Virus record (IMG/VR): IMGVR_UViG_3300020159_004070
Location: 1 to 64,000 of that record
Source: a virus
DNA: 64,000 nucleotides
Direction: 5' to 3' (one strand)
Below are positions 1 to 64,000 of the stretch, piece after piece. The translations under genes and the position numbers were made by a program. Below the pieces are notes generated by a model. The model worked only from the letters and a program-made list of their open reading frames with translations, had not been told where the DNA came from and did not search any database. The stretch's first letter is position 1, and each line of letters starts with the position of its first letter.

Positions 1-1014
1 CAAGGAGCTCAAGGAGCTGCTGGATCTTCTGGAACCTCTGGAGTCTCTATTCAAGGAGCTCAAGGAGCTCAAGGAGCACAAGGGGTACAAGGAGCTCAGG
101 GCGCTCAAGGAGCTCAAGGAGCTCAAGGAGCTCAGGGAGCACAAGGAGCTCAAGGAGCTGCTGGATCTTCTGGAACTTCGGGGTCATCTGGATCATCAGG
201 TTCATCGGGTATATCTGGAGCCTCTGGGTCTTCTGGTACTTCAGGTGTTTCTGTCCAAGGAGCTCAGGGCGCTCAAGGAGCACAAGGTGTCCAGGGAGCA
301 CAAGGAGCAGCTGGAGCACAAGGAGCACAGGGAGCTCAAGGAGCACAGGGAGCACAAGGAGCTGCTGGATCATCTGGAACTTCAGGTGTTTCTGTCCAAG
401 GAGCACAGGGAGCTCAAGGAGCTCAAGGAGCTCAAGGAGCTCAAGGAGCACAAGGAGCACAAGGTGTCCAGGGAGCACAAGGAGCAGCTGGAGCACAAGG
501 AGCACAGGGAGCTCAAGGAGCACAAGGAGCTCAGGGAGCTGCTGGCTCTTCAGGAACTTCAGGAGTCTCTGTTCAGGGAGCTCAGGGAGCTCAAGGAGCT
601 CAAGGAGCACAGGGGATTCAAGGGGCTCAAGGAGCTCAAGGAGCTCAAGGAGCACAGGGTGTCCAGGGAGCACAAGGAGCCGGTGGTACTGGTTCATCAG
701 GTACTTCTGGTGTTAAAGGAGCTCAAGGAGCTCAAGGAGCTCAAGGAGCTCAGGGTGTTCAGGGAGCACAAGGAGCAGCTGGAGCACAAGGAGCTCAAGG
801 TGTCCAGGGAGCACAAGGAGCAGCTGGAGCACAAGGAGCTCAAGGGGCTCAAGGAGCTCAAGGTGTCCAGGGAGCACAAGGAGCAGCGGGAGCGCAAGGA
901 GCACAAGGAGCACAGGGAGCGCAAGGAGCACAAGGAATCCAGGGAGCTCAAGGAGCACAGGGAGAACAGGGAGCTCAAGGAGTGCAAGGAGCTCAGGGAG
1001 CTGCTGGAGGTGGT
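1..1014 (+). repeat. Tandem Gly-Ala-Gln coding repeat
   Basis: The 9-base unit CAAGGAGCT/GCACAAGGA recurs almost without interruption across about 1 kb and encodes Gly-Ala-Gln triplets. Four or five longer modules coding GSSGTSGVS(V/I)Q are spaced among the triplets. Long near-identical DNA repeats of this kind favour slippage and recombination, so fibre length may vary between isolates and may be mis-assembled from short reads. Confidence 0.9.
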
Positions 1015-1182
1015 GGATCCAACCCAGCGTGTAGTAGTGGATGCGAGCCGTCGGCAGGCGGGAACCCAACTCAATTCATCGGAAGGGATGCTAACATTTA
1101 TCTCTCTACCCCAGATACTTGGCTACTGATTACATGTTCGACCAACTCAACACAATACTATGTACCTGGTTACCTATGCTAA
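1..1182 (+). CDS. Collagen-like (GAQ repeat) tail-fibre/adhesin protein, 5' truncated
   Basis: The reading frame is open from base 1 to a TAA at 1180-1182, so the start lies before the window. About 340 residues are Gly-X-Y triplets, mostly Gly-Ala-Gln, broken by Ser/Thr-rich modules of the type [11 protein letters not shown]. The last 54 residues are not collagen-like and hold four Cys (two in CSSGC, one in ITCS, one terminal). This looks like a trimeric collagen-like fibre with a small C-terminal knob, probably a tail fibre or surface adhesin. The triplets contain almost no Pro or Lys, so triple-helix stability would not rest on hydroxyproline. Genes for an oxygenase and several glycosyltransferases follow directly, which suggests the Ser/Thr modules are modified. 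The role as a receptor-binding fibre is inference. Confidence 0.85.
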
Positions 1183-1193
1183 CTATTTAGATT

Positions 1194-1421
1194 ATGGAAA
1201 TTAATCGGATTGAACTTTACGATTTTGCAAAAATGTTACTTGGCGGAGAAGAGCCAGAATCGGTTTCATTTCTTACCTCTGATAAAAAAACGGTTTCTTC
1301 CATAGTTGAATTTTCTTCTGCTGACATGATTCCCAGCGTTAGATTTTCTCCGCTAGATTTAATGATGTCTATCGAATCACCGAAAATTTCTACTAACTCT
1401 GAGTTTCCTGGTTTAATTTGA
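1194..1421 (+). CDS. Small hypothetical protein (75 aa)
   Basis: I do not recognise this protein. It starts with ATG 11 bases after the fibre gene stop and ends 42 bases before the oxygenase start, so it is likely co-transcribed with the fibre. It has no obvious membrane segment or metal motif; the sequence is mixed, with acidic stretches and Ser-rich segments. Its position right after a fibre gene would suit a fibre-assembly chaperone, but nothing in the sequence itself shows that. Confidence 0.5.
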   Translation: MEINRIELYDFAKMLLGGEEPESVSFLTSDKKTVSSIVEFSSADMIPSVRFSPLDLMMSIESPKISTNSEFPGLI

Positions 1422-1463
1422 AATTATCTCACCAAAGGGTTGTATAATAACTAAAGTTTGCAA

Positions 1464-2054
1464 ATGAAAATTCAGACAATAATTGTAGATGACTTCTATA
1501 AGAATCCTGATGAGGTAAGAGCTTTTGCGCTCGCTCAGGAATTTTCCCAACATGGTAATTATCCAGGACAAAGGACCAGATCTTTTTTGGCAGAAAACGT
1601 TAAAAAGTCCATTCAGGACATTGTCTTACCTTATGCTGGAGAGGTAATTTGGTGGGGAGACGACTCTACCGGGTCATTCCAGTATACTACTGCGAGTGAC
1701 AGGTCGTGGATTCATAGCGACGATACAACCGATTGGGCAGCGGTTTTATACCTAACACCAGATGCGCCATTGAGTTCTGGCACGGGGTTGTTCAGACATA
1801 AAAGTACCGGCGTAAGAAGATGGAAAAGTTCAGAACATCCCGACGATGTTAATGCAAATTCACCTGCACATTTGCACAGTCAAGACATGACAAAATGGGA
1901 GATGATTGATAGGATTGGTAATATTTATAATCGTATGATTCTTTACAGGGGAGATTTATTTCATGTCTCTCTTGATTATTTTGGAGCCGGAAGGAAGATG
2001 GACGCTTATTTCAAGTTTTCTTTTTCAACACCGAAAAATAATGCTCGTAGTTAA
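1464..2054 (+). CDS. 2OG-Fe(II) oxygenase-like protein (prolyl-hydroxylase fold, DUF6445-like)
   Basis: The protein carries the iron-binding triad of 2-oxoglutarate/Fe(II) dioxygenases: His84-Ser-Asp86 in SWIHSDD and a distal His167 in GDLFHVS, followed by a basic/aromatic strand (GRKMDAYFKFSF) where 2OG is normally bound. The segment between (AVLYLTP, GTGLFRHK) fits the double-stranded beta-helix core. Members of this fold hydroxylate protein or small-molecule substrates. I chose ATG 1464; a TTG two codons upstream (1458) is possible. It lies between a collagen-like fibre gene and a glycosyltransferase, so hydroxylation of the fibre is an attractive but unproven role. The 3' end overlaps the next gene by 14 bases. 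Confidence 0.75.
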   Translation: MKIQTIIVDDFYKNPDEVRAFALAQEFSQHGNYPGQRTRSFLAENVKKSIQDIVLPYAGEVIWWGDDSTGSFQYTTASDRSWIHSDDTTDWAAVLYLTPDAPLSSGTGLFRHKSTGVRRWKSSEHPDDVNANSPAHLHSQDMTKWEMIDRIGNIYNRMILYRGDLFHVSLDYFGAGRKMDAYFKFSFSTPKNNARS

Positions 2055-3336
2055 AAGACCAACAGCTTTGGTTTTTGGGTGGACTAAACCGCCGGGGAAG
2101 TATGAATATATTTCCGATCTTTTTTCCAAATCCGAAAGTTTGATGGGATGGGTAGATCTCATTTCTCTGGGCGATCAGGAGTTTTCTTCAGAGTTCCTTT
2201 TCGATTTAAAACAGGATTATAAAGCAGATCTAATCGTAGTTGTAGGCTCGAATCTTGTATCAAGATTGGCTAGAAGCAGTTTTTTTGATAGAATTTATCT
2301 TTTTTTAGAATCTCAGCCGTCAGATGTAGAATTGGCCAATCTGGTTTTGCGAAAAGTTGTTGAGAATCATTGTAACCCATATAAGCCTTTTTTTAGCGTT
2401 TTCACACCTGCGTATAAAACTGGTAAAAGGATTTTTCGGACTTACGATAGCTTAAAGGAGCAAACTTTCACCGACTGGGAATGGGTCGTCATAGACGATT
2501 CTCCTTCCGATCATACAGAGCTTTGGCAAAATTTGATTAGCATAAGTGAAAAAGATTTCAGAGTAAAGCCAGTTCGCATAAATCCAAATAGCGGCGGATC
2601 AGTAGGAAAGGTTAAAAAGAGAGCCTGTTCTCTTTCCAGTGGTAAATGGTTGGTTGAGTTGGATCACGACGATGAATTGATGAGGTCTTGTTTATCCGAC
2701 GTGTATGATGCCTCCAAGGCTTTCCCTGATGCTGGATTTATTTATAGCGACTGCTCGGAAATAGAGTCTGACGGCACTTTCCGTAAATATGATGATCGGG
2801 TTGATTGGGATTTTTATGGTGTACATGATAATTATTATAATTTCGGTTATTCTGGTCACACCTGGGTCCAGATCGACGGAAAAAAATATTTACAGCACCA
2901 CTCTCCTTCAATTAATCCAGTTACAATAAGATTTAATGTTTCGATGCCTAACCACGTTAGATGCTGGAATAAAAAGGTATATGATAGAATAGGGGGTCAT
3001 AGTGAAACCTTGCCCCTTGCGGACGATTTTGAGCTCGTTATAAGGACTTTTTTAGAGACTCGTATGGTTCATATCAGGAGGATGCTTTATCTGCAGCATA
3101 ACAATAAAAGAAGCACTGTAGACATGAATTCTTTTGAGATCAACAGGTTGTCTAGAATAATCAAAGACGTATATAATGAAAGAATACATCAGAGAATTAC
3201 CGATCTTGGTTATTTCGATTGGGAATGGGATAACTTTACAAATTCTTCTATCCACCAGGAAGCCTGGGTTCAGAGCGACTTAAGTTGCATAAGATTTGGT
3301 GAGGAGGAGCAGGTTCTAAATTACACTTACAATTAA
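2041..3336 (+). CDS. Family 2 glycosyltransferase (GT-A fold)
   Basis: The first ~110 residues form a poorly conserved N-terminal region. A classic GT2 domain then begins with FSVFTPAYKTG, EWVVIDDSPSD and a DxD-type metal/nucleotide-sugar site in ELDHDDEL (about residues 206-212), followed by Gly/Asp-rich acceptor-side sequence. It probably transfers a sugar from a nucleotide-diphosphate sugar. I chose ATG 2041 because it gives a 14-base overlap with the oxygenase gene; a longer reading from 1963 would lie deep inside that gene. It is the first of four consecutive glycosyltransferase-type genes behind the collagen-like fibre. Donor and acceptor are unknown. Confidence 0.85.
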   Translation: MLVVKRPTALVFGWTKPPGKYEYISDLFSKSESLMGWVDLISLGDQEFSSEFLFDLKQDYKADLIVVVGSNLVSRLARSSFFDRIYLFLESQPSDVELANLVLRKVVENHCNPYKPFFSVFTPAYKTGKRIFRTYDSLKEQTFTDWEWVVIDDSPSDHTELWQNLISISEKDFRVKPVRINPNSGGSVGKVKKRACSLSSGKWLVELDHDDELMRSCLSDVYDASKAFPDAGFIYSDCSEIESDGTFRKYDDRVDWDFYGVHDNYYNFGYSGHTWVQIDGKKYLQHHSPSINPVTIRFNVSMPNHVRCWNKKVYDRIGGHSETLPLADDFELVIRTFLETRMVHIRRMLYLQHNNKRSTVDMNSFEINRLSRIIKDVYNERIHQRITDLGYFDWEWDNFTNSSIHQEAWVQSDLSCIRFGEEEQVLNYTYN

Positions 3337-3340
3337 CTAA

Positions 3341-4513
3341 ATGAATAATAAGAACGTAAAAATTTGTATGAATTCAATGTTTGCCAACGAGGCACACGTT
3401 GTAGAAAGGATGCTCGAATCCTGTTATAAATATATTGATTATTGGGTTGTCCAAATCAATGGATCTACGGATGGAACCAAGGATATTGTGCAAAGGTTTT
3501 TTGACGAGAAAGGGATTCCAGGGTTTCTCTATGAGACTGAATGGAAGGGTTTTGGTCATAATAGGGATCACACACTTCAGGCCTGTCTGAATGCTGCTCA
3601 TGGTTGTGATTGGATATTGAGGATGGATGCAGACGAGCAACTAGTTGTTGATGATGACTTTGACTGGACGTTGCTGAACGATCTCTCGATACAAAGCTTC
3701 AATATTACAGCACAAGATCCGGGGGGAATCTACTTTAGAACATGGATGTGGAATGCAAAGTTACCCTGGTATTTTCAGCCCGATGTCAAACATGAGGTGA
3801 TTTCTCTCAAAGGTGCTGGTGTACATGACAACGAGTTCCAGATGGTAAATCTCCCAAGAACATTTAGGCACGTTATCACCAACGACGGAATGACGTGGTC
3901 GACAAATTTCAAATTTCTAAGAGATGCTCTCGAGCTAGAAGCTGATCAGGTTTGTTCTGGTAAAATCAGAGAAAATAATTACCATCTTTTTTACATCGGA
4001 AAAAGCTATGCCGACACATATGCAGACCCAAATTTTCCATTTGGAAAATCACACAGCGACGAATACGCTAGAAGAACCATTTATTACCTGGAACATTATG
4101 TCCAGAGGGGATATCCCAACTATCTAGAGCATACCCAACCCCCAAGATGGGATGAAATGGCCTATTTTTCTATAGTTCTTATAGGTAACGCACATAGATT
4201 CATGGGAAATATAGGCTTAGCCATAGAAAGGCTAGAAGAATCTGAATGGTACTGCCCGTTTAGAAACGAACATTTGGTATTCCTTGCTGAAATTTACGAG
4301 CAATTAGGTGAATATGAAAAGATGTTCGCTACTACAACGAGACTAGTAGAGCCGTCTAGAAAAAATCCATTTCCAGACTGGTATTTTTTGATTTACACGA
4401 ACGCATATCACGATACCGGTGAATATGTCTGGACCCTTCATGATAGGGCGAAAGGATATGTAGGCTTAAATGAGGTCAGCAAAACCTACGAATCTTTTCC
4501 TGGAATGGTTTGA
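3341..4513 (+). CDS. GT2-type glycosyltransferase with helical C-terminal region
   Basis: The N-terminal half is a GT-A glycosyltransferase: VKICMNSMFANEA, then VVQINGSTDGTKD and a DxD motif in LRMDADEQ (about residues 93-99). The C-terminal third (from about residue 260) consists of helices reminiscent of TPR repeats (IVLIGNAHRFMGNIGLAIER, LVFLAEIYEQLGEYEKM). This arrangement is typical of TPR-containing GT2 enzymes that modify proteins or cell-surface glycans. It begins 4 bases after the preceding glycosyltransferase gene and belongs to the same cluster. The specific sugar and acceptor cannot be read from sequence. Confidence 0.85.
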   Translation: MNNKNVKICMNSMFANEAHVVERMLESCYKYIDYWVVQINGSTDGTKDIVQRFFDEKGIPGFLYETEWKGFGHNRDHTLQACLNAAHGCDWILRMDADEQLVVDDDFDWTLLNDLSIQSFNITAQDPGGIYFRTWMWNAKLPWYFQPDVKHEVISLKGAGVHDNEFQMVNLPRTFRHVITNDGMTWSTNFKFLRDALELEADQVCSGKIRENNYHLFYIGKSYADTYADPNFPFGKSHSDEYARRTIYYLEHYVQRGYPNYLEHTQPPRWDEMAYFSIVLIGNAHRFMGNIGLAIERLEESEWYCPFRNEHLVFLAEIYEQLGEYEKMFATTTRLVEPSRKNPFPDWYFLIYTNAYHDTGEYVWTLHDRAKGYVGLNEVSKTYESFPGMV

Positions 4514-4555
4514 TGAAATAAAAATGGAATTTTGCAATAAAATAAGGAAAAGATT

Positions 4556-4831
4556 ATGTCAAACACAACAAGATTAACTGACGAAGAATTAAAAAACGTA
4601 TCTGAACTACGTAATGAAATATTCCAAAATGTGGAAATGCTTGGTAGGCTAAATATCCGTAAGCATTTCCTACAAAAGGATTTAGGTGAGGTTGAAATGG
4701 AAATAATCGCACATTTGCAAAAATGTGAGGAGTTGGATTCAAAGGAAAGAGACCTAACTAATTCTATTGTTGAAAAATATGGGGAAGGAAATCTTGATTT
4801 TCAAACGGGCGAATATACACCTAAAGCTTAG
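4556..4831 (+). CDS. Small coiled-coil hypothetical protein
   Basis: A 91-residue, highly charged, almost wholly helical protein. It begins with LTDEELKNVSELR and ends with a short KYGEGNLDFQTGEY motif. Small proteins of this style (helical body plus a KYG.G...TGE tail) recur in large myoviruses, but I know of no assigned function. It sits between two glycosyltransferase genes and 2 bases before the next one, so it is translated with the glycosylation cluster. Confidence 0.6.
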   Translation: MSNTTRLTDEELKNVSELRNEIFQNVEMLGRLNIRKHFLQKDLGEVEMEIIAHLQKCEELDSKERDLTNSIVEKYGEGNLDFQTGEYTPKA

Positions 4832-4833
4832 AT

Positions 4834-5886
4834 ATGAAAGAGATCGAAGCGCTCAGAAAGACAAAATATGAGCTGATAAGAACTATAAATTCCATTCAGA
4901 AAACATTGGATGATAAATCCGGAGGGAAACCGAGGATTCTTTTTGTTGCGCCTCATCTTTCTACTGGAGGTATGCCCCAGTATTTATACAAGAAAATTGA
5001 GTGCTTGTATGACCAAGCAGAGGTATTCTGCGTACAGTATAGTAATACTTCGGAGGCTTATGTAGTTCAGAGGAATAGAATTAAAAACAAAATTGGTGAT
5101 GGATTCTTTTGCTTAGGTGAAGATAAATTTGAACTACTGGATGTAATTGAAAAGGTTTGTCCAGATGTGATTCATTTCGATGATTTTGTTGAATTTTTTA
5201 TGGACGATAAACTCATACGTAAGATCTATCAAGAGGATAGACCTTATTTTATACTTGAGACTTGTCACAGTTCTAACATCTCGCCTAACGAAAAAGTTTA
5301 CTGTCCGGACAAGTTTGTTATGGTCAATCAATGGATGTGTAACAAGTTTTCTTCACTGGGTGTTCCTGTTGATATCTTAGAATACCCGATAGAAAATCTA
5401 AAAAGGCCGGAAAGAAATGAAGCATTGGGAGTTTTAGGACTGGATCCAAATGTCAAGCACGTAATCAATGTAGGCTTGTTCACGCCTGGAAAAAACCAGG
5501 CTGAGTTAATCGATTATGCAAGGCAACTTACTGAATATCCTGTCCAGTTTCATTTCATAGGAAATACAGCTCCTAATTTTCAGGATTATTGGGAGCCGCT
5601 GCTAGACAACCTGCCTAATAACTGTAAATTATGGGGAGAAAGGAACGACACTGATTTATTTTATCAGTCTGCTGATCTATTTGTTTTTACATCCAATTGG
5701 GAGCTAAATCCCATAGTTATCAAAGAAACTTTATCTTGGGGGCTTCCGATTTTAATGAGAAGGCTAGAGCCCTACTTGGATTCTTATGATAACAATCCTT
5801 TAGTTACTTACCTTGCACCTGGAGGTATGTTCGATGATAAAAATAGGAACATCAATATGATAAAAGACTTACTTAAACTGGAATGA
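4834..5886 (+). CDS. GT-B fold glycosyltransferase (GT4-like)
   Basis: After about 35 helical residues the protein has the Rossmann start of GT-B enzymes, PRILFVAPHLSTGGMPQYL, which matches the glycine-rich acceptor-domain loop of GT4 transferases. The C-terminal half has a second Rossmann domain opening with HVINVGLFTPGKNQ and the donor-site region LFVFTSNWELNPIVIKETLS, where the Glu-rich stretch corresponds to the EX7E motif of GT4 enzymes. It probably retains anomeric configuration. It is the third glycosyltransferase of the cluster and overlaps the next gene by 4 bases (ATGA). Confidence 0.85.
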   Translation: MKEIEALRKTKYELIRTINSIQKTLDDKSGGKPRILFVAPHLSTGGMPQYLYKKIECLYDQAEVFCVQYSNTSEAYVVQRNRIKNKIGDGFFCLGEDKFELLDVIEKVCPDVIHFDDFVEFFMDDKLIRKIYQEDRPYFILETCHSSNISPNEKVYCPDKFVMVNQWMCNKFSSLGVPVDILEYPIENLKRPERNEALGVLGLDPNVKHVINVGLFTPGKNQAELIDYARQLTEYPVQFHFIGNTAPNFQDYWEPLLDNLPNNCKLWGERNDTDLFYQSADLFVFTSNWELNPIVIKETLSWGLPILMRRLEPYLDSYDNNPLVTYLAPGGMFDDKNRNINMIKDLLKLE

Positions 5887-7061
5887 TAACAAAAGGTATA
5901 AACGTCTATAAAGGATTGACTAAATCAAAATTGGTAAGATTCAGGCATCCGATAAATTTTAAATTTTCGTTCAATTACGGACCCAGAGTAGATTGTACAG
6001 GTCCATCATCCGCCGGATCAGTAAGGGTTGTATTTAAGGACAAGAATTCGGAGGGTGAGATTTATTCTGGAGAAAGTAATCCAGGTCTTTTTACTACACT
6101 GTTCAGGAAATGGTATACCCCTTGGATAGTTGAGGCTTACCAGGATGACAACAAAATCTATGAATTCGATTTCGAAAAAAGCTTATATGGAAGCAAGGTT
6201 TGTATCTCTATAGATTCTTCATCACTCGGAGACACGCTTGCCTGGGTCCCAGTGGCTGAAGCTTTTCGACAAAAATTCAAATGTGACTTGTATTTGACCT
6301 CTTTTTGGAGTGAGTTGCTTTGTCAATTTTACCCGGACATCAGGTTTCAAGTACCTGGTTACAGAGAGCCCGCAACTCATGCCACTTTCGGCCTTGGGTG
6401 GTACGAAGAAACTGATAGGAACACCCATTTGAGAGACCCAAGAACAATTTCCCTGCAACAGGTAGCGGGTGACATTTTAGGAATTTCTTTGGATGGTGAC
6501 ATGAATTACAAAAACATTCCTGCTACTATATCCAAATCTAAGCCCGTGATTGATGGAAAGTATGTTTGTTTTGCTATGGATTCAACAGCAAATGCCAAAC
6601 ATTGGCATTTACTTAACGGATGGCAAAGATTGGCAGATGAGCTTGCGAAAAAAGGTTACAAGGTTGCAGTAATACAAAAACAGCAAACAAATTTGCAGGG
6701 AGTTTTAGATAAGACTGGTGACCACGATATCCTTGAAAGAGCCATTGACGTCTATCATTCTTCCTTTGTTGTTGGAATAGGATCTGGGTTGAGCTGGCTC
6801 GGCTGGGCATTAGGAAAACCTGTTGTTATGATTAGCGGATTTTCTGATCCAAAATGTGAATTTGCAACTAAGAATTATAGGGTTATCAATAAGAATGTTT
6901 GTAACGGGTGCTTTAATGATCCCTCTCACAAATTTGATCGAGGCGATTGGGATTGGTGTCCTAGACTTAAAGAAACGGAAAGAAGGTTTGAATGTACCAA
7001 GAGTATCTCCGTTGAAATGGTTCTTGAACACATAGAACTTCTAGAAAAAGAGCAACTATAA
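5883..7061 (+). CDS. Protein O-heptosyltransferase, AAH/TibC (BAHT) family
   Basis: The C-terminal half closely follows AAH and TibC, the enzymes that attach heptose from ADP-heptose to Ser residues of autotransporter adhesins. Matches include GSGLSWLGWALGKPVVMISG, the STANAKHW loop, and the four-Cys iron finger: CNGC, then WDWCP, then FECT, spaced as in TibC. The N-terminal ~100 residues are beta-rich, as in the family's beta domain. The donor domain begins near VCISIDSSSLGDTLAW. The strong match makes a protein acceptor likely; the collagen-like fibre six genes upstream, with Ser/Thr-rich modules, is the natural candidate. A matching heptose kinase is encoded at 32935. Acceptor and donor remain inference. 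Confidence 0.93.
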   Translation: MITKGINVYKGLTKSKLVRFRHPINFKFSFNYGPRVDCTGPSSAGSVRVVFKDKNSEGEIYSGESNPGLFTTLFRKWYTPWIVEAYQDDNKIYEFDFEKSLYGSKVCISIDSSSLGDTLAWVPVAEAFRQKFKCDLYLTSFWSELLCQFYPDIRFQVPGYREPATHATFGLGWYEETDRNTHLRDPRTISLQQVAGDILGISLDGDMNYKNIPATISKSKPVIDGKYVCFAMDSTANAKHWHLLNGWQRLADELAKKGYKVAVIQKQQTNLQGVLDKTGDHDILERAIDVYHSSFVVGIGSGLSWLGWALGKPVVMISGFSDPKCEFATKNYRVINKNVCNGCFNDPSHKFDRGDWDWCPRLKETERRFECTKSISVEMVLEHIELLEKEQL

Positions 7062-7079
7062 AACCTCATTTTTTGCTGC

Positions 7080-7089
7080 GGATATATAA
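7080..7089 (+). promoter_or_regulatory. Late promoter box GGATATATAA
   Basis: Exact GGATATATAA in the 69-base gap before the neck protein gene (start 7131), about 41 bases from the ATG. It belongs to a family of near-identical boxes in front of structural genes in this window. Confidence 0.75.
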
Positions 7090-7130
7090 ATACAATCAGG
7101 AGACTGTTTGTAAACAATATGACGTAGCTA

Positions 7131-9686
7131 ATGCAATTTTATCCAGAAAATAGATTTCCTAAAAAGGGTATTCCAGTTTATAATGGTAATGGGGAGCAAA
7201 GAGATCTTTCTGATCCAAGGTTCCGATACCAGGACGAACTAGAGAACACGACAAAAGTTTATCAACAAAGCACAGATAACTTTTTCTCTACCCCAGATGC
7301 TGCCCTAGCTAGGGCAATCCAGCTTGGATGTAACGGATATCACACAGCGGAAGCATCTGATGGCATTTATTATTATGTGCCTTGTGCGGATGCTGCTCAG
7401 TATGCATCAAGGATGCAGCAGTTTGATAGTGCTTTAAATTTTACATATATTGGTAATTATAGGGTTCTTACTTGGGATTCTCCTTTCCAATTTGTCCAAT
7501 CTTTTGATGGGTGGTTAATTGAAACTGCTGGTGCTGTAGTTAACGGAGGAATTATATTGGATGGTGAAGCAAATTCCGAGGTTGTAAACGATATTGCGGT
7601 AGACTTCAGATATTCTGTTGATGGTGTATCATGGTCTCTTTGGGCAAACGTTGGTACAGCATTGACAGGTTTTTCACAAGGATACACTTCCAATAACTCC
7701 TCGGATATATTTTCCATCCCCCTAAATCCAGCAAATCCTTTTTATCCTGAATTCAGATTTACCTCAGTAATACTAAACTCTGATGGAACGATTGCTTTTG
7801 AAAGTAATGAGCCAATCGATCCTTCGATTGTAATTCTAGATTTTGACCTTGAATTAACCTACGCAACAGGAGCCAGCGGTCCTAATAGTGTAATTGATAA
7901 TCTTGTAATTAGAAAACCTGTTCCTTCGTGTTCTCCTGAAAAATCTAATCGTCCTGTTGTTTTTGATAATTGTAACTATACGTTCAATCCCTACGCTATT
8001 AACAAGGCTATCAATCTATACAAGGATTTAAGTTTGGTGGTCAACAAGGTTTTTGGATTTGAGACTAACTACTATTCAGTCCAACCGCAAGCAAGAGCTA
8101 AAGATGTGATTCTTAAAGAATACACACTCTTCGATGTTGTCGATGAGAAGTGTGTGAAGGTTATGGTTCCTTCTAATCAGTTTCCTGATAATAAACCAAA
8201 TTATGATCCATTTGGAATTCAGTTTGAAGAACCTTTTGAAATTCACATAGATAAGACATATTTCGAAAGTATTTTCGGAAAGGGGTCTCAGCCAAGAAAA
8301 AGAGATATTATCTACTTTCCTCTTACTAACAGAATATATGAGATCAATTCCACATATTTGTTTAGGGATTTCATGTATTCCCCGGTCTATTATAAGATAG
8401 AGCTCAAAAAATACTCTCCTAAGTCAAACACTTATTTCAAAGATCCAGCATATAAGGAAGAACTAGATGGAATAGCGATCAACACCCAAGACTTATTTGG
8501 AGCAGAAACAATTGCTGAGGAGGAAAAAATTACTAAACCTCAACAATATCAAACTTCCACCCAAAGGAGAAGTGAGGATCCTATCAGGTCGTATGTTTAC
8601 GAAAACCTTCCGATTATTGGATATGATCTGAATAACAACTGGACCATAGTTTTCAATAATTACTATGATTTAGCAGATGCCTTTGTAACAGATTCAGAAT
8701 TCATATTTGAACCTAATAAATATAGGAATGCGGTAAGATATAAGAATCTTCCTTATTTAGCTGAGGAGGGAGAACTGTCTTACACTTGTTGGTTTAGTCT
8801 GAAGAATTATGTTAACGAAAACTCTCTTGCTAAAAAACCTTTCTCTCCAGCTCCTATAACTAAAGTTTCTGAAACTGCTTCTGCTATTCTTTATAGCTCA
8901 TACCCATATAAACATGGTTTACAGCCTTTCATGGATTTTGCAGAAAATCCAGAAGGCTATGTGGCTATTTCTGCAGATCTGAATCACTCGGGTGGATTTA
9001 AAGTTCTTTCTACTCCCGACGAATTCCAATTTACCGTTGCAAATCCAAACTTACCTTATGCAACAAATATGTCGAATTGGAAAATGCAAAAGGCTCAAGC
9101 AAGAAATCTCATAGACGGGACTTATTATGACAGCAACGGAGATCTCAAAGGTTTGAGAATTGATTTGGTCCATTCTGGAACTAACGATCCTGCGAATAAC
9201 AATTATATTCAGCAGGGAAGTATTGAAATCCTCCTAAATGATTTGACATACGATTCTAGACTGCAATTTGTTCCGGAGCAAGGAGAATGGTACGGGGTGG
9301 TGGTAAACATTTCCAATAAGTACAGACAAATGGGTATTAACATTTGGAAAATGTCATATGATCCAACAAACCCAAACGAGCAAACTACCAACTTAATAAA
9401 AGTACATGAGGATTACAGGACTTTAACAACAGCTTACACTTTTGACGCACCAAAAGAAATAGTTACTGATTTTGATAATCCTTTATACGGTACAGATAAC
9501 AATGCATACAAGATATACACATCCCCTTTATTGCTGTCTAACGTGAGATTATTTAAGAATATGATAGATATTGATAAGCAATCTATAGTTCTCAACCAAA
9601 ACACTGTTAGAGATGCACAGCTTGCCTATATTATTGATAACGCTAAACCAAAACTAGTCTTGCCTAAGTTCGCAAGAAATAGGTAA
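7131..9686 (+). CDS. Probable neck protein (gp14-like) with extra beta-rich domains
   Basis: An 851-residue structural protein. Around residues 380-440 it has FGKGSQPRKRDIIYFPLTNR followed by IYEI...YYKIELKKYSP, a pattern I associate with T4-type neck protein gp14 (head closure). Position supports this: the next genes are small terminase, large terminase, sheath and tube, the T4 order 14-(15)-16-17-18-19. It is much longer than T4 gp14 (about 256 residues); the flanking parts look like beta-sandwich domains, including a possible LamG/concanavalin-like C-terminal part (LSYTCWFSLKNYV). These additions may be surface-exposed neck decoration. The gp14 assignment is moderate; the extra domains are guesses from composition. 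Confidence 0.5.
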   Translation: MQFYPENRFPKKGIPVYNGNGEQRDLSDPRFRYQDELENTTKVYQQSTDNFFSTPDAALARAIQLGCNGYHTAEASDGIYYYVPCADAAQYASRMQQFDSALNFTYIGNYRVLTWDSPFQFVQSFDGWLIETAGAVVNGGIILDGEANSEVVNDIAVDFRYSVDGVSWSLWANVGTALTGFSQGYTSNNSSDIFSIPLNPANPFYPEFRFTSVILNSDGTIAFESNEPIDPSIVILDFDLELTYATGASGPNSVIDNLVIRKPVPSCSPEKSNRPVVFDNCNYTFNPYAINKAINLYKDLSLVVNKVFGFETNYYSVQPQARAKDVILKEYTLFDVVDEKCVKVMVPSNQFPDNKPNYDPFGIQFEEPFEIHIDKTYFESIFGKGSQPRKRDIIYFPLTNRIYEINSTYLFRDFMYSPVYYKIELKKYSPKSNTYFKDPAYKEELDGIAINTQDLFGAETIAEEEKITKPQQYQTSTQRRSEDPIRSYVYENLPIIGYDLNNNWTIVFNNYYDLADAFVTDSEFIFEPNKYRNAVRYKNLPYLAEEGELSYTCWFSLKNYVNENSLAKKPFSPAPITKVSETASAILYSSYPYKHGLQPFMDFAENPEGYVAISADLNHSGGFKVLSTPDEFQFTVANPNLPYATNMSNWKMQKAQARNLIDGTYYDSNGDLKGLRIDLVHSGTNDPANNNYIQQGSIEILLNDLTYDSRLQFVPEQGEWYGVVVNISNKYRQMGINIWKMSYDPTNPNEQTTNLIKVHEDYRTLTTAYTFDAPKEIVTDFDNPLYGTDNNAYKIYTSPLLLSNVRLFKNMIDIDKQSIVLNQNTVRDAQLAYIIDNAKPKLVLPKFARNR

Positions 9687-9700
9687 TAAAAACTACAAAA

Positions 9701-10477
9701 ATGCCTAGAAGAAAACCAAAACCTGAGAGGGTTGTCCAAGAAAAAATTAAGGAAAGTCTAGATTCAATATTGAACGACGAAGACCTAGACTTTGATGCTG
9801 TTAAGGCTGAGGAATTGCCGAGACTTAAAACAACAGATCTGATGGATTTTTCCACTGCTCAGCAAACTACCGGGTCTGATGCAAAAAGTCTTTTAGATTC
9901 AATTGTTAAATTCTACCTCGACGAGAACTTTATCGACAAGGTAGATTATGTAGAATACAAGAAGAAAATTGATTCTATGAATCTAGCTTCTATGATGTTG
10001 CAATTGAAAACAGCACAACACGCTATCACCAAGTTGCTCGAAGAGATAGATTTGGGAAATGCGAACCCAAGAATGTTTGAGGTTCTTGCTCAACTCCAAT
10101 CCCAGATAATGCAAATGCCCAAGGACTACCAGAACTACGTTGATAAAATGGAAGAGGGGTACAAGAAAATTCAACACCAGATCGAAAAAAAATCTGATGT
10201 TGGATCTTTCACTTTGGAACCCAGCAACGACACCGAGGATAGTTTTTCTGCAAATCCAAATGGTGTTGGTGGAAATGGAATCAAGGTAAGAGGTACCAAG
10301 GGTCTGATGGAAGGATTACGAGACATCCTAGGATCTGAAATAGAGGATGTTAGAGTTGTCGAAGAGAATGACAACGCAGTGGTTAATGCGAAGAGGAAGG
10401 CTGAAATAGATGCTTCAAGAAACGTTTCTTTGAGTGATGAAGACTTCCTAGAGGTTGATGATGACCTATTCAACTAA
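9701..10477 (+). CDS. Small terminase subunit (gp16-like)
   Basis: A 258-residue protein immediately before the large terminase (6-base gap). The centre (about residues 65-165) is strongly helical and predicted to form coiled coil: LASMMLQLKTAQHAITKLL, MFEVLAQLQSQIMQM. That fits the central oligomerisation hairpin of T4 gp16. The ends are acidic and probably disordered. In the family the small subunit assembles as a ring, recognises DNA and regulates gp17 ATPase. It is longer than T4 gp16 (164 aa). The call rests mainly on position and helical architecture. Confidence 0.65.
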   Translation: MPRRKPKPERVVQEKIKESLDSILNDEDLDFDAVKAEELPRLKTTDLMDFSTAQQTTGSDAKSLLDSIVKFYLDENFIDKVDYVEYKKKIDSMNLASMMLQLKTAQHAITKLLEEIDLGNANPRMFEVLAQLQSQIMQMPKDYQNYVDKMEEGYKKIQHQIEKKSDVGSFTLEPSNDTEDSFSANPNGVGGNGIKVRGTKGLMEGLRDILGSEIEDVRVVEENDNAVVNAKRKAEIDASRNVSLSDEDFLEVDDDLFN

Positions 10478-10483
10478 TTTTAT

Positions 10484-12277
10484 ATGGCTGAAATAGAAGA
10501 AAAAGAATCTAATTATTGGAGTACTTCCAAAGTTGAACAATTGCTTTTCCGTGTAGAAGAAGAGGGATTGGACTATAAATCCGTTGATAATCCATTCCAT
10601 GACGGCGATCCAGAATTAAAACGATCTAATTTACTGTGGGAATATACTAATGAAGAAATTCTGGAAATAGAAAGGTGTGCAAAAGACGTAGTATACTTTG
10701 CAAAATATTGTAGAGTCATGACCGACGACGGTCTGTTTTATGTCCGATTAAGAGATTATCAAGAGTCTGTTTTAAGAGAATATCAAGCTAATAGGTTCAA
10801 CATATTCCTAGCTCCACGCCAGGTAGGTAAATCAATCACTTCAGCAATTGTTCTTGTTTGGTATTTACTTTTCAATCATGATAAAAACGCAATGATCTTA
10901 GCAAACGTAGGATCTACTGCTGAAGAATTGATGGATAAGATTAAGGCGATCGTAAAAGGTCTGCCTTGGTTCTTAAAACCTGGTATGGTGGTTAATAATG
11001 TGATGTCTATGAAGTTTGATAATGGATGTAGAGCAATCGCAAAGACTACGACTAAAACATCAGCAATTGGTTTTACTATTCACTTTCTTTACATGGATGA
11101 GTTTGCACACATTCATCCCAACTTTATAGAATCTTTCTTTAGATCAACTTATCCTACGGTTTCTTCTTCCAAGGTATCAAGAATTATTATTACTTCCACA
11201 CCAAATGGAATGAATAAATTCTATGAACTCTATCAAGCAGCTGTTACGGGAGAGAACACGTTTAATCCTATTCGTGTTGATTGGTGGCAAGTCCCAGGAA
11301 GGGATGAGGTATGGAAAAAGAATGAAATCGCTAACTTGGGATCTGAAGAGTTATTCAACCAAGAATATGGAAATCAGTTTCTAAGTTCTTCGACTCTTCT
11401 TCTTGGATCGAACGAGCTAAAGAAAATTAAGTCTAATGAGATTGAATATGATTGGCGCGAGATCGATGCATTAGACGATGTTGGGATTTTTTATGAAAAC
11501 TTTAGATGGCATCCTAAATTCATTTTAGATGATGAAACGCTGAAGTCCAACAGATTTGTAATATCAATAGATTTAGCCGGGGGTGGAAAAGGCGACTATA
11601 CAGTTATGAATATTTTTAAAGTTGTCCCTTTACCAAAAAAGGTAATAGAGGACCTTGATGATTTTCAAGACGAATCTGACTTTTTTGGACTCTTACAGGT
11701 TGGTATTTATCGGGACAATGAAATAGAAATCGAAGATTTTAAGAAATTATTGGAGAACCTTTTGCTGAAGGTTTTCAAACCGGATAATGTTAGAGTACTT
11801 TTAGAAATCAATTTCAAGGGAGAGTTACTGATAGACAAGCTTTCTTTGAATGATGATATTCCAGTTGAAACGTTTGTTCATACAAAGCACACCGAATCAG
11901 CAAGGACAAGAAAACCTGGTATTAAATACAACGAAAAAAATAAGCTCAAATACTGTGAGATGCTAAGGTCTTACGTGAGACTAAATCGAATACTTCTAAA
12001 CGAAAAGTCCTGGACCATACCTGAGCTTTTTTCTTTTGGTCTTAATTCTAGAGGAACCTATTCAAGCCAAACCGGGCATGATGATGTTGCAATGTCGGTT
12101 GTTAATTTGTCTGGTCTATTCGAATCTTCTGATTTCTACGATCTCGTTGGTGAGCTGTATGATGAACTGGGAGAATCCTACCGTGATTTAATTGACTCCA
12201 AACTTAGTGATGGCTCAAGTGGAGACGAAGGCACAAAAGAGGGTGGTTTTTACAGCTCTTTTAGCCAACTCCTCTAA
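10484..12277 (+). CDS. Large terminase subunit, packaging ATPase-nuclease (gp17-like)
   Basis: The packaging motor protein. The N-terminal ATPase shows an adenine-binding region (RLRDYQ), Walker A APRQVGKS at about residues 110-117, Walker B with catalytic Glu in LYMDEFAH near residue 205, and the coupling motif TSTPNG. The C-terminal RNase H-like nuclease starts at VISIDLAGGGKGDYT with its first metal-binding Asp; a later HDDVAMS segment supplies a further acidic pair. Length 597 aa is close to T4 gp17 (610). It drives DNA into the prohead through the portal and cuts the concatemer. It is translated right after the small subunit. Confidence 0.95.
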   Translation: MAEIEEKESNYWSTSKVEQLLFRVEEEGLDYKSVDNPFHDGDPELKRSNLLWEYTNEEILEIERCAKDVVYFAKYCRVMTDDGLFYVRLRDYQESVLREYQANRFNIFLAPRQVGKSITSAIVLVWYLLFNHDKNAMILANVGSTAEELMDKIKAIVKGLPWFLKPGMVVNNVMSMKFDNGCRAIAKTTTKTSAIGFTIHFLYMDEFAHIHPNFIESFFRSTYPTVSSSKVSRIIITSTPNGMNKFYELYQAAVTGENTFNPIRVDWWQVPGRDEVWKKNEIANLGSEELFNQEYGNQFLSSSTLLLGSNELKKIKSNEIEYDWREIDALDDVGIFYENFRWHPKFILDDETLKSNRFVISIDLAGGGKGDYTVMNIFKVVPLPKKVIEDLDDFQDESDFFGLLQVGIYRDNEIEIEDFKKLLENLLLKVFKPDNVRVLLEINFKGELLIDKLSLNDDIPVETFVHTKHTESARTRKPGIKYNEKNKLKYCEMLRSYVRLNRILLNEKSWTIPELFSFGLNSRGTYSSQTGHDDVAMSVVNLSGLFESSDFYDLVGELYDELGESYRDLIDSKLSDGSSGDEGTKEGGFYSSFSQLL

Positions 12278-12292
12278 AAAAATAATCAATTC

Positions 12293-12302
12293 TGATATAT
12301 AG
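12293..12302 (+). promoter_or_regulatory. Late promoter box TGATATATAG
   Basis: First of two boxes in the 101-base gap between terminase and sheath genes, 76 bases before the sheath ATG. Confidence 0.6.
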
Positions 12303-12342
12303 ATTTAAAACCAGGTTGCACCTAAAATGCTTCCTTAAGGTA

Positions 12343-12352
12343 TGATATATAC
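12343..12352 (+). promoter_or_regulatory. Late promoter box TGATATATAC
   Basis: Second box in the same gap, 26 bases before the sheath ATG, at the usual spacing. The pair may give the abundant sheath protein extra transcription. Confidence 0.75.
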
Positions 12353-12378
12353 TAGGCAAAAATATCACTTGAATAATA

Positions 12379-15300
12379 ATGGCAAAGAAAATCAAACTTG
12401 ATTTATCCCAATTCAAAGCCTCCGGTGTTTATACATTAGAGTTTGATGCGTCGGAAAACGTAATCCTGACATCTCAGACTATCAGACTGGTAGTAGGATT
12501 CTCAAATAAAGGACCTTTTAACGCTCCCGTTTACCTACCAGACGTAACAACTGCTATAGCAATTTTTGGAGACATTGATAAAACTTTGGAAGCGAAGGGA
12601 TCCTTCTTTCAAAGATCAATCTTCACTTGTTTAGGACAAGGTCCAGTTTTCGGACTTAATCTTATGGCGTTGAACGATGATATAGATAGTCCAACCGCGG
12701 ACGTTGTTAATTACTTTGGCTACTCTGTTGACACTGAGCAATCAAACGGTGTTTTAACCTCTAGACTGTATTCATCTTTTTACAACAAAGAAAGATTCTG
12801 GTTTGCTGATCCTGACTATTTCTTAGCTACACTTTCTACGGTAGATACTGGAAGACTCTTTAACCTTGTTAATTTGGGAAAACAAGCGATGAGCGTTATT
12901 GTCAGAAAATCTACGGATGCTGTTCAGCCTCTTCAAGGTTACGATGTTTTTGCTATTGATTGGTATGGTGCTGATAACGTACCTCCATTTATGCATCCTT
13001 ACGATTACATCTCAGATTACTTTATCGATGTAATTTCGGTTTCAGGAAACTGGACTGATTACGAAACTCTTTCTCTAGATCCTAAATGGAGTGCTTATTT
13101 CACGAGAAATGGATTTATTAAAAGCCAAATCAATAATTTCCTATCACAACCGGATGTAAACATTGTCACTCAAACTACTGGATGTATCATTCCTGATTTT
13201 GTTGACTTGAATGGTAACAACCAGTACATCCAAACACTAATAAACAACAATACTCCTTCAACCGGGTTATTCTGCGCAGTAGACGAGGACGCTATGGATA
13301 GCATTTGTACCAATCCATACAAAATCGATCTAGTTGGGCATCACTTAATTGACGAGCTCACTGCAGATAGGGATATAGTTGATGCAAGATTGAACTTCTT
13401 GAGTTATGATCAGAATTTAACAGCTGATTACCTTTACTCACAGAACAGCACAGAAATCGACGACAATGGAGTAGGTGCTCAAACAATAAAGACAGGAACA
13501 TTATTTAGTTTGAGCTCTGCAACTGGAGCGACAGCTGGAGTTCTAGATACCGCCTTCGATGCTTATTCAGCATCTCTTACTTATGGTGGATTACATTATA
13601 TCAAGACAAACTCTGGCGTCACCGGTGCTTCTTTAACATCAGACCAAAAGCTAACACTTGCTTCTTTTGCAACACCGTCTACTACTGCATCTCCTTATGT
13701 CATAGGAAAAGTAGCGGGTCTTACTGGTTTAACTGGAAGTGTTATTAACCAGTTCGCTTCGAACGACATTGTAAAACTTAAAATTTCAGGAGCTATTCAA
13801 TCTGCCGGAGAAGTGATTCTGACTTGGACACACCCATTGGATACTCCGTCATATGCTGCTCAAGGCGTTACTGTCGTGCCTTATTCTAATTTAGTTGGAG
13901 CTACAGCTGGTTACATTGGAACAGGTTATTATCAAATAGCTGCTTCTGATTATTTAGATATCACGGACGTTGATCCAGCAACTGGAGCAACTGCGGGTAC
14001 ACCTGATAACGTTCTCACTGGACAGATAAGTACACAATTCTATCAAGATGTATTATTTGAAGAATTAGCTAACGGAGATCAGATTTGGTTAAACCAAACC
14101 GGAAGTTCTGTAAACTATGTAAGCTATGATCAAACAGTAGACAGGGATCAGTTCAACGTTACCTATGCAAGAACTTTCTCTGGAGTTGAAAGGCTAAGCC
14201 CTGGACAATTAACAGACTATCCTGCATTTGGTTCAGTTTACGCTTCAGATAACATTGGTTTAACTGTATCTGCTGGAAAAACAGATATTGTTTCTTCAGT
14301 TGGTTCTATCAACCAATTCATTGACGTTATTACACAAATTGATCCTACGAACTTCACTATTTCTTCCACCCCAAGTTCACCAATATCGGTGGGAGACCTA
14401 ATCGTATCTACAGATTTAGATATTTGCGAAACTGTAGGGCAAAATAGACAAAACAGATTAACAAGAGTAACTGCCGTTGCACAGACAGCTACACAAAATG
14501 TTGTAAGGGTAACTACTGCTAGACCTATTTTATTCTACGCCGGAAGTCCTATCCAAGTACAAAAATTCCAATCTATTCCTCAGTTCACTCGTTCATTCGA
14601 CTTCACTTACCTACAAGGGTTCACTATGAGAGATTCTCACAGACCTAATGGTACTGACGTAAGAGTTTCTGAGATACTAGATGTAATGTATAACACAAAT
14701 ATTGCAGCCACATTAGCAGCTAAGGATGTTATTTCATTCCGATACATTGTCGATACATTCAGTGGACAAATCCTACCTAACTCAAAATACCAATTGAGTA
14801 AGTTGGCTATGATGAGACAAAAGGCTTTGGCTTTAATCAATGCTCCTTCGATGGCACAGTTTAGAGCATCCACTGATCCTAGATTTACAGATGCACCTAC
14901 ACAGGTTAATCCTTATCCTTCTTTGAAGGCTCAGTACATTTCAGAAGGAGGTAACCTATCACTGAACCCAACTTACACATTCAGTCTTCCAACAGAAGAC
15001 CAAGGATCTAAGTTCGCAGCTTATTATACACCTTTTATAACTATCAGGGAAAATAATAAGAATGTAAACGTTCCACCAGCAGCATATGTTTCCAATAACT
15101 TTGTAAGAAAATTTGCAAACGGAGAACCTTACAGTATTATCGCCGGGCAGAAGAGAGGGGTAATTTCCGGACAAAACGTAGTTGGTGTTGAATACGACTT
15201 CACTGATCAGGACAGAGGATGGTTAGAACCTGTAGGATTAAACCCGATCATCAAAAGAAGAAATTTGGGTGTCGTTATCTTTGGTAACCAAACAGCTTAC

Positions 15301-15657
15301 CAAACGGTTAACTCCGCCTTCAACCTTGTACACGTTAGAGATCTATTGATCAGCGTAGAAAACGACGTTGAAGAAATCATGGCTAACTACCTATTCGACT
15401 TTAACGAGGATTCAATCAGGCTTGAAATTAAAACTTTGGTTGATAACTATCTTGATGGTGTAAGAGCAGGTGGAGGTATCTATGCTTACCAAGTAATCAT
15501 GGATTCATCTAACAACCCTCCTTCAATTATCGATCAGAATATCGGAATCATCGATGTAATAATCGAACCAGCAAGAGGTATCCAAAAATTCATCAACAGA
15601 ATTACAGTTACTAGAACTGGAGGTATCGCAGCTGGTGGATTTATACAGTTTGTATAA
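12379..15657 (+). CDS. Contractile tail sheath protein (gp18-like), enlarged
   Basis: The ends match tail sheath proteins: an N-terminal segment SQTIRLVVGFSNKGPFNAPV and a C-terminal domain containing RRNLGVVIFGNQTAYQT, VRDLLISVENDVEEIM and the closing IEPARGIQKFINRITV. These are the parts that form the conserved inter-subunit handshake. At 1092 residues it is far longer than T4 gp18 (659). The extra material lies in the middle (about residues 350-640) and has three TGATAG or GATAG stretches, suggesting inserted, probably surface-exposed domains. Two late promoter boxes precede it and two tube genes follow, as expected for an abundant tail protein. Confidence 0.93.
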   Translation: MAKKIKLDLSQFKASGVYTLEFDASENVILTSQTIRLVVGFSNKGPFNAPVYLPDVTTAIAIFGDIDKTLEAKGSFFQRSIFTCLGQGPVFGLNLMALNDDIDSPTADVVNYFGYSVDTEQSNGVLTSRLYSSFYNKERFWFADPDYFLATLSTVDTGRLFNLVNLGKQAMSVIVRKSTDAVQPLQGYDVFAIDWYGADNVPPFMHPYDYISDYFIDVISVSGNWTDYETLSLDPKWSAYFTRNGFIKSQINNFLSQPDVNIVTQTTGCIIPDFVDLNGNNQYIQTLINNNTPSTGLFCAVDEDAMDSICTNPYKIDLVGHHLIDELTADRDIVDARLNFLSYDQNLTADYLYSQNSTEIDDNGVGAQTIKTGTLFSLSSATGATAGVLDTAFDAYSASLTYGGLHYIKTNSGVTGASLTSDQKLTLASFATPSTTASPYVIGKVAGLTGLTGSVINQFASNDIVKLKISGAIQSAGEVILTWTHPLDTPSYAAQGVTVVPYSNLVGATAGYIGTGYYQIAASDYLDITDVDPATGATAGTPDNVLTGQISTQFYQDVLFEELANGDQIWLNQTGSSVNYVSYDQTVDRDQFNVTYARTFSGVERLSPGQLTDYPAFGSVYASDNIGLTVSAGKTDIVSSVGSINQFIDVITQIDPTNFTISSTPSSPISVGDLIVSTDLDICETVGQNRQNRLTRVTAVAQTATQNVVRVTTARPILFYAGSPIQVQKFQSIPQFTRSFDFTYLQGFTMRDSHRPNGTDVRVSEILDVMYNTNIAATLAAKDVISFRYIVDTFSGQILPNSKYQLSKLAMMRQKALALINAPSMAQFRASTDPRFTDAPTQVNPYPSLKAQYISEGGNLSLNPTYTFSLPTEDQGSKFAAYYTPFITIRENNKNVNVPPAAYVSNNFVRKFANGEPYSIIAGQKRGVISGQNVVGVEYDFTDQDRGWLEPVGLNPIIKRRNLGVVIFGNQTAYQTVNSAFNLVHVRDLLISVENDVEEIMANYLFDFNEDSIRLEIKTLVDNYLDGVRAGGGIYAYQVIMDSSNNPPSIIDQNIGIIDVIIEPARGIQKFINRITVTRTGGIAAGGFIQFV

Positions 15658-15707
15658 TTGAATGAAAATCTACTTTGAAGATAAATAAAAAAAAGATCTT
15701 GGAATAA

Positions 15708-16262
15708 ATGGCTGGTTTACCACACTATCAAAATTCTCTAAGTGCAGTAAATAGGTTTGAACCCGTTTACCTCAACCAATTTGAGGTGAATGTTATCCCT
15801 CCTGGACCTGTTGCTGGAGGACCAATTCTGCTTGAGCATGTAATTTCTGTTGGTGGACTTGATGTAGATAAGAATCCTAGTTTTGTTGCTCAGAAATACA
15901 AATTCGCTAAGAGAAACTATGCTGGGGGTAAACCCGATACTACTACATTAGATTTGGCACTCAAGTTCAGTGTGAACTTGGATGATGCCAATTCGATGTA
16001 TGTTTTTAAAACTTTGCGTCAGTGGACGGATTTAATTTACAATCCTCTTACAGGTGCTCAGGGAATAAAAGCAGATTATGTTGGAACAATTATAATCTCG
16101 GTATTCAATAAGAACGGAGACGTATTCAGAAGAATTACCCTTAGAGATTGCTTCCCACTCAAAGCTATTGATCCGATGGAACTTGAATACACCAACGGTA
16201 CCACCTTATATGAAATTAACATGACATGGGCGGTAGATTATTGGGAAGATTTATTCTTATAA
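15708..16262 (+). CDS. Tail tube protein 1 (gp19-like)
   Basis: A 184-residue protein with the T4 gp19-type tube fold pattern: an N-terminal FEPVYLNQFEVNVIPP, a central YAGGKPDTTTLDLALKFSVN strand pair, DLIYNPLTGAQGIKADYVGT, and GDVFRRITLRDCFPLKAIDP. It lies directly after the sheath, as in T4, and is the inner tube through which DNA passes. A close paralogue starts 15 bases downstream. The pair differs mostly in the N-terminal half, so they may build different parts of the tube. No late promoter box is visible just ahead, so it is probably expressed from the sheath transcript. Confidence 0.9.
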   Translation: MAGLPHYQNSLSAVNRFEPVYLNQFEVNVIPPGPVAGGPILLEHVISVGGLDVDKNPSFVAQKYKFAKRNYAGGKPDTTTLDLALKFSVNLDDANSMYVFKTLRQWTDLIYNPLTGAQGIKADYVGTIIISVFNKNGDVFRRITLRDCFPLKAIDPMELEYTNGTTLYEINMTWAVDYWEDLFL

Positions 16263-16277
16263 AATAAAAGGAAATAA

Positions 16278-16856
16278 ATGGCAGGTTTACCTCATTTCAA
16301 TAATTCAAAAGCAGCAAGAAACAACTACGAACCGGTTTTCTTAAACCAGTTTGAGGTTCTTATTACTCCACCGCCAGCAGTAACTTTGGCTAACACAACT
16401 TTCAACGGGGAGAATATTCTGACTCAACAAGTTAAGAACATTTCAGCATTGCAGGTCGATATTCAACCATCAGACGCTGTTACACAATATTACAAGTTTG
16501 CTGAAAGGAGATATGCAGGGGGAGAACCTTCTACATCGGACGTTCAGTTCACAATGAGTTTTGAGGTTAACCTTAATGAGGCCAATTCGATGGCTATCTA
16601 CAAGATTCTTAGACAATGGTCGGACTTAATTTACAATCCACTAACAGGTGCTATGGGATTAAAAAGAGATTATGTTGGTTCGATGGTGGTTTCTGTATTT
16701 AATAAGCAAGGTGATGTTTTCAGAAGAATCACCTTGAACAATTGTTTCTTGGTAGAAGCTATAAATGCTATGGACTTGTCCTATGACTCAGGAGACGCTC
16801 TTTATACAATAGATACGACCTGGAAGTCAGATTACTGGAGAGATCTATTCTTATAA
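16278..16856 (+). CDS. Tail tube protein 2 (gp19-like paralogue)
   Basis: A 192-residue paralogue of the preceding gene, sharing YEPVFLNQFEV, YAGGEP, LRQWSDLIYNPLTGAMG, VSVFNKQGDVFRRITL and the DYW.DLFL ending. It has a slightly longer loop near residues 30-50 (TTFNGENILTQQVK). It may be a second tube subunit, or a tail terminator or baseplate-proximal tube variant (T4 has gp54 and gp48 as tube-like baseplate proteins). Both copies look intact. Confidence 0.88.
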   Translation: MAGLPHFNNSKAARNNYEPVFLNQFEVLITPPPAVTLANTTFNGENILTQQVKNISALQVDIQPSDAVTQYYKFAERRYAGGEPSTSDVQFTMSFEVNLNEANSMAIYKILRQWSDLIYNPLTGAMGLKRDYVGSMVVSVFNKQGDVFRRITLNNCFLVEAINAMDLSYDSGDALYTIDTTWKSDYWRDLFL

Positions 16857-16908
16857 TCGGAACTTTAACTTTTTACTTTTCTATAATTTCTTGGTTTTAC
16901 CTATTGTT

Positions 16909-16917
16909 GGTATATAA
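16909..16917 (+). promoter_or_regulatory. Late promoter box variant GGTATATAA
   Basis: TTGGTATATAAAG in the 74-base gap before 16931. It lacks one A compared with GGATATATAA and lies only 13 bases from the start codon, so confidence is lower than for the exact boxes. Confidence 0.5.
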
Positions 16918-16930
16918 AGAAAAATGAACC

Positions 16931-17986
16931 ATGCCAGAAAATTATAATCTATCTCCTGAAGAGATATTAAGGGAAAAAGAAATTCAAGGTGGCATCAGAT
17001 ATGACGATCCGAGTGATCTGAGTTTAGAGCCTGAGGTTTTAACGAACGTTTATTCTGATCAACCACAGCAAACCCCACAAATTCAAGAAGAGGAAAAACC
17101 AAAGGAAACTATTCCTGCTCAGCCAGAATTTAAAGAACAAGCTCCTATGGATCTAGGTTGGAAAAACCTTCCCCTTGGAATGCTTCCTTCTAAAGGTCTG
17201 TTTTACCCAGAAAACTCTAGGATCGCAATCAGAGCAGCTGAGGTAAAGGAGATTAGACAATACTCAATGATCGATGAAGATGATATGCTTGACATCGACT
17301 CCAAACTAAATTACGTTCTAGATTCCTGTTGTACAATTAAATTTGGAGATACAGGATCGGTGGTTTCCTATAAGGATCTTAAGCAAGAAGATAGATTCTT
17401 CGTTATTATGGCTATTCGGGATTTGACATTTGTCAAAGGGGAAAATCGAATTATTCTTGATGGTACCCGTTCCTGCTCAACTAAAGGCTGCAATGGTATG
17501 GAAGCGATAGAGCTTCGAACCGGTGTACTGAGCAACTATGATTTGGATGAGAATTTAATGAAATATTATTCATTCAAGGAAAGAAAATTTGTGTTCCCGA
17601 TCAGACGAATAGGTAAGACTGTTAAAATGACAGTCCCATCTATTGGGGTTACCAGGGCAATTTCTGATTTTGTCAAGAATGCGGTAAGAAGAGGCGAAGA
17701 GGTAGACCAGAGTTTTATCAAAATTGCTCCTTTTTACTTTGAAGACTGGAGAGGTTTAGACGAATTCAAGATAAGAGAGGCAATGATTAGTTCTTCTGAA
17801 CAATGGACCAAGGAGGAATTCTCAGTTTATTTTGAGCTAGCTGACAAGATTAAAGTAGGTACAAAACTTAAAGCACGCTTGAAGTGTGATTCATGCGGTG
17901 AAGGGGAGGTCACCGCTCCAATTACCTTTCCCTCCGGGTTCAGATCTCTTTTCGTTATTTCAGATATCTTTAGAGAATTATTTTGA
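16931..17986 (+). CDS. Baseplate hub/tail assembly protein, gp26-like (T4_baseplate family)
   Basis: The first ~75 residues are acidic and Pro/Gln-rich. The remainder fits the T4 gp26 baseplate family: LPLGMLPSKGLFYP, EIRQYSMIDEDD, a CSTKGCNG site and a second Cys pair in CDSCGEGEVTAPITFPSGF near the C-terminus, together suggesting a zinc site. It follows the tube genes and precedes a tape-measure-like gene, the position held by tail assembly chaperones in other tailed phages. The stop is TTT TGA, and a second frame is open across it into a short conserved-looking ORF, so some product may be made by +1 frameshifting. T4 gp26 is 208 residues, shorter than this. Confidence 0.72.
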   Translation: MPENYNLSPEEILREKEIQGGIRYDDPSDLSLEPEVLTNVYSDQPQQTPQIQEEEKPKETIPAQPEFKEQAPMDLGWKNLPLGMLPSKGLFYPENSRIAIRAAEVKEIRQYSMIDEDDMLDIDSKLNYVLDSCCTIKFGDTGSVVSYKDLKQEDRFFVIMAIRDLTFVKGENRIILDGTRSCSTKGCNGMEAIELRTGVLSNYDLDENLMKYYSFKERKFVFPIRRIGKTVKMTVPSIGVTRAISDFVKNAVRRGEEVDQSFIKIAPFYFEDWRGLDEFKIREAMISSSEQWTKEEFSVYFELADKIKVGTKLKARLKCDSCGEGEVTAPITFPSGFRSLFVISDIFRELF

Positions 17987-18158
17987 TATCAAGTTTAGAC
18001 TTTGGAAAGAACACCAGGTAAATCCAGAGTGGCTTGAATCTATCCCATTTTACGAGTATCAAATCTGGCTGGATAAGCTTAACGACGCAGTCGAGAAGGA
18101 GAATAAGAAGAGAATTGCTGAAAGTGGACAAGTTGAGGTCTTTAGCTTCAGTAAGTGA
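17886..18158 (+). CDS. Small ORF overlapping the gp26-like gene, possible +1 frameshift extension
   Basis: The frame is open from 17886 to 18158, but the first ~33 codons lie inside the gp26-like gene and read as poor protein. The part after the upstream stop is protein-like (FRLWKEHQVNPEWLE, IPFYEYQIWLDKLN, then a charged helix). There is no ATG, GTG or TTG in this frame near the junction except ATG 17886. It resembles the small helical protein that follows gp26 in many T4-like phages. Either it starts at 17886 with a 101-base overlap, or it is made as a gp26 fusion by +1 slippage at TTT-TGA (17981-17986). Confidence 0.6.
   Translation: MIHAVKGRSPLQLPFPPGSDLFSLFQISLENYFDIKFRLWKEHQVNPEWLESIPFYEYQIWLDKLNDAVEKENKKRIAESGQVEVFSFSK
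17981..17986 (+). other. Candidate +1 frameshift site (TTT TGA T)
   Basis: The gp26-like frame ends TTA TTT TGA T. A +1 slip of the P-site tRNA from TTT to the overlapping TTT would continue at GAT ATC AAG into the downstream frame. The layout resembles the RF2 site (CTT TGA C), where a slow UGA promotes +1 slippage. No Shine-Dalgarno-like stimulator is evident upstream. Confidence 0.4.
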
Positions 18159-18171
18159 TCTCTGCGGTAGA

Positions 18172-18181
18172 GGATATATAA
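18172..18181 (+). promoter_or_regulatory. Late promoter box GGATATATAA
   Basis: Exact box, 23 bases before the start of the tape-measure-like gene at 18205. Confidence 0.8.
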
Positions 18182-18204
18182 TTTGAAAATCACCCTTCTG
18201 AATA

Positions 18205-19617
18205 ATGGCTAATGATACCGGCAAACTTCTAAAAGAAATCTCGAGTCTTTCTAGTAACATGGATATACTTTTCCAAGAACTGAAGGAGCAGAGTAAAACA
18301 AATTTGGAAGCATCTAAAGGGCTGAAGGATCTTGCTACAAGTTTAAAGGATTCAAATAAGGGTGGAGGAAACGTGGAGCAAACATTCAAAAGCTTCACAG
18401 AGTCATTCAGTAAAACATTTTCGGATCAGAATAATAAGCTCATCTCATCTCTAACCGAGAAGATGACCCAATCCTTCACTGGATCTGTGTCGGATTTTTT
18501 ATCGAATGTCCCAAACCAAATTGCTCAAGTTAAATCTGGTAACTCTCCGGATTTCAAAAATTTGTTGGGTGGTGATACAATAAAAGGCTTGGTTGGAAAA
18601 GCATCACAGAAAATACCAGGACTTGCAGACGGGGGAACAGTAGAAAAAAACGGATTAGCAGTAGTTGGCGAAAAAGGGCCGGAGCTCGTTGAATTAAAAG
18701 CGGGATCTACTGTTAAAACCAGTGCCGAAGATGCTTTAATGGATTCTTTGCTGACAAGCAAAAGCGGTGTGGGAGTAACAGATTCAGATTATGATGTGGA
18801 AACTTTCATGAAACTCAGAAAAGCGGTCAAAGAACTCAGCCCGACCGAACCCGATAGTTTTGTAAGCGCATTCATAAAATATGCTCAAACCGAATTAGAT
18901 CCATCTGAATTACCCGAATTTTTATCCGATCCAGATTATCTGAAAGACGAGTTAAGTTATTTTAATGATAGTGATGCAAGAGAAAGATATGAGTATAAAG
19001 ACTACGGTACCCCGATCAATACACAAGAAATAAAGAAAGTACAACCACCACCAGCAGTCACTGTTGAGGCAAGCACTCCTAAACTTGAAGAAGTTGTAAC
19101 TTCATCCCCAGCACCCACGCCAGAAAAACCTGCAGAACAAGTGAAGGCTGCACCAACTTTAAAGGATCTCACATCCAGTAACCTTTCTGCAGCTTCTGCT
19201 CTTGAATCTTATAAACAACAACTTTTGAGTAAACTACCGGAGGACAAAAGGAAAGAATTGGAAGCCTCTGTCGAAGCAAAAAAAGCATCATTGGTCAAGG
19301 AACAGAATACTTTGAAAGAGAAAGCTCCTGAACAAAAACCGTCAACGCCTGCACCCACACCTGCACCCACACCTACCCCAGCAAAAGTTGAGGAACCATC
19401 CAAAACACCAAGTTCTGATCTCAAGTCCCAAATTGCTTCGCAATTTAATGATGTGAAGACACAGATGTCTCAAGCAACTGGAATGGGTGGAGCAGGAATA
19501 CCTACTAAAGATCTCAATGAGATTAAGGCTTTGCTAGCTTCAATCTATGGTGCTTTAAAAGCCCCTCTAACAGTTTCCTCTGATTTTCCATTCCGTCCCA
19601 ACTCGAACAATTTTTGA
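18205..19617 (+). CDS. Tape-measure-like tail protein
   Basis: The N-terminal 120 residues are helical and Ser/Thr/Lys-rich. Residues about 145-175 contain LADGGTV, GLAVVGEKGPELVEL and KAGSTV, a motif common near the end of tail tape measure proteins. A Pro/Ala/Thr-rich low-complexity linker (about residues 285-400, with repeated TPAPTP) follows, then a short helical end. At 470 residues it is short for the tape measure of a large myovirus. It may be a tape-measure relative, a hub component, or one half of a split system. It lies after the tube and gp26-like genes, where a tape measure is expected. Confidence 0.55.
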   Translation: MANDTGKLLKEISSLSSNMDILFQELKEQSKTNLEASKGLKDLATSLKDSNKGGGNVEQTFKSFTESFSKTFSDQNNKLISSLTEKMTQSFTGSVSDFLSNVPNQIAQVKSGNSPDFKNLLGGDTIKGLVGKASQKIPGLADGGTVEKNGLAVVGEKGPELVELKAGSTVKTSAEDALMDSLLTSKSGVGVTDSDYDVETFMKLRKAVKELSPTEPDSFVSAFIKYAQTELDPSELPEFLSDPDYLKDELSYFNDSDARERYEYKDYGTPINTQEIKKVQPPPAVTVEASTPKLEEVVTSSPAPTPEKPAEQVKAAPTLKDLTSSNLSAASALESYKQQLLSKLPEDKRKELEASVEAKKASLVKEQNTLKEKAPEQKPSTPAPTPAPTPTPAKVEEPSKTPSSDLKSQIASQFNDVKTQMSQATGMGGAGIPTKDLNEIKALLASIYGALKAPLTVSSDFPFRPNSNNF

Positions 19618-19640
19618 AATTGTTCATAATTTATTTTTTT
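19605..19640 (+). terminator. Rho-independent terminator
   Basis: Perfect 9-bp stem GAACAATTT/AAATTGTTC (19605-19613 and 19617-19625) with a 3-base loop, then an A/T-rich stretch ending in seven T. It overlaps the stop codon of the tape-measure-like gene and separates the tail genes from the deaminase unit. Confidence 0.75.
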
Positions 19641-19666
19641 CTGAACGCTAGGAAATAGTATATTTG
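19634..19666 (+). promoter_or_regulatory. Host-type (Bacteroidota sigma-A) promoter
   Basis: A T7 run (19634-19640), 18 bases, then TATATTTG (19659-19666), matching the Bacteroidota -7 consensus TANNTTTG with an upstream T-rich -33 region. It lies just upstream of the dCMP deaminase gene and after a terminator, so it probably drives an early or middle unit. Confidence 0.6.
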
Positions 19667-19692
19667 TTTCCGTAGTTTACAAATAATACCCT

Positions 19693-20259
19693 ATGACACT
19701 AAATTTACCATCTTTGCTGAACTCTGAAGCTTTTTTTGAAAGCGGTAGTGTTCTTAACAATTTTTGGATAGCTAAACCAAAAATCAACTCAGTTGCTCTT
19801 TGTGAAAATTCTTTTGATGAAATAGACGAAACCTTTTACATTCCTAAGGATAGGAAAATGGATCTTGTCTATCTTCGGATGGCTGAAGTTTGGGGGACAA
19901 ACTCGCATTGCAATAGAATGAAGGTAGGGAGTTTAATAGTTAAGGATAAATCAATTATCTCTGATGGCTATAACGGCTCCCCTACTGGATTCTCAAATGA
20001 CTGCGAGGATGAAGAGAATACAACACTCTCGTATGTACTTCACGCAGAAGCGAACGCGATTACTAAATTGGCGAAAAGCACCCAAAGTTCGGACGGATCA
20101 ACTTTATATGTTACGGTTTCTCCTTGCTTCGAATGCTCTAAATTAATCATACAGAGCGGGATTAAAAGATTGGTCTTTAGAGACTTATACCGAAAGGTAG
20201 AATCTTTAGAATTCTTATTCAAGGCTGGAATAGAAATCGTAAGAATTGGGAATAATTAG
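19693..20259 (+). CDS. Deoxycytidylate (dCMP) deaminase
   Basis: Zinc-dependent deaminase converting dCMP to dUMP for dTMP synthesis. The catalytic zinc site is intact: HAEAN with His117 and Glu119, and PCFEC with Cys145 and Cys148. Other family features are RMKVGSLIVKD and DGYNGSPTGFSNDCED. The first ~55 residues are an extension not usual for the family. A terminator and a host-type promoter lie immediately upstream, consistent with expression early in infection. It is followed by an ECF-like sigma factor gene 27 bases downstream. Confidence 0.92.
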   Translation: MTLNLPSLLNSEAFFESGSVLNNFWIAKPKINSVALCENSFDEIDETFYIPKDRKMDLVYLRMAEVWGTNSHCNRMKVGSLIVKDKSIISDGYNGSPTGFSNDCEDEENTTLSYVLHAEANAITKLAKSTQSSDGSTLYVTVSPCFECSKLIIQSGIKRLVFRDLYRKVESLEFLFKAGIEIVRIGNN

Positions 20260-20286
20260 AAATTAAAAGGGAATTTAGGGAATCAA

Positions 20287-20907
20287 ATGGCAAAGGAAAA
20301 AAACATTCAAGTTCTGGCAGAGAACTTCATCAAAACAAGGAACGAAAGGGAATTCAATCCTCTATATGAAAGAGTAAGACCTGGAGTTTTAAATCATTGT
20401 TACACAATACTTAAAGATTTCGAATTAGCAGAAGATGCTTTTTCGAATGCAATGTCTAAGGTTTATCTGAAGATAGATCAATATGATAGCGATCGTGGAA
20501 ATTTCTCCACCTGGTGTTATAATATTGCAAGAAACGAATCTTTGCTATTACTTAAAAGCAGGAAGAGATACGTCACCCAAAGCGCTGAAGAAATGGAATT
20601 CACTTCAGCAAAGTCTGAAGAAAAGAACCCATCATATGATATTGAGGGAGATCCACTTTGGGAATTTCTTTGTGGTGGATCAGATATAGACGATGTTTAT
20701 GAGCAGGTCATAGACGAGATCAAAGATCTACCTGAGCTCTATCGTGAAATTATGATAGATAGAGAGATTAATGGAATGAAATACAAAGACATAGCCGACA
20801 AATACGGAATTAAGAAACGTTCTATAGCAACCCGAATCAGGAGGGCCAGAACTAAAATTCGTAAGAAAATGGAGGATGCTCTTGGAAAATCAAAATTTGA
20901 TAACTAA
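20287..20907 (+). CDS. ECF-like RNA polymerase sigma factor
   Basis: A 206-residue two-domain sigma factor. Region 2 spans about residues 20-85, with ILKDFELAEDAFSNAMSKVY and FSTWCYNIARNESLLLL. Region 4 lies at the C-terminus: LPELYREIMIDREINGM, a KYKDIADKYGI helix-turn-helix and SIATRIRRARTKIRKKM. This is the layout of group 4 (ECF) sigma factors, which direct RNA polymerase to specific promoters. A second, gp55-like sigma factor is encoded at 28173, so the phage may run a two-step cascade. It shares the TAATG junction (1-base overlap) with the next gene. Confidence 0.87.
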   Translation: MAKEKNIQVLAENFIKTRNEREFNPLYERVRPGVLNHCYTILKDFELAEDAFSNAMSKVYLKIDQYDSDRGNFSTWCYNIARNESLLLLKSRKRYVTQSAEEMEFTSAKSEEKNPSYDIEGDPLWEFLCGGSDIDDVYEQVIDEIKDLPELYREIMIDREINGMKYKDIADKYGIKKRSIATRIRRARTKIRKKMEDALGKSKFDN

Positions 20908-21368
20908 TGCTAGCTAGATTTATTGCAATCTTTGGTCTTCTCGATGTTTTAAGAGAGATCAAAATTTACCTCGACTATCGAGCAATTATAAGAAAAGAAA
21001 AACTCAATTCTCCTATCTGGATGAAGATGAGGCTGAGGTATGATTGGATAGGTAGGCTTTACACAGTTGTTAATCTTCCACCGGAAGTGACAATGTCTCG
21101 TGATTTTCCTGCAGATGCAAGACCGGCTTTTGTGTTTGAAGAGATTAAAGGTGTTAATGACTATTTAACTACTTTGAATCTACAGGAGATTATCACACCG
21201 ACACTGAAGCCCATCGAGGAAACTAACGGTGATTCATTTTTAGTAATTTACTATTTCTTCTTCCGACATATATCCTGGTTTTGGATTTTTAGGTTTCTTG
21301 CGGAGATTACTGGAATAATTTTGCTAGTAAGTAATTGGGATTGGATACTAAACTATTTCGGATTTTGA
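20907..21368 (+). CDS. Hypothetical protein with hydrophobic C-terminal segments
   Basis: I do not recognise this 153-residue protein. The N-terminal 50 residues are mixed hydrophobic and basic. The C-terminal ~45 residues are strongly hydrophobic and aromatic (FLVIYYFFFRHISWFWIF, then a second hydrophobic helix), suggesting two membrane segments. It is translationally coupled to the sigma factor gene (stop/start TAATG) and overlaps the following nuclease gene by 4 bases, so all three are probably co-expressed. Confidence 0.6.
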   Translation: MLARFIAIFGLLDVLREIKIYLDYRAIIRKEKLNSPIWMKMRLRYDWIGRLYTVVNLPPEVTMSRDFPADARPAFVFEEIKGVNDYLTTLNLQEIITPTLKPIEETNGDSFLVIYYFFFRHISWFWIFRFLAEITGIILLVSNWDWILNYFGF

Positions 21369-22165
21369 CAGATTTAATTAAAGTAAAAAGGGAGTACCAA
21401 GCAAAGCTTGACATATTTAAGGATCCAAGTTTCATTTTCAACGAGTCTGAGCATTCTTATCATTTCGAAGGCGTCAGGTATGATTCGGTTACAACATTTC
21501 TAAAAAAGTTCAAAGTACCATTTGATCGTGATTTCTGGGCGGGGAAAAAAGCTCAAGAGTATGGCGTTGATGTTTCGGAGGTAAAAAAAGACTGGCAATC
21601 GAAAGCTGACGTGGCAAACGATCTTGGAACCAGGGTTCATAAATGGATTGAAGATTTTTGGGCTGGACTAAATCCTCCCTTACCCGAGGAGGAAGATCTT
21701 AAGGAGAGAGTGGAAAAATTTTTAGCATTGCACGAGGAGAGATTTAAAGATCTAGTTCCTCTACAGCCTGAATTAAAAGTTTTTTCTAAAAAGTGGAGAA
21801 TAGCAGGAACTGTCGATCAGCCATTTCTTATGTGGGACAAGAAGCAAAATAAGCTTCTTTTTTTAATTGGTGATTGGAAAACAAACAAGGAATTTAAAGA
21901 CGATAAGCATCCCAAGGGAAAGTATAAGAAACTATTACATCCTTTTGCTGACCTTTACGAAAATTCTCATAACGAGTACTCGATTCAAATTAGTCTTTAT
22001 CGTTTAATTATAGAGGAGGAGACTGGTCTAAAAACTGATGGCGGTTTCCTTTGCCATATTGGACCCCAGGAAAAACCGAAGATCTATCCTGTAAAAGACC
22101 TAAGGGAAAGACTTAAAATTTATTTGCAACACAATAGAGAGGAATTTGATATTTTCAACGTATAA
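21365..22165 (+). CDS. PD-(D/E)XK-family nuclease (RecB/Cas4-like)
   Basis: Nuclease core motifs are visible in order: a Glu-rich helix (HKWIEDFW), RIAGTVDQPF with the Asp of motif II, GDWKTNKEF with the D-x-K pair, and a downstream QISLYRLIIEEETG matching the Q-x3-Y motif of RecB-type nucleases. It likely processes DNA ends or single-stranded DNA. There is no ATG in the N-terminal region; I prefer TTG 21365, which overlaps the upstream stop (TTGA), over TTG 21335. It is the third gene of a unit with the sigma factor. Confidence 0.75.
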   Translation: MTDLIKVKREYQAKLDIFKDPSFIFNESEHSYHFEGVRYDSVTTFLKKFKVPFDRDFWAGKKAQEYGVDVSEVKKDWQSKADVANDLGTRVHKWIEDFWAGLNPPLPEEEDLKERVEKFLALHEERFKDLVPLQPELKVFSKKWRIAGTVDQPFLMWDKKQNKLLFLIGDWKTNKEFKDDKHPKGKYKKLLHPFADLYENSHNEYSIQISLYRLIIEEETGLKTDGGFLCHIGPQEKPKIYPVKDLRERLKIYLQHNREEFDIFNV

Positions 22166-22213
22166 TCGTGAAACTTATTCCCATTTTAAACTAAAAAAAT
22201 AAAAGACAAAATA

Positions 22214-22729
22214 ATGGCTAACAAAAAGATTACGGAAAAAACAGTAGAAATAAACGCAGAAGGACTTGTTGATGCTTTAGGCGAAGACGTGCTTTCTAAA
22301 TTGAATTTGGAAAGAATCAAGGCTGCTGAAGAAAACCTTGTTTCTGCTAAACAAAAACTTTCTACCAAGGTTTATGCTGTCCAGTTTGAAAACGACAGCC
22401 TGATCGATCGATATGTGGATTTCATGAACGAGAAAGCTTCTTGGAGAGAAAAAGAAGCTCTTGGTGTTATCGAAATCTGTAAAGTATTGGATGAACTCAA
22501 AAAAGACGGAATCAAGAATAGCATCCTTTACATGCAAGCACTACCTTTAGAAGCAAGTCATTACTTTATTTCTAAACAATCTGGAAATGGTTTGAAGGAG
22601 GCTAAAGATTTTATCAGTCTGCTTAAACCTTTCGAGCAGGCACTTGAATCAGCAAAGCAAGATGCAAGGGAGATTCAGGAGCTTGAAAAAGAACTTGCAG
22701 CAGCACAGCAGGGAATTGAATTAGCCTAA
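22214..22729 (+). CDS. Hypothetical helical protein
   Basis: A 171-residue soluble protein, largely helical with coiled-coil character at both ends (LNLERIKAAEENLVSAKQKL; ELEKELAAAQQGIELA). The centre reads YAVQFENDSLIDRYVDFMNE. I do not recognise a family. A strong rho-independent terminator follows within 25 bases, so it is the last gene of its transcript. Confidence 0.6.
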   Translation: MANKKITEKTVEINAEGLVDALGEDVLSKLNLERIKAAEENLVSAKQKLSTKVYAVQFENDSLIDRYVDFMNEKASWREKEALGVIEICKVLDELKKDGIKNSILYMQALPLEASHYFISKQSGNGLKEAKDFISLLKPFEQALESAKQDAREIQELEKELAAAQQGIELA

Positions 22730-22750
22730 ACTACTACAACCTGAATATGA

Positions 22751-22773
22751 AAAGCGCCTTTCGGCGCTTTTTT
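22751..22773 (+). terminator. Rho-independent terminator
   Basis: 8-bp perfect stem AAAGCGCC/GGCGCTTT (22751-22758 and 22763-22770) with loop TTTC and continuing T-run. It closes the transcript ending with the 22214 gene, and a late promoter box follows 20 bases downstream. Confidence 0.88.
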
Positions 22774-22793
22774 CGTGTAAAGGGATTTCAAAT

Positions 22794-22803
22794 GGATATA
22801 TAG
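22794..22803 (+). promoter_or_regulatory. Late promoter box GGATATATAG
   Basis: Box located 21 bases before the start at 22825 and just after the terminator at 22751-22773, as expected for the start of a new transcript. Confidence 0.8.
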
Positions 22804-22824
22804 AAAAACTAAAAATTTTATCTT

Positions 22825-23106
22825 ATGCTACAAAAAATAAAAGACAATTTCCAATACATCGTTCTTGGATTCCTAGTTATCGTATTTCTTAGACAATGCG
22901 GCGTTAACAGCGATATTGACAGAATTGAAAAACACAACAAACAAATCTCTGCTAAAATTGATTCAGTGAATATCGTATCTAAAGTGGAGATGAAGAAAGA
23001 GATGAGACAGGTTATGTTTGAATTCCTTATTTATGAGGATGATTTTGACAAGAAGAAAACTTCCCTTTCTGAAATTAAAAGTAGAATGGACCAAGGTGAA
23101 AAATAG
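22825..23106 (+). CDS. Small membrane-anchored hypothetical protein
   Basis: 93 residues with one N-terminal hydrophobic helix (YIVLGFLVIVFLRQCG) followed by a charged coiled-coil tail. The topology is that of a single-pass anchor such as a spanin-like or membrane-scaffold protein, but no lipobox or spanin signature is clear. It starts 21 bases after a late box and overlaps the next membrane-protein gene by 11 bases, so the two probably act together at the host membrane late in infection. Confidence 0.6.
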   Translation: MLQKIKDNFQYIVLGFLVIVFLRQCGVNSDIDRIEKHNKQISAKIDSVNIVSKVEMKKEMRQVMFEFLIYEDDFDKKKTSLSEIKSRMDQGEK

Positions 23107-23839
23107 TAACAAACTCGTTAGTAGGTTTATAATTGGGACTTTTGTCACTCTTTACCTGATGGTGTCTGTTATTTCCACCATCCACGTAATTGATTTCTTC
23201 AAGCTATCTAATCCTACCTGGTTGGCAGTATCTCTAGCAATTGCATTTGAGGTTGGTGCTGCTGCTTCGTTGGCTTCCTTAATTGCTTTACAGAAGATGA
23301 ACAAATCTTTAGTGTGGATGCTATTTTTCCTTCTCACAGCAATGCAAGCAATGGGTAACACATACTATGCTTATGTCAACTTGGAGGATTTCGCTGCTTG
23401 GTCCGAACTATTCGGGCTAATTGAGGAGGAGGTAATTTTCCAAAAGAGAGTTTTGTCAATAGTGTCTGGTGCTATCCTGCCGATTGTAGCACTTGGATTT
23501 ATAAAGTCACTTGTGGATTACATCAAACCCGAAGAAACACAGGAAACCTCGGTTATAGAATCACCAGAGGAGATAGTCGAAGAACCTGAACAGGAAAAAC
23601 TAGAAGACATCAGTGAGCCTCTAGTCTTTAACGAAGATTTACAAATGCTTCATGAAACTGTTCTTGATGCCGGAGAGGATGAGGAAAACAGTGATGAAGT
23701 TGAGGAAGTACCCGCCACGAATGTTGGAAATGAGAACGCATATCATGTTTCCGAAGTTGAAAATGTAAATTCAAACAGGAGGGTAACCCAAAAAGTACAA
23801 ATGCCAACGAATACCGATATCAATCCAACCAAACTTTAA
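23096..23839 (+). CDS. Membrane protein with about four transmembrane helices
   Basis: From GTG 23096 the protein reads MKNSNKLVSRF and then four hydrophobic helices (around FIIGTFVTLYLMVSVIST, WLAVSLAIAFEVGAAAS, VWMLFFLLTAMQAMG and LSIVSGAILPIVALGF). The C-terminal ~95 residues are highly acidic (Glu-rich), probably cytoplasmic. A longer reading from 23018 would run through the upstream gene, so I chose GTG, which overlaps the upstream stop by 11 bases. No family recognised. Its pairing with a small anchored protein and a late promoter would suit a role in lysis or membrane remodelling, but this is only inference. Confidence 0.65.
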   Translation: MKNSNKLVSRFIIGTFVTLYLMVSVISTIHVIDFFKLSNPTWLAVSLAIAFEVGAAASLASLIALQKMNKSLVWMLFFLLTAMQAMGNTYYAYVNLEDFAAWSELFGLIEEEVIFQKRVLSIVSGAILPIVALGFIKSLVDYIKPEETQETSVIESPEEIVEEPEQEKLEDISEPLVFNEDLQMLHETVLDAGEDEENSDEVEEVPATNVGNENAYHVSEVENVNSNRRVTQKVQMPTNTDINPTKL

Positions 23840-24510
23840 TGAGCAGTAACATAGGAGATTCTTACGAAATTTATGGTGGTGGATCCAGTCAGGGTGCTAC
23901 CTCTGGGGTGGTATTTGGTTTGGGTGATAGTAATCCAGCTCTAAGAGCAGGCCAGACAGGTCCTTTTGAAACCCAATATACATTGATTGCCAATGATGAA
24001 GGTTCAATGAGGAGAGTAAACCTGACCTTCTCGAACTACAATGATCCCCACCAGGTAAGACTTTTTCAGAGTTCTCTTAACGTGGCCTATCATGCAAGCA
24101 TCGATGAAACTTTAGATCTTTCTGAGTTTTTCCATCCTCTTCAATCATTTTCTGGTTACCAGAAACAAACCTTTGTTATAGCTCCAGACACATCAATCAA
24201 TTTGGACCCAGGAGAATTTGACACAACCTTGGGAGAAGTTAGTTTGCTACTAGCAAAGGCTGAATATTATGCTGACGCTACTGACGATCAAAGGCTCCTT
24301 TATTGGCATTATAATTCTGGAAGGAGATACATCATGTCAGAAATGATGATGTTAACAGGTCAGGTAAAGCCAGACGCTTCCTGGAAAGGATGGCAAACTT
24401 TGCCTAATATAGATGAACAGGTAGGCTACACAGGCGCAGCAACGGGTGGATTTGTGTTTTCTAATTCAACTGAGTATTCTGTAAAACTAACAATATTAAC
24501 AGCAAGCTAA
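23839..24510 (+). CDS. Hypothetical virion-type protein A (paralogous pair)
   Basis: 223 residues, beta-rich, beginning with a Gly/Ser-rich stretch (YGGGSSQGATSG). The C-terminal ~75 residues match those of the next gene: LLYWHYNSGRRYIMSEMMML aligns with WTYRSETYNIGELMIL, and both end in a GGF.F.N....VKL.IL pattern. The two genes are joined by a TAATG overlap. I do not recognise a known family. Their position in a late-type transcript suggests a structural or appendage role. Confidence 0.6.
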   Translation: MSSNIGDSYEIYGGGSSQGATSGVVFGLGDSNPALRAGQTGPFETQYTLIANDEGSMRRVNLTFSNYNDPHQVRLFQSSLNVAYHASIDETLDLSEFFHPLQSFSGYQKQTFVIAPDTSINLDPGEFDTTLGEVSLLLAKAEYYADATDDQRLLYWHYNSGRRYIMSEMMMLTGQVKPDASWKGWQTLPNIDEQVGYTGAATGGFVFSNSTEYSVKLTILTAS

Positions 24511-25055
24511 TGGCTACAAGACCTATAATTTGTCCACCAGTTCCAGTACCGGGATTTATTTTTAAGAAGGATAAGTTTGTCCTTGAGGAAGATTATAACA
24601 TCACAAATTTTCTAGATTTCAAAGATTTAGCCAGCAATGTTCAGTCTTATTCTAGATTAAAAATAACGCTCAGAGCGGGCAGAAGTGTTAAGGTTAGCCA
24701 AACTGATATAGGTGACGTGAATGGTTTTGTGAGATGGGTTGCTGTTAAAGTAAAATACCCGGAACCTAAAAATCCAATTCTTTACGGATCTCAGGTTCCT
24801 ATTATTCCTGGTGTTCCTACACCATCAAATGGTACCCCGCAGGTTCAGAAGTACATTACCTGGACATATAGGTCTGAAACATACAACATAGGAGAGTTAA
24901 TGATCCTCACGGGGAGTAAACTCGGTACAACTGATTCAGAGATGACTGGATGGAATTTAAGTGAGGACTATTTACCTTATCGGGACGGTGGCTTTATTTT
25001 TACAAATCCACACCTTGATTTTGACGTCAAGCTAGAGATATTAATAGCGAGATGA
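24510..25055 (+). CDS. Hypothetical virion-type protein B (paralogous pair)
   Basis: 181 residues, beta-rich, shorter than its neighbour A and sharing its C-terminal domain (YNIGELMILTGSK; GGFIFTN; VKLEILIAR). The N-terminal half is Pro-rich (CPPVPVPGF; VPIIPGVPTPSNG). Function unknown. Tandem duplication followed by divergence of the N-terminal part is the simplest history. Confidence 0.6.
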   Translation: MATRPIICPPVPVPGFIFKKDKFVLEEDYNITNFLDFKDLASNVQSYSRLKITLRAGRSVKVSQTDIGDVNGFVRWVAVKVKYPEPKNPILYGSQVPIIPGVPTPSNGTPQVQKYITWTYRSETYNIGELMILTGSKLGTTDSEMTGWNLSEDYLPYRDGGFIFTNPHLDFDVKLEILIAR

Positions 25056-25080
25056 TATCAACAAATTTCTTTTGTTTGTC

Positions 25081-25091
25081 TGAATATATAA
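25081..25091 (+). promoter_or_regulatory. Late promoter box variant TGAATATATAA
   Basis: A variant box (AA in place of GA) 37 bases upstream of the exact box at 25118. The two together precede the large 25150 gene. Confidence 0.45.
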
Positions 25092-25117
25092 ATGGAAAAG
25101 TTTCAATATCACGATTG

Positions 25118-25127
25118 TGATATATAG
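25118..25127 (+). promoter_or_regulatory. Late promoter box TGATATATAG
   Basis: Located 22 bases before ATG 25150. Its presence settles the start of that gene: an alternative GTG at 25117 would translate through the promoter. Confidence 0.8.
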
Positions 25128-25149
25128 AAAGCAAAAAAACATAAGTAGA

Positions 25150-27945
25150 ATGGATTTACTCAATCAATTAAAAACACTAAGGGACAACACCACTAATCCC
25201 GAAGTCAAATCGGTTTGCGAATCTCACATAAGAAAAATTCAAAACGGTGAAGTTTTGAACGAGTCTGCTGTGATGGAATCTGTCGGACAAACAGTGAAAG
25301 AAACAGAAGGAACTACAATCAACCCTCTTGAAATGATCAGAAAGCAAGAGTTAGAGGCATCAAAGAATGCAGCACAAAAGCTGATGGAGTCTTGGTCTGG
25401 AGTTGGAAGTAAGTCTTCTAAAACATCTGGTTCTTACGTAGACGGTAAGACTGAAGAAAAAGATCTTAGGATCGAACCTATCTCTGAAAGTTTAAAAGAG
25501 CTTATAGAGAAGGATCCTTCAGCAAAAGCTTTCATGAATTCACAAGGGGTCAATAATCTTGGTGTTTTTGAATCCATCCTTTCTTTGAAGGGCACTGGAA
25601 TTTATGAACACCCAAACGTGAAAATCCTTTGTGAAAAATACGTACATCTACTTAAAAACAATAATCTCCCAGAATATTTGGTAGCTGAGTCCTTTGTGAC
25701 TGAGTTTCAGAATTTTTCATGGGATTCTAAAGTTAAAAATCTGATTGAGTCTATTGGCAATAAAATATCTGGACTAAAACCAGAAATTGAAGTATCGAAA
25801 GCACTTTATTCTATTGAGAAAAGTGCAGGCTCAGATTTTTATTCCCCAGTAACTGAATCTTTGAATAAGTGGTTAGTTTCAGAGAACAAGTCGGTTGCTA
25901 TGCTATCTAAAGATCTTGCAAGATGGTCTTTCAATCCAACTGTAAAGAATTTGGTTAACACACTTTCCCTAATGGAGTCAACAGAATCCAAATTGGCTAT
26001 TCCAGTACACAACGGTAACTCTTCTGTAAGAAGGGTATTTTCACCAGTACATGTTGCAGGTGGTAAAACCGTTTTCTCTATTGGAAACAACATCTTCGAA
26101 GGTGATTCTGAAGGAATCAGGAAAATTTCCAAAGCTCAATATGATGTTTTACCTGTAGATTTCAAATCTTTGTTAGAAGCTTTCTACTCACCGATGGTTA
26201 AAGTAAACGAGAACGGACTTTCATTCTTCGTTGGAAATCACACTTATAAATTGGTAGAAGAAAATGATTCTGTAAGTATTTACACAAACGGAACTAAGCT
26301 TCAATTCTCGGATCTTAATCAGCTTGCAAAGCAAGTTGGCCTTGAAATCTCTGGATCTTTTGGAGTTAATGAATCAAAAGCAGTTTCTGACCTAATTAAC
26401 GTTTACACAAATTTCGACAAAATTGTCGAGTTGGATTTTGCTAAAAGATTAGAGTCTAAGGTTTACGAGGGTGCCTCGGTAAACATCATCAAATGGAATA
26501 ACCAATTATACCTTAACAGAATCAACAATGCAATGAATGAGAATTCGCTTTACAAAGTGAATGGAACTCAGGCATCGAGCATGGTGAAGGAATTCTTGAA
26601 ATATGATATTTCAGAAGGTCTTACAGAATTTTTGGAAGGTGAGACTAAAATCAAATCCATCATGATCAATGATAGGAAACAAATTTTAGAAAACATCTCG
26701 GTAATCGAAAATGAGATTAACAAACTCGATACCTTGATGACAACCAACCCTCTCTACAATAACTCCAAAGAAATGCAAAGGGCTAAAATGATGCTCGAGC
26801 AGGAACTAAGTTCGCTAAGAAAGAAATGGTCAGCGGTGAACGAGGAGATTGAGAAAATAGACTCTTCGTCCGAAGAAATTCAAAATGTAAACGAGGACGA
26901 AAAATTCCAAGTTGGTGACTATGTTAAAGTTAAAGAATCAGGAAACACCGGAAAGATTATTTCTGTTGATTCTACCTCAGGTTCCTACACAGTTCTTATG
27001 GACAACGGACGTACTGGGGATTTTAGAATGGATGAGATCGTTGATATCGAGGAAGCTCTTAATAACGCTGGAGAAGAAAACCAAGAGGATGATCAATCCC
27101 AAGAGGAAGTGAAAGAAAATGAAATGGCAATCGCTCCTTCTAAGGAAACTAAAGATTCTGTCGATAAAACACCAGCGGCTACTCTCAAAGCAAATACATC
27201 TGCTGCTCCAACTGGCAAAGACCAAGATACTCCAGGAAAAAAGGATATCGAGAAAGAAGAGCATGCTAATTTAGAAGAAGCACCTGAAGGAAGCCAGAAA
27301 GAGACTAACTATGAAATTAAAATCAAGGATTCTCTAGTTGACAAAGTTGGTTACAACGTGAACGAAGAGAATGATGAAGAGGTTGGTGATGCTGAAATTT
27401 CTGAAGGTGATATTGAAAAGAACTCACAGGAATTAGCAGAGGCTCCTGGAGGAAGAAGTAAAGCTAATTACGATTTAAAGGTTGCTCAAGGAGAAGAAAA
27501 AAATCCAGAAATCATGAAAACTGATGCTGCTTTGGCTTCTGCTCCCGGAGACGGACAAGGAATGAAAAAGCACAACGAGGTTGGAACAGAGATGGGATAC
27601 AATCTTGATGAGGCATCAGAAATTGAAAAAACCAATCAGCAACTTGCAGTAGCACCAGGCGGAACTAAAGAAATAGATTACGCGGTAAAGGTTACACAGG
27701 GTGATGAGAACAAGCCAGATGTTATGAATATAGATCCTGCTTTGGCAATTGCACCAGATGCTGGAGCTAAAGCTGATACTGATATCGAGGTAAATCACGA
27801 AATGGGATATAACCTTGACGAGGCTATTGAATTCTTGAAAAACAATAAAGATTCAAAAGAAGTTCAAGATTTTTTGAAGACTCTTTCTGGAGCAATCTCT
27901 AATGAGACTGCAATTGACGAAAGTGAAGAGTCAAAAAAAAACTAA
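25150..27945 (+). CDS. Large acidic virion-type protein with KOW-like motif and C-terminal repeats
   Basis: About 931 residues from ATG 25150. The N-terminus carries GEVLNESAV, a [LI]NE motif at residues 36-38 like those in capsid-associated proteins here. The middle is mixed helical. Around residues 590-630 is a KOW-like segment (FQVGDYVKVKESGNTGKI). The C-terminal third repeats a degenerate unit several times: an A(P)G(G/D) turn, a short K/V strand, then EMGYNLDEA. It ends at a run of nine A; a -1 slip there would add a further ~60 acidic residues. The composition suggests a prohead core or internal virion protein. I do not recognise a named family. Confidence 0.75.
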   Translation: MDLLNQLKTLRDNTTNPEVKSVCESHIRKIQNGEVLNESAVMESVGQTVKETEGTTINPLEMIRKQELEASKNAAQKLMESWSGVGSKSSKTSGSYVDGKTEEKDLRIEPISESLKELIEKDPSAKAFMNSQGVNNLGVFESILSLKGTGIYEHPNVKILCEKYVHLLKNNNLPEYLVAESFVTEFQNFSWDSKVKNLIESIGNKISGLKPEIEVSKALYSIEKSAGSDFYSPVTESLNKWLVSENKSVAMLSKDLARWSFNPTVKNLVNTLSLMESTESKLAIPVHNGNSSVRRVFSPVHVAGGKTVFSIGNNIFEGDSEGIRKISKAQYDVLPVDFKSLLEAFYSPMVKVNENGLSFFVGNHTYKLVEENDSVSIYTNGTKLQFSDLNQLAKQVGLEISGSFGVNESKAVSDLINVYTNFDKIVELDFAKRLESKVYEGASVNIIKWNNQLYLNRINNAMNENSLYKVNGTQASSMVKEFLKYDISEGLTEFLEGETKIKSIMINDRKQILENISVIENEINKLDTLMTTNPLYNNSKEMQRAKMMLEQELSSLRKKWSAVNEEIEKIDSSSEEIQNVNEDEKFQVGDYVKVKESGNTGKIISVDSTSGSYTVLMDNGRTGDFRMDEIVDIEEALNNAGEENQEDDQSQEEVKENEMAIAPSKETKDSVDKTPAATLKANTSAAPTGKDQDTPGKKDIEKEEHANLEEAPEGSQKETNYEIKIKDSLVDKVGYNVNEENDEEVGDAEISEGDIEKNSQELAEAPGGRSKANYDLKVAQGEEKNPEIMKTDAALASAPGDGQGMKKHNEVGTEMGYNLDEASEIEKTNQQLAVAPGGTKEIDYAVKVTQGDENKPDVMNIDPALAIAPDAGAKADTDIEVNHEMGYNLDEAIEFLKNNKDSKEVQDFLKTLSGAISNETAIDESEESKKN
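27933..27941 (+). other. Homopolymer A9, candidate -1 frameshift (or transcript slippage) site
   Basis: Nine consecutive A at codons TCA AAA AAA AAC TAA, the last codons of the 25150 gene. Slipping -1 on AAA AAA bypasses the TAA at 27943 and continues in an open, acidic frame to TAG 28121. A single-base assembly error in the homopolymer would give the same picture. Confidence 0.5.
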
Positions 27946-28121
27946 AGAAAATACTTAGTCGAGTTTGGGCTTTTGCTCCGACAGCAAAAGAACAATCTGA
28001 ATCACCAGATCCAGACGTCGACGAAATCAAAGGTAAAATGAGTGTCGCACCGGACGGAAAAGAATCCTCCGATGAGACACTCATTTCTTCTGAAGACGGA
28101 CCAGAAGAAGATAAGTCATAG
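27939..28121 (+). other. -1 frame extension of the 25150 gene (about 59 codons)
   Basis: The frame one base back from the 25150 gene is open from the A9 run to TAG at 28119-28121. It encodes KKILSRVWAFAPTAKEQ, then an acidic tail with PDPDVDEIKGKMSVAPDG and EDGPEEDK. The MSVAPDG segment echoes the ALASAPGDG and AIAPDAG units repeated in the upstream protein, so it reads as more of the same C-terminal domain. The stretch has no other plausible gene, which explains the otherwise empty 227 bases before the late sigma gene. Confidence 0.55.
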
Positions 28122-28172
28122 CCCCGAAACTAACCTCGAGGTTTAATCTAAAATTAATATAAAAGGAAAAAG

Positions 28173-28532
28173 ATGGCAAAAGCTTATGTAAAAAATGCGG
28201 ACCTGATGGCTGCCATTCTTGCGTCTAAAGAAAAGGGGCAGTTAACCAACGAAACTATCGAGATGTTTGGATTAATGGTTCAGGGGATATCTAAGAAAAT
28301 GGCGTATAGGGATCCAGAAGATAAAGCAGATTGTATGGCTTTTGCTATGGAAGACTTGGTTAAGTATTGGAACAGATTTGATCCTACTAAATCAAACAAT
28401 CCTTTTGCTTATTATACGCAGATTGCTAAGAATGGTTTTGCTAAAGGATGGAAAAAAATTCATCCACCAAAATCTCCTAAAACTATCCCGTTCTCACACA
28501 TCACCGGCGAGGACAATTCATATAATGTTTAG
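28173..28532 (+). CDS. Late transcription sigma factor (T4 gp55-like)
   Basis: A 119-residue protein matching T4 gp55 in organisation: N-terminal KNADLMAAILASKE (cf. NNKELLQAI in gp55), a middle GISKKMAYRDPEDKADCMAF, then FDPTKSNNPFAYYTQIAKNGF, which matches the gp55 segment around YKNPHAYITQACFNAF. This is a degenerate sigma region 2 that recognises a single -10-like box in T4 late promoters. It is shorter than T4 gp55 (185 aa), with little after region 2. The probable target is the repeated box [G/T]GATATATA found throughout this window. Confidence 0.85.
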   Translation: MAKAYVKNADLMAAILASKEKGQLTNETIEMFGLMVQGISKKMAYRDPEDKADCMAFAMEDLVKYWNRFDPTKSNNPFAYYTQIAKNGFAKGWKKIHPPKSPKTIPFSHITGEDNSYNV

Positions 28533-28537
28533 TTTTC

Positions 28538-29023
28538 ATGCCAGATATAAAGAAAATAAAACCCAATGGGGATTATAAATCTGGCCTGTATGTACCAAGA
28601 AATCCTGAAAAATATATTGGGGACGTTCACAATATAATATGCAGATCCTCCTGGGAGTTTAGATTCTGCAAGTATTGCGATAATAACGAGAAAATCCTGA
28701 AATGGAGTTCGGAGCCAATTAAAATTCCTTACTATAATCCTTTAGATAAAAAAGACCACCAGTATAATGTGGACTTTTACATGCAAGTCTTAAAAGACGA
28801 TGACACTACACAGGATTGGATAGTAGAGGTAAAACCCCAATCACATTTTAAAAAACCATTGCTAGAGGGGAATGCAACTTTAGCTAAGCTCAAGTCATAC
28901 AACCACAAAATGCAAGTGTGGATTACCAATCAGGCAAAATTTAAAGCAGCTCAAAGATGGGCAGATGCTAGAGGTTACAGATTCGGTGTTGTAGATGAAA
29001 ATTTCCTGTTCAAGAGTAAGTGA
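28538..29023 (+). CDS. Head-completion nuclease-like protein (T4 gp4-like)
   Basis: A 161-residue protein with a TnsA/gp4-type nuclease fold: CRSSWEFRFCKYCDNN supplies the first Glu, YNVDFYMQ the central Asp, and DWIVEVKPQSH the E-x-K pair. The pattern SSWE...D-F...E-V-K-P is characteristic of T4 gp4 (gp50/65), which is needed to complete filled heads before tail joining. It begins 5 bases after the late sigma gene. The catalytic residues look intact, so nuclease activity is plausible. Confidence 0.8.
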   Translation: MPDIKKIKPNGDYKSGLYVPRNPEKYIGDVHNIICRSSWEFRFCKYCDNNEKILKWSSEPIKIPYYNPLDKKDHQYNVDFYMQVLKDDDTTQDWIVEVKPQSHFKKPLLEGNATLAKLKSYNHKMQVWITNQAKFKAAQRWADARGYRFGVVDENFLFKSK

Positions 29024-29619
29024 AGCTTATAGAAGATCAAATAAAAGAACTAAGGAACTCTTTCCAGTCACCTTCTGCTATTTCTGCAGATACTAATTCC
29101 CTTTTTCAAAAAAAATACGGAGCGGAATCTAAATCGCAAAAGATTTCCTTCGATGGTACTTTTGTTCCTGGAGTAATTTATATCATGGATTATACCACAA
29201 AAACAAAGACTTCCAATAGACATCCTTTTATAAACAGAAATCCAATTTTTCTTTTTATCCGTCAAGAAAAAAGAGAAGTTGGAGAAATTCTATTATCTCT
29301 GGATCTAAATATAATTCCACCTGACTTAAGAGGAAGGATTATATTGACAATATCAGATCAGTTTTTCAACATATTCAAAGAAAACGAAAAATCGAATTCA
29401 TTGCAACCCATCCCAAATCTGTATAATTCTTTAGATACTATCCTTAAGGGCACAGGATGGAGAAATGCATTGACTGGATTTAAGAAGTCCTATGCAGGAA
29501 ATGTGAAGGTACTGGATTACCAAGACTGGGTCAGACTACCCTATTTCACTGGAGATAAGATAGAGGGACAACTTATTTCTGGGATATATAATGATTATAG
29601 ATCGAAATTAAATCTTTGA
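29020..29619 (+). CDS. Hypothetical head/tail assembly protein
   Basis: 199 residues from GTG 29020, overlapping the gp4-like stop (GTGA). The middle reads FVPGVIYIMDYTTKTKTS, PFINRNPIFLFI and LDLNIIPPDLRGRIILT, a pattern seen in conserved T4-like phage proteins of about this size (a Y.PG.IY..Y..KT start, then a PP..R turn). I cannot assign a gene number with confidence; neighbours of gene 4 in T4 are genes 2 and 53. Its last codons contain a late promoter box that serves the portal gene. Confidence 0.55.
   Translation: MKLIEDQIKELRNSFQSPSAISADTNSLFQKKYGAESKSQKISFDGTFVPGVIYIMDYTTKTKTSNRHPFINRNPIFLFIRQEKREVGEILLSLDLNIIPPDLRGRIILTISDQFFNIFKENEKSNSLQPIPNLYNSLDTILKGTGWRNALTGFKKSYAGNVKVLDYQDWVRLPYFTGDKIEGQLISGIYNDYRSKLNL
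29582..29591 (+). promoter_or_regulatory. Late promoter box GGATATATAA within the end of a gene
   Basis: Exact box inside the last codons (Gly-Ile-Tyr-Asn) of the preceding gene, 64 bases before the portal start at 29656. The longer spacing and coding overlap make it less certain than the intergenic boxes. Confidence 0.5.
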
Positions 29620-29655
29620 TCTGTTGTACAAAAACAACATTGAAGTGTAAATCTA

Positions 29656-31299
29656 ATGGCTGGATTCAACGAAAACCAAAGCGGTAACCCCGTCTTTCAA
29701 AGAATTAGAGACTCAGTAAAGTCTTTAAGTAACTTTGGAATGCGATATGGTGACATGGTCATCAAAAACTCTCAAGCTATTGGTGCGATTGAGGCTGAAT
29801 TCATGAAGAAGCAAACCATCGATGATGAGAATTTGCTTTATTCTTTAGGTAGACAAGATACTACAACTAGACAATTCATAGGATATTTCGATAAGGATTA
29901 TCCGGGCAAGAGGGACTACCTCAGGAAGTTTGCACTGAACCCTGAAATAGAGTATATTCTTGACACAGTTTGTGACGAATCAATTACGTATGATTCATAC
30001 AACTTCTTTGCTTATCCAGCTTTTTTAAATCTTACCGATGTCAAAGACAAGGTAAAGGATCGAATAAACGAAAATTACAAAAAGCTTTATGAAATGTTTG
30101 GCTTTACTGATGACGTCAGCGGCTGGCAATATTTCAAGCAGCTTTTGGTAGATGGATTCATAGCATTTGAGATCGTTTATGATGATAAAGGAAAAAACAT
30201 CATTGGTTTCAAAGAACTAGATGCTACCACTTTGATGCCCTCGGTGGAAAAACAACCGGATGGTACTTATCTAAGTGTTTGGTGGCAATATCCTAAAGAT
30301 ATAAATAAGAAAAGGATGCTTTATGACTCCCAAGTCATCTACATTTCTTATGCAAAAGGTAACACTGTCTCCAGGGTCAGTTATACAGAACGCCTGATCA
30401 GACCTTACAACATCCTAAGAATCATTGAATACACCAGGGTTATTTGGTCAGTAATGAATGCTTCTTTTAGAATGAAGATGACTGTTCCGATTGGATCTAG
30501 ATCACCACAAAAGGCAATGCAAACCTTAGGTGAGCTTATGAGCATCTATAAGGAAGATATTAGATTCAATGATGAAAGTGGGGAACTTACAGTTGATGGA
30601 AGGCCAAAGATCCAATTTTACAAGAACTACCTTATGCCTTCTGGTGTCAACGGTACGCCAACTATAGAGCCATTGAATACTGCTGGTCCTAACCTTAATG
30701 ATCCTGCACCACTTGCATATTTCTTCGATAAGCTCGTACAAGAATCTAAAATTCCTTTTTCTAGATTTCAAGGTCCTGATGGTGGTTCAATTGGTAATTA
30801 TTCGAACGGTGCTGAAGGATTGGACAAGGAAGAAATAAGATTTGCTAAGTTTATAAACAGGTTAAGGTCAATATTCCAGGATATTTTGGTTAAACCTCTT
30901 TGGATCCAAACAGTAAAAGATTTTCCTGAATTAGAAAAGGACTACTTATTTAAGAGCCAACTGGGCCTAAATTTCGTTTCGGATAACCCATTCAGGATGA
31001 ATCAGGAGATTGAAACGATGACTGCTAAGAAAACCCAAATCGAATCAATGTACGCTCTGACTGATGATACCGGAGCACCATATTTCTCTTTAGCTTATCT
31101 TATTGAAAATTACCTTGGAATGACTCAGGATGACATAAAGGCTAATAAAGAAGCCAGGAAGAAAAGAAGTGAAGAGGAGAAGAAGAAAGCTAAAGAAGCT
31201 GCCGCTGCAGCTCCAGCCGCCGAAGCTCCAGCTGAGGAGGCACCAGCTGAAGCTCCAGCTGAGGAAGCACCTGCTGAAACCCCTCCACCAACAGAATAA
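29656..31299 (+). CDS. Portal protein 1 (gp20-like)
   Basis: A 547-residue portal protein of the T4 gp20 type. Characteristic segments include YGDMVIKNSQAIGAIEAEF, LDTVCDESITYD, WQYFKQLLVDGFIAFEIVYD, the stem/channel region QVIYISYAKGNTVSRVSYTE and RLRSIFQDILVKPL. In the family it forms a 12-subunit ring at the packaging vertex, binding terminase and then the neck. The tail is an Ala/Pro/Glu-rich low-complexity stretch (about residues 510-547). A second full-length portal gene starts 8 bases downstream. Confidence 0.93.
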   Translation: MAGFNENQSGNPVFQRIRDSVKSLSNFGMRYGDMVIKNSQAIGAIEAEFMKKQTIDDENLLYSLGRQDTTTRQFIGYFDKDYPGKRDYLRKFALNPEIEYILDTVCDESITYDSYNFFAYPAFLNLTDVKDKVKDRINENYKKLYEMFGFTDDVSGWQYFKQLLVDGFIAFEIVYDDKGKNIIGFKELDATTLMPSVEKQPDGTYLSVWWQYPKDINKKRMLYDSQVIYISYAKGNTVSRVSYTERLIRPYNILRIIEYTRVIWSVMNASFRMKMTVPIGSRSPQKAMQTLGELMSIYKEDIRFNDESGELTVDGRPKIQFYKNYLMPSGVNGTPTIEPLNTAGPNLNDPAPLAYFFDKLVQESKIPFSRFQGPDGGSIGNYSNGAEGLDKEEIRFAKFINRLRSIFQDILVKPLWIQTVKDFPELEKDYLFKSQLGLNFVSDNPFRMNQEIETMTAKKTQIESMYALTDDTGAPYFSLAYLIENYLGMTQDDIKANKEARKKRSEEEKKKAKEAAAAAPAAEAPAEEAPAEAPAEEAPAETPPPTE

Positions 31300-31307
31300 G
31301 ATAAGAA

Positions 31308-32924
31308 ATGGCAGGATTTTTAGATTACGTTCAGGAAAGATCTTTTATGGGTAACCTGTATAAGAACCTTTCTCGTATAGGAAGGTTTGGTATGGAGTAC
31401 CAAGATATGGTTATCAGAAACTCTCAAGCTATCGGTGCAACGGAGTCAAATTTCATTGGAGAACATGGAACCGGATTCACTGAAAATGACGCATTTTACT
31501 GGACACTAGGTTATCAGGATACTAAGGTTAGAAAATACATTGCCTATTTCGATAAAGATTATGTCGGGAAAAGAGACTTCCTTCGAAAGTTTTCACTCAA
31601 CGGAGAGATAGATTTTATTTTAGATACTCTTTCTGATGACGCAATAAATTACGATGACAAAAATTTCTTCGGTTATCCCGCGCTTTCAAATATTGATCTC
31701 AAACCAGAAGTTGTAGAAAAGCTTGATGAGACTTTCCGAAAATTGTACATGCTGTTTGGATTCCAGCAAAGTGTTCTTGCCTGGCAATACTTCAGGCAGT
31801 TTTTAATTGATGGTTTCCTTGCTTTTGAAATTGTTTATGCAACCGACGGAAAACAGATCGTGGGTTTCAAAGAATTAGATCCGACATCCCTCCAACCTGC
31901 AACGGAACCTCAGCCTAATGGTGAGTTTGAACAAATTTGGATTCAGTACCCACAGGATAACAAAATGACGAGGAGGTTAAAAAGTGAGCAGGTGATCTAT
32001 ATTTCTTACGCTAAGGGAAATACTATCTCTAGAGTAAGCTACGTTGAAAGGTTGATAAGATCATACAATATCCTGAGAATCATGGAAAACACCCGTGTAA
32101 TCTGGAATGTGATGAATGCCTCCTATCGTCTAAAGTTTGTAATACCTGTTGGATCTCAGTCCCAACAAAAAGCAATGCAAACCCTGGGGCAGCTGATGTC
32201 GATATACAAGGAAGAAATTGAATTAAATGATACATCTGGGGAATTAACAGTAAATGGTAGACCCAAGGTTCAGTTTTACAAAAATTATCTTTTCCCAGAA
32301 AAAGACGGCCAATCTCCACAAATTGAAACTTTGGATCCTAATGGACCAGATTTCAATGTCATGGAAAATGTCGTTTATTTTTACAATAAATTAAAGCTGG
32401 ACTCTAAGATCCCTTATGCAAGATTTGCATTCAGAGGTGGAACTCCGGCAAACTACCAAATCAGTATTGATCAGTTAGAAAGAGACGAGATAAGATTTGA
32501 AAAATTTCTGACCCGTCTTCGTTCTATTTTCCAAGAGATTATGGTAAAACCCTTGTACATTCAAATGTGTTTGGATTTTCCTGAACTATCGAAAGACAAT
32601 GCTTTTAAGTCCAACTTAGGTTTAGATTTTGTCAGAGAGAACCTATTTGAAGAAATGATCCAGTTACAGAACTACACAAAGAGAACCGAGTTTATTAATT
32701 CTCTAGGGGAAATGAAACAAAAGATAGGTGAGGAGGAAGAAGCCTATTTCGATAAAGACTTTCTCATTTCTAGGTACATGGGCTTAACTATGGACGAGAT
32801 CAAGAAAAACAAGCTCTACAAGAAAAAAGAGGAGGAAGAAGCAGAGAAAAGAGCTAAGGAGAAAGAGAAAGAAGGTGGAGGCGAAGGTGAAGAAGGAGCT
32901 GCAACGCCTGAATTTACTCTTTAA
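31308..32924 (+). CDS. Portal protein 2 (gp20-like paralogue)
   Basis: 538 residues, paralogous to portal 1 over the whole length: YQDMVIRNSQAIGATESNF, LDTLSDDAINYDD, WQYFRQFLIDGFLAFEIVY, QVIYISYAKGNTISRVSYVE, RLRSIFQEIMVKPLY. No broken domain is visible, so both copies may be functional. Its tail differs: a charged Lys/Glu coiled stretch and Gly-Glu run instead of the Ala/Pro tail. A tandem pair of intact portals raises the possibility of a mixed ring, or two portal types used for different heads or stages. Confidence 0.92.
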   Translation: MAGFLDYVQERSFMGNLYKNLSRIGRFGMEYQDMVIRNSQAIGATESNFIGEHGTGFTENDAFYWTLGYQDTKVRKYIAYFDKDYVGKRDFLRKFSLNGEIDFILDTLSDDAINYDDKNFFGYPALSNIDLKPEVVEKLDETFRKLYMLFGFQQSVLAWQYFRQFLIDGFLAFEIVYATDGKQIVGFKELDPTSLQPATEPQPNGEFEQIWIQYPQDNKMTRRLKSEQVIYISYAKGNTISRVSYVERLIRSYNILRIMENTRVIWNVMNASYRLKFVIPVGSQSQQKAMQTLGQLMSIYKEEIELNDTSGELTVNGRPKVQFYKNYLFPEKDGQSPQIETLDPNGPDFNVMENVVYFYNKLKLDSKIPYARFAFRGGTPANYQISIDQLERDEIRFEKFLTRLRSIFQEIMVKPLYIQMCLDFPELSKDNAFKSNLGLDFVRENLFEEMIQLQNYTKRTEFINSLGEMKQKIGEEEEAYFDKDFLISRYMGLTMDEIKKNKLYKKKEEEEAEKRAKEKEKEGGGEGEEGAATPEFTL

Positions 32925-32934
32925 TTTTTAATGA

Positions 32935-33942
32935 ATGAAAATAAAAAATATCGTTTCTTCGAAGAAGATTTTAGTTATCGGGGACGTTATATTAGATCAC
33001 TATATCCACGGTAGGGTATTCAGAGTTTCTCCAGAAGCTCCAGTTCCAGTAGTTTTAAAGAGTAATTCCGTTTATTGTCTTGGCGGAGCTGCAAACGTTG
33101 CTCAAAATGTTACCTCTTTTGGTTCTGAGTGTTACTTGCTTGGAATAACAGGTTTAGATCAATCTGGTGAAATAGTGAAAGAACTGTGCAAACAGAAAGG
33201 GGTGATAACTATGTTGGTTGAAGACCCAGCCAGAGTAACTACTGAAAAGACCAGAATTGTTGGCAACAATCACCAAATAGCAAGGATTGATTCGGAAAGC
33301 ACTGAACCAATCTCGGAACACATCCAAAATTTATTGTTGCAAGAATTTGAAAGAGTAATCTCTATAATTGACGGAGTCATAATACAGGATTATGGGAAAG
33401 GATTGTTGACAGAAATCATACTGCAAGAAATAATTAGCAGATGTAAGAAATACGAAAAGGTCGTATTGGTTGACCCTAAAGAAAAGGATTTTAATCGATA
33501 TAGTGGAGCTGATTGGATAAAACCTAATCTTTCTGAATTGAAAAATGCTGCTGAAATACAGGCCCACAAATCTCTTTCAGTCGATGAAATAATTAAAGTG
33601 GGTGACCAAATCAGAAAGAATTTCAGCTTTGGTAATATTTTAGTTACTATGTCCGAAAATGGAATGCTTGCTAAAGGTGAAAATTTTTCAGAAACAGTCG
33701 ACGGTTATAAGATTGATGTAACAGATGTCTCTGGAGCGGGAGATACAGTTAGTGCTGTTTTCATGCTTATGCACCTTTCTGGGGTTTGCATAAAGGACAC
33801 ATTGGATATTTCTAATCTCGCTGGATCTATGGTTTGTAGGATTTCTGGCGCAGTTCCAATAAACACAAATGACTTATTCGTGGAAGCATTGAACTTGGGA
33901 ATGTGTTTAGAGAATTCTTTTTTCGAGAATTTACTGGTTTAA
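32935..33942 (+). CDS. hldE: D-glycero-beta-D-manno-heptose-7-phosphate kinase (HldE kinase domain)
   Basis: A PfkB-family kinase matching the N-terminal domain of HldE/RfaE: VIGDVILDHYIHG, RVSPEAPVPVV, LGGAANVAQN, TEKTRIVGNNHQIARID and the catalytic anion-hole motif DVSGAGDTVSAVF. It would phosphorylate heptose-7-phosphate at C1 to give heptose-1,7-bisphosphate, the second step of ADP-heptose synthesis. It stops at 335 residues, so the C-terminal adenylyltransferase domain of bifunctional HldE is absent. It lies between the portal and ligase genes, away from the heptosyltransferase at 5883. The conserved RVSPEAPVPVV points to the heptose kinase branch rather than ribokinase. Confidence 0.88.
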   Translation: MKIKNIVSSKKILVIGDVILDHYIHGRVFRVSPEAPVPVVLKSNSVYCLGGAANVAQNVTSFGSECYLLGITGLDQSGEIVKELCKQKGVITMLVEDPARVTTEKTRIVGNNHQIARIDSESTEPISEHIQNLLLQEFERVISIIDGVIIQDYGKGLLTEIILQEIISRCKKYEKVVLVDPKEKDFNRYSGADWIKPNLSELKNAAEIQAHKSLSVDEIIKVGDQIRKNFSFGNILVTMSENGMLAKGENFSETVDGYKIDVTDVSGAGDTVSAVFMLMHLSGVCIKDTLDISNLAGSMVCRISGAVPINTNDLFVEALNLGMCLENSFFENLLV

Positions 33943-33974
33943 TTTTTTCTTTCCGCTACTAATTTTTACATTTG
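33943..33974 (+). promoter_or_regulatory. Host-type (Bacteroidota sigma-A) promoter
   Basis: T6 run (33943-33948), 18 bases, then TACATTTG (33967-33974), an exact TANNTTTG. It lies 17 bases before the DNA ligase start and fits early or middle expression of replication genes. Confidence 0.65.
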
Positions 33975-33991
33975 AAGTATAAAACGATTTT

Positions 33992-35332
33992 ATGCTAAGA
34001 GAGATAGAAATTTTTTACCAGATTGAAGGACTCACCGGAAACGGATCGCAGAAAGAAAAGCAGAGACTAATTTCTGAAAATTTGTCGGATCGAATGATTT
34101 ATGCTTTGGATATATGTTTCAATCCTTTTGTGACTACCAAATTACATAAGTTAGAGCTTGATTTTTCTTTGCCTACAAGATCTTATTCAGGTAATGAGGG
34201 ATTGTTCTGGAAAAACTTTGTTGATGTCGTAGAGGAGCTTAAATCAGCTCCAGCGGCTAATGATAACCTAAGGTCCAGAGCAGAATGGCTTCTCTATTTC
34301 AATTTTTCTGAAGATGTATCGTTAGATCAAAATCTAAGAAAGACCCTAATGAAAATTCTCACAAAGAGAATGAATATTGGGATAGGAGCAAAGCTTATTA
34401 ATAAGGCGGTCGGTAAGGAATTGATTCCTGACCCTTCTTTAATGCTTGCTACTGATGATCAGAAGGAGATTGAAAAATGGGAAAAGATCTATTGCGAAGA
34501 AAAGTATGACGGCGTCCGAGTGATTGCCGTAAAAAACGCGGATGGCGGATTTTCATTTTTCACTAGAGCTTTCAATGAACTAGATTCTTCAAAGTTACAA
34601 AATATCAGTTCTGAACTCCAGAAGATAACAAACGGAATGTCCGGCATTTTCATAGATGGGGAATTGACGGATCTTAATAGAAAATCAGTTTCAGGAAAAG
34701 TAACACAAATATTAAAAGGGACTGCCCCCGATGACATTGATAAAAACTTTCTTTTCAATGTATTTGACATTGATCTATATGAGGTCTTGAGAAAGGGAAA
34801 GGGCAAAACCTTGTATAGCGAAAGGAGAACAACCCTAGAGCTTTTACTTTCCCAACTTGGTGAAAATTCCTCTGTCAAACTAGGAACCATGTGGGAGGTT
34901 GATTCGATGGAAGAAATTCTTGGAATTTATAAACGGATCGTATCTGAAGGTGGTGAAGGGGTTATTTGCAAGAATGACCACTTTTACGAATGTAAGAGAA
35001 GTAAAAGTTGGGTTAAGCTCAAAGAGGTTAATGACTGTGATCTAGAAATAACAGGATGGTATCCCGGTGAGGGAAAAAGGGAAGGATTTATAGGTGGACT
35101 AATTTGTACTGATCTTTCTAAAACTTTAAATGTAAAAATTGGAGCCGGTTTTACGGACCACGATCTACGGGAACTCAGCACAGATCCCGATTCATTGGTT
35201 GGTAAGATCGTTGCAGTCCAATACAATGTACCTATCACGGATAAGCACGATAATAGGAGTCTTTTTTTACCCAGGTTTATCGAAGTTCGTAGCGATAAGA
35301 ATGTGGCTGATGACCTGTCTAATTTGTTCTAA
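33992..35332 (+). CDS. ATP-dependent DNA ligase (gp30-like)
   Basis: A 446-residue nucleotidyltransferase ligase. The adenylation site is KYDGVRVI with Lys171; later motifs include FTRAFNELD (motif III region), FIDGELTDL, GGEGVICKN (motif IV) and KSWVKLKE (motif V). A C-terminal OB-fold follows (LNVKIGAGFTDHDLREL). It seals nicks during replication, recombination and repair. The length is similar to T4 gp30 (487). A host-type promoter lies just upstream, and clamp-loader and nuclease genes follow, forming a replication unit. Confidence 0.93.
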   Translation: MLREIEIFYQIEGLTGNGSQKEKQRLISENLSDRMIYALDICFNPFVTTKLHKLELDFSLPTRSYSGNEGLFWKNFVDVVEELKSAPAANDNLRSRAEWLLYFNFSEDVSLDQNLRKTLMKILTKRMNIGIGAKLINKAVGKELIPDPSLMLATDDQKEIEKWEKIYCEEKYDGVRVIAVKNADGGFSFFTRAFNELDSSKLQNISSELQKITNGMSGIFIDGELTDLNRKSVSGKVTQILKGTAPDDIDKNFLFNVFDIDLYEVLRKGKGKTLYSERRTTLELLLSQLGENSSVKLGTMWEVDSMEEILGIYKRIVSEGGEGVICKNDHFYECKRSKSWVKLKEVNDCDLEITGWYPGEGKREGFIGGLICTDLSKTLNVKIGAGFTDHDLRELSTDPDSLVGKIVAVQYNVPITDKHDNRSLFLPRFIEVRSDKNVADDLSNLF

Positions 35333-35380
35333 ATGTGGAAACTATAAGCTCTTGATTCCGTAAAAGAATAAAGAGTTTTT

Positions 35381-36328
35381 ATGATAGAGCAGTTACTGAC
35401 GGAGAAGTTACGCCCAAAAGAAATCAGACATATGATTCTCCCGGATCGAATTCGGGTTCTTTTTGAAGACAAAGGTTTAAATCACAATGTTCTTTTGGCT
35501 GGGTCCCCTGGTTGTGGAAAAACAACCTTGGCTAAGATCCTTTCTAAGGACTTACCACACCTTTTCATAAACGTTTCTGACGAGAGTTCAGTAGAAACTA
35601 TCAGAACGAAAATAAATGACTTCTGTTCAACCATTAGTATAATGGATGGTAAGTCATCTAAGAAAGTTGTTGTACTGGACGAGTTTGATGGTGCTTCAGA
35701 TCAGTTTTACAAAGCACTTAGAGGTACCATAGAAAAATTTGCAAACAACACACGCTTTGTAGCGACATGTAACTGGATCAATAAGGTTCCAGAAGCAATC
35801 CAAAGCAGATTTGAGGTTATCAATTTCGACCCAGTCAATCAAGCAGAAGAAGACAAGATTCGTAAAGAATGGAGAGACCGGGTAAGACTTATTCTGGGTA
35901 AACTTAATATCCAAATCGATGATGATTCTCTTTCTGAGTTTGAGAAGGAATATTTCCCAGATTTAAGATCTTCTCTCAATCGTATCCAGACCTGGGTAAT
36001 TGAAGGTGTTAAGCAAATTGATATTTCAAGGGTAAGGGATTCTTCGTGGTCATATGAGGATCTTTACAAAATGATATTTGAATCTAAGGATCCCATAGCA
36101 AACTATCAGGTCATTGTCGGTCAATATTCTAGCAAGATAGATGATGTTATGACAGCCCTTGGTGAGGAGTTTATTAACTGGATAATTAAGAATAAGTCAA
36201 GTTATGCAAAGATAATTCCTGGCGTTATTGTAGAAGTAGCACACCACCAATCCCAAAGACAACTAGTAATTGACCCAGTGGTAAGCTTACTTTCTTTAAT
36301 TTTCAAGATACAAAAATTGGTTGAATGA
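35381..36328 (+). CDS. Sliding-clamp loader large subunit (gp44-like AAA+ ATPase)
   Basis: AAA+ ATPase with Walker A GSPGCGKTT (Gly41 to Thr49), Walker B VVVLDEFDGAS, sensor 1 VATCNWINKVPEAIQSRF containing the SRF arginine finger motif, and a C-terminal helical domain. This is the T4 gp44/RFC small-subunit pattern. It loads the sliding clamp onto primer-template DNA. Length is 315 aa against 319 for T4 gp44. It overlaps the next gene by 4 bases (ATGA). Confidence 0.9.
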   Translation: MIEQLLTEKLRPKEIRHMILPDRIRVLFEDKGLNHNVLLAGSPGCGKTTLAKILSKDLPHLFINVSDESSVETIRTKINDFCSTISIMDGKSSKKVVVLDEFDGASDQFYKALRGTIEKFANNTRFVATCNWINKVPEAIQSRFEVINFDPVNQAEEDKIRKEWRDRVRLILGKLNIQIDDDSLSEFEKEYFPDLRSSLNRIQTWVIEGVKQIDISRVRDSSWSYEDLYKMIFESKDPIANYQVIVGQYSSKIDDVMTALGEEFINWIIKNKSSYAKIIPGVIVEVAHHQSQRQLVIDPVVSLLSLIFKIQKLVE

Positions 36329-36852
36329 TAAGAAGGATTGTAATTGTAGGTAAAGGCGGTTCTGGAAAAGATTATCTTAGAAAAAATCTAGAAATATTGG
36401 GTTACAAATATTGTACCTCGCACACAACAAGATCAGCTAGAGAAGGAGAAGTTAATGGGGTTGACTATTTCTTCATTTCAGATTCTGAAGCAGAAAGTTT
36501 GATCTTAAACGATTCTTTCTATGAATGTGTAACCTTCAATAATTGGATTTACGGAACTTCCAAGTCCGAATTTTATTCAAGTCAGCTTTTTATAATGACC
36601 CCATCAGGTCTAAGTAAATTGCTACCCGAAGATAGATCAGAATCATTTGTTGTCTATTTGGATATTGAGGAGCCTATTAGAAGAAATCGGTTGATGCAAA
36701 GAAACGATGCTGATAATGTAGAGAGAAGATTGGCTGCAGACCACAACGATTTTGAAGGGTTTAATGATTACGATCTGAGAATAACAGATCCTACGTTTGA
36801 CACTTTTTTAGAGATTATTGAAGAATCAAAAATTGGAATAGAAAATGATTAA
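36325..36852 (+). CDS. Guanylate kinase-like nucleotide kinase
   Basis: A 175-residue P-loop kinase: GKGGSGKD (residues 9-16) then TSHTTRSAREGEVNGVDYFF, which is the nucleotide-binding signature of guanylate kinases (TTR.PR.GE..G.DY.F), and YGTSKSEF in place of the usual YGT. The lid region RLMQRNDADNVERRL is present. It likely converts (d)GMP to (d)GDP for DNA synthesis. It overlaps both neighbours by a few bases and is probably translationally coupled with the clamp loader and the 5' nuclease. Confidence 0.82.
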   Translation: MIRRIVIVGKGGSGKDYLRKNLEILGYKYCTSHTTRSAREGEVNGVDYFFISDSEAESLILNDSFYECVTFNNWIYGTSKSEFYSSQLFIMTPSGLSKLLPEDRSESFVVYLDIEEPIRRNRLMQRNDADNVERRLAADHNDFEGFNDYDLRITDPTFDTFLEIIEESKIGIEND

Positions 36853-37978
36853 TGTTTTAATTGACGGAAACTATATCTTCCATAAAACTTTTGGAGTTTT
36901 TGGTGGATATGGTAACAAAAATCCGGAAGATATTTTAGGTAGTGAGAACGAGCAATCTATGTTCATCAAAAAAATATCAACAGATCTTTGCGCTTCTCTC
37001 AGGTCTATCCCGACCGGAGGAAAACTTATTTTTGCTTCTGATAGCAGAAGTTGGAGGAAAGATGTAGAAATTGAGGGCGGTGGTTATAAATCTAACAGGG
37101 TAAAAGACGAAGAGGTTGACTGGACTGTATTTTTTCATCTTTTAGAAGCTTTCGGAAACCACCTGGAAAAGATGGGATTTATCTTTTCAAAGGTAACGGG
37201 TGCTGAGGGAGATGATTTACTTTATTTCTGGGCAGACTATTTTAATACTAAGAAACAAAACTGCATAATCATATCGGGTGACAAGGACATGCACCAACTT
37301 GCCCGCTGGAAAGATGATAACTGGACTGTAGTCTGGAACGCTAATTCAAAGAACAACTCTTTATTCGTCCCTATTGATTGGGAGAGAAATTGGCTCAATA
37401 AATCCGAGGAGTCTTCAATTTTTGATATGAGTTCCGTAATGGATCCGGATAAAGAAAAGATGAAGGAATTTCGAAGCAAAATTGAGGTCACTGAGATAAC
37501 CCCTAGAGATTTTATTTTTACTAAAATGCTCGTTGGTGACAAGGGAGATGCTGTTCCTGGTATTTGGGAAAGTGTTGTTAATGGTAAAACAAACCGTATG
37601 ACACCTAAAAAGGCGGAGACAATGTTAGAGTCTCTTGCTGAAAGTAAATGGAAAGAGACTGAATTTTCTATTCTCATTGATGACAACGATTTTCTAGATT
37701 GGGTCTCTGGTTACTCACTGAGGTTGATGAAAGAAATAGACAACACCGAAAATCGTTTAAAGGCATCTGAAAATCTTAAGAGAAACTACAAACTTATGTG
37801 GCTGGACAAGACTGTCATTCCGTTTGAAGTTACCAAAAGAGTTATCGAAGAAATAAGAAGAGGAATATCACTAGAAAAGAAACCAATCACTCTGGACAGA
37901 GTAAAGATATTAGAGGGAACCTCATGGGTTTCGAAAAGCTCGGAACCTTCAAGTTTTGACCCATTTAAGCATTTTTAA
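36845..37978 (+). CDS. 5'-3' exonuclease / RNase H-like flap nuclease
   Basis: A 377-residue FEN/PIN-type nuclease. The acidic cluster is present: INVLIDGNYIFHKTF with the first Asp, FASDSRSWRKDVE, VTGAEGDDLLYFWAD and IIISGDKDMHQLARW. The later MLVGDKGDAVPGI loop matches the helix-hairpin segment of the family. It corresponds to T4 RNase H, which removes RNA primers. It is somewhat longer than T4 Rnh (305). It overlaps the kinase gene by 8 bases and is followed 3 bases later by a possible clamp-loader partner. Confidence 0.85.
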   Translation: MINVLIDGNYIFHKTFGVFGGYGNKNPEDILGSENEQSMFIKKISTDLCASLRSIPTGGKLIFASDSRSWRKDVEIEGGGYKSNRVKDEEVDWTVFFHLLEAFGNHLEKMGFIFSKVTGAEGDDLLYFWADYFNTKKQNCIIISGDKDMHQLARWKDDNWTVVWNANSKNNSLFVPIDWERNWLNKSEESSIFDMSSVMDPDKEKMKEFRSKIEVTEITPRDFIFTKMLVGDKGDAVPGIWESVVNGKTNRMTPKKAETMLESLAESKWKETEFSILIDDNDFLDWVSGYSLRLMKEIDNTENRLKASENLKRNYKLMWLDKTVIPFEVTKRVIEEIRRGISLEKKPITLDRVKILEGTSWVSKSSEPSSFDPFKHF

Positions 37979-37981
37979 TTC

Positions 37982-38407
37982 ATGGAGCTATTCGACATCG
38001 TAAAAACCATTTTCAAGGCAGACAAAGAATGGGATAAGGTTTCTAGAAATGATAAGGTAAGAAATTTTTTCATGCTCAACCGGATCATGTCAATTCAGTT
38101 TCCTAGTCAGGCAAATCAATTTAACCACACGAAAATAATGCCCAGACCAGTAGCAGATTGGTGGCATTCAACCCTTTCTAGACACTATAATAAAATGCCC
38201 AATTGGATTTTTACTAAAACCAAAAAGGGTGTAAGCAAGAAAGAGACAACAGATCTGAAGGAAGCTGACCCTGAGGTCGAAAAATTTATAAGGGAAAGGT
38301 TTAACGTTTCCAAAAGGGAATTATCTGATTTAAAAAATTTCTATCCTTCTAAATACCACCAGTGGGTAGAATCAATAGGTGAGCAGATAAATGTGTCCAA
38401 TAAGTAG
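37982..38407 (+). CDS. Hypothetical replication-associated protein, possible clamp-loader small subunit
   Basis: A 141-residue basic protein: FFMLNRIMSIQFPSQA, PVADWWHSTLSRHYNKMP, and a C-terminal helix ending KYHQWVESIGEQ. Proteins of this size with a FF..NR.MSI.FP start occur next to clamp-loader genes in T4-like phages and may correspond to gp62, but T4 gp62 (187 aa) itself is not visibly similar. Three bases separate it from the 5' nuclease gene, so it belongs to the replication operon. Confidence 0.45.
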   Translation: MELFDIVKTIFKADKEWDKVSRNDKVRNFFMLNRIMSIQFPSQANQFNHTKIMPRPVADWWHSTLSRHYNKMPNWIFTKTKKGVSKKETTDLKEADPEVEKFIRERFNVSKRELSDLKNFYPSKYHQWVESIGEQINVSNK

Positions 38408-38410
38408 TCC

Positions 38411-38420
38411 TGATATATAA
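38411..38420 (+). promoter_or_regulatory. Late promoter box TGATATATAA
   Basis: Box located 23 bases before the start at 38444, marking a switch from the replication operon to late transcription. Confidence 0.78.
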
Positions 38421-38443
38421 AAAGTCATTTTATTCCCACAACC

Positions 38444-38986
38444 ATGAGAAAAGATTTTCAAAAACTAATTGAAAAAGTAATACAGAGCCTAGATTGGGAT
38501 ACAATCTATGAGGTTAATAAAGTTTTTAAATTTGGTGTGGGAGGAGGAAGCGAAGTAATCCCCGGTTTAAAAAGAAAGCCATATTCTGATTCTTTAACCA
38601 AGAATGATGTTAAAAACGAACTCAAGTTTTTGCTTAGATTCGTTATCAGTAATGACATATCTAAATTTGTTTATGGACAATGGATGATTTTCTGGTTCAA
38701 CCAAGACTGGGACCTAATTTGGGAAGATGAAGAAGGTGAAGCAATTGAAGAGGGAGAAGAGGAGGAATACAAAGTTGATTCCAGATTGGAAGTATTTTAT
38801 GCACCTCAAAGAATTTCGTTAACCATTGACGCGAGTCCTGAAGATCCTAAGGATCCTAATTTTGCGGATTCGGTGATTTTGAATTCTATGCTACAAAAAG
38901 CTCTGCAAAGTGAAAATTATGAATTGGCAGGAAAACTACAAGAATTGCTTGATCTCAAAAAGTCGGCAGACAAAGTAGATAAATAG
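38444..38986 (+). CDS. Hypothetical protein with C-terminal UVR-like motif
   Basis: A 180-residue acidic protein. The first ~70 residues are helical, followed by a Glu-rich loop (EDEEGEAIEEGEEEEY), a beta segment and a final helix LQKALQSENYELAGKLQELL. That last helix fits the UVR motif (A...E.YE.AA.LRD.I) used by UvrB/UvrC for protein contacts. No catalytic domain is visible. It sits behind an exact late promoter box. Confidence 0.55.
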   Translation: MRKDFQKLIEKVIQSLDWDTIYEVNKVFKFGVGGGSEVIPGLKRKPYSDSLTKNDVKNELKFLLRFVISNDISKFVYGQWMIFWFNQDWDLIWEDEEGEAIEEGEEEEYKVDSRLEVFYAPQRISLTIDASPEDPKDPNFADSVILNSMLQKALQSENYELAGKLQELLDLKKSADKVDK

Positions 38987-39003
38987 ACAAATAATTCACA
39001 ACT

Positions 39004-39480
39004 TTGAAGTACATAAAAACCATAAACGAATTTTTTGATGTTGGTGTCTTTGGAGATACCTACGGCTATGGTGGCGCTAATGGTGTATTCAAAGTACAAT
39101 ATAAGCCATATAAGGATCTTTCCGTAACTGTGGGACCTGATCCTAATATCAAAAGAAACGTAAAAGGATCTGAATTCCAGGTTGGTGATATTGTTATTGG
39201 AACTCCAATAAATTCTAAAGAAAAGGTTGCTGGAATGGTAGTTAGATCGGAAAGAACACCGGACAATAAGTCATACAGATATCACGTGCAGGTTCATTCC
39301 AAAAAGAAGCAAAAAGAGGAAGTTTTAGAACTTATCCCAGGTTCGGTTGAATTTGTAGATAACGGAGACAAGGGGCACAAAGAAATAGTTTCTAGATTCC
39401 GACTAGATTTACCATCAGACGTTTACAATTCACCAACAGTATACAACAACCAAAGATTGGGTCTAGAGGTTGTAAATTAG
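39004..39480 (+). CDS. Hypothetical virion-type protein with capsid-targeting-like N-terminus
   Basis: A 158-residue protein starting at TTG 39004. The N-terminus MKYIKTINEFFD resembles the T4 capsid-targeting sequence (MKTYQEF) and carries I-N-E at residues 7-9, like several other proteins in this window. The remainder is beta-rich (FQVGDIVIGTPINSKEKVAG, YRYHVQVHSKKKQKEEV), perhaps a small SH3/KOW-type fold. Packaging into the head is inference. Confidence 0.55.
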   Translation: MKYIKTINEFFDVGVFGDTYGYGGANGVFKVQYKPYKDLSVTVGPDPNIKRNVKGSEFQVGDIVIGTPINSKEKVAGMVVRSERTPDNKSYRYHVQVHSKKKQKEEVLELIPGSVEFVDNGDKGHKEIVSRFRLDLPSDVYNSPTVYNNQRLGLEVVN

Positions 39481-39514
39481 AAACTTTATTGCTTTTCTTT
39501 TCTAAAATATCTTG

Positions 39515-40396
39515 ATGATATTAAGTAGAAAATTAAACCGTTTGGGATCTGTCAGTAAGGATTTATTCTCGAAATCCGCTCTTCAGGCATCTTCCTTTTT
39601 GGATCTCGTTTCTTCGAAGATTTACGAAAACCAAAATTCAGGTCTTAATATTTCTTGTTTTGAAATTCCCCAAAATTTTATCGTTCCAAACTTTGACCTC
39701 GTAGAAGATGAATCTGAGGATGCAAGAAAAATTTGGGAAATCTATAGGTTACTGAAAACCAACAACCACAGAGTTGTATTTTTTTTACCATCTCAATTTT
39801 TTCTAGGAAGCCAATTGGAGGATGCAGTGGCATCAAGTAAACTCATAGTTAATGATTTAGCTTGTTTTCTAGATCAGATTGGAGTTTCTGGTCCTTCTAT
39901 TGTTTTACGAATAGGAAGTGCATATGGTGCTAGAAAAGTAACTATGCAAAGATTTTGTGATAATGCAGAATCCTTGGGCAACAAAGTGCTATCGAAGATA
40001 GCTGTTTGTAATGACGAAAAACCTTCGTTGTTTTCAGTTACAGATTTATTGAGCGGGGTTTACTATACAAGCAAAATTCCTATTGTCTTTAGGTTATTGC
40101 CACATCAATTCAATAACGGAGGTCTTTCGATCAGGGAGGCTTTATTTCTTTCGGTCTCTACTTGGCCTGTTGGTCAAACTCCTTTATTCATTCACTCAGA
40201 GTCCTCTGAGGTGGATCAAAACGGGATAGCTTTATCACCTTCACCTTCAAATTATTTAAAACACCGGATACCAACTTTTGGATTGGATATAGACATTGTT
40301 ATTGATTCCCCGATTGAATCAAGGGCGTGTCTTAAATATCTTTCTGAATTGATCTCTTTGAAACCAATGGTTATCAATAAAATAGAGAAGAAATAA
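39515..40396 (+). CDS. UV-damage endonuclease-like protein (UvdE family)
   Basis: A TIM-barrel-type protein with features of UvdE: an early SCFEIPQNFIVPNFD region, VVFFLPSQFFLG, SIVLRIGSAYGARKVTMQRF (the GxxxG..K helix after a beta strand), then IPIVFRLLPHQFNNGGLS containing a metal-binding His, and PLFIHSESSE as the final His strand. Such enzymes nick 5' of UV lesions. I chose ATG 39515; a TTG one codon earlier is possible. It is followed by Fpg/Nei-type glycosylase and exonuclease genes, forming a repair group. Residue-level match is partial, so confidence is moderate. Confidence 0.6.
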   Translation: MILSRKLNRLGSVSKDLFSKSALQASSFLDLVSSKIYENQNSGLNISCFEIPQNFIVPNFDLVEDESEDARKIWEIYRLLKTNNHRVVFFLPSQFFLGSQLEDAVASSKLIVNDLACFLDQIGVSGPSIVLRIGSAYGARKVTMQRFCDNAESLGNKVLSKIAVCNDEKPSLFSVTDLLSGVYYTSKIPIVFRLLPHQFNNGGLSIREALFLSVSTWPVGQTPLFIHSESSEVDQNGIALSPSPSNYLKHRIPTFGLDIDIVIDSPIESRACLKYLSELISLKPMVINKIEKK

Positions 40397-40428
40397 TTTT
40401 TTTACTTCGTCTTATTTACTTAGTTTTG
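40397..40428 (+). promoter_or_regulatory. Host-type (Bacteroidota sigma-A) promoter
   Basis: T7 run (40397-40403), 17 bases, then TAGTTTTG (40421-40428), an exact TANNTTTG match. It lies 14 bases before the Fpg/Nei start. Confidence 0.6.
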
Positions 40429-40442
40429 AAAAAAATCACAAA

Positions 40443-41264
40443 ATGCCAGAATTAGCTGAATTAAAGCTTACAGCAGATTACGTCAACAGCGTTTCAGAAG
40501 GCAAAGTTTTCTACTCTATAGAGAAGAATCCGGAACATAAATGGAAAGACCTAAGTAAGGACGTAGAATTCCCCTTTGAAATTAGGGCCAAATCCAGAGG
40601 AAAGGAGCTCATGCTTGAGATCTCAACTGCGGAGGCTTTCTGCCATGAAAAGAATGTTGAAGTCAAACATTTGATGATGACAATGGGAATGGGAGGCAGA
40701 TTCGAATGGGTTCCGGATGGATCTGAAAAAGTTAAGCACACCCATTTACAATTTGATTGTGTAGACGGTGGACATTTGGCTTTTGTCGACATCAGAAGAT
40801 TTGGTAAATGGAATTGGGGATATTGGAATTCAAAAAGAGGTCCGGATCCAACCACAGACTACTTCAGATTTTGTAATAACATAAATCAGAATCTATCACA
40901 GAGAGCTTTTGATAAACCAATCTGCGAAGTTCTAATGGACCAGAGATTTTTTAATGGTATTGGAAATTATTTAAGGGCTGAGATTTTGTATAGAATCCCA
41001 CAAACCAGTCCTTTCACCACAGCTCGAGATTTCATAGAAAAACACAGGTGGGAGCTTTTTTCTCTTTGCCGTGATATTCCAATACTTGTTTATGATATTG
41101 GAGGTGGAACAATCAAGGATTGGAAAAATCCTTTTGGTGAAGTCTCTAGCGTAAGGAGCTTCATGAAATGCTATGGAAATAAGGAAATGAAAACCGTGTT
41201 GGACCGAGGTGGTAGAAACTTTTGGTACGACCCTAAATGGAAAATTGAATCATATGATAAGTAA
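40443..41264 (+). CDS. Formamidopyrimidine-DNA glycosylase / Nei-type (Fpg/MutM family)
   Basis: Begins MPELAELKLT, supplying the catalytic N-terminal Pro after Met removal and the following Glu. The barrel core has HLMMTMGMGGRFEW and LAFVDIRRFGKW. The H2TH domain reads DQRFFNGIGNYLRAEILYR. The C-terminal beta-hairpin finger lacks the four zinc Cys: only one Cys is seen in SFMKCYGNKEM before RGGRNFWYDPKW. It thus looks like a zincless-finger variant, as known for NEIL1. It excises oxidised bases. A host-type promoter precedes it, and the exonuclease gene overlaps its end by 11 bases. Confidence 0.87.
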   Translation: MPELAELKLTADYVNSVSEGKVFYSIEKNPEHKWKDLSKDVEFPFEIRAKSRGKELMLEISTAEAFCHEKNVEVKHLMMTMGMGGRFEWVPDGSEKVKHTHLQFDCVDGGHLAFVDIRRFGKWNWGYWNSKRGPDPTTDYFRFCNNINQNLSQRAFDKPICEVLMDQRFFNGIGNYLRAEILYRIPQTSPFTTARDFIEKHRWELFSLCRDIPILVYDIGGGTIKDWKNPFGEVSSVRSFMKCYGNKEMKTVLDRGGRNFWYDPKWKIESYDK

Positions 41265-41961
41265 AAGAATTTTAGAAAATTGTTTGTTTCTTGATGTTGA
41301 GACCGCAACAGGATCTCAAGATTTTGAACATCTTACGGAGGAAAATCCAAGGCTTGCTGCCCTTTGGTCAAGAAGAGCTAAATATTACAGAACAGCATAC
41401 GAGGAAATGAGGGATCTGGATGATTCCAAGATCTACAAAGAGAAAGCAACATTGGAGCCAGAATTTTCTAGAGTTGTTTGCGTATCTTTCGGTGTTTTGC
41501 AAGATACCGGGGATGTGAGGATGACTTCTTTTTATGGGAAAGACGAAAAAGATATTCTTGCTAAAACTGCAAAAGTTTTAACAAATGCAGCTATCAAGTC
41601 AATGAAGTTAGCAGGACATAACATAAAAGGTTTTGATGTTCCTTGTTTGGGTAAAAGAATGATATACACTTCCCCGGATATGGATCTGCCTCCAAATTTG
41701 GTTATCTGGGATAAGAAACCCTGGGAGATTCCGTTTATCGACACGTCGGAGGTATTTGCCTTCGGAAGTTGGAGTCAGCAAAAATATCTTTCGCTTGATC
41801 TCTTATCCTGTTCGCTCGGTATTGAGTCACCCAAAGAAGATATGGATGGTTCCAAAGTAAGCGGTCACTTTTGGGCTGGGGAAGATCTTGAACTAGTAAA
41901 AGAATATTGCGAGCGTGACGTAAAAACGGTAATCGATCTACTACTGAAAGTAGCAAAATAA
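41254..41961 (+). CDS. 3'-5' exonuclease, DEDD family (PolB-type exonuclease)
   Basis: The Exo I motif is LFLDVETATG, Exo II lies in KLAGHNIKGFDVPCLGKRM, and Exo III is YCERDVKTVIDL. Between them is DTSEVFAFGSWSQQKYLSLD. This arrangement matches predicted PolB-like 3'-5' exonucleases rather than a full polymerase. ATG 41254 gives an 11-base overlap with the glycosylase gene; a longer reading from 41209 would run far into it. Likely role is DNA repair or end trimming, together with the glycosylase. Confidence 0.82.
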   Translation: MISKRILENCLFLDVETATGSQDFEHLTEENPRLAALWSRRAKYYRTAYEEMRDLDDSKIYKEKATLEPEFSRVVCVSFGVLQDTGDVRMTSFYGKDEKDILAKTAKVLTNAAIKSMKLAGHNIKGFDVPCLGKRMIYTSPDMDLPPNLVIWDKKPWEIPFIDTSEVFAFGSWSQQKYLSLDLLSCSLGIESPKEDMDGSKVSGHFWAGEDLELVKEYCERDVKTVIDLLLKVAK

Positions 41962-41990
41962 TTTTTTACAAAATGTCTTAGGGATTATTT

Positions 41991-42000
41991 GGATATATAA
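41991..42000 (+). promoter_or_regulatory. Late promoter box GGATATATAA
   Basis: Exact box 20 bases before the GTG start at 42021. Confidence 0.82.
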
Positions 42001-42020
42001 TTTCCAAATAATCCTTTTTT

Positions 42021-42812
42021 GTGAGCGGAGTAATTAGTTTTGATAAGTTTTCTTTAAACGAGGATAAGATCGGATCATTTTATAATGATGAGCTGAATCC
42101 GAAGTTTTGGGACAAGTACAAAACCAAAAATGGCGATGTCAAATGGAAGTTCGATTCTTTAGTTAGAAAGAAGCTTTTAAAGATATCCGAAGATTTCTAT
42201 TCCAAGTTCGAAGACCTTTTAGGTGATCTCCCTATAGAGGACATCCAGCTTACTGGATCTTTAGCAAACTACAACTACACAGATCATTCTGATTTAGATG
42301 TGCACGTGCTGGTGGATTTCAAAAAGATTGATTCGCCTAAAGAAGTTCTGAAAGCTGCTATTGATGGTGTCAGATTCATCTGGAACATGAGACACGATGT
42401 TATTCTTCGTGGCCATGACGTTGAGCTTTACCTACAAGACATACACGAGCCTCACACATCTACTGGATTATATTCCTTAAAAGAAGACAAGTGGATTAAA
42501 AATCCAGAATTCGATCCTCCGAAGGTTGATGAGCAGGATGTGAATAAAAAGTACGAAGCTTTTGTTTCTGAAATTAACTCACTAGAATCGAAGCTGGTTT
42601 CTTCTTCATCACTTCCTAAGGATGCTAAGGATTTGTATAAGCGCCTTCAAAGGTTGAAGGAGAAGATTCAAAAAATGCGCAAGGAATCTCTCAGTAAGGA
42701 TGGAGAATTTTCTGTGGGTAATCTTGCCTTTAAATTGCTTAGAAATAACGGATATATAGGTAAAATAATCGATCTGTTAACCCAGGCTTATGCCAGGATT
42801 TACTCCGAATAA
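42021..42812 (+). CDS. Nucleotidyltransferase (Pol-beta superfamily) with capsid-targeting-like N-terminus
   Basis: The catalytic core is clear: LTGSLANYNYTDHSDLDVHV with Gly79-Ser80 and the Asp91/Asp93 pair, and the third acidic residue in GHDVELYL (Asp133 or Glu135). A helical C-terminal half follows. Substrate could be tRNA, nucleotides, drugs or protein. The start is GTG 42021, just after a late promoter box. The N-terminus MSGVISFDKFSLNED carries the FxxFxLNE pattern shared with candidate head proteins, so the enzyme may be packaged and injected, like T4 Alt. That packaging is inference. Confidence 0.82.
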   Translation: MSGVISFDKFSLNEDKIGSFYNDELNPKFWDKYKTKNGDVKWKFDSLVRKKLLKISEDFYSKFEDLLGDLPIEDIQLTGSLANYNYTDHSDLDVHVLVDFKKIDSPKEVLKAAIDGVRFIWNMRHDVILRGHDVELYLQDIHEPHTSTGLYSLKEDKWIKNPEFDPPKVDEQDVNKKYEAFVSEINSLESKLVSSSSLPKDAKDLYKRLQRLKEKIQKMRKESLSKDGEFSVGNLAFKLLRNNGYIGKIIDLLTQAYARIYSE

Positions 42813-42823
42813 AAAATTAAGAA

Positions 42824-45547
42824 ATGATTTTACTTTTTAAAAAGGGACTGGAATACAAAGGGAGCATAAAGGGAATGCCTTCTGACAAAGATTCAAACAT
42901 TTTCCCACTTATGTCCCTTCCCTTAGATTTGGGAGGAGAGCCAACAGATTTGAACGATTTTCAATGGTGGGCTTACACAGGCAAATGGAAGGAATGGCTT
43001 AAAAAAAATCCTAGAGAATGGCAAGCAGAGTCTGAGGACTATCGTTTTGAGAAGACCGAAAGACTTATCGAGGATATTGCCAATACCACTAACCCAGCGA
43101 TAGATTATTTTGAACATCAAATAACAAACATTTGGGAAGGAAAGCAGGTAGCTTCTTTTTCTGAATACGCAGCTCTTTTAGAAAATGAAAACTCCGGATC
43201 CTCAGCAGTAACAAAGAAATTCATAAAACTTGGATTTGCTATCGATAAGCTTTTGCAAGAAGGAAAATTATATACCGATTTAAAAATAGACAATCTCAAA
43301 ACCGGAGAACCATATGCTATTGTCGTTGATCCTTTTACAGAAGGTGGAAAACCACTACCTGAGGGAAGACAAGCTCTCAGGCTTAAAAAACTTGGCAGTA
43401 GTGCTGGTGTAATTATTGCTTCGGTAGACTACAGCATTCCCATTGGATCGATAAAAGACCCAGACAATTATTTAAAAAAGGTAGGAGAGTATGCAAAGGA
43501 CGTTCTTATTGGAGGTGCACAATTAGCGGTACTTTGGGGTGTTGCTAAAATCGGTGGTGGTATGTTTATGTCCTGGAGACTTTACAAAGGAGCCAGAAAC
43601 ATTTACCAGAATTTTGGTAACGCTCAGAAAATATACAATACGGTTAAAACTCCAGGAATGATAAAAACATCTTGGGAAGCATTAAAAGGATTTGCAACCA
43701 AAGCATTCACCGGTAGAGGTGGAGCTTCTGCAATAGCTAATGCTGCTAGGGTGACATTACCTTCTGGAGCTTTTGTCGAGGGTGGATTAGCTTATAGTTC
43801 TAGAGGAATCTTGTTAAGAGGAGCAGCAGCACAAAGCACAAAATTAGCTGCTGAGCGACTCGTTGCTCAAGCTGGTGGTAGAGCAGCCGCTGCAGTGGCA
43901 GGTAGAGCAGCAGCAGGAGCAGGAGCAGCGGCTGCGGGATCTTCAGTTGTTGCAGCAGAAGCTTCTAATCCTGTTGGATGGGTAATCGCCGCGGTATCTG
44001 TAATTGGATCAGGTGTTAACCAAATTTGGAATTGGTATAGCGACAAACAAGCTCCTAAATACGATGAGGTTGATGATTTCGCTTATGGTACTTTCAGCCC
44101 TGGAAATATTCCTACTGGAAAATCTATTACTATTTGTTGGACAAGTGATGGAGGTGGTGGAGCCTGGGGATTTGTGATAGACTTATTATCATTTAGCAAG
44201 GATGACACCAGAACCACTATGGAACTGGTTAAGATTGGGGAATTTGGAGAAAGATCTCTTTTCATAATTCTTCAGATAAACTCTAAGCAATTTAAAAAAC
44301 TATTGAAGGACAACGATCTAGTTCTTCTTTCATTTGCAAATTCCGACAAGTTTGAACGAGGTTACCTTGACAACGACGATCTTGAGTTTGAAACTATAGT
44401 TATCCCAGACATTACCCAATTAACTATTGGAACTTCGCTTGTTGGTTGGTCAAAGTGGGAAGACATGAAACAAGCTTACGACGAAAGTCCATCAAGCCCA
44501 ATTTATGTGCCTTCTGAAGCTAAGAGCAGATATGAATTCCACTATAAAGATAAAAAAGGTAAAGAAATAAATGTTACCGGTTCTCTTTTGAGTGAAAGCG
44601 AGATTCAAAACACCTACATGGATCAGCTTTTACCTATCCCTCCAGGTAAAGTAGAGGAGTCATCTACTGGACACGAAGGAAATGCTTTGAAAGAATCAAG
44701 AGTACTCTCATTCCTTGACTACCAATCTTCAATTAATGAGGAGGATGAAAAAAGAGCACCTGGTTTAGAATTCGGAAGGGAATACAAACCTAATACAGAA
44801 GCAGATCCAGAAGCAGACACAGAAAACAAAACTGGTGAAGAAGGAAAAGAGAAAAAGGAAAGCTACGAAGATGAACTCGAGGGGGTTATATCTTCTTCCC
44901 CAATTGAACTACAGGGAACTGGATATGATCAGATTCCAATCATAGCTTACCGAGTTAGTTCTATAGGGTTTGTGGATCCTAATGAGACAGGGCGTCCTGA
45001 TAAATTCGAATTTTTCCTTGTTGGAGAACAAAGTATAGATCCCCAAGTAGATCAGCCAGTTTTGGTTGAAACCGTCTCTGAGGATCCATTAGCCGATCCA
45101 AGATACGGTTTAGCCACTTACATTCCTCCAAAAGAAGAGACAGAAGAAACCCCTGAAGAAGAAGGCCAAGGTGATGAAGAACAGATAAACTTTGATGACG
45201 TTGACACTGAAGGTAAAAAAGTTGAAACTACGAGAGGTGACGTACAGATTAAAAGTAGATCTGGATCTCTCACTATCAAAGATAAAGAGGTAGAAGGTGG
45301 AATAAACATATTCGATGAATTTTCCACAGAGCAATTGAAAAGAGAATTAAACATCAATGATTGGGATTCAATTACTGGTGTGAAAGTTAGATACGATCGT
45401 GAAGATGAACCGATAAGCGTGGTTCTTACAAATCGATTTGCACCAACGGGTAAGAGAAGAAGAATAGTTAAAAGAGGAGAGGAAGGTTTTGAGTCAGCTC
45501 TTTCTTTTGCAAAATCCGTTGAAGATGGTATATCCTACAAAGACTAA
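42824..45547 (+). CDS. Large virion-type protein with Ala/Gly-rich segment and internal processing-like motifs
   Basis: 907 residues, no recognised family. Residues about 230-410 are hydrophobic and Ala/Gly-rich (VLIGGAQLAVLWGVAKIGGG; GRAAAGAGAAAAGSSVVAA), which could be membrane-active helices. The C-terminal third is acidic. Two internal stretches resemble the capsid-targeting/cleavage motif: VASFSEYAALLENE near residues 109-122 and VLSFLDYQSSINEE ending near residue 640. Processing there would split the protein. It starts 11 bases after the nucleotidyltransferase and shares its late promoter. A packaged, possibly membrane-penetrating protein is plausible but unproven. Confidence 0.65.
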   Translation: MILLFKKGLEYKGSIKGMPSDKDSNIFPLMSLPLDLGGEPTDLNDFQWWAYTGKWKEWLKKNPREWQAESEDYRFEKTERLIEDIANTTNPAIDYFEHQITNIWEGKQVASFSEYAALLENENSGSSAVTKKFIKLGFAIDKLLQEGKLYTDLKIDNLKTGEPYAIVVDPFTEGGKPLPEGRQALRLKKLGSSAGVIIASVDYSIPIGSIKDPDNYLKKVGEYAKDVLIGGAQLAVLWGVAKIGGGMFMSWRLYKGARNIYQNFGNAQKIYNTVKTPGMIKTSWEALKGFATKAFTGRGGASAIANAARVTLPSGAFVEGGLAYSSRGILLRGAAAQSTKLAAERLVAQAGGRAAAAVAGRAAAGAGAAAAGSSVVAAEASNPVGWVIAAVSVIGSGVNQIWNWYSDKQAPKYDEVDDFAYGTFSPGNIPTGKSITICWTSDGGGGAWGFVIDLLSFSKDDTRTTMELVKIGEFGERSLFIILQINSKQFKKLLKDNDLVLLSFANSDKFERGYLDNDDLEFETIVIPDITQLTIGTSLVGWSKWEDMKQAYDESPSSPIYVPSEAKSRYEFHYKDKKGKEINVTGSLLSESEIQNTYMDQLLPIPPGKVEESSTGHEGNALKESRVLSFLDYQSSINEEDEKRAPGLEFGREYKPNTEADPEADTENKTGEEGKEKKESYEDELEGVISSSPIELQGTGYDQIPIIAYRVSSIGFVDPNETGRPDKFEFFLVGEQSIDPQVDQPVLVETVSEDPLADPRYGLATYIPPKEETEETPEEEGQGDEEQINFDDVDTEGKKVETTRGDVQIKSRSGSLTIKDKEVEGGINIFDEFSTEQLKRELNINDWDSITGVKVRYDREDEPISVVLTNRFAPTGKRRRIVKRGEEGFESALSFAKSVEDGISYKD

Positions 45548-45575
45548 AAAAACGGTAATTTTCTGAAAACCGATT

Positions 45576-45585
45576 GGATATATAA
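45576..45585 (+). promoter_or_regulatory. Late promoter box GGATATATAA
   Basis: Exact box, 25 bases before the protease-scaffold gene start at 45611. Confidence 0.82.
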
Positions 45586-45610
45586 AGTTAAATAATAGTA
45601 AAGTCAAGAA

Positions 45611-47623
45611 ATGGACGAACTTTCTTTATTAAATGAAAACCTTCTTTTCATTCTAGAAAAGCAAAACACTAAGCTAGAGGTTTCTAAAACAGATGAGAAC
45701 TCTGATGGAGCCTACATACTTAAAGGTATTGCAGCACAGTTTGGAAAAGAAAATAACAACAGCAGGATCTATGAAGAGGGCGAGTATCTTCCGCATCTAG
45801 ATTACTTGAAAGACAAAATCAAACAAAACAGGCTAGTTGGTGAATTAGACCACCCTGAAAAGTTTGACGTTTCTTTGAAAAACATTTCTCACGTGATTCA
45901 GGATCTTATTTACGATAAGGAAGGAAGAGTTATTAATATCGAAGTCCGTTTGCTTGATACCCCTGCTGGACAAATTGCTAAATCTCTTGTAGATGCTGGA
46001 ATTCCTCTTTCTATTTCTTCAAGAGCAGCCGGAAACGTTGGACCTGACAAAAAGGTGCAGATCAAGAAAATTTTCACTTACGATCTAGTAGCTGACCCTG
46101 GATTTCAGGACGCTCAATTAGAAAGAGTATACGAAAGCGCCGGATTTAACTCGTTTGAAATCGAAGAAAGGTCAAAAAAATCGATTCTTAATAGTTTAGA
46201 ATGTGTAAATGAATCTCTAGGAATAGAAAATGAATCTGGAGTGAAGATATATAAAGTTGAAAATAACGAAGAATTCGAAAAAATATTCAATCAAGAAAAA
46301 AATAAATCCAACGTTATGGAGGCCAACAAAGAATATGTAACTGCAGACGAGCTCAACAAATACTCGATCTTTTTGAAGAAAAAGATGGATGAGCTTGAAA
46401 CGCAGATTTCAGAAATGAAAAACACTCAGCCAGTGGCTGAATCTAACAATTCCGAGATTAATACCGCTCTGGAAGAAAGAGTTGCTAAACTTGAGAAATA
46501 TTCAGAATATTTAGCAGAGAATTTAGAAAGTGCAATTAAGTATGGCGAGTACCTTGCAGAAAATCTAGATTCAAGCATCACTTATTCAAAGTATCTCGCT
46601 GAAAACCTAGATAAGACGATTTCTTATTCCAAGTACTTGGCCGAAAACGTAGACAAGGGAATCTCTTATTCTGAGTATGTTGCGGAAAACGTTGATAAAG
46701 CAATTGATTATTCTAAGTATTTAGCTGAAAAACTTGACGACGGAATTCAATACACTGAATATGTAGCTGAAAACCTAGATAAGAATATCGCTTACTCTGA
46801 GTATTTAGCAGAAAACGTAGACAAAGGAATAGCTTACTCTGAGTATTTGGCTGAAAACCTTGACAAAGGTATCGCTTATTCGGAATACATCGCAGAAAAC
46901 CTTGACAAAGGAATTGCTTACTCTGAATACATCGGAGAAAAACTTGAGCAAGGATTAAACTACTCTGAGTACATCGCAGAAAACTTGAACAAAGGAATTG
47001 CTTACTCAGATTATCTAGCTGAAAAGCTAAATGGAAATATCAATCAAACTGAGTCTATCTCAGAAAGCATCAAAGGAACTTCTCATGCATCTCTTAATGA
47101 AAATGCAAGAAGCAATGCAGAATTTGTTGCTAACACCGAATTGGTCGAGTCTGGTTTCGCTGGAGATTACACAAATCTTAGCAGCAAAATCGATTCTCTA
47201 ATTGAATCAGTCAAAACACAGAAGACTGAAACAAATATAAACGAGGCTAGAGCGAAAGTTCAGCCGACTGCTCAAACTCAAAAAGCAGATCAGGTAATTA
47301 ATGAAGCACAAGAAGTTTCAGAGGCAAAATCATCAGGATTTAAATTCATCGATGAAATGCCAGAAAATTATGCTCCGATTTGGGAATCTCTAAATGAAGG
47401 ACAAAAGCAATCTATTATTGCTCAGTCACATTTTTACAATTTAGAGACAGCTTATCAGATCAAGAATTTCTGGTCAACTCGTCAACTTGGTGCCAAGCCA
47501 GTTGGACTTCAAAAACTTCAAGAAAGCCAAGAAACAACAGAAACCCCTGCAAGCAAAGCTACTCAAGCATATTCTTCGGATTACTTGAATTGGGTTGCTA
47601 AATCGCTTGAAGGAAAATTCTAA
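45611..47623 (+). CDS. Prohead maturation protease (gp21-like) fused to a repeat-containing scaffold-like domain
   Basis: Residues about 25-190 form the T4 gp21-type serine protease: YILKGIAAQFGKENNNSRIY, the catalytic His81 in GELDHP, and the Ser in PLSISSRAAG (Ser136 or Ser137), then YDLVADPGFQDAQ. The remaining ~480 residues are helical and acidic, with 13 tandem 14-residue repeats of the type YSEYLAENLDKGIA at 46499-47044. T4 encodes protease gp21 and scaffold gp22 separately; here they seem to be one chain, with no separate gp22 visible. LNE motifs near the N-terminus (residues 7-9) suggest self-processing. The capsid gene follows 33 bases downstream. Confidence 0.85.
   Translation: MDELSLLNENLLFILEKQNTKLEVSKTDENSDGAYILKGIAAQFGKENNNSRIYEEGEYLPHLDYLKDKIKQNRLVGELDHPEKFDVSLKNISHVIQDLIYDKEGRVINIEVRLLDTPAGQIAKSLVDAGIPLSISSRAAGNVGPDKKVQIKKIFTYDLVADPGFQDAQLERVYESAGFNSFEIEERSKKSILNSLECVNESLGIENESGVKIYKVENNEEFEKIFNQEKNKSNVMEANKEYVTADELNKYSIFLKKKMDELETQISEMKNTQPVAESNNSEINTALEERVAKLEKYSEYLAENLESAIKYGEYLAENLDSSITYSKYLAENLDKTISYSKYLAENVDKGISYSEYVAENVDKAIDYSKYLAEKLDDGIQYTEYVAENLDKNIAYSEYLAENVDKGIAYSEYLAENLDKGIAYSEYIAENLDKGIAYSEYIGEKLEQGLNYSEYIAENLNKGIAYSDYLAEKLNGNINQTESISESIKGTSHASLNENARSNAEFVANTELVESGFAGDYTNLSSKIDSLIESVKTQKTETNINEARAKVQPTAQTQKADQVINEAQEVSEAKSSGFKFIDEMPENYAPIWESLNEGQKQSIIAQSHFYNLETAYQIKNFWSTRQLGAKPVGLQKLQESQETTETPASKATQAYSSDYLNWVAKSLEGKF
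46499..47044 (+). repeat. 13 tandem copies of a 42-base (14-residue) coding repeat
   Basis: Thirteen imperfect copies of Y-[S/G/T]-[E/K/D]-Y-[L/V/I]-A-E-[N/K]-[L/V]-x5 in register without gaps. The pattern places Tyr, Leu/Val/Ile and Ile on one face, consistent with long amphipathic helices in a scaffold core. DNA copies vary at synonymous positions, so the repeat is old rather than a recent slippage product. Confidence 0.92.
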
Positions 47624-47656
47624 AAACAAAAAACCCTAAAAAAAATTAGTAAAAAC

Positions 47657-49378
47657 ATGAAACTAATCAACGAAGCGGAAATCTTCGATACCTGGGGCCC
47701 GATCGTAGAGCAGAAGGCTGGAATCGTAGATACCGAGAAAAAACAGTGGTTGAGCAAGTATTGCCACTACCACTCCTTAAATGAATCTGCTGGAGCTTAC
47801 CAGTCTCTTGCAGTAGTAAACGGTATGGGTGCCGTACAACCACCCGCTTATCCTGGTGGATACAACTCCTTAGGTAACGCAGTAGGTACGCAAGCTAACG
47901 CTGCTTTCTACAACGCTGCTAACCAAGGATCTGGCGACAAGTTCCCATCACTTCTTCCTCTTGCAATTCAGGTTGCTGCGAAGACAGTTGGTTTCGATAT
48001 CGTTCCAGTTATCCCAATGTCAGGTCCTACTGGCGTACTTTCTTACCTAGATTACGTATACTCTGGTGGTAAAATTGCTCCATCAAACGTTGGATCTACT
48101 GCAGCTGATGCTTTGGCTGTTGCTCCATCTATGATCAAGTTTAACCTTACCTCTCCTGCATCTGGTTACCCTGCAAACTTCGTAGTAGGTACTACTTACT
48201 ACATCCAGAACGCAACTTCTGCTTCTGCAGAAATTACAACTGAGTTTGTTGGTCTTTCAAGAATTGATGGCTTCCCAATCTTCAGAATTATGGGTATCAC
48301 CGCTGGTGAAACTGTAGCTGATGTACTTGACGGTGGTGCTACTAAAATTGGTACTTCTTCAGGAGGTACTCAGGCTGGTACTACAACTGCAAGAGCAGAA
48401 TTGGTAAAAGCTCTTGAGGATCACATCCAAGGATTCTCTGGTGCTGGTTTCAACAACGACCAAGACTGGCAAGGACCTTTCGTAGACGGTACTAAGACTT
48501 ACAACCCAATGTTAAGAGGTGTAGGTGAAAGCACTTACTACAACTCAATGGGTCTTTCGACTTTCACTAAGTTCGTAGAAGCTGACACTTTCCAAGTTGC
48601 TGCTTCTGTAACTACAGAGCAAATCCAAGACCTTAACAAGCAGTTCGGTATCGACGTAATCTCTATGATCGAGAACGCACTTGTAAACGAGGTTTCACAA
48701 GCAATCAACAAGCACATCCTATCTAGAGCATTTGCTCTTGGTTGGTCTAACCACTATGAGTTCTTTACTACAGAAGGACAAAACTTGAACTTGAACCTCG
48801 TTATCGGTGGTACTGCAGGTTCATACACAATCCCTTCATACGTAGGTAAGTCTGATACTGGTCTTACTCTTGCTGGTACTGCTGGTCCTGCTTCAGGAAC
48901 TTACGAGAACTTGTCAACTCTTCAGAGAAGACTATTCTCTAGAATCCTTGCTGGTGCTAACGTAGTTGCTAACAGAGGTAGAAGAGGTCCTGCTAACTTC
49001 ATCGTTACTAACGCTAACGTTGCAAGTGCACTTCAGGACATCTCTCAGTTCACTTTCGCACCTTTCTCTAACACGTTGACTCAAAACAACGGTACACTTT
49101 ACCCTGTAGGTTCGCTTGCTGGTATGACTGTATACGTTGATCAAAACATGACGTTCAGCGATAACAGAGTACTTATCGGAAGAAAAGGTGGTGACGACGA
49201 ACCAGGACTTAAGTTCATGCCTTACATGATGGCTGAGTCTATCCAAACAATCTCAGAAGGTACAATGTCTCCTAAGATTGCGGTTAAATCTCGTTACGCT
49301 CTAGTAGAAGCTGGTTTCCACCCAGAAACTCTTTACTTCTGCTTCCACGTAAACGTTCCTGCTGGCGGTTTATCCTAA
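47657..49378 (+). CDS. Major capsid protein (gp23-like)
   Basis: A 573-residue capsid protein of the T4 gp23 type (HK97 fold). Typical segments are SGPTGVLSYLDYVYSGGK, STFTKFVEADTFQVAASVTT, DLNKQFGIDVISMIENALV and the C-terminal SPKIAVKSRYALVEAGFHP. The first ~43 residues form a likely propeptide ending SLNE-SAG, which fits the (L/I)-x-E rule for T4 prohead protease; T4 gp23 is cut at residue 65. Codon use is unusually rich in C-ending codons compared with its neighbours, as expected for the most abundant virion protein. A strong terminator follows the stop. Confidence 0.95.
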   Translation: MKLINEAEIFDTWGPIVEQKAGIVDTEKKQWLSKYCHYHSLNESAGAYQSLAVVNGMGAVQPPAYPGGYNSLGNAVGTQANAAFYNAANQGSGDKFPSLLPLAIQVAAKTVGFDIVPVIPMSGPTGVLSYLDYVYSGGKIAPSNVGSTAADALAVAPSMIKFNLTSPASGYPANFVVGTTYYIQNATSASAEITTEFVGLSRIDGFPIFRIMGITAGETVADVLDGGATKIGTSSGGTQAGTTTARAELVKALEDHIQGFSGAGFNNDQDWQGPFVDGTKTYNPMLRGVGESTYYNSMGLSTFTKFVEADTFQVAASVTTEQIQDLNKQFGIDVISMIENALVNEVSQAINKHILSRAFALGWSNHYEFFTTEGQNLNLNLVIGGTAGSYTIPSYVGKSDTGLTLAGTAGPASGTYENLSTLQRRLFSRILAGANVVANRGRRGPANFIVTNANVASALQDISQFTFAPFSNTLTQNNGTLYPVGSLAGMTVYVDQNMTFSDNRVLIGRKGGDDEPGLKFMPYMMAESIQTISEGTMSPKIAVKSRYALVEAGFHPETLYFCFHVNVPAGGLS

Positions 49379-49398
49379 CCAGTAGTTTAAACACTATT

Positions 49399-49427
49399 AA
49401 AACCCCGGGTGAAAGCCTGGGGTTTTT
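49399..49427 (+). terminator. Rho-independent terminator after the capsid gene
   Basis: GC-rich stem AAAACCCCGGG/CCTGGGGTTTT with loop TGAAAG and a T-rich tail, 20 bases after the major capsid stop. It would limit read-through from the capsid transcript. A new late box begins 12 bases further on. Confidence 0.88.
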
Positions 49428-49438
49428 CTTTTGTTGGG

Positions 49439-49448
49439 GGATATATAC
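49439..49448 (+). promoter_or_regulatory. Late promoter box GGATATATAC
   Basis: Box 27 bases before ATG 49476, directly after the capsid terminator. Confidence 0.8.
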
Positions 49449-49475
49449 ATAAAGTAAATATTCGAAAAGTTGACT

Positions 49476-50630
49476 ATGAAAAGAATAAACGATTTCAATA
49501 AATTTTTATTGGAGAGGGATCTAAACTCGCCAGAGGATAAGCTAGTTGCTGAAGAAATCTCACATTGGGTAGAGCAGCCTCTTTTTGAAGCTTCTTTCAT
49601 GGACACCATCAAGAATACACTAGGAAAAGCACTGGGTCCATTCTCTAAGATATCATCGATAGATAAAATTAGAGAGGGAAACCTTGCAATCGAAAAAGAA
49701 TTGGTTAGTAAAAAGTACGAGCTTAGAGATAAACTCGATTCCCTTGAATTGAAGCTTGACGAGGTAAGAAAAAGGGCAAACAAAGCTGCTGTAATCTCTG
49801 TCGAAAACGAGATTGACAAAGTAAAAGAAGAATATCGAACCTTTGTCAAAAATCGTAAAGCAGTGATGGAAAGGGGCATGGAACTTTTGAAAAAAGCAAT
49901 CTCAGGGAAAGAAAGATTGAAGGAATATTACAAAGCGGGTAAAGCTGAAGATGATGTTGAGCTTTCTGAGATGGAATATGAATTGGCCAAGAAAAAGTCA
50001 GGGGATGCTGGAGAAATAGAGAATCTTAGAAAATCTCTCGAGGCAGCCAAGAAAGAAGCTGATGAGATAGTGAAAAGATTTTCAAAAGAAAATACTCAGC
50101 AACAACAGCAACAACAGCAAACCAATCCGAATCCAAAAAAGAGATTAAATCTCAGCCGGAGAGAATTGGTTGATCTTTCAGTTATTAACAAAATAATCAA
50201 CGGTAAGAACGGTTCAGAAATAGAACAACTTAGAAAACTAACCGGAGAATTTGGACATGAACATAAACTCGAGCTCATAGATATGTTGGTAGATCTTGCT
50301 CAAAAAGTTGATGTAGCTCGAAAAAAGGGTCTTAAGCCTAACAAAATGATAGACAAAGCAGAAGAAAAAGCGATTAAAATGGCAAATGATGTTGATTCAG
50401 CTGAGAATCTGCGAAAAGTATATAAAACACTTGGAAATTTAGGATCTGACATCGAAGCTAAGTTAAGTTCTTCTTCCGAACTATCATCAATCCTGGCTAA
50501 GATTAATAAAGCTTTGATGGATGGACAGGATGCTAATTCAGGAACAACAAGCCAAGTAATAGCGACCTTCGGAAGTAATCCAACTTTAACCGGAGATAAT
50601 TTAAGAGACCTTGTAAAAAAAGTTAAATAA
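49476..50630 (+). CDS. Coiled-coil head core/internal protein 1
   Basis: A 384-residue, highly charged, mostly coiled-coil protein. The N-terminus MKRINDFNKFLLERD resembles the T4 capsid-targeting sequence (MKTYQEFIAEA) and carries L-L-E at residues 11-13. A Gln8 run lies near residue 210 at the break between two helical halves. I chose ATG 49476; TTG 49470 is two codons earlier. Position after the capsid gene, N-terminal motif and coiled coil suggest a prohead core or internal protein, though I do not recognise a named family. Confidence 0.65.
   Translation: MKRINDFNKFLLERDLNSPEDKLVAEEISHWVEQPLFEASFMDTIKNTLGKALGPFSKISSIDKIREGNLAIEKELVSKKYELRDKLDSLELKLDEVRKRANKAAVISVENEIDKVKEEYRTFVKNRKAVMERGMELLKKAISGKERLKEYYKAGKAEDDVELSEMEYELAKKKSGDAGEIENLRKSLEAAKKEADEIVKRFSKENTQQQQQQQQTNPNPKKRLNLSRRELVDLSVINKIINGKNGSEIEQLRKLTGEFGHEHKLELIDMLVDLAQKVDVARKKGLKPNKMIDKAEEKAIKMANDVDSAENLRKVYKTLGNLGSDIEAKLSSSSELSSILAKINKALMDGQDANSGTTSQVIATFGSNPTLTGDNLRDLVKKVK
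50097..50120 (+). repeat. Gln8 (CAA/CAG) run
   Basis: Eight Gln codons in a CAG-CAA-CAA pattern inside the coiled-coil protein. It lies in a Gln/Asn/Pro linker between helical regions. Confidence 0.85.
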
Positions 50631-50632
50631 GC

Positions 50633-51529
50633 ATGCTTTATAAATTCAGACAATGGGAACAGAATGTTCTTAACGAAGCAAACAGTTTAACTAACATCTT
50701 CGATTGGTTAACATCAAATTTTGGTGGATCTATTGCAAAAATAGACTCTCTGTTAAGTCAAATTAATTCCATCGAAACTCAATATTCAAAGGATTGGAAT
50801 GAAATTCAAACCGACATCGATGCTTTGGAAGTTCAAAAAGCACAAACAAAAAGTGACCCAGCGGAAAGTAAAAAGCTCGAGAGAATGATCGATAGAAATC
50901 AGAAACTTTTGACTGCGCTTTCAAGAAAAAGAAAAGCTGACATAGAAAAGATCGATTCTAAAGTAGAAAAAGTTACGGACGGTAAGATAAAGCTTATTTC
51001 TTACTGGAACCTGAAGAAAGCGGAGCTCGAAGCTGATTTAGCGGAAAAGCTTTATAAGATGTCTAAACAACTGACCGACGAATCTGTCGCGGATGAGCTT
51101 TATGATAAATACAAAAGAGCTGCTCTCGAAGCAAAAAAGAAAGACGAAAAATTCAGGGAGAAATTCGGGAAGCTTGATCTTGCAGCATCTTCAACTGTTT
51201 CAAAGAAAGAAGCTGACGAAGAAACAAGTTTAAGCTCTGCCAACTTTTCAATGGATCCTATTTTTGCAATGAACGCACCTCAATTTACAAAATTCGTTCA
51301 GGGTCTTGAAAAAAGTCAAATATCTTCTCTGATAAAGTCTTTGCAAAAAGAAAGGAATGAAAGATACGCTACGCTTGATACTGAAAGAGACAGACTTGAA
51401 GATCAAGCAGAGAAAAGAGGATTTTCCAAAGATGATGTCAAAAAAGACATGAAGGAATTAAGGGAAACCCTTATGGAGCAAATTAGAGATTTGAGAACTA
51501 AAATAACTATTGCTAGAAGATATGCTTAA
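50633..51529 (+). CDS. Coiled-coil head core/internal protein 2
   Basis: A 298-residue coiled-coil protein starting 2 bases after the preceding gene. The N-terminus MLYKFRQWEQNVLNEAN carries L-N-E at residues 13-15. The body is Lys/Glu-rich helix with a break near residue 190 (LAASSTVSKKEADEE). Its architecture parallels the 49476 gene, so they could be distant paralogues. A prohead core role is inferred from position and N-terminal motif only. Confidence 0.65.
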   Translation: MLYKFRQWEQNVLNEANSLTNIFDWLTSNFGGSIAKIDSLLSQINSIETQYSKDWNEIQTDIDALEVQKAQTKSDPAESKKLERMIDRNQKLLTALSRKRKADIEKIDSKVEKVTDGKIKLISYWNLKKAELEADLAEKLYKMSKQLTDESVADELYDKYKRAALEAKKKDEKFREKFGKLDLAASSTVSKKEADEETSLSSANFSMDPIFAMNAPQFTKFVQGLEKSQISSLIKSLQKERNERYATLDTERDRLEDQAEKRGFSKDDVKKDMKELRETLMEQIRDLRTKITIARRYA

Positions 51530-51791
51530 TTACATCACAAAAATCAATGAATTCAGAATAAACGAAGACGTTAACGCTGATTTAGTAAAGGCGAAAGCCG
51601 ATGTAAACGCAAAACAAGCAGAGATTGCGGAAGAAATAGCAAAGCAGAAGAATTTGCAAGATATGAAGCAAAAAGCTGCGAGCATCAGAAATCAGGCAAG
51701 ATTGACTTCCCAAATGCCTGCTTTGCTGAACGCATTAGCAAATGCAATGGATGCTAAAACAGAATCCGGAGACACAACAAACATCTATTAA
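51522..51791 (+). CDS. Small helical head core/internal protein
   Basis: 89 residues from ATG 51522, overlapping the previous stop by 8 bases. The N-terminus MLNYITKINEFRINEDVN has two I-N-E motifs (residues 8-10 and 13-15). The body is a single Ala/Lys/Gln-rich helix (ADLVKAKADVNAKQAEIAEE). It could be a small scaffold or internal protein, cleaved during head maturation. Confidence 0.65.
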   Translation: MLNYITKINEFRINEDVNADLVKAKADVNAKQAEIAEEIAKQKNLQDMKQKAASIRNQARLTSQMPALLNALANAMDAKTESGDTTNIY

Positions 51792-51792
51792 A

Positions 51793-54180
51793 ATGAGCAG
51801 AAATTACTTCAATACAAATCCTATCGCTAGACAATTGTTTTCTGATGCTTTCCATCTGAATGAAAACGAGATTGTAGATTCAAATATTAAACAAGCAATT
51901 GGAATTCTATTCAGTTGCATGAAATACATTTGCTTTGACATTGCTACGGACAAAAATAGGAGCGTCGAATCGATTAATAAAAAGATTACAAGCTTATCCT
52001 CATCCCCATCGTTGAAAGCTCTTGTAGCAGCTTTAAAAGACGTTTGTTCTGATGTTGAGGTTCATCCGGAGTATGCAAAAGCTAAGCAGGATTATTTAGC
52101 CGCTATAAACAAAACTTCCGATGCAATCAAGAGATTATCAGAGATCGATACTTCTCTAGAAGCAAAAGCAATCAAGTACTTCAAGGAGTTTGGAACATCC
52201 CTGGTTTCGGTGGCAAAAGAAGTAGCTGCTGAACAAAAGCAAAACCTAAACGAATCTTTAAGGATCGGATTTTCTGGTAGAGTTGATAATTTGAAGAAAG
52301 AACTAACTAATTTAATTCTTGATTCTAAAGATAAGGATGCTAAAAGAGGATACGGAAGGGATTGGTTTAGATTGTTTCAATCTATGCTACAAAAGTTGTC
52401 TGCAATTGATCCTGATAAATCAATACACACCGATAATGATAGAAAAAACCTGATCGAGCTAGAAAAGAAAACAGATACTTTGAGTCAGGAATATGAACAA
52501 TATAAAGTCAAGGCTATGGAAATGGCTATGTCTTCTATCATCAAGGATCCTGATTTGTCAAGCAAATTTGGAGACTTTGTCGAAATGATGACAACCGCTC
52601 TTGATAACGTGAGTAAAGTTAATACAGATCATGGAATCATCAAAGTAAAAATCAGGGAAGAATTAGAGGATAAAGAAAACAAGATGAATGATCGGGTTTT
52701 CCCTCTTAAGCAAGGAGACAAAGATACCGACGGTAAACTTAAAGGATCCGGTCTAATTACAGCAATCCAGGAAGCTTTGATTAACTCATTTGCTCCTATC
52801 AAGAATCTTATGGATTCCCGGGGTGGTGCTAATGGAAAGTATGAGTCTGCTACAACTGTAGCAGTTAAAGCAATACAATCTGCTTTAGGGAATAAAGACG
52901 TAAATGGAAATTTAGACAAGCCTTTACTAGATTCACTTTTGAAACTAGATCAGGTTCCGGCTGAAAATAAAGAAAAAATCAAAGTTGCCCTATCAAAGCT
53001 AAGAGAGACATACAGCACAGTCTCTGAAAATTCCAACGCTGTAAACGCTGCTAAATTCTTTGGGATAAACGAAGGAATGACTTATATCGATCCAGAAGAT
53101 ATAGATGCTAAGATCAAAGTTTATTCGGAGGAACTAGGAGAAGATAATTCTAATATGACAGCTGGTACATCCGATGCAGCTGTTGCAGATGCACTTGCAA
53201 AAATTCTCAGAACCAAAAATTACAACAAAAATGCTGAAGCTGAGGATTTCGTGAGGGAAGACGGAACTTTGAAGGGTGCTTATCCAGCAGACTTTTTGGA
53301 AGCCTGGAAGAAGGCAGCATCAGGTGATCGAGAAGCAGCTTTCTTTTTCATAGAGGATGAGGATGGTACAGGTGGACTTTATCCAACCAAAAGAGTTTCT
53401 TGTAACATTAACAAGCCTTGTAACTGGAAAAGATATTCTTCAATCAGCGGGCACGATCAAGAGGATATTAACAACTTTGGTAAATGGTACACTACATACT
53501 ACAAAAACTTTGGTGGTATGAATTCAGATATTAAGAAAAGCGTGATTATGGGTGTTTTTGACGACAACTGTGAAAACGCAGAAACCGCTAAATTGAAAGA
53601 AATTTGTTCATTGTATGAGGATATCAAAGACGTTTTGATTGCACATGACAAAGAGGTTTATTCCGGATACATCAGACCTTCATCATTCAAGAGATTGGAG
53701 AAAATTGGGGAAGGTTTAGGATTGGATGATATTTCATCACTCAAACCAAATGAGCTTAGAACTTTGTACAATATGATTGTGCTTCTTTGCCCTTCTATTA
53801 CATATGATAGTTCGGAGGATTCTTGGGTTCCAGCTTTAGAGCTGTTTTGTAAAAAGTTGGGAGTAGATCAGGAAGAATTAGTATCTGAAATCAAAAGAAG
53901 CTCTTATTTGGGTAAACCGGGAGAATTTGCTTCTGAGAAAGTAATAGTTATAGACAAGCCTGAAGAAAACACTGGAAATGAGATTATCAAATCCATTGTT
54001 ATTGGGGATTCGGAGGAATCAGAAAAAGTAGCTAAAATGAAGTCAACATTGAGTCGGATTAGACCAATCGTTAAAGCTTTAAGTAAACACACAAAAAGAA
54101 TGAGTGTTGAAAAAAGCGATGACATCACTTCGGATATTTCCGATTCTATAGTCGTTGTTTCCTTTTCCAAAAAAGATTAG
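51793..54180 (+). CDS. Large virion-type protein with LNE-bearing N-terminus
   Basis: 795 residues from ATG 51793, one base after the preceding stop; a longer reading from 51742 overlaps that gene and is unlikely. The N-terminus ends LFSDAFHLNENE with L-N-E at residues 22-24. The rest is mostly helical, with a globular-looking centre around residues 520-620 (DFLEAWKKAASGDREAAFFF, CNINKPCNWKRYSSI). No family recognised. It closes a four-gene, tightly coupled set behind one late promoter, so it is probably a capsid-internal or core protein. Confidence 0.6.
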   Translation: MSRNYFNTNPIARQLFSDAFHLNENEIVDSNIKQAIGILFSCMKYICFDIATDKNRSVESINKKITSLSSSPSLKALVAALKDVCSDVEVHPEYAKAKQDYLAAINKTSDAIKRLSEIDTSLEAKAIKYFKEFGTSLVSVAKEVAAEQKQNLNESLRIGFSGRVDNLKKELTNLILDSKDKDAKRGYGRDWFRLFQSMLQKLSAIDPDKSIHTDNDRKNLIELEKKTDTLSQEYEQYKVKAMEMAMSSIIKDPDLSSKFGDFVEMMTTALDNVSKVNTDHGIIKVKIREELEDKENKMNDRVFPLKQGDKDTDGKLKGSGLITAIQEALINSFAPIKNLMDSRGGANGKYESATTVAVKAIQSALGNKDVNGNLDKPLLDSLLKLDQVPAENKEKIKVALSKLRETYSTVSENSNAVNAAKFFGINEGMTYIDPEDIDAKIKVYSEELGEDNSNMTAGTSDAAVADALAKILRTKNYNKNAEAEDFVREDGTLKGAYPADFLEAWKKAASGDREAAFFFIEDEDGTGGLYPTKRVSCNINKPCNWKRYSSISGHDQEDINNFGKWYTTYYKNFGGMNSDIKKSVIMGVFDDNCENAETAKLKEICSLYEDIKDVLIAHDKEVYSGYIRPSSFKRLEKIGEGLGLDDISSLKPNELRTLYNMIVLLCPSITYDSSEDSWVPALELFCKKLGVDQEELVSEIKRSSYLGKPGEFASEKVIVIDKPEENTGNEIIKSIVIGDSEESEKVAKMKSTLSRIRPIVKALSKHTKRMSVEKSDDITSDISDSIVVVSFSKKD

Positions 54181-54224
54181 AAACTTACCAATTCGGTAGT
54201 CCTATAAAATCCAAAGAATGGATT

Positions 54225-55124
54225 GTGGGTCTTAAGAATAGCAAAATTTACTTCTTAACGTTTTGCACAGAGGGAGAACCTTTTGATCTTGGAAAGAACT
54301 TAAGCTCAAATGCCAGGAAGATAAAATTGCTTCTGACCCCCTTTTTTGATGATGTTATAATTTACACACCAAGGACACTGAAAGAGTGTGAAGGATCGGA
54401 AAATTTTTGTAATTTCCATGAGGGAGGATTTAGTCTTAATCCAGGATTAAACACTATCGGATGCGGTGATTTTAAATCGTTCATTATTGATAAAACGCTC
54501 TCAGAAATAGACGAGGGTGATCTCTTGATGTATCATGATTGCAATTTTTTGAAATATCCGCAGTACTGGCAAACAGATTGGGAAAAAATCAAAGAAACGT
54601 GCGAGTTGTTATTAGGGTCAAACAAATCCGATTTTTTTGCACCTTTTGAATCATTGATGGATGGATTCCCGAATATTGTCAGGACGCACGGAAAAAGGTT
54701 TACTACAGATAGGATAATCCTTGATCCAATCGAGTCAGAATTGGTGTCTTGGTGTTATGAAATTGCATCGAGCAGAATCATTATAAAGAACACTCAAGAT
54801 TCCAGAGATTTCTTCTCTGAGTACTTAGCATTGTGCAAAAGAAAAGACCTCTTAAAATTATACCCAGACCCAAATCCATACCCAGAATTTACACACAGTT
54901 GTCCAGAACAACATGTATTGAATTGTTTGATTTATAAATGGATATTGGATGGGAAATTAGATCCATCTTTTCCCCGATATATGTTTTATAATAGAAAATT
55001 CAGAATAGATGATAATTTGATGCTTTATGAAAATTATACACTAACGAAATATATGGCTTCGAAGTTCATAAAAGGTATGGTTGAAAAAATCAACTGTCTA
55101 GGTCAAAACAATAAAGAAAATTAA
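54225..55124 (+). CDS. Glycosyltransferase-like protein A (tandem paralogue)
   Basis: A 299-residue protein from GTG 54225. The paralogue downstream shares the start (KIYFLTFCTEGEPFD vs KIYFVTFCSQGEPFD), NPGLNTIGCGDFKSFI, YHDCNFLKYPQYWQTDWE, SWCYEIASSRIIIKNT and PYPEFTHSCPEQHVLNCLIY. The YxDCN acidic motif after a beta strand, and the overall pattern, resemble small GT-A glycosyltransferases (capsular galactosyltransferase-like), but the match is weak. No DxD motif is certain. It opens a second metabolic/glycosylation island. Confidence 0.5.
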   Translation: MGLKNSKIYFLTFCTEGEPFDLGKNLSSNARKIKLLLTPFFDDVIIYTPRTLKECEGSENFCNFHEGGFSLNPGLNTIGCGDFKSFIIDKTLSEIDEGDLLMYHDCNFLKYPQYWQTDWEKIKETCELLLGSNKSDFFAPFESLMDGFPNIVRTHGKRFTTDRIILDPIESELVSWCYEIASSRIIIKNTQDSRDFFSEYLALCKRKDLLKLYPDPNPYPEFTHSCPEQHVLNCLIYKWILDGKLDPSFPRYMFYNRKFRIDDNLMLYENYTLTKYMASKFIKGMVEKINCLGQNNKEN

Positions 55125-55128
55125 GGTC

Positions 55129-56058
55129 TTGGAAAAAGTTAAAATCTACTTTGTTACCTTTTGTAGTCAGGGAGAACCATTTGACGGAGGTAAAAATCTG
55201 AGACAAAACTCAAGCAACATTAAAACCGTTCTTTCTGCCTTTTTTGATGATGTGTTTGTGTTTACCCCGCAGTCGCTCAAACTTTGTGATGGAGCTGATG
55301 ATTTTTGTAACCCACAGGGGGAAGATTTCCCACTGAACCCCGGAATGAGCTCAATAGGATGTGGGGACTTCAAGGCGTTTATCGTAGACAAGATTCTTTC
55401 AGAAATAGAAGAGGGGTCAATTCTTTTTTATAATGATTGCAATTTTTCGAAATACCCTCAATATTGGCAAACTGATTGGGAAAATCTGCAACAAGTGTTT
55501 GAATTCCTGCTGGACGAAAATTTTTCGGATTTTTATTTCCCTTTTGAATCACCTCTAGAGGATAAGCTAAATCTCGTCAGATATCACGGAAAGAGATATA
55601 CTACTGATTACATAATTCGTAATCATGAAGAGAGTGAGATAATTTCACGTTGTTATGAAATAGCATCCAGTAGAATGATAATTAGAAACACTGCAAGGTC
55701 TAGAGAATTCTTTTCTGAATTCAAGAATCTTTGTAGAAAAAGTGATCTGCTATCTAAATATCCAAATCCAAATCCATATCCAGAATACACACACAGCACA
55801 ATAGATCAACACGTCTTGAACTGTTTGGTGTATAAACACATATTGGACGGAAAACTTCATTCGGGATTTCCTAAATTTATGCTGAAGAACAGAGTTTTAA
55901 GGATTGACGAGAATTTAACTATCCTTAAAAATGAAGAATTGTCGAAATATATGGACACGAAATCCATAAAGAGTATGATTGAAAATATTCAAAACAAGAG
56001 AAATGATAACGATTTTCGAGGGTATCAGGAATTCAGGGAAGACTTTTTTATCACATAA
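55129..56058 (+). CDS. Glycosyltransferase-like protein B (tandem paralogue)
   Basis: 309 residues from TTG 55129, 4 bases after copy A. It aligns with A over the full length, including FYNDCNFSKYPQYWQTDWEN and SRCYEIASSRMIIRNT. Both copies begin with non-ATG codons, unusual in this window. The 3' end overlaps the P-loop kinase gene by 56 bases. Function is as uncertain as for A; the duplication suggests different acceptors or dosage. Confidence 0.5.
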   Translation: MEKVKIYFVTFCSQGEPFDGGKNLRQNSSNIKTVLSAFFDDVFVFTPQSLKLCDGADDFCNPQGEDFPLNPGMSSIGCGDFKAFIVDKILSEIEEGSILFYNDCNFSKYPQYWQTDWENLQQVFEFLLDENFSDFYFPFESPLEDKLNLVRYHGKRYTTDYIIRNHEESEIISRCYEIASSRMIIRNTARSREFFSEFKNLCRKSDLLSKYPNPNPYPEYTHSTIDQHVLNCLVYKHILDGKLHSGFPKFMLKNRVLRIDENLTILKNEELSKYMDTKSIKSMIENIQNKRNDNDFRGYQEFREDFFIT

Positions 56059-56542
56059 GTTTTCTCACAGCAAAAAATTACCAATCTATAAATTCGATTT
56101 TGTTGGTTGGTTTACTAGACTTGAACTTGGTGACTCTGATGAGTCAACACATCTTTTTGCTTTGGGGAAAGAATTGATGCTTTTGCAACTTAACTCGCAG
56201 GGATTTTTACCTTCATTTGTCCTTGATCGTGGTATACTTACTGTTTTGACATGGGGAGTATTATCGGGAAGAATCACTCTAGAAAAAGCATCTGAACAAT
56301 TGGAGAAGATAGCAAAGAGCGGAATACTTACAAATTGTGAAATTATTGTTGTGAGTGGACAAAACCCATCCAAAGATTCCCGGAATAAAGACGTATGGGA
56401 TTTCAGAGATGGCGATAAAGGAGAGTTGGAAATATTAGAATACTTTATAAATAGAATTTCTTCCGAAGAATATGGTATAAAAGTCACTATGGTAGAGAAT
56501 ACCTTTGACGAAAGAACCTTGACTATACTTGAAAATATTTAA
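56003..56542 (+). CDS. P-loop nucleotide kinase (thymidylate/dNMP kinase-like)
   Basis: Walker A is FEGIRNSGKTFLSH near the N-terminus; FVLDRGILTVLTWG supplies the conserved DR motif of thymidylate-type kinases (usually D-R-Y/W), and CEIIVVSGQNPSKDSRNKD has the downstream region near the lid. It therefore probably phosphorylates a nucleoside monophosphate. I chose ATG 56003 because it starts just before the P-loop; a TTG at 55979 adds eight poorly conserved residues. The asparagine synthetase gene follows after 2 bases. Confidence 0.7.
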   Translation: MITIFEGIRNSGKTFLSHKFSHSKKLPIYKFDFVGWFTRLELGDSDESTHLFALGKELMLLQLNSQGFLPSFVLDRGILTVLTWGVLSGRITLEKASEQLEKIAKSGILTNCEIIVVSGQNPSKDSRNKDVWDFRDGDKGELEILEYFINRISSEEYGIKVTMVENTFDERTLTILENI

Positions 56543-56544
56543 AA

Positions 56545-57942
56545 ATGTGTGGAATAATTATTACAAAGAATTCTGACTTAACCACGTTAGATTTAATTAA
56601 ACATAGAGGAATTGAGAAATCCTTAATCAGTAGGGATGGTGTTGTTCTCTGTCATCATAGGTTGCCAATACAAACTGTAGATGGCGATGATTGGAATCAG
56701 CCTATAGAAATATCGGATGGAATATTTCTAATGTTTAACGGTGAGATTTTCAATTATGACCAGGAAAAGTTTGGATCTGATGTAGAATATTTAACAAATA
56801 CTTTTAGTAGGTACAAAGGAGGAAGTTTTGAAATGTTTTGTGGACTATTTGTTCCCGTCATTCAAACTTGGGATGGATTCTGGGCTATCGTTTTGTACGA
56901 TTCTAACTCGGGTGAATTAATTTCATTTACAGACCCACTTGGAAAGAAATGTCTTTATTACAACAGTATGGGAGAGGTTTGCTCGGAAATCAAAGGCCTG
57001 GTTTCTACAAATTCCCCAATCGACGAAACGTATATAAGCACAGTAAGGAAGTTTGGATACAACACAGACGAAAGAACTCCATATTCTGACATCAAAAGGA
57101 TTCTGCCCAACAACATTTATTTTTTCAACATTGAAAGCATAGAGGTAGTCCAGGTTTATAAAACATATTACAAAGGTTTTGACCACCCTATTTCTGAGCT
57201 GGTTGGAAAAAGCTATGATGACCACTTGGAGTGGCTTTGGCAGAAGATGTTCGAGTCTGTAAAAAATAGATTGGTTTCTAAAGACTATCCAATTTCACTT
57301 CTAATCTCCGGTGGGTTGGATTCCTCAATCATTGCATCTATTCTCAACGAACTTGAAGCTGATGTCAGGTGGTTTAGTATAGAAAATGGGGAAAATGAGT
57401 ATGTTGAAATTTTATACAAATTCTTAGGTAAGGAAGTTTCATTCTTGGACTACCAGATGGATGATTCCAAAATTTCTGAAATCTATAAAAAATGGAATGA
57501 AACCCCGGTTGATCTAGGTTCTGTAGTTCCACAATTTCATTTGTTCGAAGCAGTTAAGAACTTTGGTGGATATCGAATAGTTTTATCCGGCGATGGGGCT
57601 GATGAACTTTTTGGTGGTTATAAAAGAATTCACGAATACGATTCACAAAAATCTGACATATTTGATGAGCTGTCCTTTTATCATTTGCCAAGATTGGACA
57701 AAATGTCCATGGCTCACACTTTAGAACTAAGAAGCCCATTTCTCCATTTGGATATTGTAAGATTTGCTCTACATCTCCCCCTTGAATGGAGAATGGATAA
57801 AAAAATTCTGAAAGACACGTTCTCACCTTTACTCCCTGACGAAATAGTGAATCGAAAAAAAGCACCATTGAAGAACCCAGAAATAAAGGAGGATAAGATA
57901 GCTTACCGATATAAAGCTGTTGACCTGTTTTTGAGAGATTAA
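56545..57942 (+). CDS. asnB: Glutamine-hydrolysing asparagine synthetase (AsnB-like)
   Basis: Begins MCGIIITK, giving the catalytic Cys of class II glutamine amidotransferases. FNGEIFNYDQ is the glutamine-site loop. The synthetase half shows SLLISGGLDSSIIASIL, the ATP pyrophosphatase P-loop, then VLSGDGADELFGGYKR and HTLELRSPFL. It could make asparagine from aspartate, or amidate a sugar/glycan, since AsnB relatives occur in polysaccharide clusters. Length is 465, shorter at the C-terminus than E. coli AsnB (554). It sits among glycosyltransferase-like genes. Confidence 0.88.
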   Translation: MCGIIITKNSDLTTLDLIKHRGIEKSLISRDGVVLCHHRLPIQTVDGDDWNQPIEISDGIFLMFNGEIFNYDQEKFGSDVEYLTNTFSRYKGGSFEMFCGLFVPVIQTWDGFWAIVLYDSNSGELISFTDPLGKKCLYYNSMGEVCSEIKGLVSTNSPIDETYISTVRKFGYNTDERTPYSDIKRILPNNIYFFNIESIEVVQVYKTYYKGFDHPISELVGKSYDDHLEWLWQKMFESVKNRLVSKDYPISLLISGGLDSSIIASILNELEADVRWFSIENGENEYVEILYKFLGKEVSFLDYQMDDSKISEIYKKWNETPVDLGSVVPQFHLFEAVKNFGGYRIVLSGDGADELFGGYKRIHEYDSQKSDIFDELSFYHLPRLDKMSMAHTLELRSPFLHLDIVRFALHLPLEWRMDKKILKDTFSPLLPDEIVNRKKAPLKNPEIKEDKIAYRYKAVDLFLRD

Positions 57943-57998
57943 AAAAATTACCTCCGTATTATAATCTACCAAACTTCGTAGAAAAAAGAAAAGGTCCG

Positions 57999-58008
57999 GG
58001 ATATATAA
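57999..58008 (+). promoter_or_regulatory. Late promoter box GGATATATAA
   Basis: Exact box 16 bases before the start at 58025. Confidence 0.8.
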
Positions 58009-58024
58009 AGAAAAATCTCTCATA

Positions 58025-58720
58025 ATGGGAAATAGTATTAAAACCTTTTCTGAATTCAAACAAGAAAACAATGTCAAAGTTAACGAGGAAAATTCAGGTA
58101 TTCTAGATTACGTAGGAAACCTCTTTTCTTCTGCCGGTACTGGTATTTCTGATGTAATCAAAGGCAAAGCAGCTTCTTACTTAATGGAATTCTTTGGAAT
58201 TGGAGAACAATCAATTTTTAGTAAGTTAATTCAAAACTTTGTTGAACAAATTCCGGTTATGGATTTGTTTGGAATAATTTTCCAAGGGAAGGGAGATGCT
58301 GCATATATGGCTCCCAAAGCTGCCGATGCAACAATTGAATTTTTAACAGAAAAGGGATTGGATGGAATTGCAAAAGATCTTAAAATAGAACCAGATGGAT
58401 GGATCTATCGAACTATTGCAGAAATGTTAAGCAACCAAGCAAGAAGGCAAGATTTCAGACAAATGCTTGTAGATTTCTACACGAGTGCATTCAACGGCTT
58501 TGATCCTGTAGATACCGATGATTTTGCTAAATCCCTTTCCCCAGAGGAGCAAAGAAAATTTCAGAATGAATTAAAAGGACTAAATCAAAGAGCAGAAACT
58601 GATATTGATGTTGAAACCGGAGGTGGTTCAAAAAACATTATTAGTGATTTCTTATCTGGCTTAATGGGTGGAGGTCAATCAACAAACTCATTCGGTCTTA
58701 GCACTGGAGAAACTAGATAA
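58025..58720 (+). CDS. Hypothetical virion-type protein with capsid-targeting-like N-terminus
   Basis: A 231-residue protein. The N-terminus MGNSIKTFSEFKQENNVKVN resembles the T4 capsid-targeting sequence; a V-N-E at residues 19-21 is the likely cut site. The rest is mixed helical with a Gly-rich end (GLMGGGQSTNSFG). It follows an exact late promoter and precedes another small protein by 18 bases. I do not recognise the family. Packaging in the head is inferred only from the N-terminal motif. Confidence 0.6.
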   Translation: MGNSIKTFSEFKQENNVKVNEENSGILDYVGNLFSSAGTGISDVIKGKAASYLMEFFGIGEQSIFSKLIQNFVEQIPVMDLFGIIFQGKGDAAYMAPKAADATIEFLTEKGLDGIAKDLKIEPDGWIYRTIAEMLSNQARRQDFRQMLVDFYTSAFNGFDPVDTDDFAKSLSPEEQRKFQNELKGLNQRAETDIDVETGGGSKNIISDFLSGLMGGGQSTNSFGLSTGETR

Positions 58721-58738
58721 CCAATAAAAAATTAAAAA

Positions 58739-59119
58739 ATGAATATAAACGACGTTTCGAAAAGAGAAGTACTCGACTTCGACCAATTCAGAAAGAAGGT
58801 GCATGACTATGGTTATAAACCTTTGGCAGCTGAAAATCAAGAGGGAAGCGAGGGTAAATCCGGGCTACACAGAATCAAAAGAGAACCTGCTTATGATTGG
58901 GTTGGATATGCTGATGCCGTATTTAGTCCAGAGAAAGCTGGTATAGAAGTTCCTGGCTATAACGCAAAAGGTAATAGAGAATACGTAAATGGAGTGGGCG
59001 TAGAGGACGTTTATAATCCAGGTATGATTTCAACTATGGATACTTCTGAATCTGATTCAAGCACCTCTGGTAATTCACCCCTTAATGAATTTAAAATTAG
59101 TAGGCTTAAAGACTTCTAG
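58739..59119 (+). CDS. Small hypothetical virion-type protein
   Basis: 126 residues. The N-terminus MNINDVSKREVLDFDQFRKK is helical and similar in style to the targeting-like N-termini, while a L-N-E motif appears only near the C-terminus (PLNEFKISRLKDF). The middle is Gly/Asn/Tyr-rich and probably unfolded. It is cotranscribed with the 58025 gene, and a terminator follows. Confidence 0.55.
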   Translation: MNINDVSKREVLDFDQFRKKVHDYGYKPLAAENQEGSEGKSGLHRIKREPAYDWVGYADAVFSPEKAGIEVPGYNAKGNREYVNGVGVEDVYNPGMISTMDTSESDSSTSGNSPLNEFKISRLKDF

Positions 59120-59145
59120 TCACTAGATAATATTCAAACAACAAT

Positions 59146-59175
59146 GGCAAGTTTTTCGGAACTTGCCTTTTTTAT
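59146..59175 (+). terminator. Rho-independent terminator
   Basis: Perfect 8-bp stem GGCAAGTT/AACTTGCC (59146-59153 and 59160-59167) with loop TTTCGG and a following T-run. It closes the late unit 58025-59119 and lies 29 bases ahead of cysteine synthase. Confidence 0.88.
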
Positions 59176-59203
59176 TTCATATAAAATCTATTAAACTCTA
59201 AAA

Positions 59204-60085
59204 ATGAATAAAGAATTAACAATTGGTCAGACTCCACTTATTCCATTACGAATCGATGGATTCACAATTTGGGGAAAAGCAGAATTCATGAATCCGTCGG
59301 GTTCTGTTAAAGATAGGCCAATCTATAACATTTTAAAATCTGGTCTTGCTGAAGGAACACTAAGCAAAGGAGACACAGTGGTAGAAGCCACCAGTGGAAA
59401 TGCTGGGATTTCTTTTGCTATGTTTTGTTCTCAAATGGGACTGAAATGCGTTATCGTCATGCCTTCCAATATGAGTGAGGAAAGAAAGAAGATGCTAAAA
59501 TTTTATGGAGCTGACCTAATTGAAGTCGGACCCGGAGATTTCGACGGAGCAATACAATTAAGAAACGAACTTGCAGAAAAGAACGGATGGTTTAACGGAA
59601 ATCAGTTTAACAATCCAAGGAACGTGGAGGCACATTACAACGGGACTGGTGTTGAATTGATGTACCAATGTAAGCATTTCGATATTTTTCCTTCAGCATT
59701 TGTTTTAGGAACCGGAACCGGTGGAACGTTAATGGGTGCTGGAAGATTGCTGAGCGAGCAATTTCCAGATATTGAAATTGTAGCAATCGAGCCTTCAGAA
59801 TCTCCCGTAATGAGCGGGGGTCAGCCTGGATTGCACGGAATTCAAGGAATCGGTGACGGGTCAAAATTTATGGTAGAACTTTCTTTTCTCGATCATATCA
59901 TAACAGTCTCTACAATAGAAGCTACCGAAATGTCCCTAAGATTGGCAAAGGAGTATGGAATATTTGTTGGGATAAGCGCTGGTGCTAACGTTCTAGCATC
60001 CCTTAGGTATTGTCAAAAATTCGGAAAGAATGACGTCATAACAATCCTCTGTGATCGGGGGGAGAGGTATTTAAGTTGCATGTAA
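59204..60085 (+). CDS. cysK: Cysteine synthase (O-acetylserine sulfhydrylase family)
   Basis: A 293-residue PLP enzyme of the beta family. The PLP lysine is Lys36 in MNPSGSVKDRP; the substrate loop is EATSGNAGISFA; the phosphate-binding loop is LGTGTGGTLMG; VGISAGANVLAS follows near the C-terminus. All catalytic motifs look intact. It would make cysteine from O-acetylserine (or a related donor) and sulfide. As a phage-encoded metabolic gene it may support cysteine supply late in infection. A terminator lies upstream; no clear promoter box is visible in the 28 bases before the start. Confidence 0.9.
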   Translation: MNKELTIGQTPLIPLRIDGFTIWGKAEFMNPSGSVKDRPIYNILKSGLAEGTLSKGDTVVEATSGNAGISFAMFCSQMGLKCVIVMPSNMSEERKKMLKFYGADLIEVGPGDFDGAIQLRNELAEKNGWFNGNQFNNPRNVEAHYNGTGVELMYQCKHFDIFPSAFVLGTGTGGTLMGAGRLLSEQFPDIEIVAIEPSESPVMSGGQPGLHGIQGIGDGSKFMVELSFLDHIITVSTIEATEMSLRLAKEYGIFVGISAGANVLASLRYCQKFGKNDVITILCDRGERYLSCM

Positions 60086-60146
60086 ACGAAATTTTTTACG
60101 CTACCTTTAGTTTAAATATGAACACTATCCAATCGCAACCCGAAAT

Positions 60147-60815
60147 ATGAAAGTAAATTTAGTTCACATTCTTACTGAGCCTGAAACAAGAAGGGAAAGA
60201 GAATCAATTGCATCCATCTCAGCTTTAGCCAGCGATGAAATAAACTATATACAGCAAGTGAACGAAAGGTATAAAGGTGAACTCTGGAAAGAAGTTCCGG
60301 CTCTATCGCAAAGTTCAAACACGAATCACGGACCTGGACATTACGGTGCTTTCCAATCTTTCAAAAGAGCAATCGAAGAAAACTTTACTACTGATATAGA
60401 TGCCTTGGTTCTTTGTGAATGTGATTGTGTTTTAACCTGTTCACAAGAAGAATTTGTGAAAAAATTACGGGGTGGTATTGAATTTGCAGAACAGAATGAT
60501 ATCTGTTATTTGTCTTTAGGATCAAGATATGTGAATGACGTCCTTCAATCTCCGGAAAAAGGAACAGACCCAGAATTCCCAGATTTTTATTTTACAAATA
60601 AAATTATTCTTGCCCATTGTGTTGTACTTCCAAAAATGTACAGGGAAGTTCTCCTAATGAATCTGAAAACATATAGCTGGGACAGTCCTGATCTCTGGTT
60701 CAATGAATCTTTTTGGAGATCTGGATTCTCTAATTTTGGCATAATTAGGGAGAGACTTGCAAGACAACACGAGGGCGTTAGTCTAATAGATAACGTCTGG
60801 AAAGAATCTCAATAA
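60147..60815 (+). CDS. GT25-like glycosyltransferase (putative)
   Basis: A 222-residue protein with VNLVHILTEPETRRERES at the start, GHYGAFQSFKRAIEENF and IDALVLCECDCVL. The order (short N-terminal loop with arginines, G...S/F helix, then an acidic motif after a beta strand) resembles GT25 transferases, where GC.LSH and LEDDA occupy these places; here the acidic motif is ECDC. GT25 includes LPS and collagen galactosyltransferases. The match is weak. It ends directly against the converging minus-strand gene. Confidence 0.5.
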   Translation: MKVNLVHILTEPETRRERESIASISALASDEINYIQQVNERYKGELWKEVPALSQSSNTNHGPGHYGAFQSFKRAIEENFTTDIDALVLCECDCVLTCSQEEFVKKLRGGIEFAEQNDICYLSLGSRYVNDVLQSPEKGTDPEFPDFYFTNKIILAHCVVLPKMYREVLLMNLKTYSWDSPDLWFNESFWRSGFSNFGIIRERLARQHEGVSLIDNVWKESQ

Positions 60816-61538
60816 TTACTGGTCCTTCTCAGTTTTAGAAGAAATCTCCCTTACGAAAAGTTCCTTGGCTATTTTGAGTGTCACTGACTCTTGATCGAAG
60901 TCTTCAAATATTTCCATGATCGTAATTGGTGGATCGAATCCTGCGGGAACCCCGACCTGATCAAGTACTTCGTGTGCAACAAACTCGTATGAAAGTGAGA
61001 AGTATGGGTTTCTTAGTGAAACCTTTTTCATAAGTGCACCTTTTGACCCTTCTCTAGTTTCCCCAATTTTCCACCAATATGCAACTATCATATCGTTGGC
61101 CATATTCCTACACAACAGAATCCCATGGTTCTCTTCAGACGTCCTTCCTTTTAGTTGGAATGTCCTGATCCTACTTTCTATATTTTTCCAAAGATCCATG
61201 CCAAGATCAGCATATTTGTATAATATGCTCAATGAGCCATCAACAACCTTGGTTAGTTCCTGCTTGTCATTTTGATCTAAATCAGAGTGCTCTAACTTTT
61301 TTAAAATGTCTCTCAGGTTAGCCGAGGTGATTTCTTCGTTTAGATTAGCTCTATTTTCGATGTAAGTCTTAGCCAATGAAAGCTCCTTGATCATCGAAAA
61401 TATTTTTTTGATTGGGAGGTAAATATCTTCTTTTTCTATATCCTTATTAACACTCGATAGGAAATCTAAAAGTAAATATTGCTTGTGCTCTTGATCAATT
61501 GGATGCTCTATGAACCATGTGGGTTTTATGTTTTTCAT
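60816..61538 (-). CDS. Hypothetical protein, the only minus-strand gene
   Basis: 240 residues, mostly helical, no family recognised. It reads towards the GT25-like gene; the two stops are adjacent (60815/60816). The C-terminal half has a conserved-looking globular stretch (NDMIVAYWWKIGETREGSKG; LSYEFVAHEVLDQVGVPAGF). A box TCAATATATAG lies on the minus strand at 61567-61577, 28 bases before its start, so it may be expressed late from its own promoter. Confidence 0.7.
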   Translation of the reverse strand: MKNIKPTWFIEHPIDQEHKQYLLLDFLSSVNKDIEKEDIYLPIKKIFSMIKELSLAKTYIENRANLNEEITSANLRDILKKLEHSDLDQNDKQELTKVVDGSLSILYKYADLGMDLWKNIESRIRTFQLKGRTSEENHGILLCRNMANDMIVAYWWKIGETREGSKGALMKKVSLRNPYFSLSYEFVAHEVLDQVGVPAGFDPPITIMEIFEDFDQESVTLKIAKELFVREISSKTEKDQ

Positions 61539-61566
61539 GGTGTGATCTTATGTTAGAAAATATGTT

Positions 61567-61577
61567 CTATATATTGA
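61567..61577 (-). promoter_or_regulatory. Late promoter-like box on the minus strand
   Basis: Minus-strand TCAATATATAG, differing by one or two bases from TGATATATAG, at the usual spacing from the minus-strand start at 61538. With the box at 61623 it makes the 117-base region a divergent late promoter region. Confidence 0.5.
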
Positions 61578-61622
61578 CTCTCCACTTAATTACTGGACTT
61601 TTAAAGAAAGGATTATTGTATT

Positions 61623-61632
61623 GGATATATAA
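61623..61632 (+). promoter_or_regulatory. Late promoter box GGATATATAA
   Basis: Exact box, 23 bases before the start at 61656. Confidence 0.8.
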
Positions 61633-61655
61633 TACATAAAAAATGTATTTAAGGA

Positions 61656-62093
61656 ATGTCAAGAATTCATGATTATGGATCGTTTAGTTCTTCAAAAAAT
61701 AAGAGAACTAGTACAGAGCTCAGTTTCACATCTGAGATAAACTATCTTGACGTAGAGGTTGTCAACAAGCCACCCGATATTATTGACGTGGATGATCTTC
61801 ACATGGAGGTTGAATACCAAGCTTCGATCGAACGCAGTAAGGATGGAATACAAGATATAAATTTTGCAATCACAAATATTGAGCTTGAAATAAAGGTTGA
61901 TGACTATCCAAATGATCGGAAAGAGTTTGAGTTTGACATGACCCCGGGTGAAAATATACCTTTTCAAAATGTCATCGTAAGAAAGGGAAGCAAACTTATT
62001 CCGGCCAGCCCAACTTTTGCTAGAATAAACATGATGAAGTCTATGAATACTATGGATTTCAGAGTAGAGATTATATTTGGTAAGGATGAATAA
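61656..62093 (+). CDS. Hypothetical virion-type protein
   Basis: 145 residues, beta-rich (SEINYLDVEVVNKPPDI, FAITNIELEIKVDDYPND), no family recognised. The N-terminus MSRIHDYGSFSSSKNKR has a loose resemblance to the capsid-targeting-like starts but no clear [LI]NE. It follows an exact late box and its end overlaps the next gene by 8 bases. Confidence 0.6.
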   Translation: MSRIHDYGSFSSSKNKRTSTELSFTSEINYLDVEVVNKPPDIIDVDDLHMEVEYQASIERSKDGIQDINFAITNIELEIKVDDYPNDRKEFEFDMTPGENIPFQNVIVRKGSKLIPASPTFARINMMKSMNTMDFRVEIIFGKDE

Positions 62094-62991
62094 AAACGTC
62101 TTAACAGCATACGAGTTTTTCTCTTTAAATGAATCTAAATGTTCTTCTAAGAAAGACTTTGGATTGATTGGTCCTCTCCCTAGTGGAGAATTAAAGATCA
62201 TGTTGAAAGACGTAATGGAGGCATCTGAAAATCCTGAAACCGATTCCTACATCCTAACAGTTAAGGATACCAATGTAGAATTACCAAAAAATGCTTGTAA
62301 TATAGATTCCAACCTGGCAACGGTGAAAACTGATACGAACTGGTTCAGAAACGACCAGAATTTCGAAAAGTTCCACGACCTGATCGAAAAATATATTTCA
62401 TGCCAGCAAGAATCGGACAACAATAAATTGGTTAATGATGTGAATCTTATCACGGAGGAGATTGGGGTAATCCCCGACGTAAACGATTACGAGTGTGATT
62501 GTGACACAGAAATCTCGGGAAGACTTACAAACGGAATGGAGTTCGAATTATACAAGGATTCTGAAACCGATCCTATGAAAAAACTTTTTCTTTACAAGAA
62601 TGATGATGAGATTCATCCGACTATTGAGATTAAGAGGAAGGGATCGAGTTATCAATGTAAATATAGGACTCCGAAAGGGGTTTTTGAGTCCCAGCACGAT
62701 GCTCTAAGCTCAATTAACAAAAAACCAGTTGACCGATATCTAGTTTCTGTTTGTTGTGACAAAGAAGATGAATCGTATCAAAAAGATCTCGTTGATTATT
62801 TATTAAAGCTTTTCAAATACCATTCATGGCAAAAGCCAGAATCTGGTTCGGAAGAAAAAATGGAAAGGTATTTAGAAGAGAGCAAAGAGATAAAGACTGT
62901 CATGGAGATGTTAAAAAACTCCATCCCCGAAAAACACATAGAGGAAATGTACAGTGACGCTAGATCTAAATTTATTTCTTCCAACAAATAG
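62086..62991 (+). CDS. Hypothetical protein with capsid-targeting-like N-terminus
   Basis: 301 residues from ATG 62086; the overlap ATGAATAA with the preceding stop favours it over TTG 62077. The N-terminus MNKNVLTAYEFFSLNESK has the AYEFF...LNE pattern (L-N-E at residues 14-16). The middle is acidic with CDCDTEISGRLTNGMEFELY; the C-terminal ~100 residues are charged and helical. No family recognised. It may be an internal head protein by analogy with the other LNE-bearing proteins. Confidence 0.6.
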   Translation: MNKNVLTAYEFFSLNESKCSSKKDFGLIGPLPSGELKIMLKDVMEASENPETDSYILTVKDTNVELPKNACNIDSNLATVKTDTNWFRNDQNFEKFHDLIEKYISCQQESDNNKLVNDVNLITEEIGVIPDVNDYECDCDTEISGRLTNGMEFELYKDSETDPMKKLFLYKNDDEIHPTIEIKRKGSSYQCKYRTPKGVFESQHDALSSINKKPVDRYLVSVCCDKEDESYQKDLVDYLLKLFKYHSWQKPESGSEEKMERYLEESKEIKTVMEMLKNSIPEKHIEEMYSDARSKFISSNK

Positions 62992-63114
62992 TTTTCTTTA
63001 CGGAACACTTTCCCATATTTCTTGTATAAAAAGAAAACTAACCTTGCTATTCGGTGAATTGTTTACGTTACAGAAGGTATTTGATGCACCGCGTAATTTA
63101 TTATGTGTAGACAT

Positions 63115-63759
63115 ATGGAATGGCTTAAAAGGATATTCTCTAAAAGAAAAAATATGGATCTGAACGACAAGACTTTGCCAGAAATGAAGGAAGAGCTTTC
63201 TAAGAATGATTTCATCTGGACGAAGGGTGAAAAAATGGGCAACATGGAAAGTTACAAGGACGTGACAAGCGATCCTGTAACCGGGATGACTTTCGTAGAA
63301 TTTCAAAGTGGTGGCAGGATTAATCTTGAGCTTCTTAACGAATATATGGATTTTTTCCCAGCATCTAAAGTTGATTTTAGTAAACTGGCTACGCCTGTCC
63401 AAGAGCATAAGCCAACACAGCAGCCAGCCAAAGTTTCGACAAGTGCAAAAGTGGTGACATCAGTTGACCTTGAAGAATCCCCGATATATACATTGCTTAA
63501 AAAACAGAAGGAAAATTGGGTAAACGTAAATATTACATTGAAGTTAAATCTTCCTTCCAAATCTCTTTATAGTGTTCTAATTACTTCTTTTGAGGGTGCG
63601 GAGGAGGAAGTCATTGATTACGTTACCGAGGGAATAGATATAGAGGATATTAGAAGTGCTTTGGGTGAATCTATTTCAGCTTACTACGAGCAACCAAAGA
63701 AAACGACAAGCCAAAGAATAGAAAGAAAAGAAAATAAGACCCCTGAAGATGGAGAATAA
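63115..63759 (+). CDS. Hypothetical protein
   Basis: About 214 residues from ATG 63115 (an ATG at 63103 would add four). The start MEWLKRIFSKRKN is a basic amphipathic helix, followed by two small domains: one around YKDVTSDPVTGMTFVEFQSG and one C-terminal (VNVNITLKLNLPSKSLYSVL, then an acidic helix). A Pro/Thr/Lys linker joins them. No family recognised. The 111-base gap upstream holds no exact late box. It overlaps the Nudix start by 11 bases. Confidence 0.6.
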   Translation: MEWLKRIFSKRKNMDLNDKTLPEMKEELSKNDFIWTKGEKMGNMESYKDVTSDPVTGMTFVEFQSGGRINLELLNEYMDFFPASKVDFSKLATPVQEHKPTQQPAKVSTSAKVVTSVDLEESPIYTLLKKQKENWVNVNITLKLNLPSKSLYSVLITSFEGAEEEVIDYVTEGIDIEDIRSALGESISAYYEQPKKTTSQRIERKENKTPEDGE

Positions 63760-64000
63760 AATTTTGTTTGAGTCACCAAATCTAAATGTAGTTGAAAGAG
63801 ACGGCAGAGTAGGTGTGGTTCCAACTTTCATGAATGTTGTTGTAATGCCATTTGTTTCCGACAATCAAGGATTACCATTGGCAATAGGAATCTTGAAAGA
63901 ACCAAATCCATTCAGAGAAGGAGGGGTTTCCATTTCTTTGATTACAGGTACTTCTGAAGACGCAGACCCGGATTTACTTAGCACTGCCAAGAGAGAACTT
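63749..64000 (+). CDS. Nudix hydrolase-like protein, 3' truncated
   Basis: From ATG 63749, overlapping the preceding stop by 11 bases, the frame stays open to the window end (84 codons). It reads VGVVPTFMNVVVMPFVSDN, LAIGILKEPNPF, then GTSEDADPDLLSTAKREL, which matches the first half of the Nudix box (G.....E........A.REL) with the metal-binding EE(x)G expected just outside the window. Likely hydrolyses a nucleoside-diphosphate derivative such as ADP-ribose or NAD. The box is cut off, so the call is provisional. Confidence 0.6.
   Translation, partial: MENKILFESPNLNVVERDGRVGVVPTFMNVVVMPFVSDNQGLPLAIGILKEPNPFREGGVSISLITGTSEDADPDLLSTAKREL

Follow-up and report, generated by a model that had tools for sequence, protein, structure and literature searches.

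The phage represented in the window (the whole stretch of 64,000 nucleotides analysed here) probably carries a system in which an AAH/TibC-type protein O-heptosyltransferase without a beta-hairpin thumb, hereafter the thumbless BAHT, O-heptosylates serines of the phage's own collagen-like fibre. We infer the activity, the donor and the acceptor, and put the probability of this reading at roughly 0.66. We also lean, with somewhat less assurance, towards a wider version, in which phages would own the larger AAH/TibC branch, dedicated to the O-heptosylation of serines in Gly-Ser/Thr-Ser fibres, together with phage GT4 and GT2 enzymes and sometimes phage ADP-heptose genes; some gammaproteobacteria would use the same chemistry on GSS/GTS lipoproteins. 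New here are the thumbless branch, how widely viruses carry it and its association with collagen-like GSS/GTS fibres; our literature search found no report of a phage BAHT and none of GSS tail-fibre repeats.

Family, fold and donor residues of the window BAHT

5883..7061, + strand: thumbless BAHT (AAH/TibC-type protein O-heptosyltransferase, GT9/GT-B; activity predicted from sequence), 392 aa, ATG start

The profile search of the window open reading frames matched this protein to TIGR04414, the AAH/TibC equivalog, at 275.6 bits (E=5.8e-82; curated cut-off 200), and TibC (4rap) was matched by sequence over residues 23-379 at E=3.2e-54; a chance match is excluded by these values. Identity to TibC was about 36%. 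The protein also matched the GT9 Pfam family and, weakly, Pfam TibC_1st (15.1 bits; cut-off 27), and PHROGs contained no family matching it. A ColabFold model (pLDDT 92.9, pTM 0.89) contained the N-terminal beta-barrel TibC fold and superposed on TibC with a Z score of 40.1 and 1.9 A over 357 residues (23-392 onto TibC 21-391). The next structural matches, at Z about 20, were the LPS heptosyltransferases WaaC and WaaF (GT9), which share the GT-B fold and the likely ADP-heptose donor but have no N-terminal barrel, no iron finger and a lipid acceptor. Sequence and modelled structure both confirm the protein as a real AAH/TibC family member. The earlier note, which had assigned it to this family and proposed the structural comparison as a check, was right on this point, with the amendment that the protein belongs to a separate thumbless branch.

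The functional residues of TibC (PMC4358343) were transferred to the window BAHT via sequence alignment. The iron ligands of TibC, C339, C342, C358 and C370 (PMC4358343), aligned with C340, C343, C359 and C371 in the CNGC, WCP and FEC motifs, as had been read from the cysteine pattern, and the GLSW...GWA...PVV.ISGFS segment, also said to follow AAH/TibC, had its corresponding stretch in TibC. TibC D110, T226, K230, R286 and W305 were all kept, as D117, T235, K239, R286 and W305, and F368 was kept as F369. All nucleotide-sugar-binding residues, whose loss had been named as counter-evidence, were thus retained by alignment. The four cysteines are present in the order that was taken to argue for an active enzyme, but by themselves they are no proof of activity.

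Two positions would suit an enzyme with the same fold and fibre target that transfers another ADP- or NDP-sugar in place of heptose. The position of Pro-300, the stereoselectivity residue of TibC (PMC4358343), is Gly in the window BAHT, and R286, which contacts adenine in TibC (PMC4358343), is replaced by Thr in 47 of 97 viral BAHT domains, although it is Arg in the window. We regard this alternative as unlikely, since all five donor and catalytic residues in the window match TibC and since an HldA-like kinase gene is present in this phage and in related ones.

32935..33942, + strand: HldA-like heptose-7-phosphate kinase

The kinase matched TIGR02198 at 304 bits (E=1.1e-90), below the curated cut-off of 345; the next unrelated family, a hexose kinase, scored far lower (69 bits), and the best solved structure was HldA 4e84 (E=2.9e-47). 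It was also strong in seven related records of the close clade and present in the huge phage LR756501, and was missing in the neighbouring subclade L123-L130. GmhA was above cut-off in LR756504. In the window's own record, the HldA-like kinase was the only ADP-heptose gene found; HldC, GmhA and GmhB-like families were not found, and the host would therefore have to supply them.

Other genes of the window include a weak match to the UV damage endonuclease UvsE at 39512-40396 (33.9 bits; cut-off 124) and two neighbouring paralogous proteins of about 300 aa each, with no NCBIfam match, at 54225-56058. Asparagine synthase-like (56545-57942) and cysteine synthase-like (59204-60085) genes are unusual metabolic genes for a phage.

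A thumbless, mainly viral branch

The beta-hairpin thumb, with its hydrophobic tip F265/V266, has been described as highly conserved in the BAHT family and is required for dodecamer formation by TibC (PMC4358343). In the window BAHT, TibC GFVWNHIPWGAEDFTG is replaced by the short turn GVLDKTG, about nine residues shorter, and the hairpin was absent from the ColabFold model. The earlier note had overlooked this absence. Among 187 aligned BAHT domains, the thumb motif, defined as about 22 residues with WNxIPxGAED, was carried by 82 of the 87 bacterial ones and by none of the 97 viral ones first examined. Thumb-bearing BAHTs did turn up on some IMG/VR contigs when thumb-bearing bacterial sequences served as seeds for a scan, so that the rule that viral BAHTs are thumbless is not absolute.

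Because the thumb is missing, a TibC-like dodecameric ring is not expected to form. The TibC thumb mutants F265D and V266D are dimers and inactive on TibA (PMC4358343), and for this reason the window BAHT could have lost its activity along with the thumb, unless something compensates. These mutants are what favours reading the protein as a relic, degenerate or structural, devoid of transferase activity since the thumb for the active dodecamer has gone. We consider this very improbable: D110, K230 and W305 (TibC numbering) and the four Cys were invariant across the 187 aligned domains, including 97/97 viral ones, and a relic would not keep them. Moreover, the frame is uninterrupted, and BAHTs are fused with other glycosyltransferase domains in many phages.

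BAHT relatives were found on at least 551 IMG/VR contigs and on 134 contigs from a set of 84,980 bacterial and archaeal species. Only four records among 50,697 annotated phages encoded one, namely Microcystis phage Mel-JY01 and the huge phage records LR756501, LR756503 and LR756504. In Mel-JY01, the BAHT (TIGR04414, 317 bits) is fused into a protein of 1,226 aa that carries the annotation FkbM methyltransferase. At three further loci (L005, L014 and L160), fusion proteins of 1,150-1,460 aa combined the BAHT with methyltransferase, glycosyltransferase and GT4 domains, and at four other viral loci (L239, L240, L316 and L340) two or more divergent copies adjoined, several with an unusual insert at the thumb position. 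A contig filed under a Flavobacteriales genome (L028) was dropped as a bacterial case; GT4, fibre genes and a viral-type BAHT give it the appearance of a phage contig.

Trees of 176 rows brought the thumb-bearing proteins together in a single group of 71 rows, three of them odd members (SH-aLRT 100), whether the thumb columns were included or left out. The window BAHT was placed in a viral-only clade of 27 rows (SH-aLRT 99-100), far from TibC. Judged by sequence, it is part of a separate, thumbless, mainly viral deep branch and no direct AAH/TibC orthologue; a phylogeny against bacterial AAH/TibC proteins had been suggested previously as a check. The thumb-bearing bacterial-type BAHTs on some IMG/VR contigs would fit the chance acquisition of an ordinary bacterial AAH/TibC gene, or a contig contaminated with host DNA. 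We rejected this explanation for the window in view of its viral-only clade and of the conserved phage gene order described below.

The phage locus and its link to GSS/GTS arrays

1..1182, + strand: collagen-like (Gly-X-Y) tail fibre (PF01391), C-terminal end, truncated at the contig edge; predicted acceptor
22..48, + strand: GSSGTSGVS block in the fibre, candidate Ser acceptors
163..252, + strand: 30-residue block in the fibre, candidate Ser acceptors
367..393, + strand: GSSGTSGVS block in the fibre
544..570, + strand: GSSGTSGVS block in the fibre
691..708, + strand: GSSGTS block in the fibre
1458..2054, + strand: DUF6445 protein (PF20043, E=1.4e-16; phrog_1644, named minor coat protein)
1963..3336, + strand: GT2-family glycosyltransferase (PF00535, E=4.5e-14), conserved cassette member
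3341..4513, + strand: GT2-family glycosyltransferase (PF13704 / PF00535), conserved cassette member
4556..4831, + strand: 91-aa protein, function unassigned, conserved in the cassette
4834..5886, + strand: GT4-type glycosyltransferase (PF00534, E=2.8e-11), 4-base overlap with the BAHT start

The source is a 65,464-bp IMG/VR virus record with T4-type terminase, sheath and neck genes. The order DUF6445 - GT2 - GT2 - small protein - GT4 - BAHT - neck - 258-aa protein - terL - sheath was kept, wholly or in its right-hand part, across about 29 related contigs. Because the record carries T4-type genes and the place before neck-terL-sheath is maintained in these contigs, the window BAHT is a phage gene. 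The earlier note had described a phage-borne member next to a repeat-rich fibre; the first part was correct, but the two are not adjacent, since several genes and about 4.7 kb separate the BAHT from the end of the upstream fibre coding region at 1182. No autotransporter was found among the flanking genes, which instead encode the collagen-like fibre, glycosyltransferases and neck proteins. A GT4 homologue was fused to, adjacent to or within 10 kb of the BAHT in 75 of 106 viral thumbless lineages, compared with none of the 64 thumb-bearing lineages.

The true start of the GT2 gene at 1963..3336 is probably an internal ATG near 2041. The HxD motif (H86, D88) of the DUF6445 protein was kept in 16/18 homologues, and the protein is possibly a 2-oxoglutarate oxygenase-like enzyme; lying in the cassette near a collagen-like fibre, it could be a hydroxylase-like enzyme that acts on the fibre.

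The window fibre scored 155.9 bits against PF01391 Collagen (Pfam cut-off 27.2) and matched PHROG tail fibre families. It consists mostly of GAQ triplets interrupted by GSSGTSG blocks; at other viral BAHT loci, arrays of up to 920 Gly triplets were mostly GSS and GTS. Collagen-like phage tail proteins have been reported, for example in prophages of E. coli O157:H7 (PMC3368898). These share the Gly-X-Y triplets (PF01391) with the window fibre; the fibres described here differ in their GSS/GTS triplets (or GAQ with GSSGTSG blocks) and in their link to a protein O-heptosyltransferase.

Within the lineage that shares the neck gene, broader G-x-(S/T) arrays gave no signal of association with BAHT (p=0.73 and 0.27). 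The motif was narrowed to G[ST]SG[ST]SG after the data had been seen, and this form was then examined in a new sample selected by motif alone, described below. Within the neck-gene lineage, the motif occurred in 28/39 loci with BAHT and in 1/8 without (p=0.003), and after dereplication at 90% in 10/14 and 0/6, respectively (p=0.011; another dereplicated test, p=0.008). One locus (L248) was entered as BAHT-bearing, its BAHT lying elsewhere on the record. The relatives without BAHT tended to carry GPT/GSN/GAT arrays instead.

In a sample drawn without regard to BAHT, viral contigs were picked by DNA pattern for a 10-residue GSS/GTS motif, with GPTGPTGPTG as the control, and the 50 longest or nearly longest records per motif were searched for TIGR04414 above cut-off. 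BAHT was present in 22/50 GSS-motif records and in 0/50 GPTGPTGPTG records (p=2.4e-8). Among the GSS-motif records it was found in 12/15 of those of at least 80 kb and in 4/18 of those of 40-80 kb. The remaining 28 of the 50, most of them shorter than 80 kb, gave none; GSS/GTS arrays therefore also occur without BAHT.

Across dereplicated lineages, the motif lay near 68 of 113 thumbless BAHTs and near none of 64 thumb-bearing ones, a comparison that amounts to a single phylogenetic contrast because the thumb split corresponds to about one event on the tree; an independent-pairs test had only three pairs available. In three gammaproteobacteria (L024, L025 and L026), chromosomal thumbless BAHTs adjoin lipoproteins with GTS/GSS repeats, an independent genomic setting that has no phage fibres. 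At a Schekmanbacteria locus (L027), the GSS/GTS motif lies about 5 kb from the BAHT. In Mel-JY01 (L018:2-3049, + strand), a long open frame with GSS/GTS arrays runs on the strand opposite to the annotated genes 1-651 and 739-2298, and the fibre of this phage may be misannotated.

When arrays at viral BAHT loci were chosen only as Gly triplets, position 3 was Ser in 78% and Thr in 4%, and position 2 was Thr in 44% and Ser in 42%. The position-3 composition matches the modification of Ser, not Thr, reported for TibC and AAH (PMC4358343).

An active BAHT might instead act on a surface protein of the host or on a glycan of its envelope and so alter the infected cell, for instance to prevent superinfection, with the fibre arrays merely belonging to the same phage lineages. 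Phage glycosyltransferases often modify host envelopes, and the PHROG names of the GT2 neighbours include GtrB-like O-antigen conversion. Such a target appears improbable, slightly more so than the transfer of another sugar, because the cassette is locked to the structural genes neck-terL-sheath and because BAHT tracks the GSS/GTS array, not collagen-like fibres generally, even within one lineage. The bacterial thumbless copies, which adjoin GSS/GTS lipoproteins with no phage fibre involved, also argue against it. The strong association of BAHT with GSS/GTS arrays supports the earlier suggestion that the fold was recruited to modify a phage protein, which is probably correct.

Proposed O-heptosylation of the fibre and its significance

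In the proposed system, the thumbless BAHT would transfer heptose from ADP-heptose to serine hydroxyls, with D117 activating the Ser hydroxyl and T235, K239, R286 and W305 holding ADP-heptose. The predicted acceptor sites are the position-3 serines of Gly-(Ser/Thr)-Ser triplets, represented in the window fibre by the GSSGTSG blocks. The four-Cys finger may still build a back-to-back dimer, and without the thumb no dodecamer ring would follow; an enzyme without the ring would suit a long rod-like acceptor better than a beta-helix autotransporter. The adjoining GT4 and the two GT2 enzymes probably add further sugars to the glycan, while the HldA-like phage kinase would raise the ADP-heptose supply and the host would carry out the remaining steps. 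The outcome would be a glycosylated fibre that is stiffer, more soluble or better shielded.

The window BAHT has in common with TibC/AAH (BAHT; TIGR04414; PDB 4rap, 4rb4) full-length homology, the N-terminal beta-barrel, the GT-B core, the catalytic Asp, the ADP-heptose-binding residues and the four-Cys finger. It differs in being thumbless, probably with no dodecamer, and phage-encoded, and its partner is a collagen-like GSS/GTS fibre together with GT4, not an autotransporter. Other glycosylated collagen-like proteins offer a parallel: BclA of Bacillus spores and worm cuticle collagen, which has glycosylated Thr. Phage enzymes glycosylate virions of the mycobacteriophages Che8 and Rita (Freeman et al. 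2023, cited in PMC11256854), as phage-encoded glycosyltransferases would modify a virion protein here; in those phages, however, capsid proteins are modified, and as far as is known from that account, no AAH/TibC-type enzyme and no heptose pathway have been reported.

BAHTs have been described as pathogen enzymes that use a thumb-built dodecamer on autotransporter adhesins, whereas most of the relatives found here are viral and thumbless, with probably another type of acceptor; the automatic name 'autotransporter strand-loop-strand O-heptosyltransferase' is wrong for the thumbless branch. If the proposed system is real, it would be a viral glyco-collagen system parallel to the glycosylated collagens of animals, and it would test whether Ser heptosylation needs a dodecamer. 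The GSS/GTS fibre arrays of many environmental phages would gain a function, as the sites of a virion modification that possibly affects adsorption, stability and recognition.
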